Shown: one piece after another, positions 1 to 64,000 of the stretch
Position numbering within the stretch: position 1 is the stretch's first letter
Layout of the letters: every line of letters begins with the position of its first letter
DNA from: Methylomonas sp.
GTDB lineage: Bacteria; Pseudomonadota; Gammaproteobacteria; Methylococcales; Methylomonadaceae
Reading direction: 5' to 3'
Assembly: GCA_002928965.1 (NCBI GenBank)
Contig: PERU01000015.1
Span: 1-64,000, forward strand
DNA: 64,000 bases
Translations under genes and position numbers: made by a program
The notes under the pieces: generated by a model
The model's input: the letters and a program-made list of their open reading frames with translations, nothing else
What the model was told of the DNA's origin: nothing
Database searches by the model: none

Positions 1-133
1 TTTGCTTAAAGGGAGGCAGGCTGATCAGAGGTGGATTTTCTGAGTGAAACAACAACTCGCATCACGATGCTTCAGTAGCCGCACCAGATGATAAAGGCGT
101 AAACTAAGTCGTCAAGTCTATGTTGGATTCGCG

Positions 134-180
134 ACAGCAATTCGCCAGGTGTTGGAGTCAACGCAATGGCGAATTGTTGT
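134..180 (-). terminator. Large inverted repeat downstream of the lectin/dockerin gene
   Basis: Two 14-base arms (134-147 and 167-180) pair over a 19-base loop; the inner ten bases (CAATTCGCCA / TGGCGAATTG) pair perfectly and the outer bases pair with two G-T wobbles. It starts 21 bases past the stop codon of the gene at 201-3014, where a terminator would be expected. No T-run follows on the minus strand, so it may be a 3' stabilising hairpin rather than a true intrinsic terminator. Confidence 0.45.
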
Positions 181-200
181 TACCGCTCCGAGAACTCGGG

Positions 201-3014
201 TTAATTACAGGCAGCACCACGTGGCTTGGTGAACAAAGTAACCAGTTTCCGAGAGTCGGCAATGTTGACCTTGCCGTCGCCATTCAAATCATAAACCAGA
301 GGCTTAGAACCTGATTTAGTAACAACAGCCATAAGTGTGCTCAGATCAGATTGATCAACACAACTATCGCCATTGAAATCGCCAACAGAAGGGGACGATA
401 AAACGTCCAGTTTCCAAGCAAGGATGTCGTGGCTGTTAAACCGAGCACCTGTTCCAGCTGTGAAACCGAAGAAAGCTTCTTTGCCGAACTGTGAAGCCAA
501 ATCCACAGTAGTGGAAATAGCAGGAATCGCAGGTTTACTATCTGCTGTGCTTATATAGACCTTCAAGCTTTTACTTACCCCTATATAATCGATCCAAACA
601 TAACGTGAAGCGCCATTGTTAAGTAAAAACTCAGGACGATTCAAAGCCTGATGCTGATCAACCTTAACGTTGAGTATCAAGCCAACATGATTACCATCAA
701 GATCACGAGCTCCTTGAAAAGTATCAAACTCAATCGCCACGCTGGGAGAAATAGGGCTAACTGGGTTGCCATTAGAGTTGTTTATCCCAAAACCTAAGCC
801 CTCCCCACTATTGCCAACAGCTGAGGCACCGCGTGGATCGTTGTGGATTACAAAAGCCAAGCCGTCTGCACCATTCTCGTTATCTGTTGCTCCGTTATTG
901 GGACGGGAACCGCCGATCTGAAAAGTGAAATGGGTATGAAAAGTTGAATTTGGCCCCAAATTGAAAGGCATTGGAAAAAAGGCGCTTCCAGATTGACTGT
1001 CCAGATCGGGCGTTAGCTGTATTAAATTATTCGATCTTTGAGCAGCGCCATTAAGCTTTAATTGGTCGCTTCCAGAAAAGTCAGGGTAAGAAAATCCGAC
1101 TAAATCCGCACGAATAATATTCGTTTTTGCTGAGGAAGAATTGTTAGGGTCTGTGCGCAAGTCAACGGCAAACGCCACAGAGTTACCATCAATGGCATCA
1201 TGAAATAGATCTAACCCCATTATGATTGAACCGTTTGGAAGATTCCTTTTATCAAATACTTTGACCGTTTCTCGTTGTGAACCAGCAAGGCTCAAGTAGA
1301 TGCCTGGATTGTCTCTAGTAACAGCAGCATCAGCAGAAAATGCAACATTTGCGTGATTGATTGCCGGAAAGTAAGAAAAATTTCCGAATAAGCTTGTACC
1401 GTCTGGCATTAGGGTACTTGAATCGACTACTTTTTCAAGCGTGTTTGGAGCGTCTCCTGTATAGATGCCTTGAAAATCATTTCCATAGGTATTAAAAGCT
1501 ACTTTGCCCCTATGTATGGCAGGCGAGTATTGAAATGAATAATAGTTAAAGTTAATCGTGGGTACCCTACCTGGAACGGGAGTAAAAGCATCCGCCACGG
1601 CTTTAAGCGCTCCTCCTTTATAAGTATAGACACCCCCTTGATATGACAGGATACCAAGACTAGGTCCGAATCCAATGAATGCAATACTATCTCCATCAAT
1701 CGATGGGAATAACCCAAAGCTAGTAAAACGACTATCGTATTGAGGCGGCAATGGAGGAACAATCGTTCTCGGAATAATAGTTTCTGCGTTTGCAATCACA
1801 TCGAGTGTCCGGGGTATGCTGGTATTACTCCGGTAAATGCCTTGTTGGTCCGAAACACCACTGCCATTAAAAACAATTTGCCCTTTGCTCAATGACGCGC
1901 CTGAAAAAGATGAAAAACTCCCGCTCCCACCGGGAATTGGAACACCCGTATCCACAATCGTGTCGATATCTTGTCCATTCCACAGGAAGATTCCATTGTG
2001 ATTTTGAATATTTGGAATGTACTCATTGATCGTACCGACATATGCTACTTGACCATTCTCTAAATACGGTTCGGAAACATCTGAAAAATATCCAGAATTA
2101 TCGGGAGAACCTACGATAGGGATAAGGTTAGAGCTATCTCCCAGATAAATTCCGGGATATAACGATGGGAGGATTGATCCAAAACGAGGGAATCTACTTT
2201 TAAATGCTATTTTTCCATTGTGAAGAGAAGGTCGAATACTCGCTAAGCCATCATCTGATGCGGTATCACCTATTTCTGCAATGGTATTAAATTTCCATGA
2301 TAACTGTGCTTGAGCTGTGGCAAATCCGCTTCCTGCAATACCCCAAAACAATAGTAAATTATTGAATAGTTTTCGTATCGTTCTATAGTTTTTATTATTC
2401 GTTTCCAATCTAGGGGGGGTGCAGAAAAATAAAAAAATCAAACCAATCCCCAAAAGCAAAACCACCGGCGGTTCTGGAATCTTAACTGTAGCCTCTGGAT
2501 TAACACCAGTAATCAATTCATTCCCAAAATCATCACTTAGCACGACATTTGCCGTTGAGAAGTTGATGGATGATCCTGATGCTAAGGTGTGACCATAGGG
2601 CAAATAGAACGCCAGGGTAGCTAGTCTAAAACTGTCGCTTTGCAAAGCAGACAATTCAACAGTGTCTAATAAGGATACTTTGTTAAAACTAAATAGCCCT
2701 GATCCTATCTGTGAAATGTCGTCCCCAACTAGGGCTTCACCTGCATCCACATCACCGAGGCCAAAACCCCAAGTGTAAACGCCGCTGCCAGCAGGGTGGA
2801 ATTGTAATTGCGGGTTGAACAATACATCCATGCTGAATGCGCCCAACAGTGAGTTGCTACCTCCGGATTGCAGACCGGATACATTGACATCGATATATAA
2901 ATTTTCTCCCGAGTGAATTTTAGTGCTGTCAGGAATCAGGCTAATAATTGGCATTGCTGCAACCTGCCCGGAAAGGCCAAGCAGCAACAATGATATAAGT
3001 CCAAGCTGTTTCAT
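201..3014 (-). CDS. Secreted cohesin-like / PEP-CTERM-like / L-type lectin / dockerin-like protein (possible two-gene fusion)
   Basis: The frame is open further upstream, but the start at 3014 is chosen because GGAG lies just before it and it opens a signal peptide (MKQLGLISLLLLGLSGQVAA). In the 937-residue product, residues 21-178 resemble the cohesin-like domain of PEP-CTERM proteins. Residues 180-197 (PEPPVVLLLGIGLIFLFF) look like a PEP-CTERM sorting signal, normally C-terminal. Residues 210-236 then look like a second signal peptide ending ATAQA. The middle has repeated GIYLG/GIYR/GIYT-type units. About 675-870 resembles an L-type (legume) lectin (GADGLAFVIHNDP, VAIEFDTFQ). The last 60 residues hold two dockerin/EF-hand-like loops (DFNGDSCVDQSDL, DLNGDGKVNIADS). 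It therefore looks like two secreted proteins joined in frame at a run of seven C. Its role is unknown; an extracellular carbohydrate-binding function is inferred. Confidence 0.75.
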   Translation of the reverse strand: MKQLGLISLLLLGLSGQVAAMPIISLIPDSTKIHSGENLYIDVNVSGLQSGGSNSLLGAFSMDVLFNPQLQFHPAGSGVYTWGFGLGDVDAGEALVGDDISQIGSGLFSFNKVSLLDTVELSALQSDSFRLATLAFYLPYGHTLASGSSINFSTANVVLSDDFGNELITGVNPEATVKIPEPPVVLLLGIGLIFLFFCTPPRLETNNKNYRTIRKLFNNLLLFWGIAGSGFATAQAQLSWKFNTIAEIGDTASDDGLASIRPSLHNGKIAFKSRFPRFGSILPSLYPGIYLGDSSNLIPIVGSPDNSGYFSDVSEPYLENGQVAYVGTINEYIPNIQNHNGIFLWNGQDIDTIVDTGVPIPGGSGSFSSFSGASLSKGQIVFNGSGVSDQQGIYRSNTSIPRTLDVIANAETIIPRTIVPPLPPQYDSRFTSFGLFPSIDGDSIAFIGFGPSLGILSYQGGVYTYKGGALKAVADAFTPVPGRVPTINFNYYSFQYSPAIHRGKVAFNTYGNDFQGIYTGDAPNTLEKVVDSSTLMPDGTSLFGNFSYFPAINHANVAFSADAAVTRDNPGIYLSLAGSQRETVKVFDKRNLPNGSIIMGLDLFHDAIDGNSVAFAVDLRTDPNNSSSAKTNIIRADLVGFSYPDFSGSDQLKLNGAAQRSNNLIQLTPDLDSQSGSAFFPMPFNLGPNSTFHTHFTFQIGGSRPNNGATDNENGADGLAFVIHNDPRGASAVGNSGEGLGFGINNSNGNPVSPISPSVAIEFDTFQGARDLDGNHVGLILNVKVDQHQALNRPEFLLNNGASRYVWIDYIGVSKSLKVYISTADSKPAIPAISTTVDLASQFGKEAFFGFTAGTGARFNSHDILAWKLDVLSSPSVGDFNGDSCVDQSDLSTLMAVVTKSGSKPLVYDLNGDGKVNIADSRKLVTLFTKPRGAACN
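2413..2419 (-). repeat. Seven-base C tract at the fusion joint
   Basis: On the coding strand seven C follow the PEP-CTERM-like segment (codons 199-201). One extra C would place TAG directly after it, giving a 201-residue PEP-CTERM protein. One fewer would run into another frame and stop about 35 codons later. The tract is thus a possible slippage switch or the scar of a fusion. A second seven-base tract lies upstream of the chosen start at 3113-3119. Confidence 0.6.
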
Positions 3015-3180
3015 AAAATATCTCCAGTTTTTGAGATGTGGTTCGTTAAATTGAGTTTTTCTGTCCTTGTTACGGTAAATCGTTATCATCTGTAAAAATA
3101 TCCCCTGACCATGGGGGGGTAAGTTGATTCTGTAAAAACCAAGGCAGAATTTTCGCATTCAGAAAACTGGATCCAAGCGC

Positions 3181-4272
3181 ATGAAGCAGCCGCAAATCAT
3201 CAGCTATATTCACCAATTATGCCGTCTTGGACTCGGTGGGCAGGTGATCATGCCGGAGTTGGTTAAGGCCTTGCACGATTTGCTGCCTTCTCAAATCAAC
3301 TGTTTTTTGTACACTGACAAAAAGGGCCAGTTGACCAATCTCTATTCGGAAAGGCCTTCTTCATTTCAATCTGGGGTAATGAGTCAATATAAAAGCTCTC
3401 TTGTCCGCTGTTTAACCTGCCCATTGCATAAAATCCATTGTGCCGGCTTCCCTGAAGTGAAGTTATTTCCCGCTGTATGGAAACCTTTCAACCACCATTT
3501 TCTGTTGAATACGCCAATAATAGGTTCGGAAGGGGTATTGGGTTCGATGCAGCTTTATCGATGTGCCCAACAAGATCAAGCATTCACTTTGGCTGAACAG
3601 TATCAACTCAAACTATTGAGTGCCGATATCGCCTTAGGGGTACAAGGCAACCGTAATCAGAGAGGTTCCTTCGTTGAAAACGGCGATAGAGCAATGGTGG
3701 TCTGTGACAGAGGTGGTAAGGTGCTATCGATGAGTCGGCTCGCTGAAGAACTGCTGTTTCTGGCAAGTCATGCTTCGGTGACTCCAGACGAATGGCAATT
3801 CTGTAGTTATGATCAACAGACGGCAGCATTGATCGGCAAATTGTGCCAAAAACTGACGCACGGCAATTCGTTGCGCGAGACTGCAAAGCTTCCGCCCAGT
3901 GTGTTGCAAAATAATTGGGGAAAATTTTCAATTCAGGTATTTTACTTGGAACCCTATAATTCAAAGCGGCAACCACTGATAGGCATTTCCTTGGAACGTC
4001 AAGTCCCGCTGGCATTGCGTCTGGCTGAAGCCATTCATGCCTTGCCTTTGTCGTCGCGGCAAAAACAGGTCTGCCAGCTTTTAACTTACGGTTGTTCGAA
4101 TCAGGAGATTGCCGCCCGCCTGCAACTGAGTCCATATACAATCGCTGATCATGTGAAAGCGATCTATGAAAAACTGGAGGTTCATCATCGGGAGGGATTG
4201 CTGGACAAATTGAAAGCTTACACACGAATAGAGCCAGTGATTTTAAACGTTTCACCGATAGAGAGGGTATAG
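3181..4272 (+). CDS. LuxR-family transcriptional regulator with GAF-like N-terminal region
   Basis: This 363-residue protein ends in a clear LuxR/FixJ-type helix-turn-helix at about residues 285-345 (LSSRQKQVCQLLTYGCSNQE, then EIAARLQLSPYTIADHVKAI). The first 250 residues have no obvious known sensor motif but the fold pattern (alternating strands, LGSMQLYRC) suggests a GAF-like ligand or redox domain, with several Cys (RCLTCPLHKIHC) that could bind metal or sense redox. It is transcribed divergently from the lectin/dockerin gene across a 166-base gap, so it may control that gene; this is inferred from arrangement only. There is no good Shine-Dalgarno before the ATG. No receiver domain is present, so it is not a classical response regulator. 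Confidence 0.8.
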   Translation: MKQPQIISYIHQLCRLGLGGQVIMPELVKALHDLLPSQINCFLYTDKKGQLTNLYSERPSSFQSGVMSQYKSSLVRCLTCPLHKIHCAGFPEVKLFPAVWKPFNHHFLLNTPIIGSEGVLGSMQLYRCAQQDQAFTLAEQYQLKLLSADIALGVQGNRNQRGSFVENGDRAMVVCDRGGKVLSMSRLAEELLFLASHASVTPDEWQFCSYDQQTAALIGKLCQKLTHGNSLRETAKLPPSVLQNNWGKFSIQVFYLEPYNSKRQPLIGISLERQVPLALRLAEAIHALPLSSRQKQVCQLLTYGCSNQEIAARLQLSPYTIADHVKAIYEKLEVHHREGLLDKLKAYTRIEPVILNVSPIERV

Positions 4273-4466
4273 GCGTTGCCAGTTAAATATAAAGCTCAGT
4301 GGATTAATATTGTTAACGCTGGTTTGCTGGGCTTGTTGATAAATCGTTGCTCGATTTTAGCTGTGTAACGAATGAATTCATCCTGTGAAAATTCTATCCG
4401 CAGCCAATTGACCAAATTTATGCATGCACTGACAATTGCAGGCTGCATCCGCTATCCGCCATTTTC

Positions 4467-5444
4467 ATGAATAACATCATTCACGATCTTATCCTTACAG
4501 CCACCGGCGCAAAAGTTGCCAACCGATTGGAAGTGATTCAGCGTCTGTGGAGCGGTTACGGCGAAATCGTCCGCTATGGTTTGACGGGTTGCGATAGCGA
4601 CAGTGTTGTGGTTAAACATGTAAAGTTGGCCGGGCAGGGGAGCCACCCGTGCGGCTGGAACACGGATTTGTCTCACCAGCGCAAATTGCGTTCCTATCAG
4701 GTTGAGATGGCTTGGTATAGTCAATGGGGCGGTTATTGCGATGAGCATTGCCGGGTGCCGGTTTGCTTGAATAGCGCTGCGATTGATGAAGATGTGCTGA
4801 TGCTGTTGGAGGATCTGGATGCCGCGGGGTTTTCCCAGCGTCGTTCACGTGTCAGCGCCTCTGAACTGCATGCCTGTTTAAACTGGCTGGCGAATTTTCA
4901 TGCCACCTTTCTTGGTCAGCAACCCAACGGATTATGGCCGACAGGCACTTATTGGCATTTGCAAACCCGCCCTGACGAGTGGCAGGCCTTGCAGGATCAT
5001 GCGTTAAAAAACGCCGCCTTCGCAATTGACCAAACATTGCGTGATTGCCGCTATCAAACCTTTGTGCATGGTGATGCCAAATTGGCCAACTTTTGCTTTT
5101 CCGCTGACGGGAGTCGGGTTGCGGCAGTGGATTTTCAATATGTCGGCGGCGGATGCGGGATCAAGGATGTGGCGTATTTTATCGACAGTTGTCTGCCCTT
5201 GGCGGAATGTGAACGACAGGAAACTCGTTTGCTGGATGTGTATTTTCAGGCGTTGAAACACGCCCTGAATCGCAAACAACCATCGATTGATGCCACCGTC
5301 GTCGAACAGGAGTGGCGAGCGCTTTATCCGGTGGCATGGACAGATTTTCATCGATTTTTGAAAGGCTGGAGTGCTGGTCATTGGCCCAGCGATAGTTACA
5401 GTGAACGCGTGGCCCGTCGGGTGATTACGCAATTACAAAAATAA
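4467..5444 (+). CDS. Aminoglycoside-phosphotransferase/choline-kinase-fold small-molecule kinase
   Basis: The 325-residue product has the kinase hallmarks of the APH/ecdysteroid-kinase-like family: a catalytic loop [13 protein letters not shown] near residue 205 (HGD base plus downstream Asn) and a metal-binding [19 protein letters not shown] segment about 20 residues later. An N-terminal lysine in VVVKHVK would be the ATP-anchoring Lys, and [11 protein letters not shown] is the hinge. The substrate cannot be read from sequence; a sugar, amino alcohol or other hydroxylated metabolite is likely. A gene for an inositol-monophosphatase-family enzyme follows 17 bases downstream, suggesting a kinase/phosphatase pair acting on one metabolite. 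Antibiotic resistance is not implied by the family alone. Confidence 0.78.
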
Positions 5445-5461
5445 CACCTTAAGCTGAACCT

Positions 5462-6367
5462 ATGCGCCTATCTGAAAATGATTTGTATCTACTGGCACAA
5501 TGCGCCATTTCTGCCGCATGTCAGGCCGGGCATGTGATTGCCGATTATTCGCAGCGTGCGGTGTCAGTAAACACCAAAATGACCGGCAGCAGTCTGGCGG
5601 CTCAAGTGGTGACCGAGGTAGATCATTTGAGTCAGGCCATTATTTTGCAAGTGCTAAGTCCTGTCTGTGAACGATATGATTTGGCTGTGTTATCTGAAGA
5701 AGCGCCAGACGATCAGCAGCGGCTGCATAAGGACTTTTTTTGGAGCATAGACCCTTTGGACGGCACCTTGCCGTTTATTGAATCGGTGCCGGGTTATTCT
5801 GTAGCCATTGCTTTGGTTTCCAGGGAAGGCTTGCCCTTGATTGGTGTGGTGTACGATCCCTTGACCCAAACGCTGTTTCATAGCATCAAAGGCCAGGGTG
5901 CGTGGCGCAATCAGCAGGTATTAAAGGCTATGACAAGAATGCCAGTGGGGGAGGGAACCTTGACCTTCATCACCGATAAAAGTTTTGCCGATGATGGTTT
6001 ATATCAGACCACTGTGTTGGAGTTGGAACACCTTGCTCTGGCGCTGGGGTATGCATGCGCTGAATTGAAATTGCAAGGCGGTGCGGCGATGAACGCCTGT
6101 CAGGTACTGACTAACACACCGGCTTGTTATTTCAAGTTTCCCAAGCCGCAATTGGGCGGCGGCAGCGTGTGGGATTATGCGGCGACCAGTTGCCTATTCC
6201 AGGAGGCCGGTGCGCCGGTCAGCGATATTTATGGTCACCCGCTAGTGTTAAATCCAGTTGGGTCGCTGGTTATGAATCATTGCGGCGTGCTGTATGGCTC
6301 GGACCAGACCATTGCAAACAAAATGATAACTTTGTACCAAACGCTGACGGCCAGAAAGATGACTTAA
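5462..6367 (+). CDS. Inositol monophosphatase / CysQ-family phosphatase
   Basis: The 301-residue protein shows the family's metal-binding motifs: LSEEAPDD (the usual Glu-Glu site) and WSIDPLDGTLPFIE (the DPxDGT loop), then a C-terminal VWDYAATSCLFQEAGA, the equivalent of the WDxAAG motif. The family removes phosphate from inositol phosphate, fructose-1,6-bisphosphate, 3'-phosphoadenosine phosphates or histidinol phosphate using Mg2+; here the substrate is not determined. In the DPLDGT loop the usual N or T is followed by LPFIE rather than the common xNF(I/V), so it is a divergent member. It is probably co-transcribed with the kinase upstream. Its stop codon overlaps the stop of the convergent lipoprotein gene (TTAA, 6364-6367). 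Confidence 0.82.
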   Translation: MRLSENDLYLLAQCAISAACQAGHVIADYSQRAVSVNTKMTGSSLAAQVVTEVDHLSQAIILQVLSPVCERYDLAVLSEEAPDDQQRLHKDFFWSIDPLDGTLPFIESVPGYSVAIALVSREGLPLIGVVYDPLTQTLFHSIKGQGAWRNQQVLKAMTRMPVGEGTLTFITDKSFADDGLYQTTVLELEHLALALGYACAELKLQGGAAMNACQVLTNTPACYFKFPKPQLGGGSVWDYAATSCLFQEAGAPVSDIYGHPLVLNPVGSLVMNHCGVLYGSDQTIANKMITLYQTLTARKMT

Positions 6368-6918
6368 CGGTATGAACTGGCTTCGCGGCGCAGAGCATCC
6401 AGTTCGCGTTCATGATGGTACAGATTATCCCGAAGGCGATCGCGTTTACGATCCAAATCTCTGATGTTATCTCGAATTCGGAGCTGGTCTTTTTCGGATA
6501 GTTTTTTATCGTACAGATCACGTTCTTTGCCGGCGAGATCGTTATCTAGTCTGTCCAGTTCAGCCCGGTCCTTTTGCAAGGCAAAGGCGGTGGCATGATA
6601 GTGTGCAAACATGCCGTCAATGGACGGTGGGCACACATGGTGATAGGGTTTGCCGCTTAAGCCGATTTCGAAGGCATTATCCAGACGGCAATAATCCTGC
6701 AAGCCCTGTTCGCGGCCGGACAGATAAGCCTCCTGATTCACCGGAATACCAAATTCCATGCAGGCTTTTTGATGTTCATGGAGACGGCTGCTAGGTTCGC
6801 CTGTGCGGCCATCGTTTAGTCCAAGGCTGGCCCAGTCCCCACGCGAACAGTCTTCCCTGCTCAGCGTGGCGCAGCCAGCAACCAGTAATACACCCAATAA
6901 ACTCAATAAGCGCAGCAT
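6364..6918 (-). CDS. DUF2799-family lipoprotein with C-terminal coiled coil
   Basis: The 184-residue product begins with a lipoprotein signal peptide (LLVAGCATLS, lipobox Cys16). The following region has the layout of DUF2799 proteins (EDCSRGDWASLGLNDGR, then YLSGREQGLQDYC with conserved Cys and the G-x-x-x-G region). From about residue 115 it is a highly charged heptad region (DRAELDRLDNDLAGKERDLY onward) predicted to form a coiled coil. It should sit in the periplasm anchored to a membrane. Function is unknown for the family. It follows the winged-helix gene by 17 bases in the same direction, so the two may share a transcript. Confidence 0.8.
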   Translation of the reverse strand: MLRLLSLLGVLLVAGCATLSREDCSRGDWASLGLNDGRTGEPSSRLHEHQKACMEFGIPVNQEAYLSGREQGLQDYCRLDNAFEIGLSGKPYHHVCPPSIDGMFAHYHATAFALQKDRAELDRLDNDLAGKERDLYDKKLSEKDQLRIRDNIRDLDRKRDRLRDNLYHHERELDALRREASSYR

Positions 6919-6935
6919 GGCATAACGTAAAACAA

Positions 6936-7415
6936 TTAGCTTTTCAAAGAAATCGTCTCGATACGGTTATCGGTGTCGATAGAGATTTTATCTTCCAGTG
7001 CCAGCCAGCCGATACTGCGCTGGATGATTTTTTCCTCTTCATCCAACGCTGCCAGTAATTTGGCCACCGAGGTAGCACCGTTTTCAGATAAATAGTGCCA
7101 AATGCTGCCTGCAGTCAAGCCAACCCGTTCTGCCATGGCCAATTCGGGTTCTGCCGCTGGAGCTGGTTTGGTTTTCGCAGCCTGAGGTTTTTTCGGGGCA
7201 GTTGTAGCAGATGTGGGTTTTTTAGGGGCAACTTCAGCTACTGCAGCAGGGGTAACGGGGGCTGATTGGGTTTCCACTGCTACAACCTCCGATTTTTTGG
7301 CGGCGGGTTTAGCAGTGCTGGTTTTTTTGGGAGCGGCTTTGGGTGCTGGAGTTGAAACCGCTTCGGTTTTGGTCGCTGTCGCGGGTTTTTCTGCAGGGGT
7401 TTTGGTGTTTTTCAT
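6936..7415 (-). CDS. Winged-helix (DUF2582-like) protein with Ala/Lys/Pro-rich tail
   Basis: The 159-residue product is in two parts. Residues 1-90 are low-complexity, made of Ala, Lys, Pro and Thr (repeats of the type APKKTSTAKPAAKK), resembling histone H1-like or DNA-binding tails. Residues 95-159 match the small winged-helix domain family DUF2582 (GLTAGSIWHYLSENGATSVA, then IGWLALEDKI). In other bacteria this domain occurs alone, so the basic tail is the notable addition. A nucleoid-associated or DNA-binding role is inferred from the tail charge and the fold; no target is evident. The tail's codons create an open antisense frame of no significance. Confidence 0.72.
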   Translation of the reverse strand: MKNTKTPAEKPATATKTEAVSTPAPKAAPKKTSTAKPAAKKSEVVAVETQSAPVTPAAVAEVAPKKPTSATTAPKKPQAAKTKPAPAAEPELAMAERVGLTAGSIWHYLSENGATSVAKLLAALDEEEKIIQRSIGWLALEDKISIDTDNRIETISLKS

Positions 7416-7458
7416 AGTTAAATAACCGGGTAGTTAAGTTCAGAAATCAGTATAAACC

Positions 7459-7490
7459 ATGTAAAAGCAGGTTTTTCAATGCTTTTACAT
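7459..7490 (-). terminator. AT-rich inverted repeat between two minus-strand genes
   Basis: Eleven-base perfect arms (ATGTAAAAGCA at 7459-7469, TGCTTTTACAT at 7480-7490) surround a ten-base loop. It lies 50 bases past the end of the hydrolase gene and 44 bases before the winged-helix gene start. It could terminate the upstream transcript or be an operator for the winged-helix gene; no strong T-run follows. Confidence 0.4.
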
Positions 7491-7539
7491 AAAAATTGGC
7501 TTTTTAAGTGCATCTGAGAAATTGCTGTGGTAATTGGCT

Positions 7540-8157
7540 TCAGCCGAATATAACCCGCTCAATCTCCGGTAATGCCTGACGCATATGTTCAAAACTATGC
7601 GATCCGCCCTCAAATGTTAAAACATCGGCGATGGCTTGATACTTCTCCAAGGTTGCTGCCGAATCCAGCAGTTCATCGGCCATATCCAGCAAAACAGTTC
7701 TGTTTAACAAGCGCTTGCTGGCGGCGATTTCTTGTTCAAACTGCTGATATTGCTCACAGTGTGGTTGTTGCCAGTCGTAGGCTTGGCCGGTTTCATAATT
7801 TGCTGTTACGCCAATAAACTGCGGCAGCAATGCGCTAGGCGAGTTGACCGGATTGATCATGATGGCTTTACTACCGGTTTTCATGGCCAGATATTCGCTG
7901 GCAAACCCGCCCATGGATGAACCCATGAAAAATACTTCGTGGCCTTGATCCAGATATTGATTCCATGCGAACAGCCTATCTTCTACAAGATTCTGGAAAT
8001 CTCGGTAATCCACGTTGGGTGTATGAAATTCAATGCCTTTTTCCGCGCAAAATGCCTGCATCACCAAAAGCTTGTCTTTGCTGATCAGCAAGTTGCCGTT
8101 CAAGTCCAGAGACGCGGAATTGAAGCCGTGCAGGTAAATAATGGTTTTTTTATTCAT
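7540..8157 (-). CDS. YqiA/YcfP-family alpha/beta hydrolase (putative esterase)
   Basis: The start at 8157 gives 205 residues opening IIYLHGFNSASLD, the typical first strand and oxyanion HGF of this family. The nucleophile elbow is GSSMGGF near residue 90, with a late Asp (DMADELLDS) and His (GGSHSFEHM) completing a Ser-Asp-His triad. E. coli YqiA has this size and layout and hydrolyses short acyl or CoA esters; the physiological substrate is not known. The gene starts 4 bases after the stop of the epimerase gene in the same direction, so the two are likely co-transcribed. A longer reading from 8235 would overlap the epimerase and lacks a better ribosome site. Confidence 0.8.
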   Translation of the reverse strand: MNKKTIIYLHGFNSASLDLNGNLLISKDKLLVMQAFCAEKGIEFHTPNVDYRDFQNLVEDRLFAWNQYLDQGHEVFFMGSSMGGFASEYLAMKTGSKAIMINPVNSPSALLPQFIGVTANYETGQAYDWQQPHCEQYQQFEQEIAASKRLLNRTVLLDMADELLDSAATLEKYQAIADVLTFEGGSHSFEHMRQALPEIERVIFG

Positions 8158-8161
8158 AAGT

Positions 8162-9040
8162 TTATCGCTGTGGATTGGACGGATAACGCGCTTGCATGAA
8201 GTCCAACGCCGATTTAGCCAGATCATCCGAGTCATCCCACAGATTGCGCCAGACGCACAAGGTATTGGATAGCTTGGGATCCACGACTTTGGAAGAAAAC
8301 GATTCGAAGGTAATCGGGCCTTGATAATCGATTTTCTTCAGGGCATTGAAAAAGCTATCGAAGTTGACGTTGCCTGTGCCCAGATAGCCGCGATGGCTTT
8401 CACCGACATGCACATAACCCAGTCGATCTTTTGCCGCCAGCACGGATGTCTCCATACCGTCCTCTTCGATATTCATGTGGTAAGTATCCAGGTGTAAAAA
8501 GGCGTTGGGGCGATTGACCTCGTCCAGAAACGCCAAGCCTTCCAGTCCGGTATTCATGATGTTGGTTTCGTAGCGGTTGACCACTTCAAGATCGATATTG
8601 ATGCCTTTATCAGCGGCATAATCTGCCAGACGCTGCATGGCCGCCACAGCATTGGCCCGGTTTTCTTTCGATGCCGGGCCGGGATATTTCCCGAGTGCGC
8701 AATAAATTACCCCGCATAATTCGCTGCCGCCCAGTGCATACAGTACATCGGTGGCTTTGCGGAGCAATTCGTCGCCTTTGGCGATAACCGTCTGATTGGT
8801 GCTGGTGACGTCGGTACTGGCGGACAGGCCCAGTGAGGCATGGGCGCGTAAATTAAATTCCTGCAGCAAATCTTTGGTTAACGCCACATCGATTTGCCAC
8901 GGGTCCAGCAGGGCAATTTCGATGTAGTCATAGCCTGCGCTGGCCGCGCCACGAATGGCTTTGCGGGCACCTTCCGGCGTCCAGTCGCCGGACCAAACCA
9001 GCGCATGGCCGCCGTATTCCAGCGATTTTTTAAATGACAT
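8162..9040 (-). CDS. Sugar phosphate isomerase/epimerase (ketose 3-epimerase-like TIM barrel)
   Basis: The start at 9040 is set by AAGGAG seven bases upstream and gives 292 residues. The protein fits the xylose-isomerase-like TIM-barrel family, closest in pattern to D-tagatose/D-psicose 3-epimerases. The expected metal and acid residues are visible: Glu in NIDLEVVNRYE, Asp and His in HLDTYHMNIEEDGM, His in YVHVGESHRGYLGTG, and Glu in ITFESFSS. These enzymes invert C3 of free ketoses using Mn2+ or Co2+. The actual sugar is not determinable. The gene precedes the YqiA-like hydrolase and faces away from the ABC transporter across a 166-base gap that must hold both promoters. Confidence 0.8.
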   Translation of the reverse strand: MSFKKSLEYGGHALVWSGDWTPEGARKAIRGAASAGYDYIEIALLDPWQIDVALTKDLLQEFNLRAHASLGLSASTDVTSTNQTVIAKGDELLRKATDVLYALGGSELCGVIYCALGKYPGPASKENRANAVAAMQRLADYAADKGINIDLEVVNRYETNIMNTGLEGLAFLDEVNRPNAFLHLDTYHMNIEEDGMETSVLAAKDRLGYVHVGESHRGYLGTGNVNFDSFFNALKKIDYQGPITFESFSSKVVDPKLSNTLCVWRNLWDDSDDLAKSALDFMQARYPSNPQR

Positions 9041-9206
9041 AACGTGACTCCTTGGGTTGATTGTCAAAGCGTACTGTAGCGATTTTGGTGTTTGTCAGGC
9101 AATTAAAATCACGCTTAGGTGTTTTCTCAATAGTCTGTTAAAGCATTGGTATGCTCAAGCGGTGAGCTACTCAAATAAATACGCTTTAAAACAGGTAAGA
9201 TAAGCC

Positions 9207-11003
9207 ATGCCTACCCAAAAACTCAGTCAATCCAAGCCTCCCACATCACCCGTTTCTTTTAAGGATTTATGGCCCTTTTTACGGCCATATCGATTAAAAA
9301 TCGCACTGGCGTTTTTGCTGCTGTGTCTGGGGTCTGCCACCATTTTGCTGGTGCCGTTGGCGTTTCGGGATTTGATCGATTTTGGGTTTGGACAACAGCA
9401 AAAGACTCAAACCGGTTTGTTGGGTTCAATGAGTCTAAATGATCGATTTATCGTTTTGTTTGGTCTGGCCGTATTGTGGGCGCTGGCCATATCGCTGCGC
9501 TATTACACGGTCAGCTGGGTAGGCGAGCGGGTGACGGCGGATATGCGCAGAGCGGTGTATGCAAGAGTCTTGGCGCAATCGCCGCAGTTTTTCGAGACCT
9601 TGCAAACCGGCGAAGTATTGTCGCGGTTGACGGGTGACACCACGCTGATACAAACCGTCATCGGCAGCTCTGTGTCGATGGCATTGCGCAGTTTGATTCA
9701 GTTTACGGGTGGTATGGCCATGTTGGCACTTACCAGCAGCTATCTGTTTTCGATTAACCTGGGCTTGATGATGTTACTGACACTGCCGATTTTGGCTATC
9801 GGTCGCAAGGTCAAAAAGCTGTCGCGGGAATCGCAGGACAAAATTGCCGATACCGCTGCACTGGCAGGGGAAATTCTGAATGCGGTGCCAACCGTGCAAG
9901 CCTTTACTCAGGAGCAACGGGAAATTGAGCGCTTTGCAGAACGGGCTGAAATCAGTTTTTTGACCGCCATTCGCCGTACCCGGTTTCGGGCTGTGTTGAC
10001 TGTGTTGATGATCAGCGCAGTTATGGGTTCGATCATTTTCGTTTTGTGGCTGGGTGCCAATCAGGTCAATGCCGGTCTGATGAGCGGTGGGCAACTGGCA
10101 TCGTTTGTGTTGTACGCCATGATGGTGGCCGGTGCAACCAGTACGCTGGCGGAAGTCTGGGGTGACATGATGCGGGCGTCGGGAGCGGCTGAACGGTTAC
10201 TGGAATTATTGCAGGCGCAACCCAATGTTGTGGAAACCACTGTGCCGCAGGTTCTACCTGATTCTGCTGCGGCAGGCATACAATTTGAACGGGTCAGTTT
10301 TCATTACCCATCACGCTTACAAATTGCGGCGCTGGACGACATTAGTCTGCAGATTGCTGATGGCGAAATCATTGCCTTGGTTGGGCCTTCCGGAGCAGGC
10401 AAGACCACCTTGTTTCAATTATTACTGCGTTTTTATGATGTCACCGACGGCATGATTCGCTTGAACGGGCAAGACATCAGACAGTTATCATTAGATGATT
10501 TGCGCCGGCAAATCGCCATCGTGCCACAGGACCCGGTGATTTTTTCGGCGAATGTATTGGAGAATATCCGCTACGGCAGGCCTTCAGCCAGTGATGACGA
10601 AGTGATAGCGGCAGCTAAATCCGCGCATGTGGAAGAGTTTGTGCATCGGCTGCCGGACGCTTATCAGACGTTTTTGGGCGAACGCGGGACGCGTTTATCG
10701 GGCGGGCAACGGCAGCGAATTGCCATTGCCAGAGCTATTTTGAAAAATGCGCCGTTATTGTTGCTGGATGAAGCCACCAGCGCGCTGGATGCCGAGTCTG
10801 AAATTTTGGTGCAAGCCGGCTTGAATGTAGCCATGCAGGGTCGGACCACACTCATCATCGCCCATCGACTGGCGACCGTAAAAAAGGTGGATCGGATTAT
10901 TGTTTTTGAAAACGGGCGAATCGTGGAAACCGGTTCCCCTGAAGATCTAAGGCAGCAGAGCGGGCTTTATGCACGTCTTGCCAGTCTGCAATTTGAAGAG
11001 TGA
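9207..11003 (+). CDS. ABC exporter, fused permease and ATPase (MsbA/LmrA type half-transporter)
   Basis: The 598-residue protein has an N-terminal six-helix membrane domain (about residues 25-330, starting at LKIALAFLLLCLGSATILL) and a C-terminal nucleotide-binding domain. The latter shows Walker A GPSGAGKTTLFQLLL, Q-loop IVPQDPVIFSANV, signature LSGGQRQRIAIARA, Walker B LLLLDEATSALD and the H-loop IIAHRLATV. It should work as a homodimer in the inner membrane exporting a lipid or hydrophobic compound; the cargo is not evident. The ATG follows AGGTAAG. The dehydrogenase gene begins at or just after its stop, so the two are co-transcribed. Confidence 0.88.
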   Translation: MPTQKLSQSKPPTSPVSFKDLWPFLRPYRLKIALAFLLLCLGSATILLVPLAFRDLIDFGFGQQQKTQTGLLGSMSLNDRFIVLFGLAVLWALAISLRYYTVSWVGERVTADMRRAVYARVLAQSPQFFETLQTGEVLSRLTGDTTLIQTVIGSSVSMALRSLIQFTGGMAMLALTSSYLFSINLGLMMLLTLPILAIGRKVKKLSRESQDKIADTAALAGEILNAVPTVQAFTQEQREIERFAERAEISFLTAIRRTRFRAVLTVLMISAVMGSIIFVLWLGANQVNAGLMSGGQLASFVLYAMMVAGATSTLAEVWGDMMRASGAAERLLELLQAQPNVVETTVPQVLPDSAAAGIQFERVSFHYPSRLQIAALDDISLQIADGEIIALVGPSGAGKTTLFQLLLRFYDVTDGMIRLNGQDIRQLSLDDLRRQIAIVPQDPVIFSANVLENIRYGRPSASDDEVIAAAKSAHVEEFVHRLPDAYQTFLGERGTRLSGGQRQRIAIARAILKNAPLLLLDEATSALDAESEILVQAGLNVAMQGRTTLIIAHRLATVKKVDRIIVFENGRIVETGSPEDLRQQSGLYARLASLQFEE

Positions 11004-11020
11004 TTAGCTCAATATCAGTC

Positions 11021-11977
11021 ATGCAAGCAGTAGTACTTAAAAATGGAGCATTACATTGTCAGGACATTGCCAAGCCTTTAGCTGCGGCTGGTGAAGCATT
11101 GATTCACTTGAGGCTGGCAGGGATTTGCGCAACGGACCTGGAATTGGTGAAAGGCTATGCCGGTTTTACCGGTGTGTTGGGTCATGAATTTGTGGGCGAG
11201 GTGGTCGCTGTTGATAAACCCCATCAGCATTGGCTGCATCAAAGGGTGGTTGGTTCTATCAACCTCGGCTGTAGACAGTGCTTGGTTTGCCTGAATGACG
11301 GGCCTGAGCATTGTCCAAATCGTAAAGTGTTGGGTATCCGTGGGCAGCAAGGTGTGTTTGCCGACTATTTCACGCTGCCGGTGACTAATCTATACGCCGT
11401 ACCCGACTCAATTACCGATGAAACCGCCGTTTTTGCCGAGCCTTTGGCGGCAGCACTGCGGGTGGTCAAACAATTGCAAGCCGTATCGGTTGCCAATATA
11501 GCAGTCATCGGGCCGGGCCGATTGGGGTTATTGATTGCCAAAGTGTTGGCCGTTGCCGGATACCAGGTCCAGGTTTTGGGGCGATCGGCCAAGTCTTTGG
11601 TTTTGCCGAAACAATGGCAACTCAACACTGATTTGATAGATAAGGTTGCGGATAATCAATTTGATTGCGTGGTGGATGCCAGCGGTCAGGCTGATGGGTT
11701 TCGGCAGGCGTTAAGAATCATCAGGCCACGCGGCATACTTATTTTAAAAAGCACCTTTGCTGCCGCTGAACCGGTCGATTTAAGTAAAATTGTGGTGGCT
11801 GAATTGCAGGTGATGGGTTCGCGCTGCGGTTCTTTTGCTGATGCTTTAGCGCTGATGACGCAGCAGGTGATTCCTTTTGAAACCTTGATCGACGCACGTT
11901 ATGCGCTGTGCGATGGCGAAGCGGCTCTTGCATTCGCCAGTCGACCAGGCGTCAGAAAAGTCCTGTTAAGGCCTTGA
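11021..11977 (+). CDS. Zinc-dependent medium-chain alcohol/threonine-type dehydrogenase
   Basis: The 318-residue reading starts MQAVVLKNGALHC at 11021; a GTG at 11000 overlapping the ABC gene stop would add seven residues. Catalytic-zinc residues are visible (Cys in GICATDLE, GHE in LGHEFVGEV) as is the four-Cys structural zinc lobe (GCRQCLVCLNDGPEHC). A Rossmann NAD(P) site follows (AVIGPGRLGLLIA). It is at the short end for the family (340-350 residues), losing length mainly near the C-terminus and in loops. It oxidises or reduces an alcohol/ketone pair; substrate unknown. Its end faces the 5'-nucleotidase gene 22 bases away. Confidence 0.82.
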   Translation: MQAVVLKNGALHCQDIAKPLAAAGEALIHLRLAGICATDLELVKGYAGFTGVLGHEFVGEVVAVDKPHQHWLHQRVVGSINLGCRQCLVCLNDGPEHCPNRKVLGIRGQQGVFADYFTLPVTNLYAVPDSITDETAVFAEPLAAALRVVKQLQAVSVANIAVIGPGRLGLLIAKVLAVAGYQVQVLGRSAKSLVLPKQWQLNTDLIDKVADNQFDCVVDASGQADGFRQALRIIRPRGILILKSTFAAAEPVDLSKIVVAELQVMGSRCGSFADALALMTQQVIPFETLIDARYALCDGEAALAFASRPGVRKVLLRP

Positions 11978-11999
11978 GTCTCAACTGAGGCAAAAGAGC

Positions 12000-12923
12000 T
12001 CAATCGTTAGCGATGCCGAATGGAATATGCACCATTGGGATGTCGCCGGCCGCGGATTCCAGATGACTTTTTTGATCGTCAAAGTAAATATGTGGCCGCA
12101 AAGTCGATAGGATGCGTTCTTTTTTCATGCCACCTAAAAAGAAGGTTTCGTTGGCACTGACCCCCCAATGTTCCAGCGTGGTGATGACCCGTTCATGCGA
12201 GGGCGCGCTGCGGGCCGTGACAATCGCGGTACGGATGATGCGCTGATAGGTGCGGTTTTTTTCTTGCTCGCTGTCTTCGAGTGCTTGCAGATAAGAGAGC
12301 TTTTTAAACAAATCTGCCAATGGGCCTGGGTTATGCGGGATGTGGGAGTGGTTGGTTTCGTGCTGCCAAAATTCAGGTAAGTCGTTGCGCTGGTACACCG
12401 TTTCAGATTCATCGTCGGCAATCACGCCATCAAAATCAAAGGCAATCACTAACTCTTCGGTATCGGTAATATCCACCACTTTGCTGGGCAATACCGTGCC
12501 AGCCGGAAAACCTTTGGCAATGGCATTTTTGACGTCCTCCTCGTTAGCCGACAGAAACAGCGATGCGTTGAAGGCCGGTATGTAGTGGTAAGGTGACTTG
12601 CCTTCGGTGAAGGCCGCCCGACTGATGGTCAAACCATAATGGGCAATGGAACGAAACACACGTTGCCCGGTCACTGCCGAATTACGGGAAAGCAACACCA
12701 CTTCCACCGGTGCCTGGGCTGGAAAATGCGTGTTGATATTCAAAAACCGTCGAATAAACGGAAAAGCCACGCCTTTCTCAAGCACTTGATCCAGATGCTC
12801 GGTTTGAAAAGCTTTATAAGCGGCTGGACCTTTTTGGCTGAAAACCGCCTGAGATTCTGATAAATCGAATAAGGCACTGGATGACACGGCAATCACCAGT
12901 TTTTGTTCAATGGGATAGGGCAT
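12000..12923 (-). CDS. 5'-nucleotidase (cytosolic NT5C1-like family)
   Basis: The 307-residue protein matches the bacterial relatives of cytosolic 5'-nucleotidase I: an N-terminal LVIAVSSSALFDLSES segment, VVLLSRNSAVTGQRVF, and a HAD-type motif VIAFDFDGVIADDESE near residue 165, followed by TAIVTARSAPSHERV and the late acidic HIYFDDQKSHLE. In this family the first HAD Asp is placed internally. It should hydrolyse nucleoside 5'-monophosphates to nucleosides in the cytoplasm. It is convergent with the dehydrogenase gene and is followed on its upstream side by a 262-base gap holding only a short CCCCTTTTTCAAGGGG hairpin (13027-13042). Confidence 0.85.
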   Translation of the reverse strand: MPYPIEQKLVIAVSSSALFDLSESQAVFSQKGPAAYKAFQTEHLDQVLEKGVAFPFIRRFLNINTHFPAQAPVEVVLLSRNSAVTGQRVFRSIAHYGLTISRAAFTEGKSPYHYIPAFNASLFLSANEEDVKNAIAKGFPAGTVLPSKVVDITDTEELVIAFDFDGVIADDESETVYQRNDLPEFWQHETNHSHIPHNPGPLADLFKKLSYLQALEDSEQEKNRTYQRIIRTAIVTARSAPSHERVITTLEHWGVSANETFFLGGMKKERILSTLRPHIYFDDQKSHLESAAGDIPMVHIPFGIAND

Positions 12924-13185
12924 GACTTAGCTGGTCGCGTTTATAGGTTTGGATCGATAATACGCTACTCGAAGAATTGACAAAGAGGAATCGGGTGAGA
13001 TGCTTCATATTAACGCCTCTATATACCCCTTTTTCAAGGGGCGATGTCGTAAGAGCAAGGTTGGGCTTGGCACGGCAAATTACAATAAAATCAGAATGAT
13101 GGGCTTCATTGGATTCATCTCGGCTTACCTTTTCGACAGTCTCCAAGGAAGGGAGTTATTTTGGGCCAAATCCTAAAGAATTTAC

Positions 13186-14412
13186 TTAACGATGGGTATT
13201 GGTGGATAAATCCCACATTGGCAGGAAAATGCCCAAGGCCAGACCCAATACCATCACGCCTATGATGACGATCAAAAACGGTTCAATGGCGCTGGAGAGG
13301 TTTTTCAACTCCACATCGATTTCGCCTTCGTAAAAATCCGCCACTTCTTCAAGCATTTCGGCAATATTGCCGGATTCTTCGCCGACCATGATCATTTGAA
13401 TCACCAACGGCGGAAACAGGCCAATACTTCTGGCCATGCGGCTGATACTGTCGCCTTTTTCAATGCCGACCTGCATTTTGTGCAGCATGGAACCGATGTA
13501 ATCATTGCCCACCGCCTGCGCCACAATCGAAATGCCCTGAATCAGCGGTACGCCGGCAGTGAGTATCATGGCAAACGAGCGTGAGAAGCGTTCCATGGTA
13601 GCGCGTTCGATAATGCTGCCAATCACCGGAATTTTTAACAAGGCTTTATGCCATTGCAATCTGCCATCCTTGGAGGCCAGATATTTGCTGATCAGTATCG
13701 CCATAATCAGCAGGCCGCCCAACAGATGTGGCCAGTACTGCAGCATAAAATCTGAAATGCCCATTAACAGTCGGGTTTGCCAGGGCAATTCGGCGCCCAT
13801 TTTGTCGAATACGCCTTTAAAGGCAGGAATTACATAAATGTTCACGATCACCATCGCGACACTAATGGCAAAAATCACCATGGTCGGATAACGCAGGGCC
13901 GATTTGACGCGGGTTTGGGTTTCCTTTTCCCGTTCCAGATAGTGACCGATCTGCTGAAATGCGCGCTCCAGTCCGCCGGTGGTTTCGCCGACACTGATGA
14001 TGCTGAGTAATAAAACGGGAAATATCTGTTGGTATTGCGACATGGATTGCGATAAGGATTGCCCTGATTCCAGCTTACGGGCCGTGCCAATTAAGGCCTG
14101 CTTTAAGGCCAGATTACGGCTGGTATCGGCCAGACTGTTAATTGCTCTGATCAAGGGAACGCCGGCTTTGGTCAGGCTGTACATTTGCCGGCTGAACAGC
14201 ATCAAATCATTGATGCTCAGTTGCCGGTGGGCTTGCCAAAGCACAAAGGTATTCAGCAGGTCATCGTTTTTTTCAACCGAAGCCTCAATGCTGATAGGCG
14301 TCAATCCTCGGTTAAGCAAAGTTTGTGCGGCTTGTCTGCTGTTTTCGGCTTCTAGGCTGTTACTGACCAGTTTGCCGGCGCTATTACGGGCTTTATAGCT
14401 GAATGATGCCAT
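13186..14412 (-). CDS. mshG: MSHA inner-membrane platform protein
   Basis: The 408-residue protein is a GspF/PilC-family platform. It has two repeats of the T2SSF domain (about residues 70-195 and 270-395, each with a G-x-P-L-I and a later E-x-x-G motif such as AGVPLIRAINSL / VGETTGGLE and AGVPLIQGIS / VGEESGNIAE) and three membrane spans. It anchors the pilus machine in the inner membrane and passes ATPase motion to the pilin. It is the last gene of the msh operon here, one base after mshE. In Vibrio the pilin genes mshB, A, C and D follow, but here the next gene is an unrelated nucleotidase. Confidence 0.92.
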   Translation of the reverse strand: MASFSYKARNSAGKLVSNSLEAENSRQAAQTLLNRGLTPISIEASVEKNDDLLNTFVLWQAHRQLSINDLMLFSRQMYSLTKAGVPLIRAINSLADTSRNLALKQALIGTARKLESGQSLSQSMSQYQQIFPVLLLSIISVGETTGGLERAFQQIGHYLEREKETQTRVKSALRYPTMVIFAISVAMVIVNIYVIPAFKGVFDKMGAELPWQTRLLMGISDFMLQYWPHLLGGLLIMAILISKYLASKDGRLQWHKALLKIPVIGSIIERATMERFSRSFAMILTAGVPLIQGISIVAQAVGNDYIGSMLHKMQVGIEKGDSISRMARSIGLFPPLVIQMIMVGEESGNIAEMLEEVADFYEGEIDVELKNLSSAIEPFLIVIIGVMVLGLALGIFLPMWDLSTNTHR

Positions 14413-14413
14413 T

Positions 14414-16108
14414 TTACAGTTCCGAGATTCGCATCACTTCGTTCAAGGTGGTGGAACCTTGTTTTACCAGTTCCAATGCGTGTTCGGTAAAACTCTTGAA
14501 GTTTGGGGTGCTGCGGGCGGCGGTGACAAAACCGGCCGAGTCGTTTCGCCGCAAGGCATCCAGGGTTTCGTGGCCCATCTCCAGTAATTCGTACACGCCT
14601 ATACGACCATGATAGCCAATATTATTGCAATGCTGGCAACCAACCCCTTGTTTAAAGGCAATGTTCGCGGCTTGCAGGTTAAAGGTTTGTTCTAGCCAGA
14701 TACTTTGATTTTCATCAATCGTCATGGGCTCCGCGCAGCGGTCGCAAATTTTCCGCACCAGTCGTTGGGCGATAATGACTTTCAATGAACTGGCCAGAAT
14801 GTAGCCTTCTATACCCATATCCAGCAAGCGGGTGGCGGTTTCCACCGCACCGTTGGTATGCAGGGTAGAGAACACCAAATGCCCGGTGATTGAGGCGCGA
14901 ACGGCAATTTCCGCCGTTTCGCGGTCGCGAATCTCGCCCACCAGAATCACATCCGGGTCTTGTCGCAAAGCCGAACGTAAGACGCTGGCAAAGGTCAGGC
15001 CGATTTTTTCATTGATTTGGGCTTGATTGATGCGTGGCAGGCTGTATTCAACCGGATCTTCCGCTGTAATGATTTTGGTTTGCGGATGATTGACTGCAGA
15101 CAGGGCCGCATACAGGGTAGTGGTTTTACCGCTACCGGTTGGTCCGGTGACCAAAATCAAACCATGCGGATTGCTGATTTGGGCTTTAAAACGCTGCAAC
15201 ACGTCGGCCGGCATGCCGATTACCTGTAAATCCAGCAGGCCTTTGGATTGATCGAGTATCCGCATGACCACCGATTCACCGTTTTGAATTGGCAAAGTGG
15301 ATAAACGCACATCCAGATTTTTGTTCTTGACCCGTATCGAAAAGCGTCCGTCCTGCGGTAGACGTTTTTCGGAAATATTCAGACCACACATCAGCTTTAA
15401 ACGTACCACCAATGCGGGGGCAATGTTGATGCTATCCAGAACGTGTTCATTTAGCACGCCATCGATACGCTGGCGGATGCGCAGTACTTTTTCGTCCGGT
15501 TCGATGTGAATATCCGAGGCGTTGGTTTGTACGGCGTCTTCAAAAATCGATTGCAGCAATTTCACCACCGGTGCGTCGGTGACTTCGGCATTACTGAGTA
15601 GATTATTGAAATCGAAGTTATTTTCAGATAGTTCGTCACTGAGTTGTTCGGCAAGGTTGCTGATTTCTTCGGTGCGACGATAGGCTTGGTCGATGGTGTT
15701 AAGTAAGTCCGATTCGCGCACTACCGCCTGACGAATGCGTTTTTTCAGCACGCGGCTGATTTCATCCAATCCCATCAAATCGGTTGGATCGGCCATGGCC
15801 AGCAATACGTCGTTGGCATTACTTTCCAGTAGCATGACCCGAAAACGCCGAGCCAGGTTTTCGGGTAATTCCTTACAGACTTCCGGTTTGCGTTTGTATT
15901 GTGCAATGTCCAGAAACGGAATTTGCAACTGACGCGATAGAAAATTAAGCAGATCGGTTTCACTGATGAAGTGCAGATCGATCAGGGTTCGCCCCAGTTT
16001 ACGACCGGTTTTTTTCTGCTCGCTTAAGGCGTTCATCAGCTGATCGTGGCTGATGATGCGGTTTTGGACCAGTAGGTCGCCGATGCGGATTTTTTTTTGC
16101 GGTTCCAT
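14414..16108 (-). CDS. mshE: MSHA extension ATPase with tandem MshEN c-di-GMP-binding motifs
   Basis: The 564-residue protein is a GspE/PilB-type hexameric ATPase. The C-terminal engine has Walker A (GPTGSGKTTTLYAAL), the Asp box, Walker B (DPDVILVGEIRD), the His box and a four-Cys zinc site (CDRCAE, GCQHCNNIGYHGR). The first 80 residues hold two consecutive MshEN motifs (RIGDLLVQNRIISHDQL and KLGRTLIDLHFISETDL, each continuing to a Leu-x3-Leu-x2-Gln). That domain is established as a high-affinity c-di-GMP receptor in Vibrio MshE. In both copies the central Gly of the consensus is replaced (Arg, His). ATPase activity, and so pilus extension, is probably raised by c-di-GMP. Confidence 0.93.
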   Translation of the reverse strand: MEPQKKIRIGDLLVQNRIISHDQLMNALSEQKKTGRKLGRTLIDLHFISETDLLNFLSRQLQIPFLDIAQYKRKPEVCKELPENLARRFRVMLLESNANDVLLAMADPTDLMGLDEISRVLKKRIRQAVVRESDLLNTIDQAYRRTEEISNLAEQLSDELSENNFDFNNLLSNAEVTDAPVVKLLQSIFEDAVQTNASDIHIEPDEKVLRIRQRIDGVLNEHVLDSINIAPALVVRLKLMCGLNISEKRLPQDGRFSIRVKNKNLDVRLSTLPIQNGESVVMRILDQSKGLLDLQVIGMPADVLQRFKAQISNPHGLILVTGPTGSGKTTTLYAALSAVNHPQTKIITAEDPVEYSLPRINQAQINEKIGLTFASVLRSALRQDPDVILVGEIRDRETAEIAVRASITGHLVFSTLHTNGAVETATRLLDMGIEGYILASSLKVIIAQRLVRKICDRCAEPMTIDENQSIWLEQTFNLQAANIAFKQGVGCQHCNNIGYHGRIGVYELLEMGHETLDALRRNDSAGFVTAARSTPNFKSFTEHALELVKQGSTTLNEVMRISEL

Positions 16109-16113
16109 AAGCT

Positions 16114-17295
16114 TTAACGGGTCAGGGCGCTGAGTCGTTGGTTAATATAGTCGACAACCTGCGTGTTCAGGGTGTTTTTTGCCAAAGCCTCTTGATAGGC
16201 TTGTTGTGCGCTATCGTTTTGTTGCAATTTGTCTGCGCAAATGCCTAATCCCAGCCAATTTTCGGCCTTCTCCGGTTGTAGCTGAGTGAGTTTTTGATAC
16301 ACCGTCTGGGCTTGAATAAATTGTTGCTGCTGTTGATGGCTAGCGGCCAGTAAAGCGAGATAATGCGGGTCATTGATCCGAAAACTGTCGACGCGTTCCA
16401 GCGTCTCGATGGCAGCGGCAAAATTTTTCTGCTGCACGTGATAATGGGCCAAGGTGGTGATAAAGCCCAAGTTGTCCGGAAACCAACCGAGACTCTCATC
16501 CAGAAATTGTTTTAGCGCCAGATTGGCGTGTTCCTGCACCAGAATTTGCAATAGTTGTTGGCGTGCAGCCAGATGTCGGGGATCGAGTTGCAACACTTCT
16601 TTCAAGGTTTCCTGACGCATCATACGTGAGGCGTTAGTACTGCTTTGGCGATACAGCTTTTCCGCTTGCTGCTGTGGACGGTTGATTGATGGGGGTTTGG
16701 CTGTTTTGGGTGTTGCTGCAACTGCAGGTTTGCTATCGATTAACCCGACGTTATCTGTCACGGGTTTTAGGTTCGGGCTGAGCTTGTCGTAACTCATTCC
16801 GGCTTTTGCTTCGACAGGATGATCAGTATCGAAGGGCTGTGTGGATAACGTGGGGGCCTCAGTGGCAGCAAGCTTTGGATTTGCCGTTGGCATCGCCAGA
16901 TGTTGCGGTTCATGCGAGGCCTGAGGGTAGGGGGTGTTTGTTGCAGCGGCAGGCTGTTCGGTGGGTGCGGCTTCGTTAGTCACCCACTGAGGTTGCAGAG
17001 GTTCAGGTGCCGCAGCAACAAGCGGTGTTTGTAACGGTTCTGCTGGTTTGACCGCAGGACTGCTCATGGCCGACTGTGAAGACGCCGGGAGGGCTGGTGA
17101 TGTTTGCTGTGTTTGCCAAAATAGCCAACCTGCTGCTGTGAGGAACAATAGGCTTGCCAGCCACCGGCCAGCCTGTCGGCGGGGTTGGGGTTTGATCGGT
17201 GAAATTTGAATATCCAGCGGCTGAGCTTGGTTAATGCTGGGGGTTTGCTGATTGCGTTGCTCCAGATCGCGCAACATTTGGTTGATCAGGCTCAT
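16114..17295 (-). CDS. mshN: MSHA biogenesis TPR protein
   Basis: The 393-residue product has a short cytoplasmic start containing MSLINQMLRDLEQR (the typical MshN opening), one membrane span near residues 45-62 (WLASLLFLTAAGWLFW), a Pro/Ala/Thr/Gln-rich periplasmic linker to about residue 215, and TPR repeats to the end (e.g. LLAASHQQQQQFIQAQTVYQ, AENWLGLGICADKLQQ). MshN is thought to help assemble or stabilise the secretin/pilus complex. Its ATG overlaps the mshM stop (ATGA), so translation is coupled. Confidence 0.88.
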   Translation of the reverse strand: MSLINQMLRDLEQRNQQTPSINQAQPLDIQISPIKPQPRRQAGRWLASLLFLTAAGWLFWQTQQTSPALPASSQSAMSSPAVKPAEPLQTPLVAAAPEPLQPQWVTNEAAPTEQPAAATNTPYPQASHEPQHLAMPTANPKLAATEAPTLSTQPFDTDHPVEAKAGMSYDKLSPNLKPVTDNVGLIDSKPAVAATPKTAKPPSINRPQQQAEKLYRQSSTNASRMMRQETLKEVLQLDPRHLAARQQLLQILVQEHANLALKQFLDESLGWFPDNLGFITTLAHYHVQQKNFAAAIETLERVDSFRINDPHYLALLAASHQQQQQFIQAQTVYQKLTQLQPEKAENWLGLGICADKLQQNDSAQQAYQEALAKNTLNTQVVDYINQRLSALTR

Positions 17296-18209
17296 AGTGG
17301 TAATTCAAGGTAAAAATACAAATACAGGCTGCAGCTCAACAAGGTCAGCCAGATGAAAAGGCTTTTAAAATTCCTCATTGCCCATGGTGTGCGGGTGGCG
17401 TCGGTGTCCTGTGCAGCCAGCCAGACCTGAAACCAGCCGACGCGGCTCAGGCCTTTGCCGTAGGCGGCCAGCATGGCTTTATGTGCCAAAATGTTCAATA
17501 AACGCGGAATGCCCTGGCTGTAACGATGCAAAGCCAGAATGCTGAGTTTGGATAACAGATCGGTATGGGTATTTCCGGCAATCCGTAACCGATGCAATAC
17601 ATATTCCCTGACTTGATCCCGATTGAGCGGTTTCAGTGCGTAACTAAAGGTAATACGTTGGCGTAGTTGTCGAATCGATTTTTGCTGTAGCAATGGGTCT
17701 AGTTCATCCTGACCGAACAATACGATTTGCAGCAGCTTTTGCTTTTCAGTTTCCAGATTGGTTAACAGCCTTAGGGTTTCCAACGTTTCCAGCGGCATGG
17801 CCTGGGCTTCGTCGATAATCAGAATGATTTTTTTGCCTTGATTAGCGGCATTCAATAAAAAGTCATTGATCAAAGGCAGGATGCGGCTGGGCTCACAACC
17901 CGTCGGAAAGGAAATGCCCAATTCATCGGCGATGGCTTGTTGTAAACCGGCTGGGGTTAGATGTGGATTTGGAAGATAGGCGGTGACGAAGGGCGCTGGG
18001 AGTTCATTCAGCAGCTTTCGGCATAATAAGGTTTTACCTGCGCCCACAGGCCCTGTGATTTTGATGAAACCTTCGCCACTTTTCAGGGCAATCAGCAGTA
18101 CATTGAGTGCTTCCCGGTGGCTGGGCAAATCGCAGAAAAACTCTGTATCAGGTGTCAGTTTGAAGGGTGGCTGGCTAAGGCCGAAGTGCTGTTGATACAT
18201 ACAAGTCAA
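17292..18209 (-). CDS. mshM: MSHA AAA-type ATPase (ExeA-like)
   Basis: The 305-residue protein opens MYQQHFGLSQPPFKLTPDTEFFC (spread over the first 25 residues), the standard start of ExeA/MshM ATPases. Walker A is TGPVGAGKTLLCRKLL and Walker B is IILIIDEAQAM, with a sensor/arginine region QLRQRITF. A single C-terminal membrane helix is present (LFIWLTLLSCSLYLYFYLEL). By analogy with ExeA it may use ATP to help place the secretin through the cell wall. The reading starts at an ATG 25 bases after the mshL stop; a second ATG three residues in is also possible. Confidence 0.9.
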   Translation of the reverse strand: MTCMYQQHFGLSQPPFKLTPDTEFFCDLPSHREALNVLLIALKSGEGFIKITGPVGAGKTLLCRKLLNELPAPFVTAYLPNPHLTPAGLQQAIADELGISFPTGCEPSRILPLINDFLLNAANQGKKIILIIDEAQAMPLETLETLRLLTNLETEKQKLLQIVLFGQDELDPLLQQKSIRQLRQRITFSYALKPLNRDQVREYVLHRLRIAGNTHTDLLSKLSILALHRYSQGIPRLLNILAHKAMLAAYGKGLSRVGWFQVWLAAQDTDATRTPWAMRNFKSLFIWLTLLSCSLYLYFYLELPL

Positions 18210-18234
18210 TGGTAATGAGCAAATGCCGGACAGG

Positions 18235-19932
18235 TTATTTCCATAATTGCTTTCTTTCCAACTGTTCCATGCGGTCCCGACCTTCCTGTAGCGGTGCTTC
18301 CCAGTCTTGGTTGCTTTCGATGATGGTGGGTTTTAGCAGGATGACCAATTCTGACTTGCGACCATTGCCGGTATTTTCCCGGAAAACGTTACCCAGATAA
18401 GGAATACGGGATAAAAAACCTACCCCACTTTTGTCTTCCTTGCGGTCTTCCTGCATCAAACCGCCGATCACGATGATCTGGCCGCTTTCGGCATGCACGA
18501 TGCTGTCGGATTCGCGCACGGTGTTGAGGGCCATGGGTATGCTGCCTTCTTGAGCGTTGATGGTAAATTCCTTGACCTGATTTTCCACCCGGGTGATAGA
18601 GGGATGGATATGTAAGGTGACTTTATTGTTGTCAGCAATTTGCGGGGTGACATCCAGCGCAATCCCTGAGAAAAATGGCGTCCAGGTAATGTCCTGAGTG
18701 ACTGTGTTGGTGGCGCTACCACCGGTCAGAATATTGTTGGAGGATACATCGGTGATGAAATATTCATCCTGACCCACCTTGATTACCGCTTTCTGGTTGT
18801 TCAGAGTGGAAATACGTGGACTGGACAGAATGTTGGTTTTGCCTTGGCGTTCCATCAATGAAACAAAGGCATAGAAATCGCCGATATTACCGCTGACGGT
18901 AAATACCTGCGCGGCGGCGACTGGAAGGGGATTGCTAGTCATCAAAAAAGCATTGGCGCCGTCTCGGACCAAGCTTGCCCAGTTAACGCCATCCTGATGC
19001 TCGTCATTTAACTCAATTTCCAGGATTTTGGCTTCTATTACTACCTGGCGACCCAGTTGATTTTGAGTGCTGGCGATGAGCTTTTCCACTTCCCGCATCT
19101 GGCTGGGATTAGCCTTCACCACCACAATGCCGGTCTGTTTATTCAAAACCACTTTGGTGCCGGTCAGGGGATTCTGCAATTCCTCGGCATTGCTAACCGC
19201 AGGGCTGGCATCCACCACGGCGGATAGTGACTGACGCAATTCATCCCAAAAATCGGTTTTGGACGTGGTATTGATCCAACTGCCGGAGGTTGCGGTGTTT
19301 TGATTGTTGTTGGGATTGAAGGTGTTGCCGGACATACCGGTTTGCGTACCTGGATTGATCTGATTCAAGCCGCCGCCGGAGCGTCTGTTGCCGTTGTTGA
19401 TTTGTCCGGATGAGACGCGGGTGTTTGAACTGCCTTCACGCATTAAATCGATGCGATCGATCTTGAAAATCTTGGTTTGCAGCGTCGCAGGGTAAATGAT
19501 GTAGCCAATGTCGGTTTTGTTGTAATCGTAGCCATAGACCTTTTGCACGGCGCTTAAAACCTGTGGAATGGTGACATTTTTTAATTCCAGTGAAATGCGC
19601 CCACTCACATCAGGGTGTACCACCATGTTTTCCTGACTGTCTACGACCAGACTCATGAAAAACTCGCGGGCTTCTACGTCATGTACCGAAATATTGAACC
19701 CGCTGGGAGCAGTAGCCAAAGGTGTACTCAGCATCTCAGGGTTGAAGTCCGGAATCAAGGCTGCACTGACCGCAGGCGGGGGATTGACTTGAGCAGGTGT
19801 CGAGTTCATGGGCGCTGGCGGAAAGGTTTTGTCCGTGATAGGTGTCCGCTGCGAGGTGGATGTACTGCTGCAGGCCGACACGATTATCAAGCCGACAGTA
19901 AATAAAGCGGAGTGTAAGTATATAGGCATCAT
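18235..19932 (-). CDS. mshL: MSHA secretin (outer-membrane pore)
   Basis: The 565-residue lipoprotein has a lipobox (LIIVSACSS), a Pro-rich linker, a secretin N domain with FFMSLVVDSQENMVVHPDVS, then a Gly/Asn/Gln-rich spacer (about 175-225), and a C-terminal secretin core (VVIEAKILEIELNDEHQDGV, PRISTLNNQKAVIKVG, VIGGLMQEDRKEDKSGVGFL). It forms the ring through which the pilus passes the outer membrane. The order mshK-mshL-mshM agrees with the Vibrio operon. Its ATG overlaps the mshK stop. Confidence 0.93.
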   Translation of the reverse strand: MMPIYLHSALFTVGLIIVSACSSTSTSQRTPITDKTFPPAPMNSTPAQVNPPPAVSAALIPDFNPEMLSTPLATAPSGFNISVHDVEAREFFMSLVVDSQENMVVHPDVSGRISLELKNVTIPQVLSAVQKVYGYDYNKTDIGYIIYPATLQTKIFKIDRIDLMREGSSNTRVSSGQINNGNRRSGGGLNQINPGTQTGMSGNTFNPNNNQNTATSGSWINTTSKTDFWDELRQSLSAVVDASPAVSNAEELQNPLTGTKVVLNKQTGIVVVKANPSQMREVEKLIASTQNQLGRQVVIEAKILEIELNDEHQDGVNWASLVRDGANAFLMTSNPLPVAAAQVFTVSGNIGDFYAFVSLMERQGKTNILSSPRISTLNNQKAVIKVGQDEYFITDVSSNNILTGGSATNTVTQDITWTPFFSGIALDVTPQIADNNKVTLHIHPSITRVENQVKEFTINAQEGSIPMALNTVRESDSIVHAESGQIIVIGGLMQEDRKEDKSGVGFLSRIPYLGNVFRENTGNGRKSELVILLKPTIIESNQDWEAPLQEGRDRMEQLERKQLWK

Positions 19933-20273
19933 TTCAACGGCTTTTTAACGGAAGGTACAAGATAAAGTTTTTTAATGCTGCCTTGTTGCTGGATAAGCAC
20001 ATGGCCGGGCGCAATTTTTAACACGCGGGTGGCATCGTTCAGATAATCGCCGGTTGTGACGATCATGCCGTTGATGATGGCCTGTTTGCGGGTTTCGGTT
20101 ATGAGTATTTCTGATAAATTCAGTACCAAATCAGAATTAACAGGGCTTGCGGGTGTGCCACTACTAAAGTTGCCGGGAGTGGTCGGGTCCCGCCAATCTG
20201 CAAGCGCAGGCCCGGCTATTAGCAGAAAAAGCATTAGATAAACAAAGTTAAACACCGAGCCAGTCCTGTTCAA
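19929..20273 (-). CDS. mshK: MSHA biogenesis protein K
   Basis: The 114-residue protein has a signal peptide (FNFVYLMLFLLIAGPALA) followed by DWRDPTTPG, the recurrent DPT(R/T)P motif of MshK/PilP-like proteins, then a small beta domain (LNLSEILITETRKQAIINGM, HVLIQQQGSIKKLYL). It probably links inner-membrane components to the secretin. The reading overlaps mshJ by 26 bases; starting at the internal Met (MLFLLIAGPALA) would remove most of the overlap and still leave a usable signal peptide. Confidence 0.82.
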   Translation of the reverse strand: MNRTGSVFNFVYLMLFLLIAGPALADWRDPTTPGNFSSGTPASPVNSDLVLNLSEILITETRKQAIINGMIVTTGDYLNDATRVLKIAPGHVLIQQQGSIKKLYLVPSVKKPLK

Positions 20274-20892
20274 AACTTAAGGTATATACCTGAATACGCG
20301 TTTCAGCTTGCGGATAGGCTTTGACGTTGTAGTCGATGCTATCCCAATGAATGCGCCAAGGCAGATTTTCCAGTGCTTTCAGATAATTCAAGGTGCTGAA
20401 ATAATCACCCTGTAAGGTCAGATTCATTGAATGGCGGTAAACCCAGGTTTGCTGGCTGTCGTCGCCAAAGCTGCCGGGGGGCAGGGTTTCCAATTTAAGC
20501 AGCTGGAGATTGCCATGTTGTTTCAACATGTCGCGTAGTGCAGAGGCCATCAGGTGCGAAGGTACGAAGCGTTTTTCACCAATGTTAAGCTGCTGTTTGA
20601 GGTTGTTCAGCGAATGTTGTAAGGCGCTGAGGCTTTGGCTGGTTTGTAGATTAGGATCGTGACCGCCGGATTTTTCAAGTTCGTTAGCCGCTGCCTGTTG
20701 ATTACCCAGCAAGTGCTCAAGTTGTTTGATCTCGGTATTCAGGCGCTGCTGGTCCTGCAATAGCGGCTGGTAAAAAAAATGATCCCAGCTACCCCAGACA
20801 ACCAGCAGCAAGGTGCCGACTACCATGCGCTGCTCACGGACGGTCAGTGACGTAAAGCGCTGAGTAAATTTCTCCGTGTTACTTTGCGTCAT
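20248..20892 (-). CDS. mshJ: MSHA biogenesis protein J (PilO-like)
   Basis: The start at 20892 (MTQSNTEKFTQRF) is preferred over an upstream one that would lie deep inside the previous gene; it gives 214 residues. A single membrane helix (MVVGTLLLVVWGSWDHFFY, about 25-45) is followed by a coiled coil and a ferredoxin-like periplasmic domain (MNLTLQGDYFSTLNYLKALE), as in PilO. It should form the inner-membrane assembly complex with the PilN-like and PilM-like proteins encoded just upstream. It overlaps the PilN-like gene by 14 bases. Confidence 0.85.
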   Translation of the reverse strand: MTQSNTEKFTQRFTSLTVREQRMVVGTLLLVVWGSWDHFFYQPLLQDQQRLNTEIKQLEHLLGNQQAAANELEKSGGHDPNLQTSQSLSALQHSLNNLKQQLNIGEKRFVPSHLMASALRDMLKQHGNLQLLKLETLPPGSFGDDSQQTWVYRHSMNLTLQGDYFSTLNYLKALENLPWRIHWDSIDYNVKAYPQAETRIQVYTLSFEQDWLGV

Positions 20893-21499
20893 GACTATCT
20901 GCTTCAGGTTTGAGGTTTGAGCTGACACTGAAATCGGTTTGAGTGTCATTATTCGGGTTTTTTTGAATCAACAATCTGGCGAAATGGCGGCCTTGGAAGG
21001 CTTTGCTGTGTTGCAGGCGTTGCAATAATGCGGGGATTTGTTCAGATTTGAAAGTGCTGCCCTGCAGGCTGATGTGGTGACTTTCGCTGTCAAACTGAAT
21101 CCGTGTCAACCAAACATTGGCATCGGCTTGATCGGCCAGTGCGGTTAAATAGCGCGAAAATCCTAGTACCTGATCGGATTGGTCTTCGGTTAACAACGCC
21201 ACAATCTGCTGCAAACTTTGGTAGCGTTGCTGGGTTTGCTGTAATGCCAGTTGCAGGGTTGTATCAGGTGTTTGGCTGGGAAAGCGGGCTTGTATTTCCT
21301 GCAAGCGTGCCGAAGCTGCCTGTAATTCTTGTTGCAGTTGTTGGTGGCGGGATATTTGTGCTGAATGATTGCTGTAATTGATGACGCTGATCGTTAGCAA
21401 GACCACACAAACAACTATGCTGGTTAAAAAGTAAGGGTTCTTGAGTAACTGATTATCACCATGACTGCTGTGTCGGAGCAGGTTGACTTGTTGAATCAT
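20879..21499 (-). CDS. MSHA biogenesis PilN-like protein (MshI1 type)
   Basis: The start at 21499 opens MIQQVNLLRHSSHG, the conserved N-terminal motif (INLL-type) by which PilN binds PilM. A membrane helix follows (FLTSIVVCVVLLTISVINY, residues about 24-43), then a coiled coil and a small periplasmic domain; 206 residues in all, the usual PilN size. Its ATG overlaps the stop of the PilM-like mshI (ATGA). In some species this gene is numbered mshI1 or mshI2, so no symbol is given. Confidence 0.85.
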   Translation of the reverse strand: MIQQVNLLRHSSHGDNQLLKNPYFLTSIVVCVVLLTISVINYSNHSAQISRHQQLQQELQAASARLQEIQARFPSQTPDTTLQLALQQTQQRYQSLQQIVALLTEDQSDQVLGFSRYLTALADQADANVWLTRIQFDSESHHISLQGSTFKSEQIPALLQRLQHSKAFQGRHFARLLIQKNPNNDTQTDFSVSSNLKPEADSHDAK

Positions 21500-22461
21500 C
21501 TGGGAGTTTCCAGGTAACGGCGTAAGCTGGCACCTACGCAAGGTCCGCAGAGGTTTTGGGTGGTGTCGGTCAACAAAATGTCACTTTCGATAATGGCGGA
21601 AAGATCCATGGCCCGGGCGGTAATTCCATAATTGATGTTCAGAAAATTGATGATGTTGTAAGAGTCGTTGGGCATCAATAACATCGCCAGGCTGTTGATA
21701 GGGGGTATATCGTAAAAATGCTCGACATAATCAAGAGACCGCTGGATTTCCAAGGCAAGATTATTTTGCTCCAGTTGTTGTTGATCCAGGTCGTCTGTCA
21801 GTAAACCCTGTGTTAAACGGGCGTAACCATGATCGATCTTGCGCGACAGAAAAATCGAATCGTTTTTTTGAATGATGATGCGACCGCTATGTTGCTGTAA
21901 ATGCAAAACGGCAATGCCTTGCTGGTTCTCGGGCAGCAAGGTAGCCAGATTACGCAGTGCGGTTTCCTGTATATCAATCACCTTGACGGCTAAACCGGCT
22001 TCTTTGCATAACAGACTCAAGCTATCGATAAGTTGCATCGAGCAAGCCACAACTTCCAGCATGGCAGGGGAGTTTGGCCGATTGGAGAGGGGGAGCGGAT
22101 AAAAATCCAGCGCCGTCTGGTCAATCGGGAAATCCAGTACGTCGGCAACTCGCCAGCCTATTGCTTGCTTGAGTTCCTCTGCCGGCACTTGGGGAGCCTC
22201 TATGCTGATCGTGCGATATTGATCCGGCGCAAGCAGAATATGGCAATCATACATTTCCAGATGATGGGTTTTAATCAGTGATTGGAGTTGTTGCGGGCGT
22301 TGTTGTTCATTTGCAGCGACGAAATCGCAATGAACAAGTTGGGGTCTATCATTTTCCCCGTAACGGCATACGGCAACACCAAATCCATGTGCATAAAAGC
22401 TGATAGCGACAATGCCGGGGGCTACAGTTGGTTTGCGAAGTAATTTTTGCAGGAGTCGCAC
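21496..22461 (-). CDS. mshI: MSHA biogenesis protein I (PilM-like)
   Basis: The 321-residue protein has the actin/FtsA-like fold of PilM: an early IVAISFYAHGFGVAV strand, CHILLAPDQYRTISIEAP, and VKVIDIQETALRNLA. It should sit on the cytoplasmic face and bind the N-terminal motif of the PilN-like protein encoded next. The phosphate-binding loops are degenerate compared with PilM, as is common in MshI. It is the first gene of the operon; mshH, which precedes it in Vibrio, is absent from the window. The 260-base gap to the divergent copper cluster must hold its promoter. Confidence 0.88.
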   Translation of the reverse strand: MRLLQKLLRKPTVAPGIVAISFYAHGFGVAVCRYGENDRPQLVHCDFVAANEQQRPQQLQSLIKTHHLEMYDCHILLAPDQYRTISIEAPQVPAEELKQAIGWRVADVLDFPIDQTALDFYPLPLSNRPNSPAMLEVVACSMQLIDSLSLLCKEAGLAVKVIDIQETALRNLATLLPENQQGIAVLHLQQHSGRIIIQKNDSIFLSRKIDHGYARLTQGLLTDDLDQQQLEQNNLALEIQRSLDYVEHFYDIPPINSLAMLLMPNDSYNIINFLNINYGITARAMDLSAIIESDILLTDTTQNLCGPCVGASLRRYLETPR

Positions 22462-22667
22462 TGAGAATGGTTTCCGCGGAAAGTAGTGTAGTAAGTTTAT
22501 TATAAAACCAAGCTATGTCTAGGTTTTGCAACGAAACAGCCATGAAATTTAATGAAAAAAATTTAACTGTGTTAAATGACACGATTTTATATGGGCATAT
22601 CCCTTAAAGTGTAAATTTAAATGGCAAGTCGGTTAAAAATTTATTTCAAATACATGTGTTTAGAGCT

Positions 22668-22684
22668 TGGCATTTATCCTGCAT
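22668..22684 (+). promoter_or_regulatory. Sigma54-type promoter ahead of the copper cluster
   Basis: TTGGCATTTATCCTGCAT keeps the -24 GG (22669-22670) and -12 GC (22681-22682) with exactly ten bases between, and TGGCA and TGCA surrounding context close to consensus. A start site near 22694 would leave a 28-base leader with GAGG before the ATG at 22722. No activator site was identified. Confidence 0.5.
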
Positions 22685-22721
22685 GAGTTTAGGGGTATTT
22701 TATCTTCGATGAGGTTAACCG

Positions 22722-22961
22722 ATGACACAAGAATTAATGTCTCCAGACTATGCAGCTGCAGCGCAACAAATCAATACAGGCGCTTTGATGTTAGGTGCCG
22801 GATTAGCCTTGACATCAATGATATTGGTTCCAGCGCTGGCTATGCGTTTGGGGTTGAGCAGTAGTTTAACTGGTGCACTTCGAATTGCTTTAATGAAAGC
22901 ATCAAGCCGGGCAGTCGCCAAGCCTGTTGTTATCGTGGATCAACAGCGGTTGTTGCGTTAG
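22722..22961 (+). CDS. Small single-span membrane protein, possible PacL-like metal-ATPase partner
   Basis: This 79-residue product starts after a GAGG ribosome site. It has one Gly/Ala/Leu-rich hydrophobic stretch (TGALMLGAGLALTSMILVPA, residues 19-38), a second shorter one, and a basic end (MKASSRAVAKPV). I do not recognise a named family. Its place at the head of a P1B-ATPase cluster, plus small size and a small-residue-rich membrane span, recalls PacL (DUF1490) proteins that sit with metal P-type ATPases in mycobacteria. No metal-binding tail is visible, so that likeness is only positional and compositional. Confidence 0.6.
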   Translation: MTQELMSPDYAAAAQQINTGALMLGAGLALTSMILVPALAMRLGLSSSLTGALRIALMKASSRAVAKPVVIVDQQRLLR

Positions 22962-22994
22962 GGATACAAACAAAATAACTCATGCAAGAGCTCA

Positions 22995-23043
22995 ATGTAG
23001 GTGCGGATTTATCCGCACAGTGCGAATGATTTGACACCTACAT
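22995..23043. repeat. REP-like palindrome
   Basis: ATGTAGGTG and CACCTACAT form a nine-base outer stem, and GTGCGGATTTATCCGCAC forms a nested hairpin inside the left half. Such GC-rich nested palindromes in intergenic DNA are typical REP elements. It lies between the first two genes of the copper cluster. Confidence 0.6.
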
Positions 23044-23063
23044 CTGACAAATTTGTTTTATGC

Positions 23064-23174
23064 GTATTGCCGTGAAAGTCATCGGAGCGATGCCATTCGC
23101 GAACCGAAGGTCATGGAATCGTGACTTTTCATGGGTCGAGATGGGCTTCGACAATCCAACTCCGAAGGCAATAC
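23064..23174. repeat. 111-base region bounded by inverted GTATTGCC/GGCAATAC
   Basis: Eight-base perfect inverted ends (23064-23071 and 23167-23174) enclose a further imperfect pair (TGAAAGTCA near the left, TGACTTTTCA near the middle). No gene is seen from 22962 to 23353; this element and the REP-like palindrome account for about 160 of those 392 bases. It may be a small non-coding repeat; function not evident. Confidence 0.35.
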
Positions 23175-23353
23175 CTGTTAATCTTGCCAATGCGTGCCGA
23201 AGAAATCACGATTTACTGGAGTGTGCCTTCAGAACTGACTGAAACACCTTAATCAGGATTAATTTTGGGGTGATTTATTGTTTTGAAATGCCAGAAAGTT
23301 ATAATGCCTGCTGTAATAGTTGGTTTTTTTGAAAAGTCTGATTGATAATGACC

Positions 23354-23530
23354 ATGAGCGAAAAACAAAAACAGTGTGATCTTTGCGGTCTGGATGTAGA
23401 GGTGGATGGTTTTGAACTTAAAACCACCGAAGGCGATAAACGTTTTTGTTGCGAGGGTTGTAAAGGCATTTATCAAATGCTGCACGAAGATCAGGTCCTG
23501 TCAGAAACATCCAATAGCGACAAAAACTAA
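23354..23530 (+). CDS. Free-standing metal-binding module of cation-transport ATPases (copy 1)
   Basis: The 58-residue product is almost entirely the four-plus-Cys module usually found at the N-terminus of certain copper P-type ATPases (the putative metal-binding domain, PF12156): CDLCGLDVEVDGFEL followed by FCCEGCKGIYQML. Here it is encoded alone, upstream of a P1B-ATPase. The start at 23354 is favoured because a paralogue at 56258-56434 has the same 58-residue length; ATG at 23348 or TTG at 23342 are alternatives. It could hand Cu or Zn to the ATPase. It is a soluble protein with no signal peptide. Confidence 0.75.
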   Translation: MSEKQKQCDLCGLDVEVDGFELKTTEGDKRFCCEGCKGIYQMLHEDQVLSETSNSDKN

Positions 23531-23554
23531 TTTAGGCATATAAGGATTCAAGCT

Positions 23555-23839
23555 ATGGCGCATAAACACGATCCCAAAGACCCTTCGATGGCCAAGCAGG
23601 TTATGGCAGGTACTTTAGCAACCGCAACAGTCAACACCGGAGGAAAACTTATGAGCAAAGCAAGCAAACATCCATTGCTGGTTTTCGGTCTAGGTATGGT
23701 AGCTGGTTATTTTGTGTACAAATACCGTAAGGACATTATTGCCAGCGCTACCCGAACCATTGATGCAGGTAAGGATTTTGTGCTGCATCAAAAAGAAAAT
23801 CTGGAAGACATAGTTGCTGAGGCAAAAGAAGCCAAATAA
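23555..23839 (+). CDS. Small membrane-anchored protein, YtxH/PacL-like layout
   Basis: The 94-residue product follows AAGGA at a good distance. It has a His/Asp-rich start (MAHKHDPKD), one membrane span (LLVFGLGMVAGYFVYKY, about 46-62, with GxxxG-type packing), then an amphipathic charged helix rich in Lys and Glu. This layout resembles small DUF/YtxH-like proteins and PacL-type metal chaperones that scaffold P-type ATPases. The N-terminal HKHD could bind metal; this is inference. A strong terminator follows directly. Confidence 0.65.
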   Translation: MAHKHDPKDPSMAKQVMAGTLATATVNTGGKLMSKASKHPLLVFGLGMVAGYFVYKYRKDIIASATRTIDAGKDFVLHQKENLEDIVAEAKEAK

Positions 23840-23884
23840 TGGTATAGCTCGTCAATGTATTGATTGGGTTAAGGTTTAATTGAG

Positions 23885-23925
23885 ACGGGCGTCCCTGGCA
23901 GTCAGGTTCGCCCGTTTTGCTTTTT
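23885..23925 (+). terminator. Rho-independent terminator or attenuator inside the copper cluster
   Basis: ACGGGCG (23885-23891) pairs with CGCCCGT (23909-23915), with a nested CCTG/CAGG stem, followed by TTTGCTTTTT. It ends only about 12 bases before the ATG of the HMA-like gene at 23937, leaving no room for a promoter downstream of it. Transcripts of the small upstream genes should mostly stop here, so the ATPase genes depend on read-through or anti-termination. Confidence 0.75.
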
Positions 23926-23936
23926 AAGATACTGGT

Positions 23937-24551
23937 ATGTCCATTCAAAAAGAATTCGTAGTTCGTTATCGTAGTGAAGGCCATGTGCGGTTTCAGATAC
24001 CGTCACGCGCTACCCAGGCAGACATTGCTCAACGTATTACTGATAACGTTCAGGCAATACGGGGTGTGTATGACGTCAGACTCTTTCGAAACGCCAAAAA
24101 ACTGGTGATTCGTTACCATGAGCCTGATTGTGCTTTTATCGAGTTGGCAAAGCAGTTATCTGCATCACTTGCCGAACTGGAACAACAGGGCTGGTTTAAC
24201 CATCAGGCTTTAGTGAGCGCGTCCGTAAAATCCCGATTAGGCCTTAAAGAACGATTCAAAGCCAGCAGAATCAATCGATGGTTTGGTAGCAAAATCACCG
24301 CAGCCAAGGAAACCGCCCAAGCAGCAAAAGTGCTGGGTAAGTTGAGTAGCAAAGGCCCGAAAGCCTTATTCAGGGACCCTGAAAAAGCGGTTACTGATTT
24401 TTTGACGGATATTTTGGTGATGTATCTGATCAAAATACACTGGACGCGCATTACCCAGCAATGGCTGGTTAAGCCGATTGTGCATCGCTATGAATGGATG
24501 GCAACGTTTTACATGTTTTATTTATTGGTGCGTTCGCGTCGACCCAAGTAA
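23937..24551 (+). CDS. HMA-like domain membrane-associated protein
   Basis: The 204-residue protein begins with a ferredoxin-like heavy-metal-associated fold of the HMA2 type (residues about 5-80: GHVRFQIPSRATQ, IRGVYDVRLFRNAKKLVIRY) that lacks the CxxC metal motif. A Lys/Ala-rich helical linker follows, then a C-terminal hydrophobic region (LTDILVMYLIKIHW and YEWMATFYMFYLLV) that may insert in the membrane. Its N-terminal domain resembles the first 85 residues of the P-type ATPase encoded next, 51 bases downstream. It may dock to the ATPase without carrying metal. The lack of an upstream gap after the terminator suggests its expression is attenuation-controlled. Confidence 0.7.
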   Translation: MSIQKEFVVRYRSEGHVRFQIPSRATQADIAQRITDNVQAIRGVYDVRLFRNAKKLVIRYHEPDCAFIELAKQLSASLAELEQQGWFNHQALVSASVKSRLGLKERFKASRINRWFGSKITAAKETAQAAKVLGKLSSKGPKALFRDPEKAVTDFLTDILVMYLIKIHWTRITQQWLVKPIVHRYEWMATFYMFYLLVRSRRPK

Positions 24552-24602
24552 ATTTTCGGGCAACTGTCGCATTGGGCGACCTTAACTGGCTGAGAGATAT
24601 TT

Positions 24603-27050
24603 ATGGATTCAGAAACTCCCTCCTTCAAACATTTTCAGGTTCAGCATGAACTGGAAAATCGTATTCGCATCATTACCCCGGTGCTGAAAAACGATTCTGA
24701 GCGTGGCTATATCTTTGAGATATTGCTAAAAAAACGCCCTGAAATTAGCAGTGTCAGATCGGTATTTGATATTGGCTCGGTAGCCATCGATTTTGATAGC
24801 AGCCGATTGCCGAAAAAGAATTTATTGATCATGCTGGATGCCGTTCTGGGTAATATCGCCCAGAAACAGCCAATGCTGAAAAAAGATAAGAAAAAATCCT
24901 TCGAAGGCCCGGTACAAGACATCGATCTGGCCGTTGAAGGTATGAGTTGTGCCTCCTGTGCATTGCTGATCGAAATGGTGTTAAACCGAGATGATCGGGT
25001 TAAATCTGCCAGTGTCAATTTCGCCACGCAAACGGTGAATGTGCAGGGTCAGTTGAGTAAAAATGATGTGGTCGAGCAAATTGAAAAGCTGGGTTACAGC
25101 GCCTTAATGGTGGATACCTTATCGCAAAGAAAGAGACTCATCGAAAAGGAGCAACACCGAATTGACGCAGCCCGGCGTCGGTTTGTATGGGCAGGGCTAT
25201 TGACCATGCCCGTGGTCGGAGTGGCGATGGCAATGAATACGTCGCGCTGGGCGAAGTGGCTACAGTTTGCTTTAACGACCCAAGTCGTGTTTGGCACCGG
25301 CAGCCAGTTTTTCAGCAAAGCTTATCGCCTGTCCAAGCAACGTGCCGCCAACATGGATACTTTAATTGCATTGGGTGTCGGTTCCGCTTATGGCTACAGC
25401 ATTCCGGCCATGTTCCGTCGTCGTGGGCATGTCTATTTTGAAGCCGCAGCTGCCATTATCACCTTCGTGTTATTGGGGCGTTTTTTAGAAGAACGTGCCA
25501 AAGGTAAAGCCGGTGAAGCAATCCGTAAATTGGTTGATTTGCAGCCGCAAACAGCCACCTTATTAAAACAGGGTCAGGAAATTGTGCTGGATGTTGACGA
25601 GGTGCAGGTAGGCGATGTCATGCTGGTGCGTCCCGGTGAGCGGATTCCGACTGACGGCAAGGTGATATTCGGTTTGTCTACTGTCGATGAAGCCATGGTT
25701 ACCGGAGAAAGTATGCCGGTAGTGAAAACAGTCGGCCACTCGGTTATTGGTGGCTGTGTCAACGGTAATGGTGTTTTGCACGTTGAAACCACTGCGGTTG
25801 GTATGGATACCGTGCTGGCTGGCATCGTACATATGGTCGATCAGGCACAAGCTGCCAAACTGCCTATTCAAAAACAGGTCGATAAGATTTCGGCCGTGTT
25901 CGTGCCATCAGTCATGGCGGTTTCCAGTGCCACATTGCTCAGTTGGTTGTTGGTGGGCGCACCCTTTTCAGTTGCCTTCGGTAATGCCATCACCGTGCTA
26001 TTGATTGCTTGTCCTTGTGCTTTGGGTTTGGCTACACCGGCAGCGATTATGGTCGGTACCGGTCAGGCGGCTAAAAAAGGTGTGTACATTCGCAACGGCG
26101 AAAGTCTGGAAGTGGCCAGTAAACTCAGCGCGATTGTGTTTGATAAAACCGGCACCATCACCGAAGGCAAGCCTAAAGTCAGTGAAATCTTCAATCTCAG
26201 CGGCCTGGACAACAGTAAATTGTTAATGTTGGCGGCAGCAGCCGAGCATGCTTCCGAACATTTCTTGGGTAAGGCCATTGTCGAGTATGCGCGCGAGCAG
26301 GCTATCGAACTACCGGAATGCAGCTACTTTTACAGCGAAACCGGTCGCGGCATTCGCGCTGAAGTGGCGGGCGCCAAATTGTTATTGGGTAATCGGGACT
26401 GGCTGGAAAGTCAACAAATCGACTGTGTTAGTCTGGATCAACCCGCGGACCTATTTGCCGTGCAAGGTAAAACCCCGGTTTATATGGCGATAGATGGTAA
26501 GGCGGCGGCAATTTTTGCTATCGCGGATAATCCGCGCCGGGAAGCGGCTGCCGCTATCGAGCGCTTGCACACGTTGGGTATCAAGACCTTGATGGTCACT
26601 GGCGACACTGAAAAAACCGCCTACTACATTGCAGACAAAGTGGGCATTGCCGATGTGGTGGCCAACGCCAAGCCGGATGAAAAATTGCAAATTATCCAGC
26701 AATTGCAAGCCGAGGGTTTTCTGGTGGGCATGATTGGCGACGGTATCAACGACGCGCCGGCGTTGGCAGCTGCCAATGTCGGTTTTGCGATTGGCAGCGG
26801 TACCGATGTGGCGATTGAATCGGCTGATTTGACCTTGGTGCAGGGTGACATTTCCAAAGTCACCGAAACTATCGAGTTGAGTGCCTTCACCATCCGGGTG
26901 ATCAAACAAAATCTGTTTTGGGCGTTTGGCTATAACACTATTGCCATTCCAGTTGCTGCGTTGGGTAAATTAAATCCCATGATTGCCTCGGCGGCGATGG
27001 CGTTGAGCTCTGTATCCGTGATCGTCAATTCCTTGAGGTTGAGTAAATAA
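24603..27050 (+). CDS. Copper-translocating P1B-type ATPase
   Basis: The 815-residue pump has a degenerate HMA2 domain (residues about 5-85), a true HMA domain with GMSCASC (about 118-122), then membrane helices and the P-type core: TGES, CPCALGLATPAAIM, DKTGTITEG, and GDGINDAPALAAANVG. The CPC motif together with YN (FGYN) and M-x-x-S-S (MALSS) in the last two helices is the P1B-1 signature for Cu+. It exports Cu+ from the cytoplasm, either for resistance or for loading periplasmic cuproenzymes. The following SafE-like gene (TAA directly followed by ATG) recalls cbb3-oxidase copper-delivery clusters (CcoI type), but no oxidase genes are present here. Confidence 0.9.
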   Translation: MDSETPSFKHFQVQHELENRIRIITPVLKNDSERGYIFEILLKKRPEISSVRSVFDIGSVAIDFDSSRLPKKNLLIMLDAVLGNIAQKQPMLKKDKKKSFEGPVQDIDLAVEGMSCASCALLIEMVLNRDDRVKSASVNFATQTVNVQGQLSKNDVVEQIEKLGYSALMVDTLSQRKRLIEKEQHRIDAARRRFVWAGLLTMPVVGVAMAMNTSRWAKWLQFALTTQVVFGTGSQFFSKAYRLSKQRAANMDTLIALGVGSAYGYSIPAMFRRRGHVYFEAAAAIITFVLLGRFLEERAKGKAGEAIRKLVDLQPQTATLLKQGQEIVLDVDEVQVGDVMLVRPGERIPTDGKVIFGLSTVDEAMVTGESMPVVKTVGHSVIGGCVNGNGVLHVETTAVGMDTVLAGIVHMVDQAQAAKLPIQKQVDKISAVFVPSVMAVSSATLLSWLLVGAPFSVAFGNAITVLLIACPCALGLATPAAIMVGTGQAAKKGVYIRNGESLEVASKLSAIVFDKTGTITEGKPKVSEIFNLSGLDNSKLLMLAAAAEHASEHFLGKAIVEYAREQAIELPECSYFYSETGRGIRAEVAGAKLLLGNRDWLESQQIDCVSLDQPADLFAVQGKTPVYMAIDGKAAAIFAIADNPRREAAAAIERLHTLGIKTLMVTGDTEKTAYYIADKVGIADVVANAKPDEKLQIIQQLQAEGFLVGMIGDGINDAPALAAANVGFAIGSGTDVAIESADLTLVQGDISKVTETIELSAFTIRVIKQNLFWAFGYNTIAIPVAALGKLNPMIASAAMALSSVSVIVNSLRLSK

Positions 27051-27923
27051 ATGGACAATACAATGGCAGGTATGGATCATTCCGGACATCTTGCCGGACA
27101 CATGGATCATGGCATGCATGGCATGGCAGAAATCGCCGCAGCGACGGGCTTTGATTATTCATTGGCGTTTGTTGCGGGATTTTTGGGGAGTGGGCACTGT
27201 CTGGGGATGTGCGGTGCACTGGTGTCCGGCTATTTCATGAAAGCCGGCAAAAACAAAAGTTACTTGCCGTATTTTGCTTACCAATTTACCCGCATCAGTG
27301 TCTATACTGTGGTCGGTGTGCTGGCGGCGGCATTGGGTGTGGTGCTGGTATCCAGTGGCATGTTCGGCAAGATTCAGAGCGTTTTGCAAATGCTGATCGG
27401 TGGAGTGGTCATCTTCCTGGCATTAGGTATCTTGGGCTGGATTCCATTTCAAGGTTCCATTCGTCTGATTCCCATGGGCGTATTGCGTAAAGGTTACGCG
27501 ACGGCCAGTCAAAAAGGCCCCATTATCGGTGCGATGATTGCCGGTTTTTTAAATGGTCTGATGCCGTGCCCGCTGACCTTCGCCATGGCGGTTAAAGCCA
27601 CCAGTGCTACCAGCTTGATTGAAGGCGGTGCATTGATGTTGGCGTTTGGAGCGGGCACTTTGCCGATGATGCTGTTTATCAGTGTTGCTTTTGGCAAAAT
27701 GAGTGCCAAACTGCGCGGCTTGATGTTGAAATCGGCGGCTTTTATTATGATGTTCATGGGGTTGAACACTATCCATAAAGGCTTGAGTTTTTATCTGGAT
27801 GAAGATTTTAGACACACCACCTTTTTAGTGATGGTCAAAAGCTATCTGGATGCTTTTGAAGTGTTTATTTGGCAGATCATGGATTACATCGCCAGCATGA
27901 TCAATGTCATTCAAGCCATGTAA
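27051..27923 (+). CDS. SafE/TauE-type (DsbD-like) membrane protein with His/Met-rich N-terminus
   Basis: The 290-residue protein begins with a metal-binding-like stretch (MAGMDHSGHLAGHMDHGMHG) before six or so membrane helices. The core belongs to the sulfite-exporter TauE/SafE family related to CcdA/DsbD: GFLGSGHCLGMCGALVSGYF near residue 45 and GFLNGLMPCPLTFAM near 165 carry the paired Cys-containing transmembrane motifs. Relatives next to copper ATPases take part in copper delivery to cbb3 oxidase or other cuproproteins. It starts immediately after the ATPase stop codon, so the two are translationally coupled. Confidence 0.85.
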   Translation: MDNTMAGMDHSGHLAGHMDHGMHGMAEIAAATGFDYSLAFVAGFLGSGHCLGMCGALVSGYFMKAGKNKSYLPYFAYQFTRISVYTVVGVLAAALGVVLVSSGMFGKIQSVLQMLIGGVVIFLALGILGWIPFQGSIRLIPMGVLRKGYATASQKGPIIGAMIAGFLNGLMPCPLTFAMAVKATSATSLIEGGALMLAFGAGTLPMMLFISVAFGKMSAKLRGLMLKSAAFIMMFMGLNTIHKGLSFYLDEDFRHTTFLVMVKSYLDAFEVFIWQIMDYIASMINVIQAM

Positions 27924-27943
27924 CAATCCAATTGATATAGACA

Positions 27944-28783
27944 ATGGCTAATATTTTGGTGGTTGGGTTAGGTGACATTGGTTTTCCGGTAGCACTGGCT
28001 TTACATGAACGGGGTCATCAAGTGACGGGTTTAAAAAGACAGCCAGCGGCATTCTCGGCGCCTTTTCCGGTCTTGTTGGCTGATATTGGTCAGCCGGATA
28101 GCTTGCGCAGCTTGTCGACAGATTATGAATTGCTGTTGTTCATTGTCTCGCCCGGCGGCCGGCAAGTTGAGTCCTATCAGGCGGTGTTTTATGAGGGTTT
28201 GAAAAACCTGCTGAGGCATTTTGCCAAAGCCGAGCAGTCGCCAACCTGTCTGATGGTGTCATCGACCAGTGTTTATGGTCAGAATCGGGGCGAATGGGTC
28301 GATGAAAGCAGTGAAACCAGACCTCTGTCGGCTACCGCGCAATGGCTGTTGGCCGCCGAGCAGTTGTTATACGATGCTGATCAAAAACACTGCGTAGTCC
28401 GCTTTTCAGGCATTTATGGCCCGGGTCGTGATTGGCTGATAAGACGTGCTGCGACTGCCGAACCGATCCAGCGCCAGCCTCCCAGTTACACCAACCGTAT
28501 TCATCAACAGGATTGCGTGGCGGTTTTGTTGTTTATCAGCAATAAGTTGTTGGCAGGCGAACCGGTTCAGTCCTGCTATCTAGCCAGCGATAACGACCCT
28601 GCACCGCTTTGGGATGTTATGAGCTGGATTGCCGATCAGTACCACTATTTGGCACCGATAGCACGGAGTGATACGGCAGATGCCCCTCAAAACAAGCGCT
28701 GTCGTAACGACAGATTGACTGCACTGGGCTATACCTTTCAGTTCTCAAGTTACAAAGATGGTTATCTAAATCCCGCCGATTGA
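27944..28783 (+). CDS. NAD(P)-dependent epimerase/dehydratase (extended SDR, YeeZ-like)
   Basis: The 279-residue protein opens ANILVVGLGDIGFPVALALH, an SDR GxGxxG nucleotide-binding site, and continues with MVSSTSVYGQNRGEWVDESS, where Tyr sits in the SSTSVYG motif typical of YeeZ-like proteins; FSGIYGPGRDWLIR is the substrate-side segment. The YxxxK catalytic Lys is not evident, as in other YeeZ-like members, so it may act as a reductase of unknown substrate or have lost catalysis. It begins 20 bases after the SafE-like gene in the same direction and may be the last gene of that transcript, though its function does not obviously relate to copper. Confidence 0.78.
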   Translation: MANILVVGLGDIGFPVALALHERGHQVTGLKRQPAAFSAPFPVLLADIGQPDSLRSLSTDYELLLFIVSPGGRQVESYQAVFYEGLKNLLRHFAKAEQSPTCLMVSSTSVYGQNRGEWVDESSETRPLSATAQWLLAAEQLLYDADQKHCVVRFSGIYGPGRDWLIRRAATAEPIQRQPPSYTNRIHQQDCVAVLLFISNKLLAGEPVQSCYLASDNDPAPLWDVMSWIADQYHYLAPIARSDTADAPQNKRCRNDRLTALGYTFQFSSYKDGYLNPAD

Positions 28784-28867
28784 GCCGTTGTTCTAAATCC
28801 AGTCAATTCAAGGCAAGCTTCTGAAAAATAAGAAATAATCTGTATTAAATTCAGACTATCTACATGT

Positions 28868-28890
28868 TTATCCACAGTTATTGGGGATAA
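28868..28890. promoter_or_regulatory. DnaA-box palindrome 1
   Basis: TTATCCACA (28868-28876) faces TGGGGATAA (28882-28890), the reverse of TTATCCCCA, which has one mismatch. Preceded by ACATG as in palindrome 3. Confidence 0.65.
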
Positions 28891-29039
28891 ATTCCCTGAA
28901 ACCCAATTTTTATAGGGATAACTGTTTGGGTTTAGTCAATTCACATCTTCTGACATAGCTTGGCTAAAAACGAATCAAGTTGAATTAACCATATGAATTT
29001 AAACATATAAAAGTTTTAGTTATCAGCTTTATGACAGCT

Positions 29040-29062
29040 TTATCCACAACGATTGTGGATAA
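29040..29062. promoter_or_regulatory. DnaA-box palindrome 2
   Basis: TTATCCACA (29040-29048) and TGTGGATAA (29054-29062) are two perfect boxes in opposite orientation, five bases apart. Confidence 0.7.
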
Positions 29063-29214
29063 AGCGTGATTGACTTAAACAGATTTCAAGGTAGTTTCTA
29101 GCTGATATTTGGCTTGAAAATGCCTGTGTACTAATAATGTATAAATGTTTTACTTGAATTCAATTTATTGTTTATAAAAATAAATTCCTTACTTGTCTCA
29201 AGTTGCTGACATGT

Positions 29215-29237
29215 TTATCCACAGTTTTTGTGGATAA
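29215..29237. promoter_or_regulatory. DnaA-box palindrome 3
   Basis: TTATCCACA (29215-29223) and TGTGGATAA (29229-29237) are two perfect boxes in opposite orientation, five bases apart. It is preceded by ACATG and lies 78 bases before the ABC transporter start codon. Confidence 0.7.
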
Positions 29238-29314
29238 CCTATTTAAAAATAATATCTTTGTTGAAAAAAACCTCTTTGTTACATTTACCTTCTTGCTAAT
29301 TTTGATGAATCTTC

Positions 29315-31129
29315 ATGTCGAAAAAGACTAACACAGCCGATTTTCAGCGATCCGCCGATGCACCTGTGTTGCCTACACATACCGTCAGTTTTATTTGGTA
29401 TTGTTTGCGGCGTTTCCGCAGTCTGATAGGTTTGATGCTGATTCTGGAAACCGGACAGGCAGCGGGCAGTATTTTGGTGCCTTATGCCATCAAGGCCTTG
29501 ATGGACGCAGTAGCCGCTCAACCTGATGTGACTGTGTTGTGGGAGACATTCAAACAACCATTGTTATTACTGATTGGCTTGAATGTCGCGGAAATTTTAT
29601 TCAGTCGGGGCAGTGGCGCGGTACTGATCATCATCGGTCCGCGGTTACGGCAACGCACCAGTCAGTTGTTGTATGCCTATCTGCAACAGCACTCACCACG
29701 CTATTTTGGCAACCATTTTGCGGGTAGTTTGGCTCACCGGATCAGCGAAACCGCCATCAGCGTCAATCACACCACTTGGTCGGTACTCTGCGATTTCTGG
29801 CCGATTTCTGTGACTTTTATGGTCTCGGTCACGCTGTTACTGCAGGTGCATCGTGGGCTAGGCGGTTTCGTGGCCGGCTGGATGTTTTTGTATGTTGCTT
29901 TGTCCTATTGGTTGGCTACCCGCTGTCAGCCGTATGCGCAAAATTACGCAGCCACTCGCAGTCTGGTGAACGGCAAAATCGTTGATGCAGTCAGTAATAT
30001 GCTGAATGCCAAGCTGTTTGCCCGGCTGGACTTTGAGCGCGAATATCTGGATGGTTTTCTGGAAACGGAAGTCCAGCAAGGTCGGAGGACCTTTTGGTAT
30101 ATGGAGCGGGTTCGCTGGTTTCAGTTTACCGCGGCCGCCATTCTTAAAATCGGTACCATTGGCTATGCTTTGCAACTCTGGCGTTTGGGTGAGATCAGTG
30201 TGGGTGATTTTGCCATGAGTACCGGTCTGGCGCTGTTGGTGATCGGTGATGCCCGCAATTTGACCCGGCGTTTTCTGGAGTTTTTTGAATATGTCGGCAA
30301 TGTTGCCAATGGCGTGGATACCATCGTCAAACCGCATGACATTATCGATGCACCTGATGCACAACCTTTAAATATCAAAGCCGGGCGGATTGAATTTCAA
30401 AATGTCTGCTTTGCCTATGAGCCGGGGCGTCCGGTATTCAAAAATCTCAATATCAGTATAGAGTCGGGGCAGCGGGTGGGCTTGGTAGGCTTTTCCGGCT
30501 CTGGCAAATCCACGTTTGTCAGTCTGATTTTGCGTAACTACGAGCCGCAGTCCGGGCGGATTTTGATTGATGGTCAGGATATCTTGCAAGCCACTCAAGA
30601 TTCGTTGCACGAGCAGGTGAGTTTGATCCCGCAGGATCCCAGTCTGTTTCACCGCAGCCTGAAAGATAACATTGCCTACGGTCGCCTGCATGCTAACGCT
30701 GCGGACATTCAGACAGCTACCAAACTGGCACATGCTGATCACTTTATCGACGCGATGCCGGAGGGTTATGACTCGTTAGTTGGCGAGCGTGGTGTCAAAC
30801 TCTCCGGCGGTCAGCGGCAGCGTATCGCCATTGCCAGGGTGATGCTAAAAGATGCGCCGATTTTAATTCTGGATGAGGCTACTTCCAGCCTGGATTCAGT
30901 CACCGAAAAAGCCATACAGGAAAATCTGGATAGGGTCATGGGCAAAAAGACAGTGATTGCAGTGGCGCACCGTCTATCAACTATTGCCCATCTGGATCGC
31001 ATCCTGGTATTTGACAAAGGTTGCATCGTCGAAGACGGTAACCATGATGACTTGTTGGCTAAACAAGGTTTCTATTACCAGTTATGGACCATGCAGGCAG
31101 GGGGATTTTTGCCGGATGAACGGGATTAA
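29315..31129 (+). CDS. ABC exporter, fused permease and ATPase
   Basis: The 604-residue half-transporter has an N-terminal six-helix domain (from FRSLIGLMLILETGQAAGSI to about residue 320) and a C-terminal ATPase with Walker A FSGSGKSTFVSLIL, Q-loop LIPQDPSLFHRSL, signature LSGGQRQRIAIARV, Walker B ILILDEATSSLD and H-loop VAHRLSTIAH. It differs markedly in the membrane part from the exporter at 9207-11003, so the cargo is probably different. It stands alone between the DnaA-box region and a convergent phosphatase gene. The ribosome site before the ATG is weak. The exported compound is not evident. Confidence 0.87.
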   Translation: MSKKTNTADFQRSADAPVLPTHTVSFIWYCLRRFRSLIGLMLILETGQAAGSILVPYAIKALMDAVAAQPDVTVLWETFKQPLLLLIGLNVAEILFSRGSGAVLIIIGPRLRQRTSQLLYAYLQQHSPRYFGNHFAGSLAHRISETAISVNHTTWSVLCDFWPISVTFMVSVTLLLQVHRGLGGFVAGWMFLYVALSYWLATRCQPYAQNYAATRSLVNGKIVDAVSNMLNAKLFARLDFEREYLDGFLETEVQQGRRTFWYMERVRWFQFTAAAILKIGTIGYALQLWRLGEISVGDFAMSTGLALLVIGDARNLTRRFLEFFEYVGNVANGVDTIVKPHDIIDAPDAQPLNIKAGRIEFQNVCFAYEPGRPVFKNLNISIESGQRVGLVGFSGSGKSTFVSLILRNYEPQSGRILIDGQDILQATQDSLHEQVSLIPQDPSLFHRSLKDNIAYGRLHANAADIQTATKLAHADHFIDAMPEGYDSLVGERGVKLSGGQRQRIAIARVMLKDAPILILDEATSSLDSVTEKAIQENLDRVMGKKTVIAVAHRLSTIAHLDRILVFDKGCIVEDGNHDDLLAKQGFYYQLWTMQAGGFLPDERD

Positions 31130-31137
31130 AAGATGAA

Positions 31138-31171
31138 GCAACCTGTCTGCCAAGGAGCGTTGATAGGTTGC
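31138..31171. terminator. Hairpin between convergent genes
   Basis: GCAACCT (31138-31144) pairs with AGGTTGC (31165-31171) around a 20-base loop in the 51-base gap between two convergent stop codons. On the minus strand CTTTT follows within ten bases; on the plus strand GGGTTT follows. A two-way terminator is plausible. Confidence 0.4.
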
Positions 31172-31180
31172 CTGTCGGGT

Positions 31181-31945
31181 TTACATCAATGGCAATAGCT
31201 GATCCAGCAGTTTGCCGTTAGTGGCTAAAATCTGTTTTGGAAATATGCCGGGATTGCCTTTGAAGTCAGTCAGAGTGCCGCCGGCTTCCATCACCACCAA
31301 TGCACCACCTGCGACATCATACAGATTCAATTCCTGCTCCCAAAACGCATCCACCTGACCATCAGCTACGGTGCATAAATCCAGTGCAGCAGAACCCAGT
31401 CTGCGCTGGCCGGTGGTAGCCTGAGCGATGCGGGCAAAACGAACTAGATTGTTGTCATCCAGGTATTGTCGCAAACAGGCGAAGCCAGTGGAGACCATGC
31501 TGGCCGCCAGACTGGTTTCGTCGGACACACGGATCTGTTTGCCGTTTTTCCAGGCGCCTTTACCTTTTTCGGCGCAGTAATAATCATCCAGGGCAGGGCC
31601 ATAGACGGCACCCATGAGCAATTCACCATCAATTTCCAGCGCCACACTGACGCCCCAAAAATATTGGCCTTTAGAAAACGAATGGGTGCCATCAATCGGA
31701 TCGACGATCCAGCGACTGCTTTGATTGGCGGTTTGGCCGCTTTCTTCCCCCCAAAAGCCGTATTCCGGGCATTGTTGATGCAAGGCGTCTTTAAGGTAAT
31801 TTTCGACGGCCACGTCAGCGTCGGTGACCAGATCGCGGGCGCTTTTTTTGTTGACGGCCAGATTAGGCAGGTCATTGAAGTAGTTCATCGCTACCTCACC
31901 GGCGGCGCGAACGATGGTTTCTAGATTTTCCAGCGTAATGGGCAT
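31181..31945 (-). CDS. Inositol-monophosphatase-family phosphatase (histidinol-phosphatase HisN-like)
   Basis: The start at 31945 follows GAGAG; a TTG at 31957 would add four residues. The 254-residue protein has the Mg2+ motifs FWGEESG and IVDPIDGTHSFSKG and the later NLYDVAGGALVVMEAGG. The spacing and the VDPIDGTHSF form are those of the HisN/IMPase group, which includes histidinol-phosphate phosphatases and inositol-1-phosphatases. Which of these it is cannot be settled without his genes nearby. It differs strongly from the family member at 5462-6367. A stable hairpin sits 25 bases upstream of its start. Confidence 0.83.
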   Translation of the reverse strand: MPITLENLETIVRAAGEVAMNYFNDLPNLAVNKKSARDLVTDADVAVENYLKDALHQQCPEYGFWGEESGQTANQSSRWIVDPIDGTHSFSKGQYFWGVSVALEIDGELLMGAVYGPALDDYYCAEKGKGAWKNGKQIRVSDETSLAASMVSTGFACLRQYLDDNNLVRFARIAQATTGQRRLGSAALDLCTVADGQVDAFWEQELNLYDVAGGALVVMEAGGTLTDFKGNPGIFPKQILATNGKLLDQLLPLM

Positions 31946-31969
31946 AGGCTCTCTCAAGTTTCAAGGCAT

Positions 31970-31998
31970 GCAAGCCGGCTGAACATCAGCCGGCTTGC
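31970..31998. terminator. Strong hairpin between amtB and the phosphatase gene
   Basis: GCAAGCCGGCTGA (31970-31982) and TCAGCCGGCTTGC (31986-31998) form a perfect 13-pair stem with a three-base loop. It lies downstream of amtB and 25 bases before the start of the phosphatase gene on the same strand. No T-run follows on the minus strand, so it may act as an RNA stabiliser, a Rho-linked stop or a leader structure of the phosphatase gene. Confidence 0.5.
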
Positions 31999-32030
31999 CA
32001 AACAAAAGTCTATTTTACCCCGCAATCCTG

Positions 32031-32058
32031 CAGATTACAGATTACAGATTACAGATTG
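32031..32058. repeat. Seven-base tandem repeat at the amtB 3' end
   Basis: CAGATTA is repeated three times and followed by CAGATTG. The array covers the last codons and stop codon of amtB (stop at 32049-32051). It is a microsatellite that could change length by slippage; a change inside would alter only the last residue or two. Confidence 0.8.
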
Positions 32059-33338
32059 TGGTAGCCGGTTTCTTCGTGCAATACGATATCCAGACCTTGC
32101 TGTTCTTCATCTTCCAAAACGCGTAGCCCAATGAAAAGATCAATCAATTTCAGCAAGCCATAGCTGAAAACAGCGCTCCAAACAGCTGTGACCAACACAG
32201 CCAGCGCTTGAACGCCGACTTGATCCAGCATACTGACACCGTTCAGGCCCAGCCCACCCAGACTCTCAGCGGCAAATACTCCGGTCAGAATGGAGCCGAC
32301 GCAACCGCCCACACCATGCACAGGAAACACGTCCAGCGAGTCGTCGATTTTCAGCACCCGTTTGATGTATTGTGTGGAAATAAAACACACGCCGCCAGCG
32401 ACAGTGCCAATCACGAAGCCGCCGATAGGGCCGACAAATCCTGAGGCTGGGGTAATGGTGCCCAGTCCTGCCACCATGCCGGTCACGATGCCCAGTACGC
32501 TGGGCTTGCCGAAGCGCAGCCATTCAATTGTCATCCAGGTTAAGGAGCCGGCTGCGGCGGCAATGTGCGTAACAACAATGGCCATGCCGGCATGGCCGTC
32601 TGAAGTCAGGGCGCTGCCCCCGTTGAAACCAAACCAGCCAAACCACAGCATGCCGGCGCCGGTAACAACCATGCTCATGTTATGCGGGGGCATGGCAATA
32701 TTCGGAAAGCCGCGTCTGCGGCCCAAAACCAAGGCGGATACCAGCGCGGCAACGCCGGCGTTGACATGAATCACAATGCCGCCGGCAAAATCTTTGGCAC
32801 CCATTTCGGCCAGCCAGCCACCGCCCCAGATCCAGTGGCAGATTGGCATATACACTACAATCAGCCATAAGCCACTGAACCAGAGCATGGCGGAGAATTT
32901 CATGCGTTCCGCAAAACCACCGACTATTAGGGCAGGGGTGATGATGGCGAAGGTCATCTGGAACATGAAATAAACGGTTTCCGGAATGTCGCCAATCAGA
33001 TTATCTGTGCTCATATCGGGCAAAAAGACTTTGCTGGCACCGCCGAGAATTTTCTGCCAATCCCCGCCATCGGTAAATATAAAGCTGTAAACCCCAGCCA
33101 ACCACAGCAAGGAAACCAGACAGGTGATGGCAAAGCACTGCATCATTACGGATAGGACGTTCTTGCTGCGCACCAGGCCACCGTAAAACAGTGATAAACC
33201 CGGTATGGTCATGAATAGAACCAGTGCTGTCGAGGTTAAAACCCAGGCAGTGTTGGCTTGGTTGAGTTGCTCAGCGAATGCACATTCAGGCAGCAGCAAT
33301 AGTGCGGCCCATGCTAATTTTTTATTATTTGAAGTCAT
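32049..33338 (-). CDS. amtB: Ammonium transporter AmtB (second, more divergent copy)
   Basis: The 429-residue product has a signal-like first helix ending ECAFA, then the eleven-helix Amt core. Pore residues are present: the first His in VIHVNAGVAALV and the second in PVHGVGGCVGS, with the AFF/FQMTFAIITPALI periplasmic gate region. It moves ammonium across the inner membrane as a trimer and is blocked by its PII partner, encoded 126 bases upstream. It lacks the longer insertions of the other copy at 33978-35369 (463 residues), so the pairs are not recent duplicates. A ribosome site is not obvious. Confidence 0.92.
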   Translation of the reverse strand: MTSNNKKLAWAALLLLPECAFAEQLNQANTAWVLTSTALVLFMTIPGLSLFYGGLVRSKNVLSVMMQCFAITCLVSLLWLAGVYSFIFTDGGDWQKILGGASKVFLPDMSTDNLIGDIPETVYFMFQMTFAIITPALIVGGFAERMKFSAMLWFSGLWLIVVYMPICHWIWGGGWLAEMGAKDFAGGIVIHVNAGVAALVSALVLGRRRGFPNIAMPPHNMSMVVTGAGMLWFGWFGFNGGSALTSDGHAGMAIVVTHIAAAAGSLTWMTIEWLRFGKPSVLGIVTGMVAGLGTITPASGFVGPIGGFVIGTVAGGVCFISTQYIKRVLKIDDSLDVFPVHGVGGCVGSILTGVFAAESLGGLGLNGVSMLDQVGVQALAVLVTAVWSAVFSYGLLKLIDLFIGLRVLEDEEQQGLDIVLHEETGYHNL

Positions 33339-33402
33339 GAGTGTGTACTAATTTTTATTATTTGCCTTATCGTTAATTTAAGCCAACATCTTCACAGCAA
33401 AA

Positions 33403-33431
33403 CGCCCCTACTGCAGCTGCAGATAGAGGCG
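33403..33431 (-). terminator. Hairpin between glnK and amtB
   Basis: CGCCCCTA and TAGAGGCG (one mismatch) flank the palindrome CTGCAGCTGCAG, giving a hairpin in the 126-base gap between the PII gene and amtB. It may partly terminate or process the transcript so that PII is made in excess of AmtB. Confidence 0.4.
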
Positions 33432-33464
33432 ATTTATAGAAGCCGAGCTTAAATCAGCTAGGCT

Positions 33465-33818
<354 letters not shown>

Positions 33819-33847
33819 TTAGTTATAACGATGTTCTTCATGGATGC

Positions 33848-33876
33848 ATGATAAAGAATTCTACTAAAACCTACAA
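33848..33876 (-). promoter_or_regulatory. Possible sigma70 promoter of the second glnK
   Basis: On the minus strand TTGTAG and TATCAT are separated by 17 bases, 45 bases before the glnK ATG. This would give the second pair expression independent of sigma54. The match is moderate. Confidence 0.35.
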
Positions 33877-33920
33877 TTTGACTGATTAAGGTGATTCTCG
33901 ATTCTCTATACCGCAAACGC

Positions 33921-33947
33921 AAAAAGGGCGGCCATTGCAGGCCACCC
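33921..33947 (-). terminator. Rho-independent terminator of the first glnK-amtB operon
   Basis: On the minus strand GGGTGGCC, a six-base loop, and GGCCGCCC are followed directly by TTTTT (33925-33921). It lies 30 bases past the amtB stop and cleanly separates the two glnK-amtB pairs. Confidence 0.85.
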
Positions 33948-33977
33948 ACATCTGTTTTATTGGTTTATGAGACTAAC

Positions 33978-35369
33978 TTACTGGTTATAAGCCGATTCAC
34001 CATGAGCGCTAATATCTAGACCTTGACGCTCGTCGGCTTCTTCAACACGCAGTCCAACCATCATGTCGGCGATTTTGAACGCAATGAAAGAAACAAAGCC
34101 AGACCAGATAATGGCTATTGCTACCCCCCAGGATTGGCTGACAAACTGAGTAACCATATCGTAATCAGCCACTGCATTACTGACATAATCCCATACGCCT
34201 GAGCCACCCAAAGCCGGGCTGGCAACCACTGCAGTACCCAGTGCGCCGACGATACCGCCTATGCCGTGTACGCCAAAAGCATCTAAAGAATCGTCATAGC
34301 CAAGGATGTGTTTCAGGCGGGTAACAGACCAGAAGCAGACTGCACCCACCACCAGGCCCAGGAATATCGAGCCCATTGGACCAGCCCAGCCACAGGCTGG
34401 TGTAATTGCCACCAAGCCAGCTACTGCACCTGAAGTTGCACCCAACATGCTGGGTTTACCACGTACCATCCATTCCACAGATAACCACGATAAGGTAGCG
34501 GCAGCTGTGGCAAGTAAGGTATTGACGAATACCAATGCAGCCAAGCCATTCGCTTCAAGATTGGAGCCTGCGTTAAAACCAAACCAGCCCACCCACAACA
34601 GTGATGCGCCAATCATGTTCATGGTCAGGCTATGAGGTGCGATAAATTCTTTGCCATAGCCAATGCGTTTACCAATCATCAAGCAGCCCACTAAGCCAGC
34701 AATACCGGCATTGATGTGAACCACGGTACCGCCCGCGAAATCCAGGGCACCTTTTTGGAATAGGAAACCAGCTGTCGCACCTGCTGCTTCTGCAGCAGTC
34801 GCATCGGTGTATGCGTCCGGTCCTGACCAGTACCACACCATGTGAGCCATGGGCAGATAGCAAAAGCTGAACCAGATAACGGTAAACACCAGAACTGCTG
34901 AAAACTTAACTCTTTCCGCAAACGCACCAATGATGAGCGCGGGTGTGATGCCGGAGAAGGTCAGCTGAAAAGCCACATAAATGTATTCTGGAATATAGAT
35001 GCCTTTGCTGAAGGTGGCCGCCATTGAATCCGGGGTTATTCCACTTAAAAAGGCTTTACTGAATCCACCGAAAAACGCGTTACCTTCCGTGAATGCCACG
35101 CTGTAACCATAGGTAGCCCACAAAATAGCGGTCAATGAAAAAATAACAAATACTTGCAACATGACCGACAGCATATTCTTGGCGCGTACCATACCGCCGT
35201 AAAATAATGCCAAGCCAGGGATGACCATCAAAATGACCAGGATTGTGGCCACTATCATCCAGGCGGTATCGCCTTTGTTTACAGTGGGTTCTGCTACTTC
35301 TTGAGCCAAAGCAAATTCAGAAAAACCAAACAGCACTAGTAGCACTGAGCTTAATAAAAGTCGTTTCAT
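33978..35369 (-). CDS. amtB: Ammonium transporter AmtB (first copy)
   Basis: The 463-residue protein has a signal peptide (LLLSSVLLVLFGFSEFALA) and the Amt core with pore histidines in VVHINAGIAGLVG and GVHGIGGIVGALG, plus the gate segment FQLTFSGITPALIIGAFAER. GAGGA precedes the ATG. It is 20 bases downstream of a glnK gene and is co-transcribed with it from a sigma54-type promoter, the standard nitrogen-limitation arrangement. A clear terminator follows. The insertion around YWSGPDAYTDATAAEAAGAT between helices is typical of long proteobacterial Amt proteins. Confidence 0.95.
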   Translation of the reverse strand: MKRLLLSSVLLVLFGFSEFALAQEVAEPTVNKGDTAWMIVATILVILMVIPGLALFYGGMVRAKNMLSVMLQVFVIFSLTAILWATYGYSVAFTEGNAFFGGFSKAFLSGITPDSMAATFSKGIYIPEYIYVAFQLTFSGITPALIIGAFAERVKFSAVLVFTVIWFSFCYLPMAHMVWYWSGPDAYTDATAAEAAGATAGFLFQKGALDFAGGTVVHINAGIAGLVGCLMIGKRIGYGKEFIAPHSLTMNMIGASLLWVGWFGFNAGSNLEANGLAALVFVNTLLATAAATLSWLSVEWMVRGKPSMLGATSGAVAGLVAITPACGWAGPMGSIFLGLVVGAVCFWSVTRLKHILGYDDSLDAFGVHGIGGIVGALGTAVVASPALGGSGVWDYVSNAVADYDMVTQFVSQSWGVAIAIIWSGFVSFIAFKIADMMVGLRVEEADERQGLDISAHGESAYNQ

Positions 35370-35388
35370 AATCGAGTCCTCTTTAAGA

Positions 35389-35748
<360 letters not shown>

Positions 35749-35771
35749 TTAGTAAAGTCACATTTCACCTA

Positions 35772-35788
35772 AAGCATAATGTGTGCCA
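35772..35788 (-). promoter_or_regulatory. Sigma54 promoter of glnK-amtB
   Basis: On the minus strand TGGCACACATTATGCTT has -24 GG (35787-35786) and -12 GC (35775-35774) ten bases apart and a perfect TGGCAC. The start site near 35762 leaves a leader of about 35 bases to the glnK ATG. Confidence 0.75.
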
Positions 35789-35849
35789 TTATTTAAATTA
35801 ATGAAATTAAAAGGGTTTTTGCTGAAGGAAATCATAAAGCCAGCTTGTT

Positions 35850-35866
35850 TGCACAGTTATGGTGCG
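35850..35866. promoter_or_regulatory. NtrC-like enhancer site 1
   Basis: TGCACAGTTATGGTGCG is a 17-base interrupted palindrome close to the NtrC consensus (TGCACC-N5-GGTGCA). It lies about 90 bases upstream of the glnK start site. Confidence 0.6.
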
Positions 35867-35879
35867 TATTGTTTGAAAT

Positions 35880-35896
35880 CGCACCATTCACATGCG
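35880..35896. promoter_or_regulatory. NtrC-like enhancer site 2
   Basis: CGCACCATTCACATGCG has one perfect half-site (GCACCA) and a weaker second half. It begins exactly 30 bases from site 1, three helical turns, the spacing that favours cooperative NtrC binding. Confidence 0.5.
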
Positions 35897-35972
35897 TTAT
35901 CGTGATGATATGTGCAAAATTCACAACAATTTGTATTAAATTACGCAGAAAACAACAGGTCGTGTTGCTTTA

Positions 35973-36017
35973 TTTTTGGTGCAAAAATGAGTAAATCGCC
36001 CTGTTTTGGAGCAAAAA
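35973..36017. promoter_or_regulatory. Paired half-sites nearer the porin promoter
   Basis: TTTTTGGTGCAAAAA (35973-35987) and TTTTGGAGCAAAAA (36004-36017) are near-identical and about 30 bases apart. Each contains a TTGGTGCA-like NtrC half-site. They lie about 50-90 bases upstream of the sigma54 site at 36065 and may be weaker activator sites for the porin gene. Confidence 0.35.
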
Positions 36018-36064
36018 TTGTTTAAGATAGGGTTGTATCTTATTGATTTTAAATGAGTTGGAGT

Positions 36065-36081
36065 TGGCCCGTAAAATGCAT
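36065..36081 (+). promoter_or_regulatory. Sigma54 promoter of the porin-like gene
   Basis: TTGGCCCGTAAAATGCAT has -24 GG (36066-36067) and -12 GC (36078-36079) ten bases apart. The start site near 36091 gives a leader of about 34 bases, with GAGGAA before the ATG at 36125. Confidence 0.65.
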
Positions 36082-36124
36082 GCAATAAAGTCAGTGGTAA
36101 CTTATTTACAGTGAGGAAAAAATC

Positions 36125-37504
36125 ATGAACAAAATGATTAAAAGAGATCAGTCATTACGAGCTTGCATCATCGCTATATTGTCTATGAGTGCTGTTCAGG
36201 CCAGTGCTGATGATTGGACCCAGGCTTCCGGCTTGTTGGGTGCAATTGGCGCGGATCCCAACGAAGCCAAATTCATGAAGGATCACAATCTGAAAGTCGG
36301 TGGCTGGCTTAACACCAGTGTCGGCGCTAACTTTAATGCCGACCATGACCAATTCAATGGCCCTGTGACGTTTAATGACAGGTCAGGTGAATTCCATATG
36401 AATCAACTGTACCTGTATCTGCAAAAAGCTATCACTGTCAGCGGAGACTCGTTTGATATAGGCGGGCGTGCAGACTTCATGTATGGCTCAGACGCTATTT
36501 TCACTCAAGCGTACGGTAACCCTTCGTTTGATCCGTCTACAGGTAATGCGACGGGTGGTCGTGGAGACTGGGATTTATATTTGTCCGGGGACCGTTTCTA
36601 CAATGTCGCCCTTCCGCAAGCATATGCTGAAATCAACTTACCTGTTGGAAACGGTGTGGCTGTGAAATTGGGCCATTTTTACACCCCAATCGGTTATGAA
36701 GTGGTTACCGCACCGGATAACTTCTTCGTCACCAAACCCTACACCATGCAATACGGCGAGCCATTCACCCATACTGGTATGCTGGCTAGCTACACCGTCA
36801 ACCCTAACTGGGCAATATCTGCTGGCGCTGTCACAGGTAGCGGCACAGGCGGCTGGGATGGCAACTTCAATAAAAATGTCGGCAACTGGTCATTTTTGGG
36901 CGGCGTAACCTGGACCAGCGATAATGCAGGCACCTCGTTAGCGGTTACGTCAACCGCAGGAGAACAGTCAGAAACTAATAGTTCTAAATGGGCTATGTAC
37001 AGCATCGTTGGTAAACATAACTTTACCGACAAATTGCACTACATCATTCAACATGATCACGGCTTTGCTGACAATGTGGTAACCGGCAATGCCTCCGCCG
37101 CAGCTGGGGCTGTAGCGACCCAAAATGCAAGCTGGTATGGCATTAACCAATACCTTATTTACGATGTTAACGACAAGCTTTCAGCAGGTCTTCGTGCAGA
37201 ATGGTTCCGAGACAATAATGGCTTTAGAGTTAACGGTCCAGGACGCTGCGTTGCTGGAGCACAACCAGTTGGTAACACTACTTGCGGAGATGCGTGGGGC
37301 GGTTACTATGGCGACAACCCAGCATTTTTATCACAAGGCAGCGGCTACTACGCACTCACAGCAGGTCTGTCCTACAAACCTGCTAAATGGCTAAACCTAC
37401 GTCCAAACATCCGTTGGGATCACAGCGACCAAATCAAAGCGTTTGCCGGTGGCAACAGCCAAGACCAAGTCCTGTTTACTGCTGACGCTGTAATCGTCTT
37501 CTAA
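36125..37504 (+). CDS. Outer-membrane beta-barrel porin (OmpL-like, BBP2 family), nitrogen-regulated
   Basis: The 459-residue protein has a signal peptide (cut after AVQASA) and a body of alternating beta strands ending in Phe (LFTADAVIVF), the hallmark of outer-membrane barrels. Segments such as QLYLYLQKAI, DIGGRADFMYGSD, LPQAYAEINLPVGNGVAVKL and GHFYTPIGYEVVTAPDNF match the putative beta-barrel porin-2 (OmpL-like) family. It is divergent from glnK-amtB and upstream of glnA, with its own sigma54 promoter, so it likely admits a nitrogen source (ammonium, urea, amino acids or nitrate) under nitrogen limitation; the solute is unknown. A terminator separates it from glnA. Confidence 0.85.
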   Translation: MNKMIKRDQSLRACIIAILSMSAVQASADDWTQASGLLGAIGADPNEAKFMKDHNLKVGGWLNTSVGANFNADHDQFNGPVTFNDRSGEFHMNQLYLYLQKAITVSGDSFDIGGRADFMYGSDAIFTQAYGNPSFDPSTGNATGGRGDWDLYLSGDRFYNVALPQAYAEINLPVGNGVAVKLGHFYTPIGYEVVTAPDNFFVTKPYTMQYGEPFTHTGMLASYTVNPNWAISAGAVTGSGTGGWDGNFNKNVGNWSFLGGVTWTSDNAGTSLAVTSTAGEQSETNSSKWAMYSIVGKHNFTDKLHYIIQHDHGFADNVVTGNASAAAGAVATQNASWYGINQYLIYDVNDKLSAGLRAEWFRDNNGFRVNGPGRCVAGAQPVGNTTCGDAWGGYYGDNPAFLSQGSGYYALTAGLSYKPAKWLNLRPNIRWDHSDQIKAFAGGNSQDQVLFTADAVIVF

Positions 37505-37538
37505 ATTACGAAAACCACAGCAATTTAGGCATCAAATA

Positions 37539-37574
37539 AACATGCCTCAGGTGCCTCACCTGGAGCATGTTTTG
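37539..37574 (+). terminator. Rho-independent terminator after the porin gene
   Basis: AACATGC-CT-CAGGTG pairs with CACCTG-GA-GCATGTT around a three-base loop and continues into TTTTG. It lies 35 bases past the stop codon. Confidence 0.85.
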
Positions 37575-37662
37575 TTATAGCTCTTTCCGATATTTGATGA
37601 TATTGTTAGCGCCGTTTTAGCTTCTATACCAAAACAACTATAACCTACGGAGACCCTCACTA

Positions 37663-39072
37663 ATGTCAGTAGATAACGTACTAAAAATGATTCAAGAAAA
37701 CGACATTAAATTTGTCGATTTTCGTTTTTGCGACACTCGCGGAAAAGAACAACACGTTACTTTCCCAGCGCATACTATTGATGAAGATACCTTTGAAGAA
37801 GGTAACATGTTCGACGGCTCATCAGTTGCAGGCTGGAAACACATCAACGAATCCGACATGATTTTGATGCCGGATGCGAGCAGCGCCAAAATTGATCCTT
37901 TCTTTGATGACAAAACCTTAATCTTGCGTTGCGATATCATCGAGCCTAAAGATATGCAAGGTTACGGTCGCGATCCACGCTCTATCGCCAAACGCGCCGA
38001 AGCTTACTTGCAATCAACCGGCATAGCTGACACAGCTTTCTTTGGTCCTGAAAACGAATTCTTTATTTTCGACGATGTCCGCTGGAACAGTGACATCGGC
38101 AGCAGCTCTTACAAAATTGATTCTGAAGAAGCTGGCTGGAACTCCGAAAAAGCCTACGAAAACGGCAACATTGGTCACCGTCCAGGCATCAAAGGCGGTT
38201 ATTTTCCAGTGCCACCAGTCGATTCTTTCCAAGACATGCGCTCTGCAATGTGTTTAGTATTGGAAGAAGTTGGCCAAACTGTTGAAGTACATCACCACGA
38301 AGTAGCAACTGCTGGCCAATGCGAAATCGGCGTTAAATTTAATACTTTGGTTAAAAAAGCGGACGAAGTATTGGAACTGAAATACGTTGTAGCCAACATC
38401 GCTCACGCCTATGGCAAAACAGCGACTTTCATGCCAAAACCTCTGGTTGGCGATAACGGCAGCGGTATGCACGTTCACCAATCACTAGCCAAAAACGGCG
38501 TAAATCTGTTTACTGGTGATTTGTACGGCGGCTTGTCTGAAACCGCTCTGTACTACATCGGCGGTATCATCAAACATGCTAAAGCATTGAACGCTATCAC
38601 CAACGCATCAACCAATAGCTACAAACGTCTGGTTCCTGGCTTTGAAGCGCCGGTAATGCTGGCTTATTCTGCCCGTAACCGTTCTGCGTCTATCCGTATT
38701 CCTTATGTGACTAACCCAAAAGGTCGTCGTATCGAAGTACGTTTCCCTGACTCAACCGCTAACCCATACTTGGCTTTTGCTGCCATGTTGATGGCGGGCT
38801 TGGACGGCATCCAAAACAAAATCCATCCTGGTGAAGCGATGGACAAAGACCTGTATGATTTACCACCTGAAGAAGAAAAAGCTATTCCACAAGTGGCTTT
38901 CTCTTTAGATGAAGCTCTGGCAGCTCTGGATGCAGACCGCGAGTTCTTGACTCGTGGCGGCGTTTTCACCGACGACGCTATCGATGGCTACATTGCGCTG
39001 AAACAACAAGACGTGACCCGTCTGCGCATGAGCACTCACCCTGTCGAGTTCGATATGTATTACAGCCTCTAA
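37663..39072 (+). CDS. glnA: Glutamine synthetase type I
   Basis: The 469-residue enzyme has the GSI landmarks: [19 protein letters not shown], the ATP/metal site [12 protein letters not shown], the glutamate loop [19 protein letters not shown] and the adenylylation segment [11 protein letters not shown] with the target Tyr. It makes glutamine from glutamate, ammonium and ATP as a dodecamer and is controlled by adenylylation through GlnE and PII. The ATG follows ACGGAGA. No sigma54 site was found in the 88 bases after the porin terminator; TTGTTA and TATACC at 16-base spacing could be a sigma70 promoter. The codon choice is notably uniform, as in highly expressed genes. Confidence 0.97.
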
Positions 39073-39108
39073 CAGTTAAGCCTGTTTCAGACAGGCCCGC
39101 ACTGTCCT

Positions 39109-39145
39109 AAAACCCCGCAAGTTATCTGACTTAGCGGGGTTTTTT
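39109..39145 (+). terminator. Rho-independent terminator of glnA
   Basis: AAAACCCCGC pairs with GCGGGGTTTT across a 15-base loop and continues as a run of T. A smaller hairpin (GCCTGT / ACAGGC, 39080-39096) precedes it. Confidence 0.9.
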
Positions 39146-39187
39146 ATGTCCTAAGCATTCCCATCAAAACCCATTGAAGCCCGGTAT

Positions 39188-39252
39188 TTTTGCCCCCTAT
39201 ATTGCCCCTATTTCGTTGACAGTGTAGAAGCCCCAAAAAATAGGGGGCAAAA
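39188..39252. repeat. Inverted repeat upstream of the integrase remnant
   Basis: TTTTGCCCCCTAT (39188-39200) and ATAGGGGGCAAAA (39240-39252) are perfect 13-base inverted copies, with a partial third copy (TTGCCCCTAT) between. They directly precede the integrase GTG and may be arm-type integrase binding sites or part of the former attachment site. Confidence 0.6.
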
Positions 39253-39441
39253 GTGGCGCTAACCGATACAGAAATCAAGAAGTTAAAGGCAACCGGCAAG
39301 GAATATCAAAAAGCTGATTCTAAGGGGCTTGTTTTGGTCGTTCGTGCCAAAAGCGAAAAGTTTTGGCGGTGCGAACTTCGATTAAATGGCGATAAATTCA
39401 GATACGGATACGGCAACTAACCAGAAACCACCCTCGGCAGG
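39253..39441 (+). pseudogene. Tyrosine integrase (P4/DUF4102 type), N-terminal remnant
   Basis: From GTG at 39253 the reading VALTDTEIKKLKATGKEYQ, then GLVLVVRAKSEKFWR and GDKFRYGYGN, is the N-terminal arm-binding domain of P4-like integrases. A TAA at 39418-39420 replaces the Tyr expected in GNYPETTLG: reading continues in frame as PETTLGR to 39441 and then loses all likeness. About 60 of some 400 residues remain, with no catalytic domain. It marks a decayed mobile element inserted just past the glnA terminator. No tRNA target is visible. Confidence 0.8.
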
Positions 39442-39490
39442 TGTCTGGATTGTGCGGCTTCAGCCTGGAGTTCAATGAATCCATTAAAAT

Positions 39491-39661
39491 TCAATGCATT
39501 ATAATTGACTGATAAATTGAAGTTGTCTTGATGCGTCTATGGTTTCGGATGGTTATCGGCTCTGTTAATGCCTGAAAGAAGAATTCTTCTCGAATCGAAT
39601 GGGTTGGCACAAGCTCTTCTGTCTCAACTAAAACGGGTAGATGCAGATGTTTTTTATCCAT
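39491..39661 (-). CDS. Small hypothetical ORF downstream of the Cache protein, possibly truncated
   Basis: A 56-residue frame starts at an ATG preceded by a good GGGAG ribosome site and lies 55 bases after the Cache-protein stop on the same strand. The product begins MDKKHLHLPVLVETEELVPT and ends abruptly after a basic stretch. I recognise no family. It stops close to the integrase remnant, so it may be the surviving start of a longer gene cut by the element. Equally it may be a real short gene. Confidence 0.4.
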   Translation of the reverse strand: MDKKHLHLPVLVETEELVPTHSIREEFFFQALTEPITIRNHRRIKTTSIYQSIIMH

Positions 39662-39716
39662 AACATCACTCCCAAATAGCGTGATGAGCTTTTTGAATTC
39701 CCACCACCTCAGTGAT

Positions 39717-41741
39717 TCAGATTGGGATAAAAACGAAGGCGATTACGTCGTTGTTATACTTGTCTACCGTTTTAAATTCTCTATATCCCTTGCTAACAGC
39801 TACACCGAGTACATAATTCCTGCCGGAGTACTTGATTAAGGATGAACTGGTTTCTCCATTTCTTAATTTGAGGTATACATCATCAACAGGCAATTTCTCG
39901 CCAACTCTATGGCTGATGTTGTTTTCGATACTCAGAATATTCGCTTTGCGATCGGTAAACGCCGCAAAGCTATTGGTGATTGGGGAGCCATCAGCGTTCT
40001 TCGGCAAAATTTCAGCCAGCATCGCGGAAAATTGCGGTTCGCTGTCAAATACGATTCCAATACCACCGATAACTTTATGCGTATCGTCCAGCGCAACGAT
40101 AGCGGCGTTATAAATATAGGTTGGGCGATTACCGTACAGTGCGCTCGGCAGAAAGTTCGAGACACTGTAACACTGGCTGTCGGCTTCCCGTAAAGCATCG
40201 CGAAAGCCAGTGGAGTCTTCCGCTTGCGTGCCGACAATCATGGCCTCTCGCGGGTTAGATACGGCCAGTATTTCGCCACGCAGGTCATACAAATACAGGT
40301 TTGTGTAGACCGTGTACAAGTTGTTAATGTAAGTAAGGATCGCACTGAACTGACGCTTGTCAGTCTCTGAAATGTCAGGATTTCCCAGATGACGTCTAAA
40401 TGCAGAAGTCAGTGCCCACCAGCGGCAATCATTGGCGCGCTCATAAAGATTACGATCCATGATGTCTACCGCCAATGACGCCAGGAAGCCTGCGTTATTC
40501 AGATGAGACGACAATACCGTGACCTCTTGCAAGCTGGTAACTGAACTGGTGAAGATGTGGGTAATGTCTGCGCCCACTTGTTTGATGGCTTCCAATACCG
40601 GCATAAATTCAGCAGCATTTTTGCGCGCCGAAGCAATTTGTCCATTTAAAACCAGCAAACCAAGGTCGGCATTGATGTCGGATGAGGCTTGACGAATTTC
40701 TCTGAGTTCTTGCGGGAAATAGTCGGATTCATCAATGATCTCGGCATATTGATGATTGTCTGAAGCGGATGCTTCTTGCTTAAAAGCTGTTTCTAAACGG
40801 TTTAACATCTGTCCGCGCCAACCTAGGCCGTAAAATCCTTGATAGCCTTGGGTGTCTCTGATGTTGACAATATATTCTTGTTGCTGAAATCTGATCAATG
40901 CAGTGTCTGATGCGTAATTTACTCTGCTGGTCAATGGCATAACGTCTTCGTTACTGCTGGCAATAACGCATCCTTCTGCATCGGTGATGCAAATAACTTT
41001 ATGATCCCCCTGGCACAACAGATTGGCAAATATGCCTTGCATTTCATCATCAAACCGGAAGCATAAACACAGAACACCCAGTATGCGGGAGTGTTTTTGG
41101 TCGGTTTCGGTGATTTTGCAGGAGTAAATCAGTGAGTGGCGTCTATCTGCCTGCAGTTCGCTATGTCTGAAAGTTTCCAGGTAAGGTTGATCAGATAACA
41201 TCGTATCAGTGATCAAAGGGTCGCTTGACATTGTGATTTGATTATTGGGGTCCAGATGAGCTTTGACTCGTCCCTGGGTGTCAAAAATAATGATTTCATC
41301 GTAAACACTGTACTTTTTGACATATTCGCGCAGCCTGTTTTCAATGAATTTGACTTGCTCGGTTGTTGCTTGAGGTTGGTTGAGAAAAACCCGAATATCA
41401 TCATCAGTAGCCAGGAAGCCAACATCTGCGGTGCGTTCAAAGAGGTTGCGGATCAATAGGTCAATTGCTACCTGTGCTCTGGAGGTGTTGTCGAGTACCA
41501 GCTTTTGCAGATTTTCACGTAACAAACTGCAGGTTAGTTTCATCTGAAGCTCACCGAACTTGCTTTGGGTGCGATGCATGTCGTCCAGAATGGTCGAAGC
41601 CACATTGTGACTGTTGATTTTTCCGATGAGCGTGATTTTTCCCCACCAATCATTCAATTGAGCCAATCGGGCTTCAAAGCTTTTAACTTCCTCCATATTG
41701 GCTAGTAGTTTTCTTGAGTGGTTTTTGATCAAGTGGTTCAT
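39717..41741 (-). CDS. Double-Cache-like soluble sensor protein
   Basis: The 674-residue protein carries two related halves. Each has an amphipathic run with a repeated motif (DLLIRNLFERTADVGFLATD near 95 and DIMDRNLYERANDCRWWALT near 430), followed by a Cache-like domain (YSVYDEIIIFDTQGRVKAHL and YTVYTNLYLYDLRGEILAVS). No convincing membrane helix or signal peptide is seen, whereas most Cache domains are extracytoplasmic. There is no kinase, MCP signalling or GGDEF domain either, so the output must lie in another protein, perhaps one truncated downstream. Chemotaxis or ligand sensing is inferred only from the Cache likeness. Confidence 0.65.
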   Translation of the reverse strand: MNHLIKNHSRKLLANMEEVKSFEARLAQLNDWWGKITLIGKINSHNVASTILDDMHRTQSKFGELQMKLTCSLLRENLQKLVLDNTSRAQVAIDLLIRNLFERTADVGFLATDDDIRVFLNQPQATTEQVKFIENRLREYVKKYSVYDEIIIFDTQGRVKAHLDPNNQITMSSDPLITDTMLSDQPYLETFRHSELQADRRHSLIYSCKITETDQKHSRILGVLCLCFRFDDEMQGIFANLLCQGDHKVICITDAEGCVIASSNEDVMPLTSRVNYASDTALIRFQQQEYIVNIRDTQGYQGFYGLGWRGQMLNRLETAFKQEASASDNHQYAEIIDESDYFPQELREIRQASSDINADLGLLVLNGQIASARKNAAEFMPVLEAIKQVGADITHIFTSSVTSLQEVTVLSSHLNNAGFLASLAVDIMDRNLYERANDCRWWALTSAFRRHLGNPDISETDKRQFSAILTYINNLYTVYTNLYLYDLRGEILAVSNPREAMIVGTQAEDSTGFRDALREADSQCYSVSNFLPSALYGNRPTYIYNAAIVALDDTHKVIGGIGIVFDSEPQFSAMLAEILPKNADGSPITNSFAAFTDRKANILSIENNISHRVGEKLPVDDVYLKLRNGETSSSLIKYSGRNYVLGVAVSKGYREFKTVDKYNNDVIAFVFIPI

Positions 41742-42212
41742 GAGGAGTTCGTCCGTTGATTCAAGAAAACTATTTAAAGTTTGCCAAGCAGCGACCTAAA
41801 TACAAGGCAATCCTTAAATTAAAGCAAAAATTACACCAATTTAATCTTGAAGGATTATAAGCGGCCACAGGCAGGATGGTTGGATTTCATTTTCCCCAAT
41901 TAGGGGCGGTATTGCCCTGTTATGGTGCGTTTAATCGGCTATAGAGTCAATTTACTTTTACAGCTTCAGTCTGGATACATGGCAAATAAGGCCTTCGCTC
42001 TATTGCCGGCAGACAGCTTTTTTGATACATGGGGCGGCGAGCGCTTACACTGAAATCACGGATACCAAACACTAAAGTCTCGTTTATTTTTTTGCTTGCC
42101 GTTAATTAAACAGGGGATCAAATCGCTGGGTTGCTGTAATTATTGACTAGACTATTCTTACCTAGGCACGATAAATGCTGTCTTGACTTACTAGAGCTTT
42201 GTATGGATTACC
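41742..42212. other. 471-base intergenic region
   Basis: This gap lies between the divergent Cache gene and the GGDEF-EAL gene. It holds a near-palindromic CCCCAATTAGGGG (41894-41906) and AT-rich stretches. I see no convincing gene, promoter with good spacing, or RNA structure. Confidence 0.5.
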
Positions 42213-44348
42213 GTGAACATAAAGCGAAGGAACAGATTGAACCTGTATACCAAAACACTCCCGCCTAACCTGACCCGTCTATTGCAGGATAGAGAGCGCA
42301 TGCTCAGAACCTTGATCAGTAATCTGAAAGGAATGGTTTACTGTTGCCTGTTGGATGCTGACTGGACCATGATCTATGTCAGTGACGGCTGTTTGTCTTT
42401 AACCGGTTATAAACCGGAAGATTTACTGTTTAACCATGTCATTTCATATGAAAATCTGACCTTTGCAGAAGACCGGGAATGGGTTAGAAAGGTGATTGAG
42501 GATGCTGCGTATTCCAGTCGCCACTATGATCTGGAATACCAAATAACCCATGCAAACGGTGAGATTCGCTGGGTTCATGAGAGTGGTCTGCCCTTATTTA
42601 ATGAAGATCAGGAATTGGTCGCGCTAGAAGGGTTTATTCAGGATATTACCCAGCGTAAGCGGAGCGAGCAGTTGGCACGCGATGCAGAGGCACGTTATCG
42701 GTCTATATTTGAAAATGCAATCGAAGGTATTTATCAGACCTCGCCCGCCGGCCAATACCTGGATTTTAATCCGGCTTTAGCGAGGATTTACGGTTACGAA
42801 TCGATACAGGATTTATCCAATAGCGTTTCCGATATTCAGTGTCAGATTTACGTAGATCCTGGAAAACGTGCGGAATACATGGCGATTATGGAAAGCCGGG
42901 GTCAGGTGCAAAACTTTGAAGCACAGGTTTACAAAAAAAATGGCGATATTATCTGGATTACCGAAAACGCAAGAGAGGTGAGGGATTCCGACGGTCAATT
43001 GCTGTTTTACGAGGGCACGGTCGAGGATATTTCCGAACGAAAATATTATCAGGAACAAATCGAATATCAGGCGACCCATGACAGCCTGACCGGGTTGCTC
43101 AACCGCACTATGCTGGCTGATCGTTTGGAGCAATCCATGCATTTTGCTGACCGGCATCAGCACATCGTTGCCATTGCATTTCTCGATCTCGATCATTTCA
43201 AGCTTATCAATGACAGCATGGGTCATCAAATTGGTGACGGGATATTGATGATCATCGCAGAGCGGCTTTCCGAATGTGTTCGGGATTCCGACAGCATAGT
43301 CAGGTTGGGCGGGGATGAGTTTGTGCTATTGCTGACATGCTTAGCAAAAATTGAAGATATTACTCATACCATGCGCAGAATATTGGCTGCAGTATCTTTG
43401 CCTTGCATGGTCGATGATCTCGAGTTTTTGGTTTCCTGCAGTATAGGCATCAGTGTTTACCCGGATGATGGTCGCGACGTGAATACTCTGTTAAAACATG
43501 CCGATTCGGCCATGTATAAGGCAAAGCAGTCCGGGCGCAATAACTTTCAGTTGTACACACAGGAACTGAATCAGGCCTTGACCGAAAGGATAGAAATTGA
43601 ATATCGGCTACGCAACGCTATTGACAATGAAGAATTCTTACTGCACTTTCAACCCAAAATTTCACTGGTTACAGGAAAAATATGTGGGGCCGAGGCACTG
43701 ATTCGCTGGCAACCCAGCGAAGGTCCATTGATTTCGCCGCTGAGTTTTATCCCCGTTGCAGAGGAGACAGGCCAAATCGAATTCATTGGTCGCTGGGTTT
43801 TGATTAATGCCTGCCGTGCCGCCAGTCAAATCAAGGCTTTGTTGGGGCGACCGCTATCGGTTGCCGTTAATGTTTCGCCTCGGCAATTTCGGCACTGCGA
43901 TTTGGTTAGTACTGTCGAACGGATCATTCTGGATACGCAGGTTGATCCTGCTTATTTGGAATTGGAAATCACCGAATCCAGTTTGGTGCATGACACGCCG
44001 GCCTTTATCAAAACTCTGCACGATTTAAAAGCATTGGGCGTCACTCTGGCGATCGATGACTTTGGAACCGGGTATTCCAGTATGGCTTACCTTAAAGATT
44101 TTCCAGTGGATCGGTTAAAAATAGATATGGCATTTGTCAGTAATCTGGAAAACGAGCCGGCCAATGTGGCTATCCTCAAAGCCATTATCGCTTTGGGCCA
44201 CAGCCTGGATCTTAAAGTGGTCGCTGAAGGTGTCGAGACAGCTTACCAACAGGCATTTTTGCATGGGATTGGCTGCGACGAGATGCAAGGTTATTATTTT
44301 AGCAAGCCATTGCCTCTAGCTGAGTTTTTAAAGCTCTTGCAAAATTAG
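42213..44348 (+). CDS. PAS-PAS-GGDEF-EAL cyclic-di-GMP enzyme
   Basis: The 711-residue reading begins at GTG 42213; an ATG at 42300 with a better ribosome site would remove 29 residues ahead of the first PAS domain. Two PAS domains (about 35-150 and 160-275, each with a PAC-like YEGTVEDISERK or LEGFIQDITQRK end) precede a GGDEF domain with the intact active site RLGGDEFVLL and an inhibitory RDSD five residues upstream. The EAL domain also keeps its motif (GAEALIRW) and later catalytic segments (AIDDFGTGYSSMAYLKDFPV). Both synthesis and hydrolysis of c-di-GMP are possible. It is cytoplasmic with no membrane helix and stands alone. Confidence 0.92.
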   Translation: MNIKRRNRLNLYTKTLPPNLTRLLQDRERMLRTLISNLKGMVYCCLLDADWTMIYVSDGCLSLTGYKPEDLLFNHVISYENLTFAEDREWVRKVIEDAAYSSRHYDLEYQITHANGEIRWVHESGLPLFNEDQELVALEGFIQDITQRKRSEQLARDAEARYRSIFENAIEGIYQTSPAGQYLDFNPALARIYGYESIQDLSNSVSDIQCQIYVDPGKRAEYMAIMESRGQVQNFEAQVYKKNGDIIWITENAREVRDSDGQLLFYEGTVEDISERKYYQEQIEYQATHDSLTGLLNRTMLADRLEQSMHFADRHQHIVAIAFLDLDHFKLINDSMGHQIGDGILMIIAERLSECVRDSDSIVRLGGDEFVLLLTCLAKIEDITHTMRRILAAVSLPCMVDDLEFLVSCSIGISVYPDDGRDVNTLLKHADSAMYKAKQSGRNNFQLYTQELNQALTERIEIEYRLRNAIDNEEFLLHFQPKISLVTGKICGAEALIRWQPSEGPLISPLSFIPVAEETGQIEFIGRWVLINACRAASQIKALLGRPLSVAVNVSPRQFRHCDLVSTVERIILDTQVDPAYLELEITESSLVHDTPAFIKTLHDLKALGVTLAIDDFGTGYSSMAYLKDFPVDRLKIDMAFVSNLENEPANVAILKAIIALGHSLDLKVVAEGVETAYQQAFLHGIGCDEMQGYYFSKPLPLAEFLKLLQN

Positions 44349-44387
44349 TGTTTCAGGGGTGGCAGGTAATTACGCTGAAAGTCATAG

Positions 44388-44429
44388 TGGGAGCGACGCA
44401 TTCGTCGCGACAAGGGCGTCGCTCCCACA
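44388..44429. repeat. REP-like palindrome (GTGGGAGCGACG family)
   Basis: GTGGGAGCGACG (44388-44399) and CGTCGCTCCCAC (44418-44429) form a perfect 12-pair stem with an inner CGACGCATTCGTCG overlap. It is a GC-rich intergenic palindrome 40 bases after the GGDEF-EAL stop, typical of REP families. Confidence 0.7.
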
Positions 44430-44588
44430 GAAAATTTTCATTTGCCGGGGTGATGCCGAGCTTTCATGAACGTTAGGATTTACTTTTGACTGCTTTAAGC
44501 CAAATCGGAATTCAATCGATAGGCTGCAAATCAATGGTTTGCCTGTCCTGACTACAGGACTGGGCAAGCCACTTGCGCCCAATGGAGT

Positions 44589-44722
44589 CTGTCGTAAAAG
44601 TCGAAACAGTTCCTTCTCCCACCGGGAGAAGGTTAGGATGAGGGCATATAAATCAGCTGTTTACATTATATCTTCCCCTCACCCCAGCCCTCTCCCGCGA
44701 GGAGAGGGGACTTTTACGACAG
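44589..44722. repeat. Composite inverted-repeat element (134 bases)
   Basis: CTGTCGTAAAAGTC (44589-44602) and its exact complement (44709-44722) bound the element. Inside are two facing palindromic modules of the common intergenic type: TTCTCCCACCGGGAGAA with GGATGAGGG, and CCCTCACC with CCCTCTCCCGCGAGGAGAGGG. A third, degenerate copy of the end sequence (CTTTTACGATAGCCTCCAATG) lies at about 44769-44789. No gene is seen from 44349 to 44849; this element and the REP palindrome are its main content. Confidence 0.65.
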
Positions 44723-44849
44723 CCTCTAATGAAGGATGTCATAAAAGTTAAATTCAGCCCAACTTACCTTTTACGATAGCCTCCAATGGAATAGGTCGCG
44801 ATGACTCTGCTTGGCTGAGCCTGAGGTAAGGCTTGCTTTTGAAGCCCAA

Positions 44850-47018
44850 TCAAACCCGATCCAGCTTGGCATAAGCCAACATCAGCCATTTGATGCCGGC
44901 ATTCCGGAAATTCACCTGCACCCGTTCTTGATCACCGTCGCCTTCGGTTTGCAACACTACGCCTTCGCCGAATTTTTCATGTCTGACCGATTGCCCCAGT
45001 CGGTATTTACCGGTTTTGGTATTCAGGCTGCCCAATTCGCTGCCGCTGTCGGCAACAGCTCGACTGATGTTGGCGCGCATGCGGATTTCCTGTAACGATT
45101 CGGGCGGAATTTCCCGTAAAAACCGGGAAGGCCGTGGGTAGCTGTCTTTGCCGTAAAGCCGACGGGATTCGGCATGAGTCAAATACAATTGCTCCATGGC
45201 GCGGGTGATGCCGACATAGCACAGGCGTCTTTCTTCCTGCAGGCGACCGGCGTCGTCAGTGGATTGTTGGGAGGGGAATAAGCCTTCTTCCAAGCCCACT
45301 AAAAATACCAGTTTAAACTCCAGGCCTTTGGCCGAATGCAGCGTCATCAGTTGCACGCAGTCTTCATCAACTTCGGCTTGCATATCGCCGGCTTCCAGGG
45401 CGGCATGGGTTAAAAACATGTCCAGTTCGCTGAGGTTTTCATCATTCTGGCTGTCGTAGTCAAACAGCCGGGCGGCGTTGACCAGCTCTTCCAGGTTTTC
45501 CACCCGAGTTTCGCCTTTATCCTGTTTTTCTTTTTGATACAGTTCGATCAGCCCGCTTTTTTCGACCACTAATTTAACGGTGTCATACAAAGCCAAATCC
45601 TGGGTATCTGCACCCAGTTGCAAAATCAATTGTAAAAAGCCTTTCAACGCTGTGCTGGCGCGGGGCGGCAACCGGTTTTCGTTGAGCATGGTTTCAGAGG
45701 CTTGCCACAAAGACAGGCTTTGTTCACGGGCCAGCACCCGCATATCGTCCAGGGTTTTGGCGCCGATGCCACGGGTTGGGGTGTTTACGACCCGTTCAAA
45801 AGAGGCATCGTCATCGTGGTGACTGGCCAGTCGCAGGTAGGCGAGGGCGTTTTTGATTTCCATGCGTTCGAAAAAGCGCAAACCGCCGTACACCCGATAC
45901 GGAATACCGGTAGTCATCAAGCGTTCTTCAAATTGGCGGGATTGGGCATTGGAGCGGTATAAAATCGCCGCATCGCTACGCAAGCCGCCGTCTTTCACCC
46001 ATTGGCGGATTTTTTCCACCACAAAGTAGGCTTCGTCCTGCTCATTGAACGCCGTGTAAAGGGAAATATGCTGACCATCGCCGGCTTCTGTCCACAATTC
46101 CTTGCCCATGCGGCTGTCGTTGTTGGCGATCAATACATTGGCGGCTTTTAAAATGTGGCCGGTGGAGCGGTAGTTTTGCTCCAGGCGGATGACTTGATGA
46201 TCCGGATAATGTGTCTGGAAGGCGAAGATATTTTCGATTTTGGCGCCGCGCCAGCCGTAAATGGATTGATCGTCGTCGCCGACCACGAACAGATTGTTAT
46301 TTCCATCGGTCAACAGCCGCAGCCAGGCATATTGAATGGTATTGGTGTCCTGAAATTCGTCGACATGCACCTGTTGGAAGCGCTGTTTATAAAAGTTTAA
46401 CAAGTCGTCGTTATCGCGCAGCAACTCGTGGGCGCGCAGCAGCAGTTCGGCAAAATCCACCAAACCTGAACGGTCGCAGAGATCTTCATAGGCTTTGTAC
46501 AGCAGCTGCATCTGCCGTTGATAGAAATCACCACTATCCTGCATATGACGGGCGCGGATGCCTTCTTCCTTTTGGGCGTTGATGAACCATTGCACCTGTT
46601 TGGGCGGCCATTTGCTGTCATCGACATTCATGGCTTTCAGCAGGCGTTTGACGATGCGTAACTGATCGTCGCTGTCCATCACCTGAAAATTATCCGGCAG
46701 TTTGGCTTGTTTGGCATGTTGCCGTAATAAGCGATGGGCCAAGCCATGAAACGTGCCGATCCACATCGAGCGGGCGGAGATTTCCAACAATTCTTCCACC
46801 CGGCTGCGCATTTCGTTAGCAGCCTTGTTGGTGAATGTCACCGCCAGAATGTGCTGGGGGGAAATCTGATTAATTTTGATATGCCAGGCAATGCGATGCA
46901 CCAGCACACGGGTTTTGCCGCTACCGGCACCGGCCAGCACCAGCAGCGCTTGTTTGGGCGCTGAAACAGCTTGGCGTTGAGCGTCGTTTAACGGGGTAAT
47001 GATTGAGGAGACATCCAT
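44850..47018 (-). CDS. uvrD: DNA helicase II
   Basis: The 722-residue protein has all superfamily-1A helicase motifs: the Q motif LNDAQRQAV, Walker A AGAGSGKTRVLVHR, motif II VDEFQDTN, motif III GDDDQSIYGWRGA, motif IV QNYRSTGHI, motif V TLHSAKGLEF and motif VI YVGITRAMEQL. The C-terminal LGQSVRHEKFGEGVVLQTEG segment, a Tudor-like RNAP-binding domain, distinguishes UvrD/PcrA from Rep. It unwinds DNA in nucleotide-excision and mismatch repair. It stands alone, divergent from the DUF2892 gene. Confidence 0.95.
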   Translation of the reverse strand: MDVSSIITPLNDAQRQAVSAPKQALLVLAGAGSGKTRVLVHRIAWHIKINQISPQHILAVTFTNKAANEMRSRVEELLEISARSMWIGTFHGLAHRLLRQHAKQAKLPDNFQVMDSDDQLRIVKRLLKAMNVDDSKWPPKQVQWFINAQKEEGIRARHMQDSGDFYQRQMQLLYKAYEDLCDRSGLVDFAELLLRAHELLRDNDDLLNFYKQRFQQVHVDEFQDTNTIQYAWLRLLTDGNNNLFVVGDDDQSIYGWRGAKIENIFAFQTHYPDHQVIRLEQNYRSTGHILKAANVLIANNDSRMGKELWTEAGDGQHISLYTAFNEQDEAYFVVEKIRQWVKDGGLRSDAAILYRSNAQSRQFEERLMTTGIPYRVYGGLRFFERMEIKNALAYLRLASHHDDDASFERVVNTPTRGIGAKTLDDMRVLAREQSLSLWQASETMLNENRLPPRASTALKGFLQLILQLGADTQDLALYDTVKLVVEKSGLIELYQKEKQDKGETRVENLEELVNAARLFDYDSQNDENLSELDMFLTHAALEAGDMQAEVDEDCVQLMTLHSAKGLEFKLVFLVGLEEGLFPSQQSTDDAGRLQEERRLCYVGITRAMEQLYLTHAESRRLYGKDSYPRPSRFLREIPPESLQEIRMRANISRAVADSGSELGSLNTKTGKYRLGQSVRHEKFGEGVVLQTEGDGDQERVQVNFRNAGIKWLMLAYAKLDRV

Positions 47019-47122
47019 TTTTTGTTTGCAGATTTTAGTGAGCTGTGTATATTTGCCGACTGGTTTGAAGGGAAAGACTTAACGTTGGGATAATAAAAAT
47101 ATTAAATAGAGAGGGTCGGAAA

Positions 47123-47392
47123 ATGAATTTTGATTATAAACGCATGACCAAATTTGAGCATAACATCGGCGCTAAAGATAAGAAGATCCGGCTGATATCC
47201 GGCGTGATCTTGCTGGCGGTATCTTTGTTCACAGCCAAGATTTTATTGCTTTTAGTAGGCATGATACTGGTTGCCACCAGTTATTTCGGCTGGTGTCCGG
47301 CTTATTCCGGCTTGGGCAAAACTACGTTGTGTGCTGATGGTGTTATCGAGGATACCCCTGCAGACACGGGTTCAGACTCAGAAACGCATTAA
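47123..47392 (+). CDS. DUF2892 inner-membrane protein
   Basis: The 89-residue protein shows the DUF2892 pattern: NIGAKDKKIRLISGVILLAVS, a second membrane helix (ILLLLVGMILVATSYF), then GWCPAYSGLG with a conserved Cys and a second Cys in TTLCADG. The family includes the C-terminal part of YgaP-like rhodanese proteins; a link to sulfur or thiol chemistry is known for those but not shown here. It follows GAGGG and ends 8 bases before a two-way terminator. Confidence 0.85.
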   Translation: MNFDYKRMTKFEHNIGAKDKKIRLISGVILLAVSLFTAKILLLLVGMILVATSYFGWCPAYSGLGKTTLCADGVIEDTPADTGSDSETH

Positions 47393-47400
47393 AAAAAATG

Positions 47401-47437
47401 CTGATCTGAATCCATCCATAGGGCGGATTCAGATCAG
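47401..47437. terminator. Bidirectional terminator
   Basis: CTGATCTGAATCC (47401-47413) and GGATTCAGATCAG (47425-47437) form a perfect 13-pair stem between two convergent genes. A run of T follows on the minus strand within two bases; the plus side ends GTGTTATT. Confidence 0.85.
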
Positions 47438-47440
47438 GTG

Positions 47441-47884
47441 TTATTCATCTTTTCTGTATTCGCCTTCGATAACATCCTGATCCTGGCGTTGAGGTTGATG
47501 GAAAGCGCCGCCGGATGCTCCCGCCAACAAGTGATTTTCTAAAATGTATTGGGCTATTTTTCGACGTAAACTCGGAATCAGACAGGCGAAGCCCAGCATG
47601 TCGGTAAAAAAACCGGGGGTCAGTAGCAATGCGCCGCCAACCAGGATAATTGGCCCCTCGATCATTTCATAGGCAGGAATGCTGCCTTGGGCCAGATTGC
47701 TCTGAAAACGCTGCCAAGTGGCAAACCCCTGTTGCCTTAGCAACCATGCACCCAAAACTGCGGTAAACACCACCAGAATGACGGTCGGAAACACGCCAAT
47801 CAAACCACCCATCTGCAGTAGGACGTAAATCTCCAGAAAAGGTATGGCAAGAACGCAGAGAAACAAGATTTGCATGGGTTTCAT
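47441..47884 (-). CDS. fxsA: FxsA-family membrane protein
   Basis: The 147-residue protein opens LFLCVLAIPFLEIYVLLQMG and continues with GALLLTPGFFTDMLGFACLI, the two signature segments of FxsA, and has three to four membrane helices. In E. coli overproduction of FxsA relieves exclusion of phage T7 by F plasmids; its normal role is unknown. In many gammaproteobacteria it lies beside cutA, dsbD and groESL; here cutA and dsbD are neighbours but groESL is absent. Confidence 0.9.
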   Translation of the reverse strand: MKPMQILFLCVLAIPFLEIYVLLQMGGLIGVFPTVILVVFTAVLGAWLLRQQGFATWQRFQSNLAQGSIPAYEMIEGPIILVGGALLLTPGFFTDMLGFACLIPSLRRKIAQYILENHLLAGASGGAFHQPQRQDQDVIEGEYRKDE

Positions 47885-47973
47885 ATGACGGTTTTAAATA
47901 GCAGATTTCAATGTGCGCAGTTTAACCGATTTGCTTAAACGGATTGCGGCTTTAGATTTTTTTCAAGTACCTG

Positions 47974-48030
47974 GGAGTCTGTCCGAGAATAGGAATCGTC
48001 GCGAGGGAAAGCTATTTTGAGTCAGATTTA
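47974..48030. mobile_element. Partial copy of the 57-kb MITE-like element
   Basis: These 57 bases (from GGAGTCTGTCCGAGAATAGG) match the inverted right end of the element at 57065-57228 at about 53 positions. Only one end is present. It lies 32 bases before cutA, so it may have replaced part of the promoter. Confidence 0.7.
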
Positions 48031-48062
48031 GAATATTGCCGGATTTACAGGATAATAGCGTA

Positions 48063-48380
48063 ATGCCCCATTTAATATATTGTACCTGTCCGGATATGCT
48101 GGTAGCCCAGCGTATTGCCCGGTATTTGATTGCTGAAAAGTTGGCCGCCTGTGTGAATATCTTGCCGGGCGTGCAGTCTGTGTACGAATGGCAAGGCCTG
48201 ATTGAAACCGCGCAGGAACATTTGCTGTTGATTAAAAGTCCACAACGAAATTATCCTGAAATCGAGGCTGCGATTAAATCGCTGCATCCTTATCAACTAC
48301 CTGAAATTATTGCCGTAGCCATTGAGCGCGGTTCTGACGAGTACTTAACATGGATCGACACATCGCCGTCTACCCCTTGA
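48063..48380 (+). CDS. cutA: CutA1 divalent-cation tolerance protein
   Basis: The ATG at 48063 gives 105 residues, the usual CutA1 length, with the conserved LIYCTCPDMLVAQRIARYLI, KLAACVNILPGVQSVYEWQG and YQLPEIIAVAIERGS. It is a trimeric PII-like protein implicated in copper tolerance in E. coli, though its true role is unsettled. A TTG nine codons upstream is less likely. The end overlaps the dsbD start by 31 bases, implying coupled translation, as in other gammaproteobacteria. Confidence 0.93.
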   Translation: MPHLIYCTCPDMLVAQRIARYLIAEKLAACVNILPGVQSVYEWQGLIETAQEHLLLIKSPQRNYPEIEAAIKSLHPYQLPEIIAVAIERGSDEYLTWIDTSPSTP

Positions 48381-50587
48381 TTTTTTTATGTGTGCTGAGT
48401 CTGTTTGGTCAGTCGGCAGTCGCTTTATCCGATGCGGAAATCTTGCCTGCAGAACACGTGTTTCGGCTGAGTGCTACCGGGCAATCGCCGCAACAGGTTC
48501 GCCTGGAATGGCAAATCGAGCCGGGTTATCACCTATATAGCGACAAAACTAAAGTCGAATCACAAACGCCCGACATTCGGCTCGGTGACATCCGGTTACC
48601 GGAGGGCGCGGTGGAGCATGATGAAATTTTTGGTGAGACCCGTGTTTACCGCAAGCAACTGAAGATCGATGTACCATTGATCAATCCGCAGCATCAAGCG
48701 CAGGTCAAACTGCTGGTTAAGTATCAAGGGTGTGCTGACAAGGGCGTTTGTTATCCGCCACAAAAAATATTGCTGGATGTAAGTCTGCCTGTGGCATCTT
48801 CAGCTGATAGTTCGAGTGCAGCCAATCAATTTTTAGGGGGATTGAAAAAGCTGACCCCCCAACTGTTTCAAGATGAGTTGTTGCCACCCGATCAGGCTTT
48901 TCGGTTTTTTGCCTCGGTCAAGGATGAACATACCTTGAATGTCAGTTGGATGATTGCCGATGGCTATTATCTATACAAGAACAAACTGGCATTGAATCTT
49001 GCCGAGTCCGGTCATACCCAGTTGGCCAGTTTGCCGTTGCCGGTTGGCGAGGCTCATCTTGATGAAGAGTTTGGGCAGGTGGAAATCTATAGACACGAAT
49101 TGAGTCTGGATGTGCCGCTACAGCGCCAATCAACGGAAGCGGAAACGCTGGCGCTAACCGCAAAATTTCAAGGCTGCGCCGACCGCGGTGTCTGTTATCC
49201 ACCCATGACGACCAAACTGAGCCTGGATCTGCCTGCGGCCAAGTCGCTACAACCTCTAGCTTTAGTCACCGAAGCCAAACCGTCGGCAGCATTGTCCGAG
49301 CATGATCAAATTGTTGATGCTTTGAAACAGGATAGTTTGGCGTTAACGTTATTAAGTTTTTTCGGTTTTGGGTTGCTGCTGGCGCATACGCCGTGCGTGT
49401 TTCCGATGATACCGATTTTGTCCGGGATTATTGTCGGGCACGGCCACCACATCAGTACTCGCAAGGCGTTTTTGCTATCTGCCAGTTTCGTGTTTGCTTC
49501 GGCTTTGATGTATACCGTGTTTGGCATACTGGCAGCCTTGTTTGGCAGTAATTTGCAGGCGACTTTTCAAGAACCGTGGGTGATCGCCAGTTTTGCTGGT
49601 TTGTTTGTATTGCTGTCGTTGTCTATGTTTGGCTTTTACGATTTGCAATTGCCGTCTGCTTTGCAATCCAGGCTTCATCATTCCAGTGACCAGCATCGGG
49701 ATGGCTCCTATTGGGGAGCGGGCATTATGGGTGCGTTGTCGTCATTGATAGTCGGGCCTTGCGTGGCTGCGCCGTTGGCTGCAGCGCTGATTTACATCGG
49801 CCAGACCGGTGATGTGGTGTTGGGCGGTGCCGCGCTGTTTGTGATGGGGTTGGGTATGGGTGTGCCGTTGTTGGTGGTGGGTGCCTCTGCCGGTAAATTG
49901 CTGCCCAAAGCAGGTGGCTGGATGTCTGCTACCAAAGCGGTTTTTGGTGTGATTATGCTGGCGGTGGCTGCGTGGATGCTCTCGCGAATTTTACCGCCGG
50001 CGGTGACCATGATTTTAACGGCCATGTTGTTGATCATTCCGGCGATCTACATGAATGCTATCGAGCCGCTGCCGCAACCGGCATCGGGCTGGCAAAAGTT
50101 ATGGAAAGGCTTGGGTTTGATGATGCTGGTATTCGGCGTGATGCAATTGATTGGTTTGAGCGCTGGCAATACCAACCCCTTACAGCCTTTGGTTGGTTTG
50201 GGTGGTGGTGATGTGCAGGCCAAAACCGGTATCGAGTTTGAACGTATCCATTCAGTCGCTGAGCTTGAGCAAAAGCTGCAACAGGCCAAAGCCAATCAGC
50301 AATGGGTGATGCTGGATTTCTATGCCGACTGGTGTGTGTCCTGCAAAGAAATGGAAATGTATACGTTTACCGACCCGCAGGTTAAGCAGCAGTTGAAAAA
50401 TTTTGTGTTGATACAGGCGGATGTAACCGAAAACAACGCAGACGCTACCGCTTTGTTGAAACATTTCAATCTGGTGGGGCCACCGGGTATTGTTTTTTAT
50501 GCGCCGGATGGGCAGGAACGCAGCGGCAACCGGATCATAGGTTATCAGGATGCAACCACTTTTCTTAACTCGTTAAGGCAGTTATGA
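48350..50587 (+). CDS. dsbD: Thiol:disulfide interchange protein DsbD with a duplicated N-terminal domain
   Basis: At 745 residues it is some 150-170 longer than usual DsbD. The signal peptide is followed by two copies of the periplasmic alpha domain (about 25-155 and 165-300), each with its own paired Cys (QGCADKGVCYPPQ and QGCADRGVCYPPM). The eight-helix transmembrane core follows with both Cys (AHTPCVFPMIPILSG, LIVGPCVAAPLAAA), then a C-terminal thioredoxin domain (DFYADWCVSCKEMEM). It passes electrons from cytoplasmic thioredoxin to periplasmic DsbC, DsbG and CcmG-type proteins. The extra alpha domain could serve a second acceptor such as the TlpA-like protein encoded next. Confidence 0.93.
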   Translation: MDRHIAVYPLIFLCVLSLFGQSAVALSDAEILPAEHVFRLSATGQSPQQVRLEWQIEPGYHLYSDKTKVESQTPDIRLGDIRLPEGAVEHDEIFGETRVYRKQLKIDVPLINPQHQAQVKLLVKYQGCADKGVCYPPQKILLDVSLPVASSADSSSAANQFLGGLKKLTPQLFQDELLPPDQAFRFFASVKDEHTLNVSWMIADGYYLYKNKLALNLAESGHTQLASLPLPVGEAHLDEEFGQVEIYRHELSLDVPLQRQSTEAETLALTAKFQGCADRGVCYPPMTTKLSLDLPAAKSLQPLALVTEAKPSAALSEHDQIVDALKQDSLALTLLSFFGFGLLLAHTPCVFPMIPILSGIIVGHGHHISTRKAFLLSASFVFASALMYTVFGILAALFGSNLQATFQEPWVIASFAGLFVLLSLSMFGFYDLQLPSALQSRLHHSSDQHRDGSYWGAGIMGALSSLIVGPCVAAPLAAALIYIGQTGDVVLGGAALFVMGLGMGVPLLVVGASAGKLLPKAGGWMSATKAVFGVIMLAVAAWMLSRILPPAVTMILTAMLLIIPAIYMNAIEPLPQPASGWQKLWKGLGLMMLVFGVMQLIGLSAGNTNPLQPLVGLGGGDVQAKTGIEFERIHSVAELEQKLQQAKANQQWVMLDFYADWCVSCKEMEMYTFTDPQVKQQLKNFVLIQADVTENNADATALLKHFNLVGPPGIVFYAPDGQERSGNRIIGYQDATTFLNSLRQL

Positions 50588-51111
50588 AAATCAATCTGAT
50601 TGTGGCCCTGTTTGCCGTTATGGCATTGGCTGCAGGAGTTTTTTTACAGCAATCTCACCACGATAATGTCGCCACGGAGCATGTCAGGCTGCAATTGGAT
50701 TTCAGTTTTCCGGATAGTAACGGCCAACTGCAATCGGTATCCCAATGGCAAGGCAGGATTTTAGTGATCAATTTCTGGGGGACTTGGTGTCCGCCGTGTT
50801 TGAAAGAAATGCCTGAGTTCATTCAGTGGCAGCAGGCTTATCAAGCTGACAACGTGCAATTTGTCGGTATTGCCATTGATGATCAACAATCAGTCACAAA
50901 TTACCTGAAAACCCTTCCAATCAATTACCCCATATTGATAGCCGGTGATGAAGGTAGTCGGTTATCACAGCAATTAGGCAACATTATTAATGCCGTGCCA
51001 TTCACCGTTATCGTCAATCAGGCCGGGCAAATCGTACACAGGCAACCCGGAGAATTGAGCAAACAACAGTTTTTGGATGTGCTGCAGCCGCTGCTGGGTA
51101 AAAATCAGTAA
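50584..51111 (+). CDS. TlpA/ResA-family periplasmic thioredoxin
   Basis: The 175-residue protein has an N-terminal anchor or signal (LIVALFAVMALAAGVFL) and a thioredoxin fold of the TlpA/ResA type with WGTWCPPCLKEMPEFIQW and the cis-Pro segment NAVPFTVIVN. Its ATG overlaps the dsbD stop (ATGA), so it is almost certainly reduced by that DsbD. Likely roles are reduction of apocytochrome c or of copper-site cysteines; which one cannot be told. Confidence 0.88.
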   Translation: MKINLIVALFAVMALAAGVFLQQSHHDNVATEHVRLQLDFSFPDSNGQLQSVSQWQGRILVINFWGTWCPPCLKEMPEFIQWQQAYQADNVQFVGIAIDDQQSVTNYLKTLPINYPILIAGDEGSRLSQQLGNIINAVPFTVIVNQAGQIVHRQPGELSKQQFLDVLQPLLGKNQ

Positions 51112-51209
51112 GCGCTTAAAACGCTAAAAAATAATGGTTTATCTGGACAAAAACCTACAAATTAGGCAGAATTCCCTCCTTTTTAAAATTCCTGGCATAA
51201 AGCAACTGC

Positions 51210-51671
51210 ATGGCGACAATTACCGTCCTAAACGGCCCCAATTTGAATCTATTAGGTGTTCGGGAACCCGGTTTGTATGGCAATAAAACCTTGCTGGATA
51301 TTCAGAAAAGTTTGCAGGAACAGGCTGCTGAATTAGGTCATGGATTACACTTTTTTCAGAGTAATGCCGAGCACGTGATAATTGATCAAATCCATCAGGC
51401 TTATCAGCAGGGTGTGGATTTCATCATTATCAATCCAGCGGCATTTACTCATACCAGCGTGGCGATTCGGGATGCCTTGCTGGCCACCAAAATTGCATTC
51501 ATTGAAGTACATTTGTCCAATGTGCATGCCCGCGAAGCCTTCAGGCGGCATTCTTATTTTTCAGATATAGCTGTTGGTGTTATCTGTGGTTTGGGTGCGC
51601 GCGGTTACGAACTGGCCTTACAGGCCGCTCATCAGATCTTACAAGAGAGAACTCAGAACAATGGATATTAG
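51210..51671 (+). CDS. aroQ: 3-dehydroquinate dehydratase, type II
   Basis: The 153-residue enzyme begins with [17 protein letters not shown] and GLYGN (catalytic Tyr), and has [16 protein letters not shown] and [17 protein letters not shown] (catalytic His). It forms dodecamers and makes 3-dehydroshikimate in the shikimate route to aromatic amino acids. The last bases overlap the accB start, the arrangement seen in many gammaproteobacteria (aroQ-accB-accC). Confidence 0.96.
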
Positions 51672-52101
51672 AAAAATAAAAAAACTTATCGATTTGATCG
51701 AAGAATCCGATATTGCTGAGATAGAAATTAGCGAAGGGGAAGAATCGGTTCGCATCAGCCGTTACTCGGCGGCGGCTCCTGTGCAATACGCAGCGCCTGT
51801 TGCAGCACCTGCACCGGCAGCGGCACCAGTGTCTCCTGCCGCCGCACCGGTTGAAGAAAAAATCAGCGGTCACGTGGTTAAATCGCCAATGGTGGGTACC
51901 TTTTATCGTTCAGCGTCCCCTGGTTCACCTTTTTTTGTTGAAGTAGGGCAGTCAGTGTCAGCAGGTCAAACCCTGTGCATTATCGAAGCGATGAAAATTC
52001 TGAATCAGATTGAAGCCGATAAGTCTGGCAAGATCAAACAAATCCTGGTTGAAAACGCCCATCCGGTTGAATACGGTCAGCCTTTATTCATCATTGAATA
52101 A
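51661..52101 (+). CDS. accB: Biotin carboxyl carrier protein of acetyl-CoA carboxylase
   Basis: The start at 51661 ([18 protein letters not shown]) follows AGAGA and overlaps aroQ by 11 bases; it gives 146 residues. An N-terminal helical segment is joined by an Ala/Pro linker (about 38-72) to the biotinyl domain with [12 protein letters not shown] and the biotin-Lys motif [17 protein letters not shown]. In E. coli the motif reads EAMKMMN, so Ile-Leu here is a mild variation. It carries carboxybiotin between AccC and the AccAD transferase in fatty-acid synthesis. Confidence 0.97.
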
Positions 52102-52118
52102 TTGGACAGGGGACAACT

Positions 52119-53462
52119 ATGTTTGAAAAAATTGTTATCGCCAATCGAGGCGAAATTGCGCTGCGTGTGTTGCGTGCCTGTCGCGAATTAGGCATTAAAA
52201 CCGTTGCAGTATTTTCCGAGGCGGATCGTGACTTAAAACACGTACGTCTGGCCGATGAAGCTGTGTGTATCGGTCCGGCTGCATCTGCGCAAAGCTATTT
52301 AAATATTCCGGCGATTATCAGTGCTGCTGAAGTCACCGATGCGCAAGCCATTCATCCCGGTTATGGCTTTTTGTCTGAAAATGCCGACTTTTCTGAAAAA
52401 GTCAGTCAAAGTGGTTTTGTGTTTATCGGCCCAAAACCGGAAACCATTCGTATGATGGGCGATAAAATTTCCGCTAAAAATGCCATGATCGAAGCCGGTA
52501 TTCCTTGTGTACCAGGCAATGGCGATCCTTTGGGGACAGACGACGCCGTTAATTTGCGAATGGCTAAAAAAATCGGTTATCCGGTCATTATCAAAGCCGC
52601 CGGTGGCGGTGGTGGTCGTGGCATGCGGGTGGTGCATACTGAAGCGGCTTTGGTTAACTCGATTGAATTGACCAAAGCCGAAGCCATGTCTGCATTCGGC
52701 AATGGTACGGTCTACATGGAAAAATTCCTGGAAGACCCTCGCCATATCGAGTTCCAAGTTATGGCTGATTCACACGGTAACGCCATTCATCTGGGCGAGC
52801 GCGATTGCTCGATGCAACGCCGTCACCAAAAAGTGGTTGAAGAAGCGCCGGCACCCGGAATCACTGCTGAACAACGCAAGTTTATGGGCGAACGTTGTGC
52901 GCGTGCCTGTGTGGAAATTGGTTATTTGGGCGCTGGGACTTTTGAGTTTTTATACGAAAAAGGCGAGTTTTACTTTATTGAAATGAATACCCGGGTTCAG
53001 GTTGAGCATCCGGTGACTGAAATGATTACCGGCTTTGATATTGTCAAAGAGCAGTTGCGGATTGCTGCAGGCTTGCCGTTGTCTGTTACTCAAGAACAGG
53101 TGCGTTTTACAGGGCATGCCATCGAATGTCGCTTGAATGCAGAAGACCCGAAAACCTTCATGCCCAGCCCTGGATTGATCGATCAATTCCATATGCCTGG
53201 CGGTCCGGGTATTCGCTGCGAAACGCATATTTACAACGGTTACAAGGTACCGCCCTATTACGATTCCATGATCGGTAAGCTGATCGCGCACGGTGATGAT
53301 CGTGATAGCGCCATTGCCCGCATGAAAACGGCCCTCAGTGAAATGGTGATCGACGGTATTAAAACCAACATCCCCTTGCAGCAAAGCATTATGGCCGATT
53401 CGGCATTTGCCGCTGGCAGTCAAAACATTCACTACCTGGAAAAGAAACTGGGTATTCATTAA
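52119..53462 (+). CDS. accC: Biotin carboxylase subunit of acetyl-CoA carboxylase
   Basis: The 447-residue ATP-grasp enzyme has [20 protein letters not shown], the Gly-rich loop [29 protein letters not shown], and the catalytic [18 protein letters not shown]. It carboxylates biotin on AccB using ATP and bicarbonate. It begins 17 bases after accB, preceded by GGGGA. The length and order are those of E. coli AccC. Confidence 0.97.
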
Positions 53463-53523
53463 ATAAAGTGTGGATGCGCGTCAGGTATGACGCGTATTAC
53501 CTTATGTTTTCTTAAATCAATCT

Positions 53524-54408
53524 ATGGCATGGCATCAGCTTTCCGTGGTAACTGACGAGCAAACCGCTCCGGAGTTGTCGGATTATTTCAGTGAATTGGG
53601 TGCGGTTTCTGTAACCTACAGTGACGCCGAGGACGAACCGGTTTACGAGCCGGCAATCGATCAAACTCAAATTTGGAGCAATACCCGGGTAACGGCATTG
53701 TTTGAACTGGATAGCGATCCTGATATTGTGCAAACCCTGGTGGTTAATCAGTTTGTCGGCCAGCCTTTAGTGCAATGGCAAGCGGAACTGATACAGGATC
53801 AGGCCTGGGAGAGAGCCTGGATGGAACATTTTCAGCCCATGCAGTTTGCCGGCAAACTATGGGTGTGTCCCAGCGGTCAGGAAGTCCATGAACCCAATCA
53901 GGTCTGCATGACCTTGGATCCTGGCTTGGCCTTTGGCACCGGCACACATCCTACCACTGCACTTTGCCTGGAATGGCTGGCGGGGCATGATTTAACCGAT
54001 AAGGTGGTCATCGATTATGGTTGCGGCTCCGGCATATTGGCGGTTGCCGCTCTGTTACTGGCTGCCAAACATGCGCACGGTGTGGATATTGATCCGCAGG
54101 CCTTGACAGCAACTGAATATAACGCCGAGAAAAATCAGGTATTGGGTCGTATCAGTTATTACCTGCCGGAACAGTTTAGTGTGCAGCCTGCCGACATCGT
54201 CGTGGCCAACATACTAGCCAAGCCGTTGATTGAATTAGCCGAACCGATTACAGCCTTGGTCAAACCCGGCGGTCAACTGATTCTTTCCGGTATTTTGAAT
54301 GAGCAGGCAGAGTCAGTTGCCCAGGCTTATCAAGCGCAAGGTCTCAATGTGGCAGCGCCGGTGAGTCGGGAAGATTGGTGTCGTCTGGATGCCGAGAAGC
54401 CGCAATAA
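53524..54408 (+). CDS. prmA: Ribosomal protein L11 methyltransferase
   Basis: The 294-residue enzyme has the PrmA N-terminal L11-binding region (WHQLSVVTDEQTAPELSDYF), the linker WERAWMEHFQPMQF, and the SAM domain: FGTGTHPTTALCLEWL, VIDYGCGSGILAVAALL and the NPPY-like VVANILAKPL. It trimethylates residues of ribosomal protein L11. It sits 61 bases downstream of accC, the common gammaproteobacterial order. Confidence 0.94.
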   Translation: MAWHQLSVVTDEQTAPELSDYFSELGAVSVTYSDAEDEPVYEPAIDQTQIWSNTRVTALFELDSDPDIVQTLVVNQFVGQPLVQWQAELIQDQAWERAWMEHFQPMQFAGKLWVCPSGQEVHEPNQVCMTLDPGLAFGTGTHPTTALCLEWLAGHDLTDKVVIDYGCGSGILAVAALLLAAKHAHGVDIDPQALTATEYNAEKNQVLGRISYYLPEQFSVQPADIVVANILAKPLIELAEPITALVKPGGQLILSGILNEQAESVAQAYQAQGLNVAAPVSREDWCRLDAEKPQ

Positions 54409-54410
54409 CC

Positions 54411-55049
54411 ATGTTCAGCCGCTGCCCACATTGCGACGCACAGCAAGCGGTAACGACTCAGCAATTAAGCAACAGCCGTGGCTTGCTGCCGTGTCTGGTG
54501 TGCGGGCAGATATTTGATGCCTTGCCCAGTTTGACCGAACAAGCAGACGAGGCCGTTCAGACTCAAACAACAGACTTTGATTTTTCCAGCCCGGTCAAGC
54601 CCCTTTCGGTTTGGCGTTGGCGGTTAACTAATGGCCTGTTGGTGTTAGCGTTGCTTATTCAAGTAGGTTATTTCGAAGCCGAGCGTCTGCTCCAGCAGCC
54701 TAGACTGCATGGAGTCCTAACGCAAATTTGCCAGACTCTTGGCTGTCAGGTGTCAGCCTACAACCATACTGAAGACTGGTCAGTGTCACATAGCGACTTG
54801 CAAGCCCATCTTGACAATCGCTACCTAGTAACTGCCGCGCTGACTAATCAGTCTGATCTGCCGCACAGTTTGCCAGCCTTAAAATTGACGCTCACTGACT
54901 ATCAAGGTCAACCTATAGCAAAGCGCATTTTTGCACCACAAGCCTTTAGTCAAATAACCACGTTACCCGCCAATCAAACCACTCAGATTCGTTTGCCATT
55001 GGTGGTCTCCGTCGCAGACATCGGCGGTTTTACTCTTACTGTGATGTAA
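54411..55049 (+). CDS. Zinc-ribbon DUF3426 membrane protein
   Basis: The start at 54411 lies two bases after the prmA stop and gives 212 residues. An N-terminal zinc ribbon (CPHCDAQQAV and LPCLVCGQIFDAL) is of the MJ0042 type. One membrane helix follows (LTNGLLVLALLIQVGYFEAE, about 78-97), then a DUF3426 domain (TAALTNQSDLPHSLPALKLT, with the family's DYQG pattern). This gene often follows prmA in gammaproteobacteria and has no established function. Confidence 0.85.
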   Translation: MFSRCPHCDAQQAVTTQQLSNSRGLLPCLVCGQIFDALPSLTEQADEAVQTQTTDFDFSSPVKPLSVWRWRLTNGLLVLALLIQVGYFEAERLLQQPRLHGVLTQICQTLGCQVSAYNHTEDWSVSHSDLQAHLDNRYLVTAALTNQSDLPHSLPALKLTLTDYQGQPIAKRIFAPQAFSQITTLPANQTTQIRLPLVVSVADIGGFTLTVM

Positions 55050-55052
55050 CCC

Positions 55053-56249
55053 ATGAGTTATCCCGAGTTATTCCTGAAAAAGCACGAAGACAAGCGCCTG
55101 CGCCAAGGGCATTTATGGGTGTTTAGCAATGAAATCGACAGCAAACGCAGCCCCCTGGAACAGTTTGCCGCCGGCGATTTAGTCGTGATCAATGACAGTG
55201 CCGGCAAAGCCTTGGGGATTGCTTATGTGAATCCCAACGCCTTGATTTGCGCACGTTTGTTAACACGTAAACCCAACAGCAGCATTGGCGAAAAGTTTTT
55301 TAAAACCCGTTTATCTCAAGCTTTGGCTTTACGGCAGAGACTATTCGACCAGCCGTTTTATCGGCTGGTGTTTGGCGAAAGCGACGGGTTACCCGGCTTG
55401 GTGATCGATCGATACGATTCCGTTCTGTCCGTGCAAATCACCACGGCAGGTATGGAAGTACACAAACAATTATTGGTGAACGTGCTGATTGAATTGATTC
55501 AGCCCAGTGCTATTTTGCTAAAAAACGATAACAGTCAGCGTCAGTTGGAAAATCTGTCGTTGGAGGCAGAGTTGGCCTATGGTGAGTTACCGGACACATT
55601 ACTGATCGAAGAAAATAACGCACGGTTTTTGATCAATGTTGCCGACGGCCAGAAAACCGGCTGGTTTTACGATCATCGTTGCAGTCGGGCACAATTCGCT
55701 GGCTGGTCCAAAGACCTGAAAGTACTGGATCTATTCAGCTACGCCGGTGCTTGGGGTATCACCGCTGCCGTGGCGGGTGCTGCCGAGGTGACGTGTGTGG
55801 ATAGTTCCGAGTCAGCATTGACCTTAGCGACTGAAAGCGCAGTATTAAATGGCGTGCAGGATAAAATGCATTTCGAGCGTAACGATGTTTTTGAATACCT
55901 CAAACAAGCCAGAGAACAAAATCTGCATTTTGACGCCATCGTGCTGGACCCGCCGGCTTTGATCAAGCGCAAGAAAGATTACAAAGCCGGTTATGAAGCC
56001 TATCGACGTCTCAATCATTTGGCTTTGCAAGTGCTCTCCAATGATGGGGTTTTAGTGTCTGCGTCCTGTTCTCATCACTTGAGTCGTGCTGATTTGCACG
56101 AAATTCTGCGTTCCTCTGCACGGCATATCGATCGGCATCTGGTATTTTTTGCCGGAGGTGGTCAAGGTCCGGATCATCCTATTTTGCCGGCCATGCCGGA
56201 AACTGAATACCTGAAAACCTTTTTCTGTGCAGTTTCCAGTCGAATTTAA
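55053..56249 (+). CDS. rlmI: 23S rRNA (cytosine-5-) methyltransferase RlmI-like
   Basis: The 398-residue protein has an N-terminal PUA-like domain (LFLKKHEDKRLRQGHLWVFS) followed by a SAM methyltransferase: TGWFYDHRCSRAQ, LDLFSYAGAWGITAAVAG, FDAIVLDPPALIKRKKDY and the later SASCSHHLS. This is the layout of the RlmI family, which methylates C1962 of 23S rRNA in E. coli. Assignment to that exact position is inferred from family. It begins three bases after the DUF3426 gene. Confidence 0.88.
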   Translation: MSYPELFLKKHEDKRLRQGHLWVFSNEIDSKRSPLEQFAAGDLVVINDSAGKALGIAYVNPNALICARLLTRKPNSSIGEKFFKTRLSQALALRQRLFDQPFYRLVFGESDGLPGLVIDRYDSVLSVQITTAGMEVHKQLLVNVLIELIQPSAILLKNDNSQRQLENLSLEAELAYGELPDTLLIEENNARFLINVADGQKTGWFYDHRCSRAQFAGWSKDLKVLDLFSYAGAWGITAAVAGAAEVTCVDSSESALTLATESAVLNGVQDKMHFERNDVFEYLKQAREQNLHFDAIVLDPPALIKRKKDYKAGYEAYRRLNHLALQVLSNDGVLVSASCSHHLSRADLHEILRSSARHIDRHLVFFAGGGQGPDHPILPAMPETEYLKTFFCAVSSRI

Positions 56250-56257
56250 GCCTTAGC

Positions 56258-56434
56258 ATGAAGAAAAAATATCAACTCTGCGACCTTTGCGAACAACCGG
56301 TTAAGGTCGAAGGCTTTAGTCTGGTTAAACCCAACGGCGTGAAGAAATTTTGCTGCGAAGGCTGCTTACGTATCTTTCAATTGCTCGATCCCGAGCAGAA
56401 CTCAACCCCTGAAAACCTGGAGAAAATTTCATGA
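56258..56434 (+). CDS. Free-standing metal-binding module of cation-transport ATPases (copy 2)
   Basis: This 58-residue gene begins eight bases after the rlmI stop and its TGA overlaps the ATG of the next gene. The product has CDLCEQPVKVEGFSL followed by KKFCCEGCLRIFQLLD, the same CDLC...FCCEGC pattern as the module at 23354-23530 and the same length. The pattern is that of the metal-binding domain normally fused to copper P-type ATPases (PF12156). No ATPase is near here; instead it is coupled to an unknown Cys-rich membrane protein. Confidence 0.78.
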   Translation: MKKKYQLCDLCEQPVKVEGFSLVKPNGVKKFCCEGCLRIFQLLDPEQNSTPENLEKIS

Positions 56435-56985
56435 CTACACAGAGCGGTACCAAAGCCTGCGCATCTTGCAGCGATCGCGTCCATATCGGTTGCAACCATA
56501 AAAAGCGTCCAGTCATAGCTCGCGCTATTGGTCTGTTGTTTATTTACCTGCCGATTCTGACTTTGCCGTTCGTGTTTATCAGTGCCTATCTGACCTACTT
56601 CAGCTTGATTTTGGTCGGAGCAGAAGACGTTAAAAAATATCGGGATTTTCTGCCGGATCGTGCCAGCCACCGTTACAGTATGAAAGATCAGATTGTCATG
56701 GATGGTTCGTTCAAACTGAGCATGGCGCAGTCCAGGTTGTTCTGGATTTTAAATTGCACTTGGTATTGCCCCTCCAGTGTGGGCTTGTTTGAGTGGCATG
56801 CCTACATGGTGAAAGTGGTAGAAAACTGGTGGTGCCCGTTTGGTCACAGCCGTAAAGACAGCTACACCGATGGCGCGATTGATCAATCTTTCTGGCACAT
56901 TTATCCGGAAGAAAAAGCCAAATTGACCGAAGAAGATAAAAATAATCCGATCTTTACAGAAGATGCGGATAAAACTGGCGAATAG
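56431..56985 (+). CDS. Unknown membrane protein with N-terminal Cys/His cluster
   Basis: The 184-residue product is not recognised. It starts with a possible metal site (CASCSDRVHIGCNHKKR), then two close membrane helices (AIGLLFIYLPILTLPFVFIS and LTYFSLILVG, about 30-72), and a C-terminal cytoplasmic or periplasmic part with scattered Cys, Trp and His (LNCTWYCPSSVG, VENWWCPFGHSRK). It ends in an acidic tail. Its ATG overlaps the stop of the metal-binding module gene, so the two are translated together and probably work together on a metal or redox centre. No function is assigned. Confidence 0.7.
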   Translation: MTTQSGTKACASCSDRVHIGCNHKKRPVIARAIGLLFIYLPILTLPFVFISAYLTYFSLILVGAEDVKKYRDFLPDRASHRYSMKDQIVMDGSFKLSMAQSRLFWILNCTWYCPSSVGLFEWHAYMVKVVENWWCPFGHSRKDSYTDGAIDQSFWHIYPEEKAKLTEEDKNNPIFTEDADKTGE

Positions 56986-57064
56986 TCAGGCATTGGCCGT
57001 GATTTGCCACGCTTTTTTGGTTGCAAATAACGTGCAGAAATTCTGAGCTTACCTAAGCGCGGTT

Positions 57065-57228
57065 TAGGAGCCTGTCCGAGAATAGGGAACCTGCTACGGA
57101 AAAGCCCTTTTGGCCAGATTTACCGCTCATTTTCGTTAAATAGCACCGCTATTCGCCTCAAATGATCAACAAATCTGACTCAAAATGGCTTTCCCTCGCG
57201 ACGATTCCTATTCTCGGACAAGCTCCTA
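57065..57228. mobile_element. MITE-like element with 22-base terminal inverted repeats
   Basis: The ends TAGGAGCCTGTCCGAGAATA... (57065-57086) and its complement (57207-57228, differing at one base) bound 164 bases with no coding capacity. TA is part of both ends, as with TA-target elements of the IS630/mariner group. A partial copy lies at 47974-48030. Other content of the 488-base gene-free gap (56986-57473) is a weak likeness to 13155-13175 (GTTATTTT...AAATCCTAA) at 57254-57274 and the rpe hairpin. Confidence 0.75.
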
Positions 57229-57435
57229 GTCTCCCGTCTTTGAAAAGGCTGGCGTTATTTTTGGCGAAATCCTAACGCATTTTTTTTGGGTTGGGTAAAA
57301 CTGCTCACCCTTCCATACTGGGCAGAAATGACCTCAAGGTCACAGTGTTTTGATTGTTTTGCAGATCAAGCTTACAGAAGCCTGCTGTATAAACTGCCAA
57401 TTCATGGTTCTTGTTTGGCGCGGTAAGAAGATGCG

Positions 57436-57463
57436 CCGCTTCGGCTGGATACAGCCGAAGCGG
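57436..57463 (-). terminator. Terminator hairpin of rpe
   Basis: CCGCTTCGGCTG (57436-57447) and CAGCCGAAGCGG (57452-57463) form a perfect 12-pair stem with a GATA loop (on the plus strand), 11 bases past the rpe stop. A T-rich stretch (GCATCTTCTTA) follows on the minus strand. Confidence 0.65.
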
Positions 57464-57473
57464 GCAGGGCAAT

Positions 57474-58142
57474 TTAGGCTTTAGCCAATTCCGCGCGCAT
57501 TTCGTCGATCACGGCTTTGTAGTCGGGTTTGCCGAAAATGGCTGAACCGGCTACGAAAGTGTCCGCACCCGCTGCTTTGATTTCCCGGATGTTGGCAGTG
57601 TTGACGCCGCCGTCGATTTCCAGGCGGATGTTGAAGCCGCTGTCGTCGATGATTTGTCTGGCCTGACGCAGTTTGGGTAATGCAGACGGCAGGAAGGATT
57701 GGCCACCGAAGCCTGGATTCACCGACATCAATAAAATCATGTCCACTTTGTCCAGTACATGTTCCAGATAAGTCAATGGTGTAGCAGGGTTGAATACCAA
57801 ACCGGATTTGCAGCCCAGGTCTCTGATCATTTGCAATGAACGATCGATGTGTCTGGAGGCTTCCGGATGGAATGTAATGTAAGTCGCACCGGCTTTGGCA
57901 AAATCCGGAATGATGCGGTCGACGGGTTCTACCATCAAATGCACGTCGATATCTGCGGTGACGCCGTGTTTACGTAACGCTTCACAAACCAATGGGCCGA
58001 TAGTCAGGTTCGGCACGAAATGGTTATCCATGACGTCAAAATGCACGATGTCCGCGCCGGCATTTAAAACATTCACCACTTCTTCGCCCAAACGTGCGAA
58101 ATCGGCGGAGAGAATGGAAGGTGCAATTAAATTGTCAGCCAT
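57474..58142 (-). CDS. rpe: Ribulose-phosphate 3-epimerase
   Basis: The 222-residue TIM barrel has [35 protein letters not shown] (metal His and Asp), [28 protein letters not shown] and [13 protein letters not shown], the full Rpe set. It interconverts ribulose-5-phosphate and xylulose-5-phosphate in the pentose phosphate route; in ribulose-monophosphate methylotrophs it also helps regenerate the formaldehyde acceptor. The gene stands alone with a hairpin after it, between a MITE-like element and the signalling operon. Confidence 0.97.
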
Positions 58143-58265
58143 TGTCTGATCCTCGTTGGTTTGAAAAATCAGCCATTATACGTGGTTTCGGGGGATAGTC
58201 TAAACCCCGTTGCTGAAGGCCGGATCTCGATACAGATCAGCCGTTGCACGTGATGAGGCCGATTG

Positions 58266-60632
58266 TTACTGGCTGGCTTGATAGCGGTTGACAAATTGCT
58301 CGAAAGCCTTGGCGTCCAGTGCTTTGCTGGTGTAATAGCCCTGATAATAATCGCAGTGTCGGCTGCGCAAAAAAGCCATTTGTTCGGCGGTTTCCACGCC
58401 TTCGGCTATCACTTGCATGCGCAAATTTTTGGCCATCGCTATGATGGTGGCGGTAATTTCCATATCGTCGGTATCTTTTGGAATATCATCAATAAAGCTT
58501 TTATCGATTTTCAATACATCCAGTGGAAAGGCTTTCAGATAAGCCAGGGATGAATAGCCGGTACCGAAGTCATCGATAGCCAAATGCACGCCAAATGCGT
58601 GCAGACGATTTAAAATATCGATGGCTTCCTTTTCGCGTTTCATCAGTGCGCTTTCGGTAAGCTCCAATTCCAGATAGCGTGCCGGAAAGCCGGTTTCAGC
58701 CAATGTTTGCATGACAATTTCGCAAATATCATTATGTAAAAACTGTTGCGGTGACAGGTTTACCGCGATGCGTATCGGCTGATAGCCTTGGTCCAGCCAC
58801 TGTTTGCCCTGGCGGCAGGCTTCTTTCAGCACCCAACTGCCAATCAGATTGATTAAACCGGTTTCTTCAGCGATGGGTATAAATTTGTTGGGTAGGATTA
58901 GCTCACCTGCGGTGGTTTGCCAGCGCAGCAATGCTTCAGCGCCGATGATTTCACCGGTGGCGATTTTGAATTGCGGTTGATAAAACACCCGTAATTCATT
59001 TTTCGCGATAGCTTGCCGTAACTTAAATTCGACTTGGATTCGCTCGCGGGCGGCGATGGTCAGATCTTCGGAAAAGTATTTAAAACAGTTACGGCCCTCG
59101 TTCTTGGCTAAATACAAGGCGGTATCGGCATGTTGGAGCAATTCGGGCGGGGTTGTGCCATGGTCGGGAAATAAGGCGATGCCGATACTGACGCCGACTC
59201 TGACTTCATTGCCGGTTGACAGTATCCAGGAATCATTGATGGCTGTGATAATTTCGCTGGCAACACGAGCTGCCGATTCCGGATGTGCCATTTCTTCCAG
59301 CAAAACCACAAATTCATCCCCGCCCAAACGGCAAACGGTATCAGCCGCTCTTAGTCTTGCAGACAGTCTGCCGGCCACCAGTTGCAATAAATCGTCACCC
59401 GCCAAATGACCGAGGCTGTCATTGATGTCCTTGAAGCGATCCAGATCCATCATCAAAACCGCCAGGGGTTTGTCTTGACGTTGGGCTTGATCAATGCTGT
59501 GTTGCATGCGAGACATCAACAAGACGCGATTCGGTAGTTTGGTCAATGGGTCGTGATGGGCTAAAAACTCCAATTCCTGCTCGGAGGCTTTGAGATTGGA
59601 AATATCGGCAAACACCGCCACGAAATGGTTGATATCGCCTGATGGTTCTTTTACTGTACTGATGCTCAATAGTTCCGGATACACCTCGCCATTCTTGCGG
59701 CGGTTCCAGATTTCCCCTTGCCAATGGCCGGTAGTGGTAATGTCTTCCCACATGGCGCAATAAAAATCCTGCCCATGTCGGCCCGAGCGAAGCAGACTGG
59801 CCGATTGACCCACAGATTCAAACTGACTGTAACCGGTAATTTCGCTGAAAGCCCGATTAACGCGTTGAATGCGGCCTTGGGCATCGGTAATCATCACCCC
59901 TTCGCGGGTGGTTTCGAATACCGCAGCCGAAAGGCGTAAATGGTCTTCGTTACGTTTGATTTCGGTAATGTCGGTGACAGTCCCGATGTAGCCCAGCAGG
60001 TTGCCATTGCCGTCGTATTCAGCCGAGGCGCGGCAGACCACCCAATGCACCGGACCGTTTCGGTGTTGAAAACGAAACTGACTATTGAAAGGGGTATGAG
60101 TGTTGAGGGTTAATTTCCATTCGTCGGACACTCGCTGCTGGTCATCGATATAAATCGCATCTTTCCAGCGGTTTTCCCGCACATCTTCATCGGACATGCC
60201 GGTGATAGGCTGCCAACGTTGGTTGACATACTCGCAGTGGCCTTTGGCATCGGTCTTAAAAATACCCACCGGCGCTAAACGTGCCAGTGTTTCGAACAGG
60301 GTTTCACTTTGTTGCAGAGCAATTTCAGCGTGTTTACGTGAGGTTATGTCGTGCAGGCCGATCACGTAAGCGGGGGCATTTTCCCATTCAAAAGGCGCAG
60401 AGCGCATTTCAGCCCAGGCAAAGCCACTGGGTCTGATCAGGTTGATGTCTTGCGGTAAGTTGGTGCCGGTGGTGATTGGAATTGCCAGCGATTGGCCGAC
60501 GATGTTAGGCCGTTCCAATAATAATTCTGCGCTGCGATTGGCATATAGAACAATGCCCTGCAAATCGACCACCAAAATTCCATCAGTGATGGTATCCAGT
60601 ATTAAACTCAGTCGTTGCAGGGTATCAGACAT
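58266..60632 (-). CDS. PAS-PAS-PAS-GGDEF-EAL cyclic-di-GMP enzyme
   Basis: The 788-residue protein has three PAS domains (about 1-115, 116-235 and 236-360, with PAC-like ends such as YIGTVTDITEIKRNE and FVAVFADISNLKAS), a GGDEF domain with the intact RLGGDEFVVLLE and an inhibitory RAAD five residues before it, and an EAL domain with GAEALLRW and AIDDFGTGYSSLAYLKAFPL. It can in principle make and break c-di-GMP. No membrane helix is seen, so sensing is cytoplasmic. It starts 15 bases after the REC-KaiB gene in the same direction, so it is probably the output enzyme of that operon. Confidence 0.93.
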   Translation of the reverse strand: MSDTLQRLSLILDTITDGILVVDLQGIVLYANRSAELLLERPNIVGQSLAIPITTGTNLPQDINLIRPSGFAWAEMRSAPFEWENAPAYVIGLHDITSRKHAEIALQQSETLFETLARLAPVGIFKTDAKGHCEYVNQRWQPITGMSDEDVRENRWKDAIYIDDQQRVSDEWKLTLNTHTPFNSQFRFQHRNGPVHWVVCRASAEYDGNGNLLGYIGTVTDITEIKRNEDHLRLSAAVFETTREGVMITDAQGRIQRVNRAFSEITGYSQFESVGQSASLLRSGRHGQDFYCAMWEDITTTGHWQGEIWNRRKNGEVYPELLSISTVKEPSGDINHFVAVFADISNLKASEQELEFLAHHDPLTKLPNRVLLMSRMQHSIDQAQRQDKPLAVLMMDLDRFKDINDSLGHLAGDDLLQLVAGRLSARLRAADTVCRLGGDEFVVLLEEMAHPESAARVASEIITAINDSWILSTGNEVRVGVSIGIALFPDHGTTPPELLQHADTALYLAKNEGRNCFKYFSEDLTIAARERIQVEFKLRQAIAKNELRVFYQPQFKIATGEIIGAEALLRWQTTAGELILPNKFIPIAEETGLINLIGSWVLKEACRQGKQWLDQGYQPIRIAVNLSPQQFLHNDICEIVMQTLAETGFPARYLELELTESALMKREKEAIDILNRLHAFGVHLAIDDFGTGYSSLAYLKAFPLDVLKIDKSFIDDIPKDTDDMEITATIIAMAKNLRMQVIAEGVETAEQMAFLRSRHCDYYQGYYTSKALDAKAFEQFVNRYQASQ

Positions 60633-60647
60633 CGATTTTGATGTTCA

Positions 60648-61349
60648 TTAAATAATGATGGTTTGTACACCGGTACCGTTGGTTTGTGTGCTGATTGCTG
60701 CCATCACGGATGACATGCGCGACAAGTCACCCAATAATTTTAAAACCGGCTCCGGAATATCGCGTACCAGCATCGGAGTGGCAAATATTTCCTTTTCCAG
60801 CGCTTTTTCCGGCATGCCCAATACTTCAATCACATCGAATACCCAATGCCCCGGCTCATAAATGCCGGCCAACAAGGCGCTGATTTGCTCCACCATACGG
60901 CGTGTTTCCTGATTCAAGGACACTACATACAAGGTGAGTACCAATTTGTGGTGATTGGCGCGTCTGGCTTCTTGGGTTTTGGCCACATCCACGACTTGGG
61001 CGATATTGCGGATTTGGGCGGCGGAGAGCGGTTTGCTGGCCAACTCAAAATTCAAGCCTTCGTCATGCGCATTCTTGAGTTGACCCATAAACTCGGCGGC
61101 AAAAGCGGTGACAATGTAGATATTCAGGTCTTGATCAATGGCCTTCAGCCGGCGAAGCGTTTCAACCCCGTCTATGCCGGGCATGCGAAGGTCCAGAAAA
61201 ATCAGATCGGGACGACTCTGTTTGACCATTTCAATGCCATCCAGGCCGTTTTCAGCTTCTCTGACAGCATAGCCTTCTTCTTCCAGAATCAGTTTGAACG
61301 CTCCTCTGACAGCGGGATCATCGTCTATGACCAAAATAGTGCTCAACAT
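60648..61349 (-). CDS. Response-regulator receiver fused to a KaiB-like domain
   Basis: The 233-residue protein has a full receiver domain (1-120): acidic Asp9-11, phospho-acceptor Asp53 in IFLDLRMPG, Thr81 and Lys106 in ASKPLS. Residues about 135-210 match the thioredoxin-like KaiB family: LVLTLYVVSLNQETRRMVEQ, FDVIEVLGMPEKALEKEIFA and the highly KaiB-like ATPMLVRDIPEPVLKLLGDL. In cyanobacteria KaiB binds KaiC and displaces SasA, whose sensor domain is also KaiB-like. No kaiA or kaiC is in the window. The gene lies between a giant histidine kinase and a GGDEF-EAL enzyme, suggesting a phosphorelay-to-c-di-GMP switch. Confidence 0.88.
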   Translation of the reverse strand: MLSTILVIDDDPAVRGAFKLILEEEGYAVREAENGLDGIEMVKQSRPDLIFLDLRMPGIDGVETLRRLKAIDQDLNIYIVTAFAAEFMGQLKNAHDEGLNFELASKPLSAAQIRNIAQVVDVAKTQEARRANHHKLVLTLYVVSLNQETRRMVEQISALLAGIYEPGHWVFDVIEVLGMPEKALEKEIFATPMLVRDIPEPVLKLLGDLSRMSSVMAAISTQTNGTGVQTIII

Positions 61350-61409
61350 GATTGTTTACTCTTCATAAAATCAGACAATAGAGGGTAATTATCCAGTGAA
61401 TGTGCCGAT

Positions 61410-64000
61410 TTAGCTATCAGAAATATGAAAACTCAGGCGAATGTGGCAGCCTGCGTTTACCGGGCTTTCCAGGTTAATTGAGCCGCCGCAATCCTGAATC
61501 AGCCGACGTGTTACCGATAAGCCCAAGCCAGTACCTTTACCCGGTGCCTTAGTGGTAAAAAATGGATCGAACATGCGTGATTGAATCTCCTGGCTGACCC
61601 CTGGACCATTGTCGATGATGGATACTTCCAGGATATTGTTGATGATCGCAGTGGTGATGCGTATTTCTGGCGATTCAGTATCGCTGAGCGCATCGCGGGC
61701 ATTGATCAGCAAGTTCACTAAAATCTGTTGCAGGCTTTCAGCCGAGCAACTGATTTCAGGCAGGTTGGTCGGAATATCTGTGTTGAGGGTGATGGCGTAT
61801 TTACGCAGTTCGCCTTCCAGCAACAGCAGGGTTTGTTCCAATACATCGTTGAAGGCGCAATGCCCCACGCTGACCGTTTTATTCCGCATGAACACCAGCA
61901 TATTGGACACGATTTTTTTGATTCGCAAAATTTGTTGCAAGGCTTGCTCAAGAATCTGTTTGGATTTGGCATCCTCGGTACGATCGGCTACAAATTCCAC
62001 GAAATTCATCACCCCCATCAGCGGATTATTGATTTCATGGGCTACGCCGCCGACCAGAGTGCCTATGGCGGACAGTTTTTCCATTTGCAGCATATGCTCC
62101 TGATTTTCTTGTAATTGCAGGTAAGCCAGTCGGGTCTGTTCCAATAACTGGGCATTTTCCAGAGAAATAGACGCTTGCGCCGTCAATAATTCGGTCATGC
62201 TGATCTTTTCCGGAGTGAATACACCTTCCGATAATCGATTCTCCAAATACAGCAAGCCAAAAAATTCGGATTGTTTGATGATGGGCAGGCACAGAACCGA
62301 GCGTAGTTTTAAGGTTTGCACTTCCGGCGCATTTTGAAAATCCCCTTGGTTCATGGCATCGTGCAACACCACTTTGACCTGGGTGCGTTGCACAAAATTG
62401 ACGATGGCGCGACAAATGCCACGGACTTGGTCCAAGGGATAGGCTTGAGATTGCAGGGCTTGCTTTTTACCCACATGATGTTCGGCAGCGATCTGTAATT
62501 CATCACCCTGTTTGATTAACAGATAACCGTGTTGGGCTGCGGAGCTTTCCAATACCACAGCCATGATTTTGCGCATCAATTGACTCAAGTCGATTTCGGC
62601 GGACAGTGCCAATGCCGATTTCATCAGGTAACTGATGTCCATGCTGGGCAAGGTTTCATGGGAAATCGGGCTTCTAGTGCTGCGAGTTGCGGTTTCTCGG
62701 CCCACATAAGGATGGCGTTCCTGCAGTAGATTGTTTTTGGCATCCGCGCGACATACACGATAGTGTCTGCGGGCCTCGCCATAATACAGTTCGGCGTCGC
62801 CGAGCCGATGTTGGCTTAATAAATCGGCCAGTGCTTCGTAAATATGGCCGGTTAATAAGCCATAGTTTTCGGCTTGAGCCAGCGCTACTGCATCGAGATA
62901 TAAATTTCGTGCCTCCCGCAAGTAACCCTGCTTGGCAGCGATTTCCGCATGAATCAGCGCCACATAGGGCTTCAATAACGGTCCAAGTTTGGCCCAGATT
63001 TCCAGTTTGTCCAGCAAGGGATTGATTTCAATATCAATCTCCGGCCAATCCAGTTGTTCAGGCTGGCGAAGGCGATTGAGTATTTTAAATGCATACCAGA
63101 GCCGCTTCAGCACATTGTCAGTCAAGCCATGCAGGTAATGTTCCACTTGTTGCAGAGACTGATCGGCTTTTTGATAGTTGCCCATAAAATATTCGGCAAA
63201 GCCCAGCAAGGCAAAATAACTGCCTGAAGCTGCAACATAATTGTTATTTGCCCAATTTTGCAATGTTGCAGTCATGTTCACTGGCTGATAATCCAGTTTC
63301 ATGGGTTGTACCCAGCCGGCTAAAACTGCTTCTGCAAGCCCCACTGAAAACGACAATTGATTTTTGCGGGAAAACTGCAGGCACTCCTCTGCGGTTTCTT
63401 CTACCCAGCGCAGATTTTTACCTTGTATCAATAAGTTCCACATCAAAGGTCCATAAGACAAGCCGGCATTGTATAAGTCACCGCAATTTTTGCCGCACTG
63501 AATCGCTTTATGTGCATAGTCGACAATCGCGGACGGGTGGCTGCGACTGTGCATATTGCACCAGATAATGCCGTTCATGCCACGCGTCGCACCAAAGGTA
63601 TTCGGATATTTGGCGCATAAGTCGTGAGCTAGATCCTCATATTTAAAGGCCTGAGTAAACTGACCGCCTTCCCCCAGGTTAAGGCCCATGATGGAAAACG
63701 AATAAATCACCGATTCGTCCATGCCGCCTTCCAGGCAATGCAGGGTGGATTGAGCGGCGGAAAGGTATAACTGCGGGACCAGTCCACACATGTATAAATC
63801 GGGAATCAATTCGCTATAAATTGCCAGCTCGATTTTGCTTTTACGCTCCTGGGTAAACGGCATGGTCAGTATGCTATGCCAGACATCGCCTTGCTGACCG
63901 ATGTGTTCCATGGCAGTCTGCATGCGCTGATTGGCTAAATCGGCATGTTCGGGGATGGATTTGTCAAAGTAGGCCAGACCGCGATTGGCAGTGAGGATGG
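61410..64000 (-). CDS. Very large multidomain histidine kinase, C-terminal part (cut by the window edge)
   Basis: The frame is open to the window edge, so the start lies outside; the internal Met at 63923 is not the start. The visible part (over 860 residues) has TPR-like helical repeats typical of the region after the AAA-type ATPase domain in PknB/AAA/GAF/kinase giants. A GAF domain follows (about 430-595 counted from that Met; LRSVLCLPIIKQSEFFGLLY). Then come a HisKA domain with the phospho-His in GGVAHEINNPL and a catalytic domain with N-box LVNLLINARDA, G1 IIDNGPGVS, F-box DPFFTTKAPGKG and G2 TGLGLSVTRR. All kinase residues are intact. It ends 60 bases before the REC-KaiB gene, its probable partner. 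Confidence 0.88.
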   Translation of the reverse strand, partial: ILTANRGLAYFDKSIPEHADLANQRMQTAMEHIGQQGDVWHSILTMPFTQERKSKIELAIYSELIPDLYMCGLVPQLYLSAAQSTLHCLEGGMDESVIYSFSIMGLNLGEGGQFTQAFKYEDLAHDLCAKYPNTFGATRGMNGIIWCNMHSRSHPSAIVDYAHKAIQCGKNCGDLYNAGLSYGPLMWNLLIQGKNLRWVEETAEECLQFSRKNQLSFSVGLAEAVLAGWVQPMKLDYQPVNMTATLQNWANNNYVAASGSYFALLGFAEYFMGNYQKADQSLQQVEHYLHGLTDNVLKRLWYAFKILNRLRQPEQLDWPEIDIEINPLLDKLEIWAKLGPLLKPYVALIHAEIAAKQGYLREARNLYLDAVALAQAENYGLLTGHIYEALADLLSQHRLGDAELYYGEARRHYRVCRADAKNNLLQERHPYVGRETATRSTRSPISHETLPSMDISYLMKSALALSAEIDLSQLMRKIMAVVLESSAAQHGYLLIKQGDELQIAAEHHVGKKQALQSQAYPLDQVRGICRAIVNFVQRTQVKVVLHDAMNQGDFQNAPEVQTLKLRSVLCLPIIKQSEFFGLLYLENRLSEGVFTPEKISMTELLTAQASISLENAQLLEQTRLAYLQLQENQEHMLQMEKLSAIGTLVGGVAHEINNPLMGVMNFVEFVADRTEDAKSKQILEQALQQILRIKKIVSNMLVFMRNKTVSVGHCAFNDVLEQTLLLLEGELRKYAITLNTDIPTNLPEISCSAESLQQILVNLLINARDALSDTESPEIRITTAIINNILEVSIIDNGPGVSQEIQSRMFDPFFTTKAPGKGTGLGLSVTRRLIQDCGGSINLESPVNAGCHIRLSFHISDS

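Follow-up and report, generated by a model that had tools for sequence, protein, structure and literature searches.

In a Methylomonas genome we have identified a protein in which a receiver domain is joined to a KaiB domain. KaiB is a clock protein, and its partner is KaiC. The fusion, hereafter REC-KaiB, is encoded between a large sensor kinase and a PAS-PAS-PAS-GGDEF-EAL protein, and the N-terminal PAS domain of the latter (PAS-nt) accompanies it in relatives with different outputs. Our results suggest that a part of the bacterial clock has been rewired into an ordinary signal pathway.

A receiver joined to KaiB in a three-gene operon

The window, that is, the whole stretch of DNA analysed, comprises bases 1-64000 of contig 15 of a genome of 4.03 Mb that is 99.99% complete. 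The three genes follow each other on the same strand (Table 1), with a gap of 60 bases between the kinase and REC-KaiB genes and of 15 bases between REC-KaiB and the GGDEF-EAL gene; an earlier note, made from the sequence of the window, had their coordinates, strand and spacing right. The giant kinase that it announced is also present on this strand, but the gene as given there was incomplete, being truncated by the end of the window, and the full protein has 1710 aa (L006:6411-11543).

Table 1. Features of the REC-KaiB locus, in positions of the window
Feature	Position	Strand	Remarks
Sensor kinase gene, 3' part	61410..64000	(-)	Cut by the window end; full gene extends to contig position 66542
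REC-KaiB fusion, 233 aa, without cysteine	60648..61349	(-)	
Receiver domain, residues 5-115	61005..61337	(-)	Asp53, Thr81 and Lys106 invariant (n=30 sequences)
KaiB domain, residues 141-212	60714..60929	(-)	PF07689 match
PAS-PAS-PAS-GGDEF-EAL protein, 788 aa	58266..60632	(-)	Pfam and intact motifs
PAS-nt, N-terminal PAS of the third gene, residues 1-105	60318..60632	(-)	Kept across output types; mostly KaiB-adjacent in sampled Pseudomonadota

Both halves of the middle protein scored above their Pfam cut-offs, in agreement with its description in the earlier note as a complete receiver fused to a KaiB-like domain. The receiver (PF00072) gave an E-value of 1.6e-25, with 89.8 bits against a cut-off of 30.2, and its three key residues did not vary across 30 aligned REC-KaiB proteins. 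The KaiB domain (PF07689) reached 33.2 bits, the cut-off being 27, at an E-value of 4.3e-8, and was also above cut-off in the search of the genome. This region had been placed at residues 135-210, where the profile match is indeed significant, although the Pfam match begins at residue 141. Within the KaiB part, PEKAL and TP are invariant in the 30 aligned proteins, and the ATPxL and GDLS regions of KaiB are mostly retained. A profile of 25 REC-KaiB C-termini retrieved solved KaiB chains at an E-value of 3.6e-13 (1.6e-6 for Legionella KaiB, 4kun), so that the KaiB match is not due to chance; among the solved structures, no SasA chain was matched at E-values up to 1. Regarding other identities, a SasA-like sensor is ruled out by the architecture, with KaiB C-terminal to the receiver and not N-terminal on a histidine kinase, and KaiA3 was discarded because the C-terminal domain is KaiB, not KaiA-like, and the genome contains no KaiA match.

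The complete kinase matches the Pkinase, AAA_16, TPR, GAF, HisKA and HATPase families, and His1502 of its HisKA domain lies within a HEINNP motif. Other large histidine kinases, from cyanobacteria and elsewhere, carry a Ser/Thr-kinase-like, AAA and GAF region at their N-terminus, and the domain order of the operon kinase is like theirs. Active Ser/Thr kinases carry an HRD motif; at that place, the Ser/Thr-kinase-like domain of the large kinase has HGG instead, in all 24 distinct genes. As for the third protein, Pfam detected three PAS domains, a GGDEF and an EAL domain, and the GGDEF, RxxD, EAL, DDFGTG, LELTES and EGVE motifs are all present. Judged by these motifs, it has the catalytic signatures of a putative diguanylate cyclase/phosphodiesterase of the GGDEF-EAL type.

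Conservation of the operon in relatives

We counted 30 REC-KaiB loci, leaving aside L060 (106 aa, a KaiB without receiver), L070 (same layout as L014), and L018 and L019, which were receiver-only matches. A kinase on the same strand lies directly upstream of REC-KaiB in 27 of them: 25 have the large kinase (24 complete, and L015 cut by the contig end), and L016 and L017 have a PAS kinase that is shorter. The kinase of L057 lies 705 bases away, and L056 and L062 have none next door. Downstream, 29 of the 30 loci have a gene that opens with PAS-nt, while L069 has no third gene. This gene is of the GGDEF-EAL type in 20 loci (shortened in L062, and 657, 160 and 162 bases away in L066, L067 and L068, respectively) and encodes a PAS kinase, in most cases ending in a receiver, in nine (L053 being cut by the contig end). 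With a kinase upstream in 27/30 loci and a PAS-starting gene downstream in 29/30, the synteny of the three genes is conserved. A significant KaiB match and a conserved gene order are the opposite of the two outcomes that the earlier note had named as speaking against its reading. The GGDEF-EAL enzyme that it took for the output holds for 20 loci, but nine have a PAS kinase in that place, complete or as a cut-off beginning. Operons of the kinase type hold two kinases.

Besides its REC-KaiB, genome G063 carries a second operon: between an ETR1_N-PAS kinase and a PAS-nt-PAS-GGDEF-EAL protein it encodes a receiver standing alone, another receiver with part of a KaiB attached, and an unfused KaiB-type protein (Pfam, 42.2 bits). 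The unfused KaiB groups with REC-KaiB on a long branch (SH-aLRT 99) in a quick tree of 147 rows built from only 106 columns. Since the same parts are found both fused and unfused, we argue for a working link between the receiver and KaiB. In G024 and G060, the kinase has been lost and a decayed REC-KaiB remnant of 100 aa lies upstream of an intact PAS-GGDEF-EAL gene.

REC-KaiB occurs mostly without full-length KaiC

The search of the genome for kaiC and kaiA that the earlier note had proposed found neither. In this 99.99%-complete genome no KaiC was above cut-off, the best TIGR02655 match reaching 20.4 bits against 546.25 and covering 73 positions within a 457-aa frame, and KaiA gave zero matches. 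The REC-KaiB gene was the sole KaiB match. PF06745 gave four partial matches of 66 to 75 residues of the 231-position model, three of them above cut-off. This family matched all 14 control genomes, including E. coli, and we attributed the partial matches to RecA-type proteins other than KaiC.

Among 201 sampled genomes of the order Methylococcales, 63 have a KaiB match and 37 have REC-KaiB, 20 of these, with that of the window, recognised from sequence and 17 from the KaiB score, the frame length and an adjacent PAS-nt match. KaiC was counted from 270 bits; including the matches of 147-168 bits that look full-length would not raise the number of REC-KaiB carriers with KaiC. It was present at the 270-bit level in 34 of the 201 genomes and in nine of the 37 carriers; full-length KaiC is absent from the other 28. 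We found no significant association between REC-KaiB and KaiC in the order sample (Fisher p 0.22).

Named genome contigs yielded 13 loci, 11 of them with REC-KaiB and all from Methylomonas or proteobacterial assemblies. The laboratory strain Methylomonas LW13 also carries the operon (L012). Outside the order, no receiver and KaiB were found in one open reading frame among the places inspected in 398 genomes of the phylum and 369 of the class, as judged by comparison with the receiver of the window at a subset of the KaiB-profile places; eight longer KaiB frames outside the order are KaiB alone according to Pfam. In seven of the 15 plasmid records with a KaiB match, the best PAS-nt score was 26.5 bits and no KaiB frame exceeded 153 aa.

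We also considered an origin of the receiver in a clock cluster. Receivers encoded directly upstream of clock-type kaiB score 16-27 bits with the receiver of the window. Many other receivers in these places do as well or better (up to 50), and hence we claim no link between the two. Receiver proteins of 284-309 aa upstream of clock-type kaiB fit KaiA3 in size and place; we do not call them KaiA3 because the best 60 matches to a profile of ten of these proteins are to the receiver part.

PAS-nt is the constant element across outputs

The element that remains constant across the two outputs is PAS-nt, which the earlier note did not mention. When all 20 GGDEF-type members were compared with all nine kinase-type members, PAS-nt showed a mean identity of 60.9% (38-70%), versus 22.1% for the next 125 residues. 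In L057, the most divergent member, PAS-nt has only 39.9% identity to the kinase type, against 19.5% for the residues that follow. A subset without L057 (8/20 GGDEF-type and 7/9 kinase-type members) gave 59.0% for PAS-nt and 22.6% after it. In the KaiB tree, the kinase-type members group in a single clade, so the output swap behind PAS-nt was probably one event.

We built a PAS-nt profile from 15 PAS domains, none of them from a KaiC cluster. Within the order, where up to 24 candidates were scored in each genome, scores of at least 133 bits were obtained in 38 of the 201 genomes, comprising 36 of the 37 REC-KaiB genomes and 2 of the 164 others. These two are G024 and G060, both with the decayed REC-KaiB remnant, and the one carrier without a PAS-nt gene is G130. 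The next matches, in G188 (65.4 bits) and G160 (61.8 bits), adjoin the only two KaiC genes of the sample above the TIGR02655 cut-off, each with a KaiB; the remaining matches at E <= 1e-7 gave 39 bits or less.

In the 398 genomes of the phylum, PAS-nt was found at E <= 1e-12 in 25 genomes besides that of the window. A KaiB match is also present in 24 of these 25, out of 34 other KaiB genomes. Regarding position, 41 of the 47 PAS-nt places have KaiB no more than 5 kb away (Fisher p 1.7e-29, a value overstated by the relatedness of the genomes). Two of the other six are on KaiB-less contigs of KaiB-positive genomes, three lie at 5, 8 and 49 kb, and the sixth belongs to G257, a genome without a KaiB match. 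This tie between PAS-nt and KaiB is genomic, and shared operon inheritance could produce the same pattern without contact between the proteins.

Clock-type KaiC, recognised by high scores, accompanies PAS-nt at many of these loci. A KaiC scoring at least 565 bits against that of G160 is present at 16 of 21 PAS-nt loci, where PAS-nt scores 47-73 bits, and L217 and L218, with lower KaiC scores, have no PAS-nt; these loci had been chosen by PAS-nt or KaiB, and this split is not a blind test. Among 14 KaiB-KaiC clusters of the order fetched blind to PAS-nt, only that of G160 contains it (58.7 bits), and in the other 13 KaiC scores 233-324 and PAS-nt 17.5 or less. PAS-nt thus accompanies REC-KaiB and clock-type KaiC, not every KaiB: it is missing from these 13 clusters and from 10 of the 34 KaiB-containing genomes in the phylum sample, and so does not qualify as a general partner of KaiB.

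Fold and fold-switch residues of the KaiB domain

Residues K57, G88 and D90 of KaiB have been suggested to regulate fold switching (PMC5520375). In the 28 KaiB domains of the REC-KaiB clade, K57 is always replaced by D, E or N, G88 by A in 21 domains and by S, T, I or V in the rest, and D90 by T in 27 and by S in the other one. Among 119 other KaiB sequences, Gly88 is kept in 89 and Asp90 in 78; position 57 says little, since Lys is present there in only 29. According to the alignment, the fold-switch-stabilised KaiB constructs 5jwo and 5jyt have Ala at the place of G88.

An AlphaFold2 model of the KaiB domain, based on 80 rows of the KaiB family, reached a pLDDT of 86.2 and a pTM of 0.80. Its order of elements, b-a-b-a-b-b-a-b, is thioredoxin-like, the fold-switched topology, with an extra C-terminal strand. 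In a Foldseek search with this model, the first 12 rows were KaiB or SasA entries, and solved KaiB bound to KaiC was among the best fold matches. In VIA-align, the Z values of 5jwr and 4kun were 12.0 and 11.6, and those of many thioredoxins were close to 10. On this modelling, the predicted fold class is clear and its margin over thioredoxins is small. The earlier note had proposed a comparison of the domain with a KaiB profile and a structure model, and the Pfam match and the KaiB-type fold of the model agree with its assignment. In a model of the full-length protein, based on only 30 REC-KaiB rows, the C-half of KaiB stayed below a pLDDT of 55, and the 50 fold matches listed were receiver-containing proteins, the KaiB half being too weakly modelled for use.

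With a broad alignment, AlphaFold2 prefers the fold-switched state even for a ground-state KaiB, according to PMC10808063, and the domain model is therefore weak evidence on the resting fold. Taking sequence and model together, a stable thioredoxin-like domain seems likelier than a fold switcher. The suggestion in the earlier note that a kinase could set the state of KaiB through the receiver lacks support, given the replacement of K57, G88 and D90 in 28/28 domains and the fold-switched type of the model.

Discussion

With slightly more confidence than doubt, we favour a KaiC-free phosphorelay that runs from the kinase to REC-KaiB, then to PAS-nt, and ends in c-di-GMP or in a second kinase. 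As the operon, the fusion and the genomic association suggest, the large sensor kinase would phosphorylate Asp53 of REC-KaiB, and the state of the receiver would decide whether the KaiB domain docks on PAS-nt. The KaiB domain would act as a stable thioredoxin-like protein-binding domain and not as a fold switcher, as its sequence and model indicate. Docking on PAS-nt may then alter the GGDEF-EAL activity, and hence c-di-GMP, in the organism of the window, or the PAS kinase in some relatives. The view of the earlier note that a clock part is used here in a separate phosphorelay without KaiC is supported by the kinase next door and by the 28 of 37 carriers without full-length KaiC.

One could argue that the KaiB domain has the kinase itself as its target, at HisKA or in the AAA/TPR region, where it would serve as an adaptor or inhibit by feedback, and that PAS-nt is linked only by the operon. 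The AAA_16 and TPR parts of the kinase suit protein binding, and the loss of the kinase in G024 and G060, where REC-KaiB decayed and PAS-GGDEF-EAL was kept, ties the kinase to REC-KaiB. However, PAS-nt is retained with different kinases upstream: L016 and L017 have a PAS kinase there, and the split operon of G063 has one of the ETR1_N-PAS type. PAS-nt also adjoins KaiB in clusters where no such large kinase was seen, so we regard this explanation as unlikely. It is quite improbable that phosphorylation of the receiver drives a real fold switch of KaiB: the domain belongs to the KaiB family and the C-half of the full-length model is undecided, but the three residues are replaced in all 28 domains, Ala stands at G88 in the stabilised 5jwo and 5jyt as in 21 of these domains, and the model of the domain shows the fold-switched type.

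REC-KaiB could also have a KaiC as its partner, one that lies elsewhere or escaped the search, and the operon would then be a clock accessory. The nine carriers with full-length KaiC and the KaiC-bound KaiB structures among the best fold matches are in line with it, yet 28 carriers, including the nearly complete genome of the window, are without full-length KaiC and the association of the two in the order is not significant, which makes this highly improbable. Finally, the resemblance of the domain model to thioredoxins, at Z about 10, would allow a redox thioredoxin; we rejected this practically outright, as REC-KaiB has no cysteine at all and the sequence profile gives KaiB at 3.6e-13 against only 0.35 for thioredoxin.

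More tentatively, and below even chances in our judgement, PAS-nt may be a dedicated KaiB-reading domain of Pseudomonadota that reads the output of KaiB in clock-type KaiC clusters, while in Methylococcales the KaiB-PAS pair would have become detached from KaiC and been put under a histidine kinase through the receiver fusion. If true, the Kai output that is missing outside cyanobacteria could be PAS-nt; according to PMC5520375, Kai systems outside cyanobacteria must use an output other than that of Synechococcus. The association of PAS-nt with KaiB is a concrete candidate for this signal output, and KaiB as the output of a response regulator, mostly without full-length KaiC, separates the role of the KaiB fold from timekeeping. 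Titles and the starts of abstracts of the best-ranked papers in the mostly open-access literature covered gave no earlier description of a REC-KaiB fusion. What is new here is a response-regulator output domain, KaiB, not met in the literature searched, together with a KaiC-free use of KaiB.

Among known proteins, canonical KaiB provides the best matches to REC-KaiB in the PDB, both by sequence and by fold. REC-KaiB differs from it in forming its own long-branch clade, in the replaced fold-switch residues, in the fusion to a receiver, in the extra C-terminal strand of the model and in the absence of KaiC from the genome. SasA, like REC-KaiB, has a KaiB-type thioredoxin-like domain in a two-component protein, but in SasA this domain forms the N-terminus of a kinase, whereas in REC-KaiB it follows a receiver as its output. 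SasA binds KaiC through its KaiB-like domain (PMC5520375). Elongated cyanobacterial KaiB1 proteins, of about 250 aa, have an N-terminal extension in which no domain is reported to have been identified and which is reported to be without relatives beyond the cyanobacteria (PMC5520375). KaiB1 and REC-KaiB share a long N-terminal extension, which in REC-KaiB is a receiver.

KaiA3 of Synechocystis is a chimera of a receiver and KaiA that is encoded next to kaiB3 and works with KaiB3 and KaiC3 (PMC11372060). Like REC-KaiB, it fuses a phosphorylatable receiver to a Kai-type domain, and its gene adjoins a Kai gene; unlike REC-KaiB, its receiver is joined to a KaiA-like domain and not to KaiB, and most REC-KaiB carriers are without KaiC. 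Outside cyanobacteria, kaiC-kaiB clusters are followed by a histidine kinase or a GGDEF/EAL gene (PMC3164672), and Rhodopseudomonas has kaiC-kaiB with a PAS kinase (PMC4794148). The operon described here has the same two output classes beside KaiB as the clusters of PMC3164672, and differs from them in having no KaiC, in the fusion of KaiB to a receiver and in the position of its kinase upstream.

Ser/Thr-kinase-like domain in the large sensor kinase

HRD is the catalytic motif of this kinase domain type. At that position, the large sensor kinase of the operon and 23 relatives carry HGG, which makes 24 out of 24 distinct genes (25 rows if L070, a duplicate-looking row of locus L014, is included). 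Since HGG replaces HRD in all of them, the domain is probably a pseudokinase.

Variants of the operon

Kinase-type operons, whose third gene encodes a PAS kinase instead of the GGDEF-EAL type, form a single clade in the KaiB tree, though the genomes that carry them belong to two different families within the order, f1 and f4. Because one clade spans both, horizontal transfer may have occurred. In genome G063, we observed a version of the operon with its parts unfused: one gene joins the first half of a KaiB to a receiver, and adjoins a free receiver gene and a free KaiB-type gene. Besides, two genomes of the genus of the window bear a 100-aa decayed REC-KaiB remnant; both have lost the kinase and retained the PAS-GGDEF-EAL gene.

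Loci and coordinates of the genes and clusters described
Feature	Location
Large sensor kinase	L006:6411-11543
Kinase-type operons	L051-L055, L058, L059, L061, L063
Unfused operon (G063:C2)	L144:3897-9391
REC-KaiB remnants	L176:2736-3038; L177:7898-8200
GGDEF-EAL protein (G070:C11)	L137:1654-7788
Pseudomonadota clock-type KaiB-KaiC clusters with upstream receiver protein	L201, L202, L205, L207-L210, L214-L216

Comparison with KaiC-KaiB clusters

Adjoining a KaiC-KaiB-KaiB cluster in genome G070, we found a 2044-aa protein that has the kinase-like, AAA and TPR front of the large kinase, but ends in GGDEF-EAL. In the clock-type clusters tabulated, a receiver protein of 284-309 aa is encoded immediately upstream of kaiB. 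These proteins resemble KaiA3, the Synechocystis receiver-KaiA chimera, in their place relative to kaiB.
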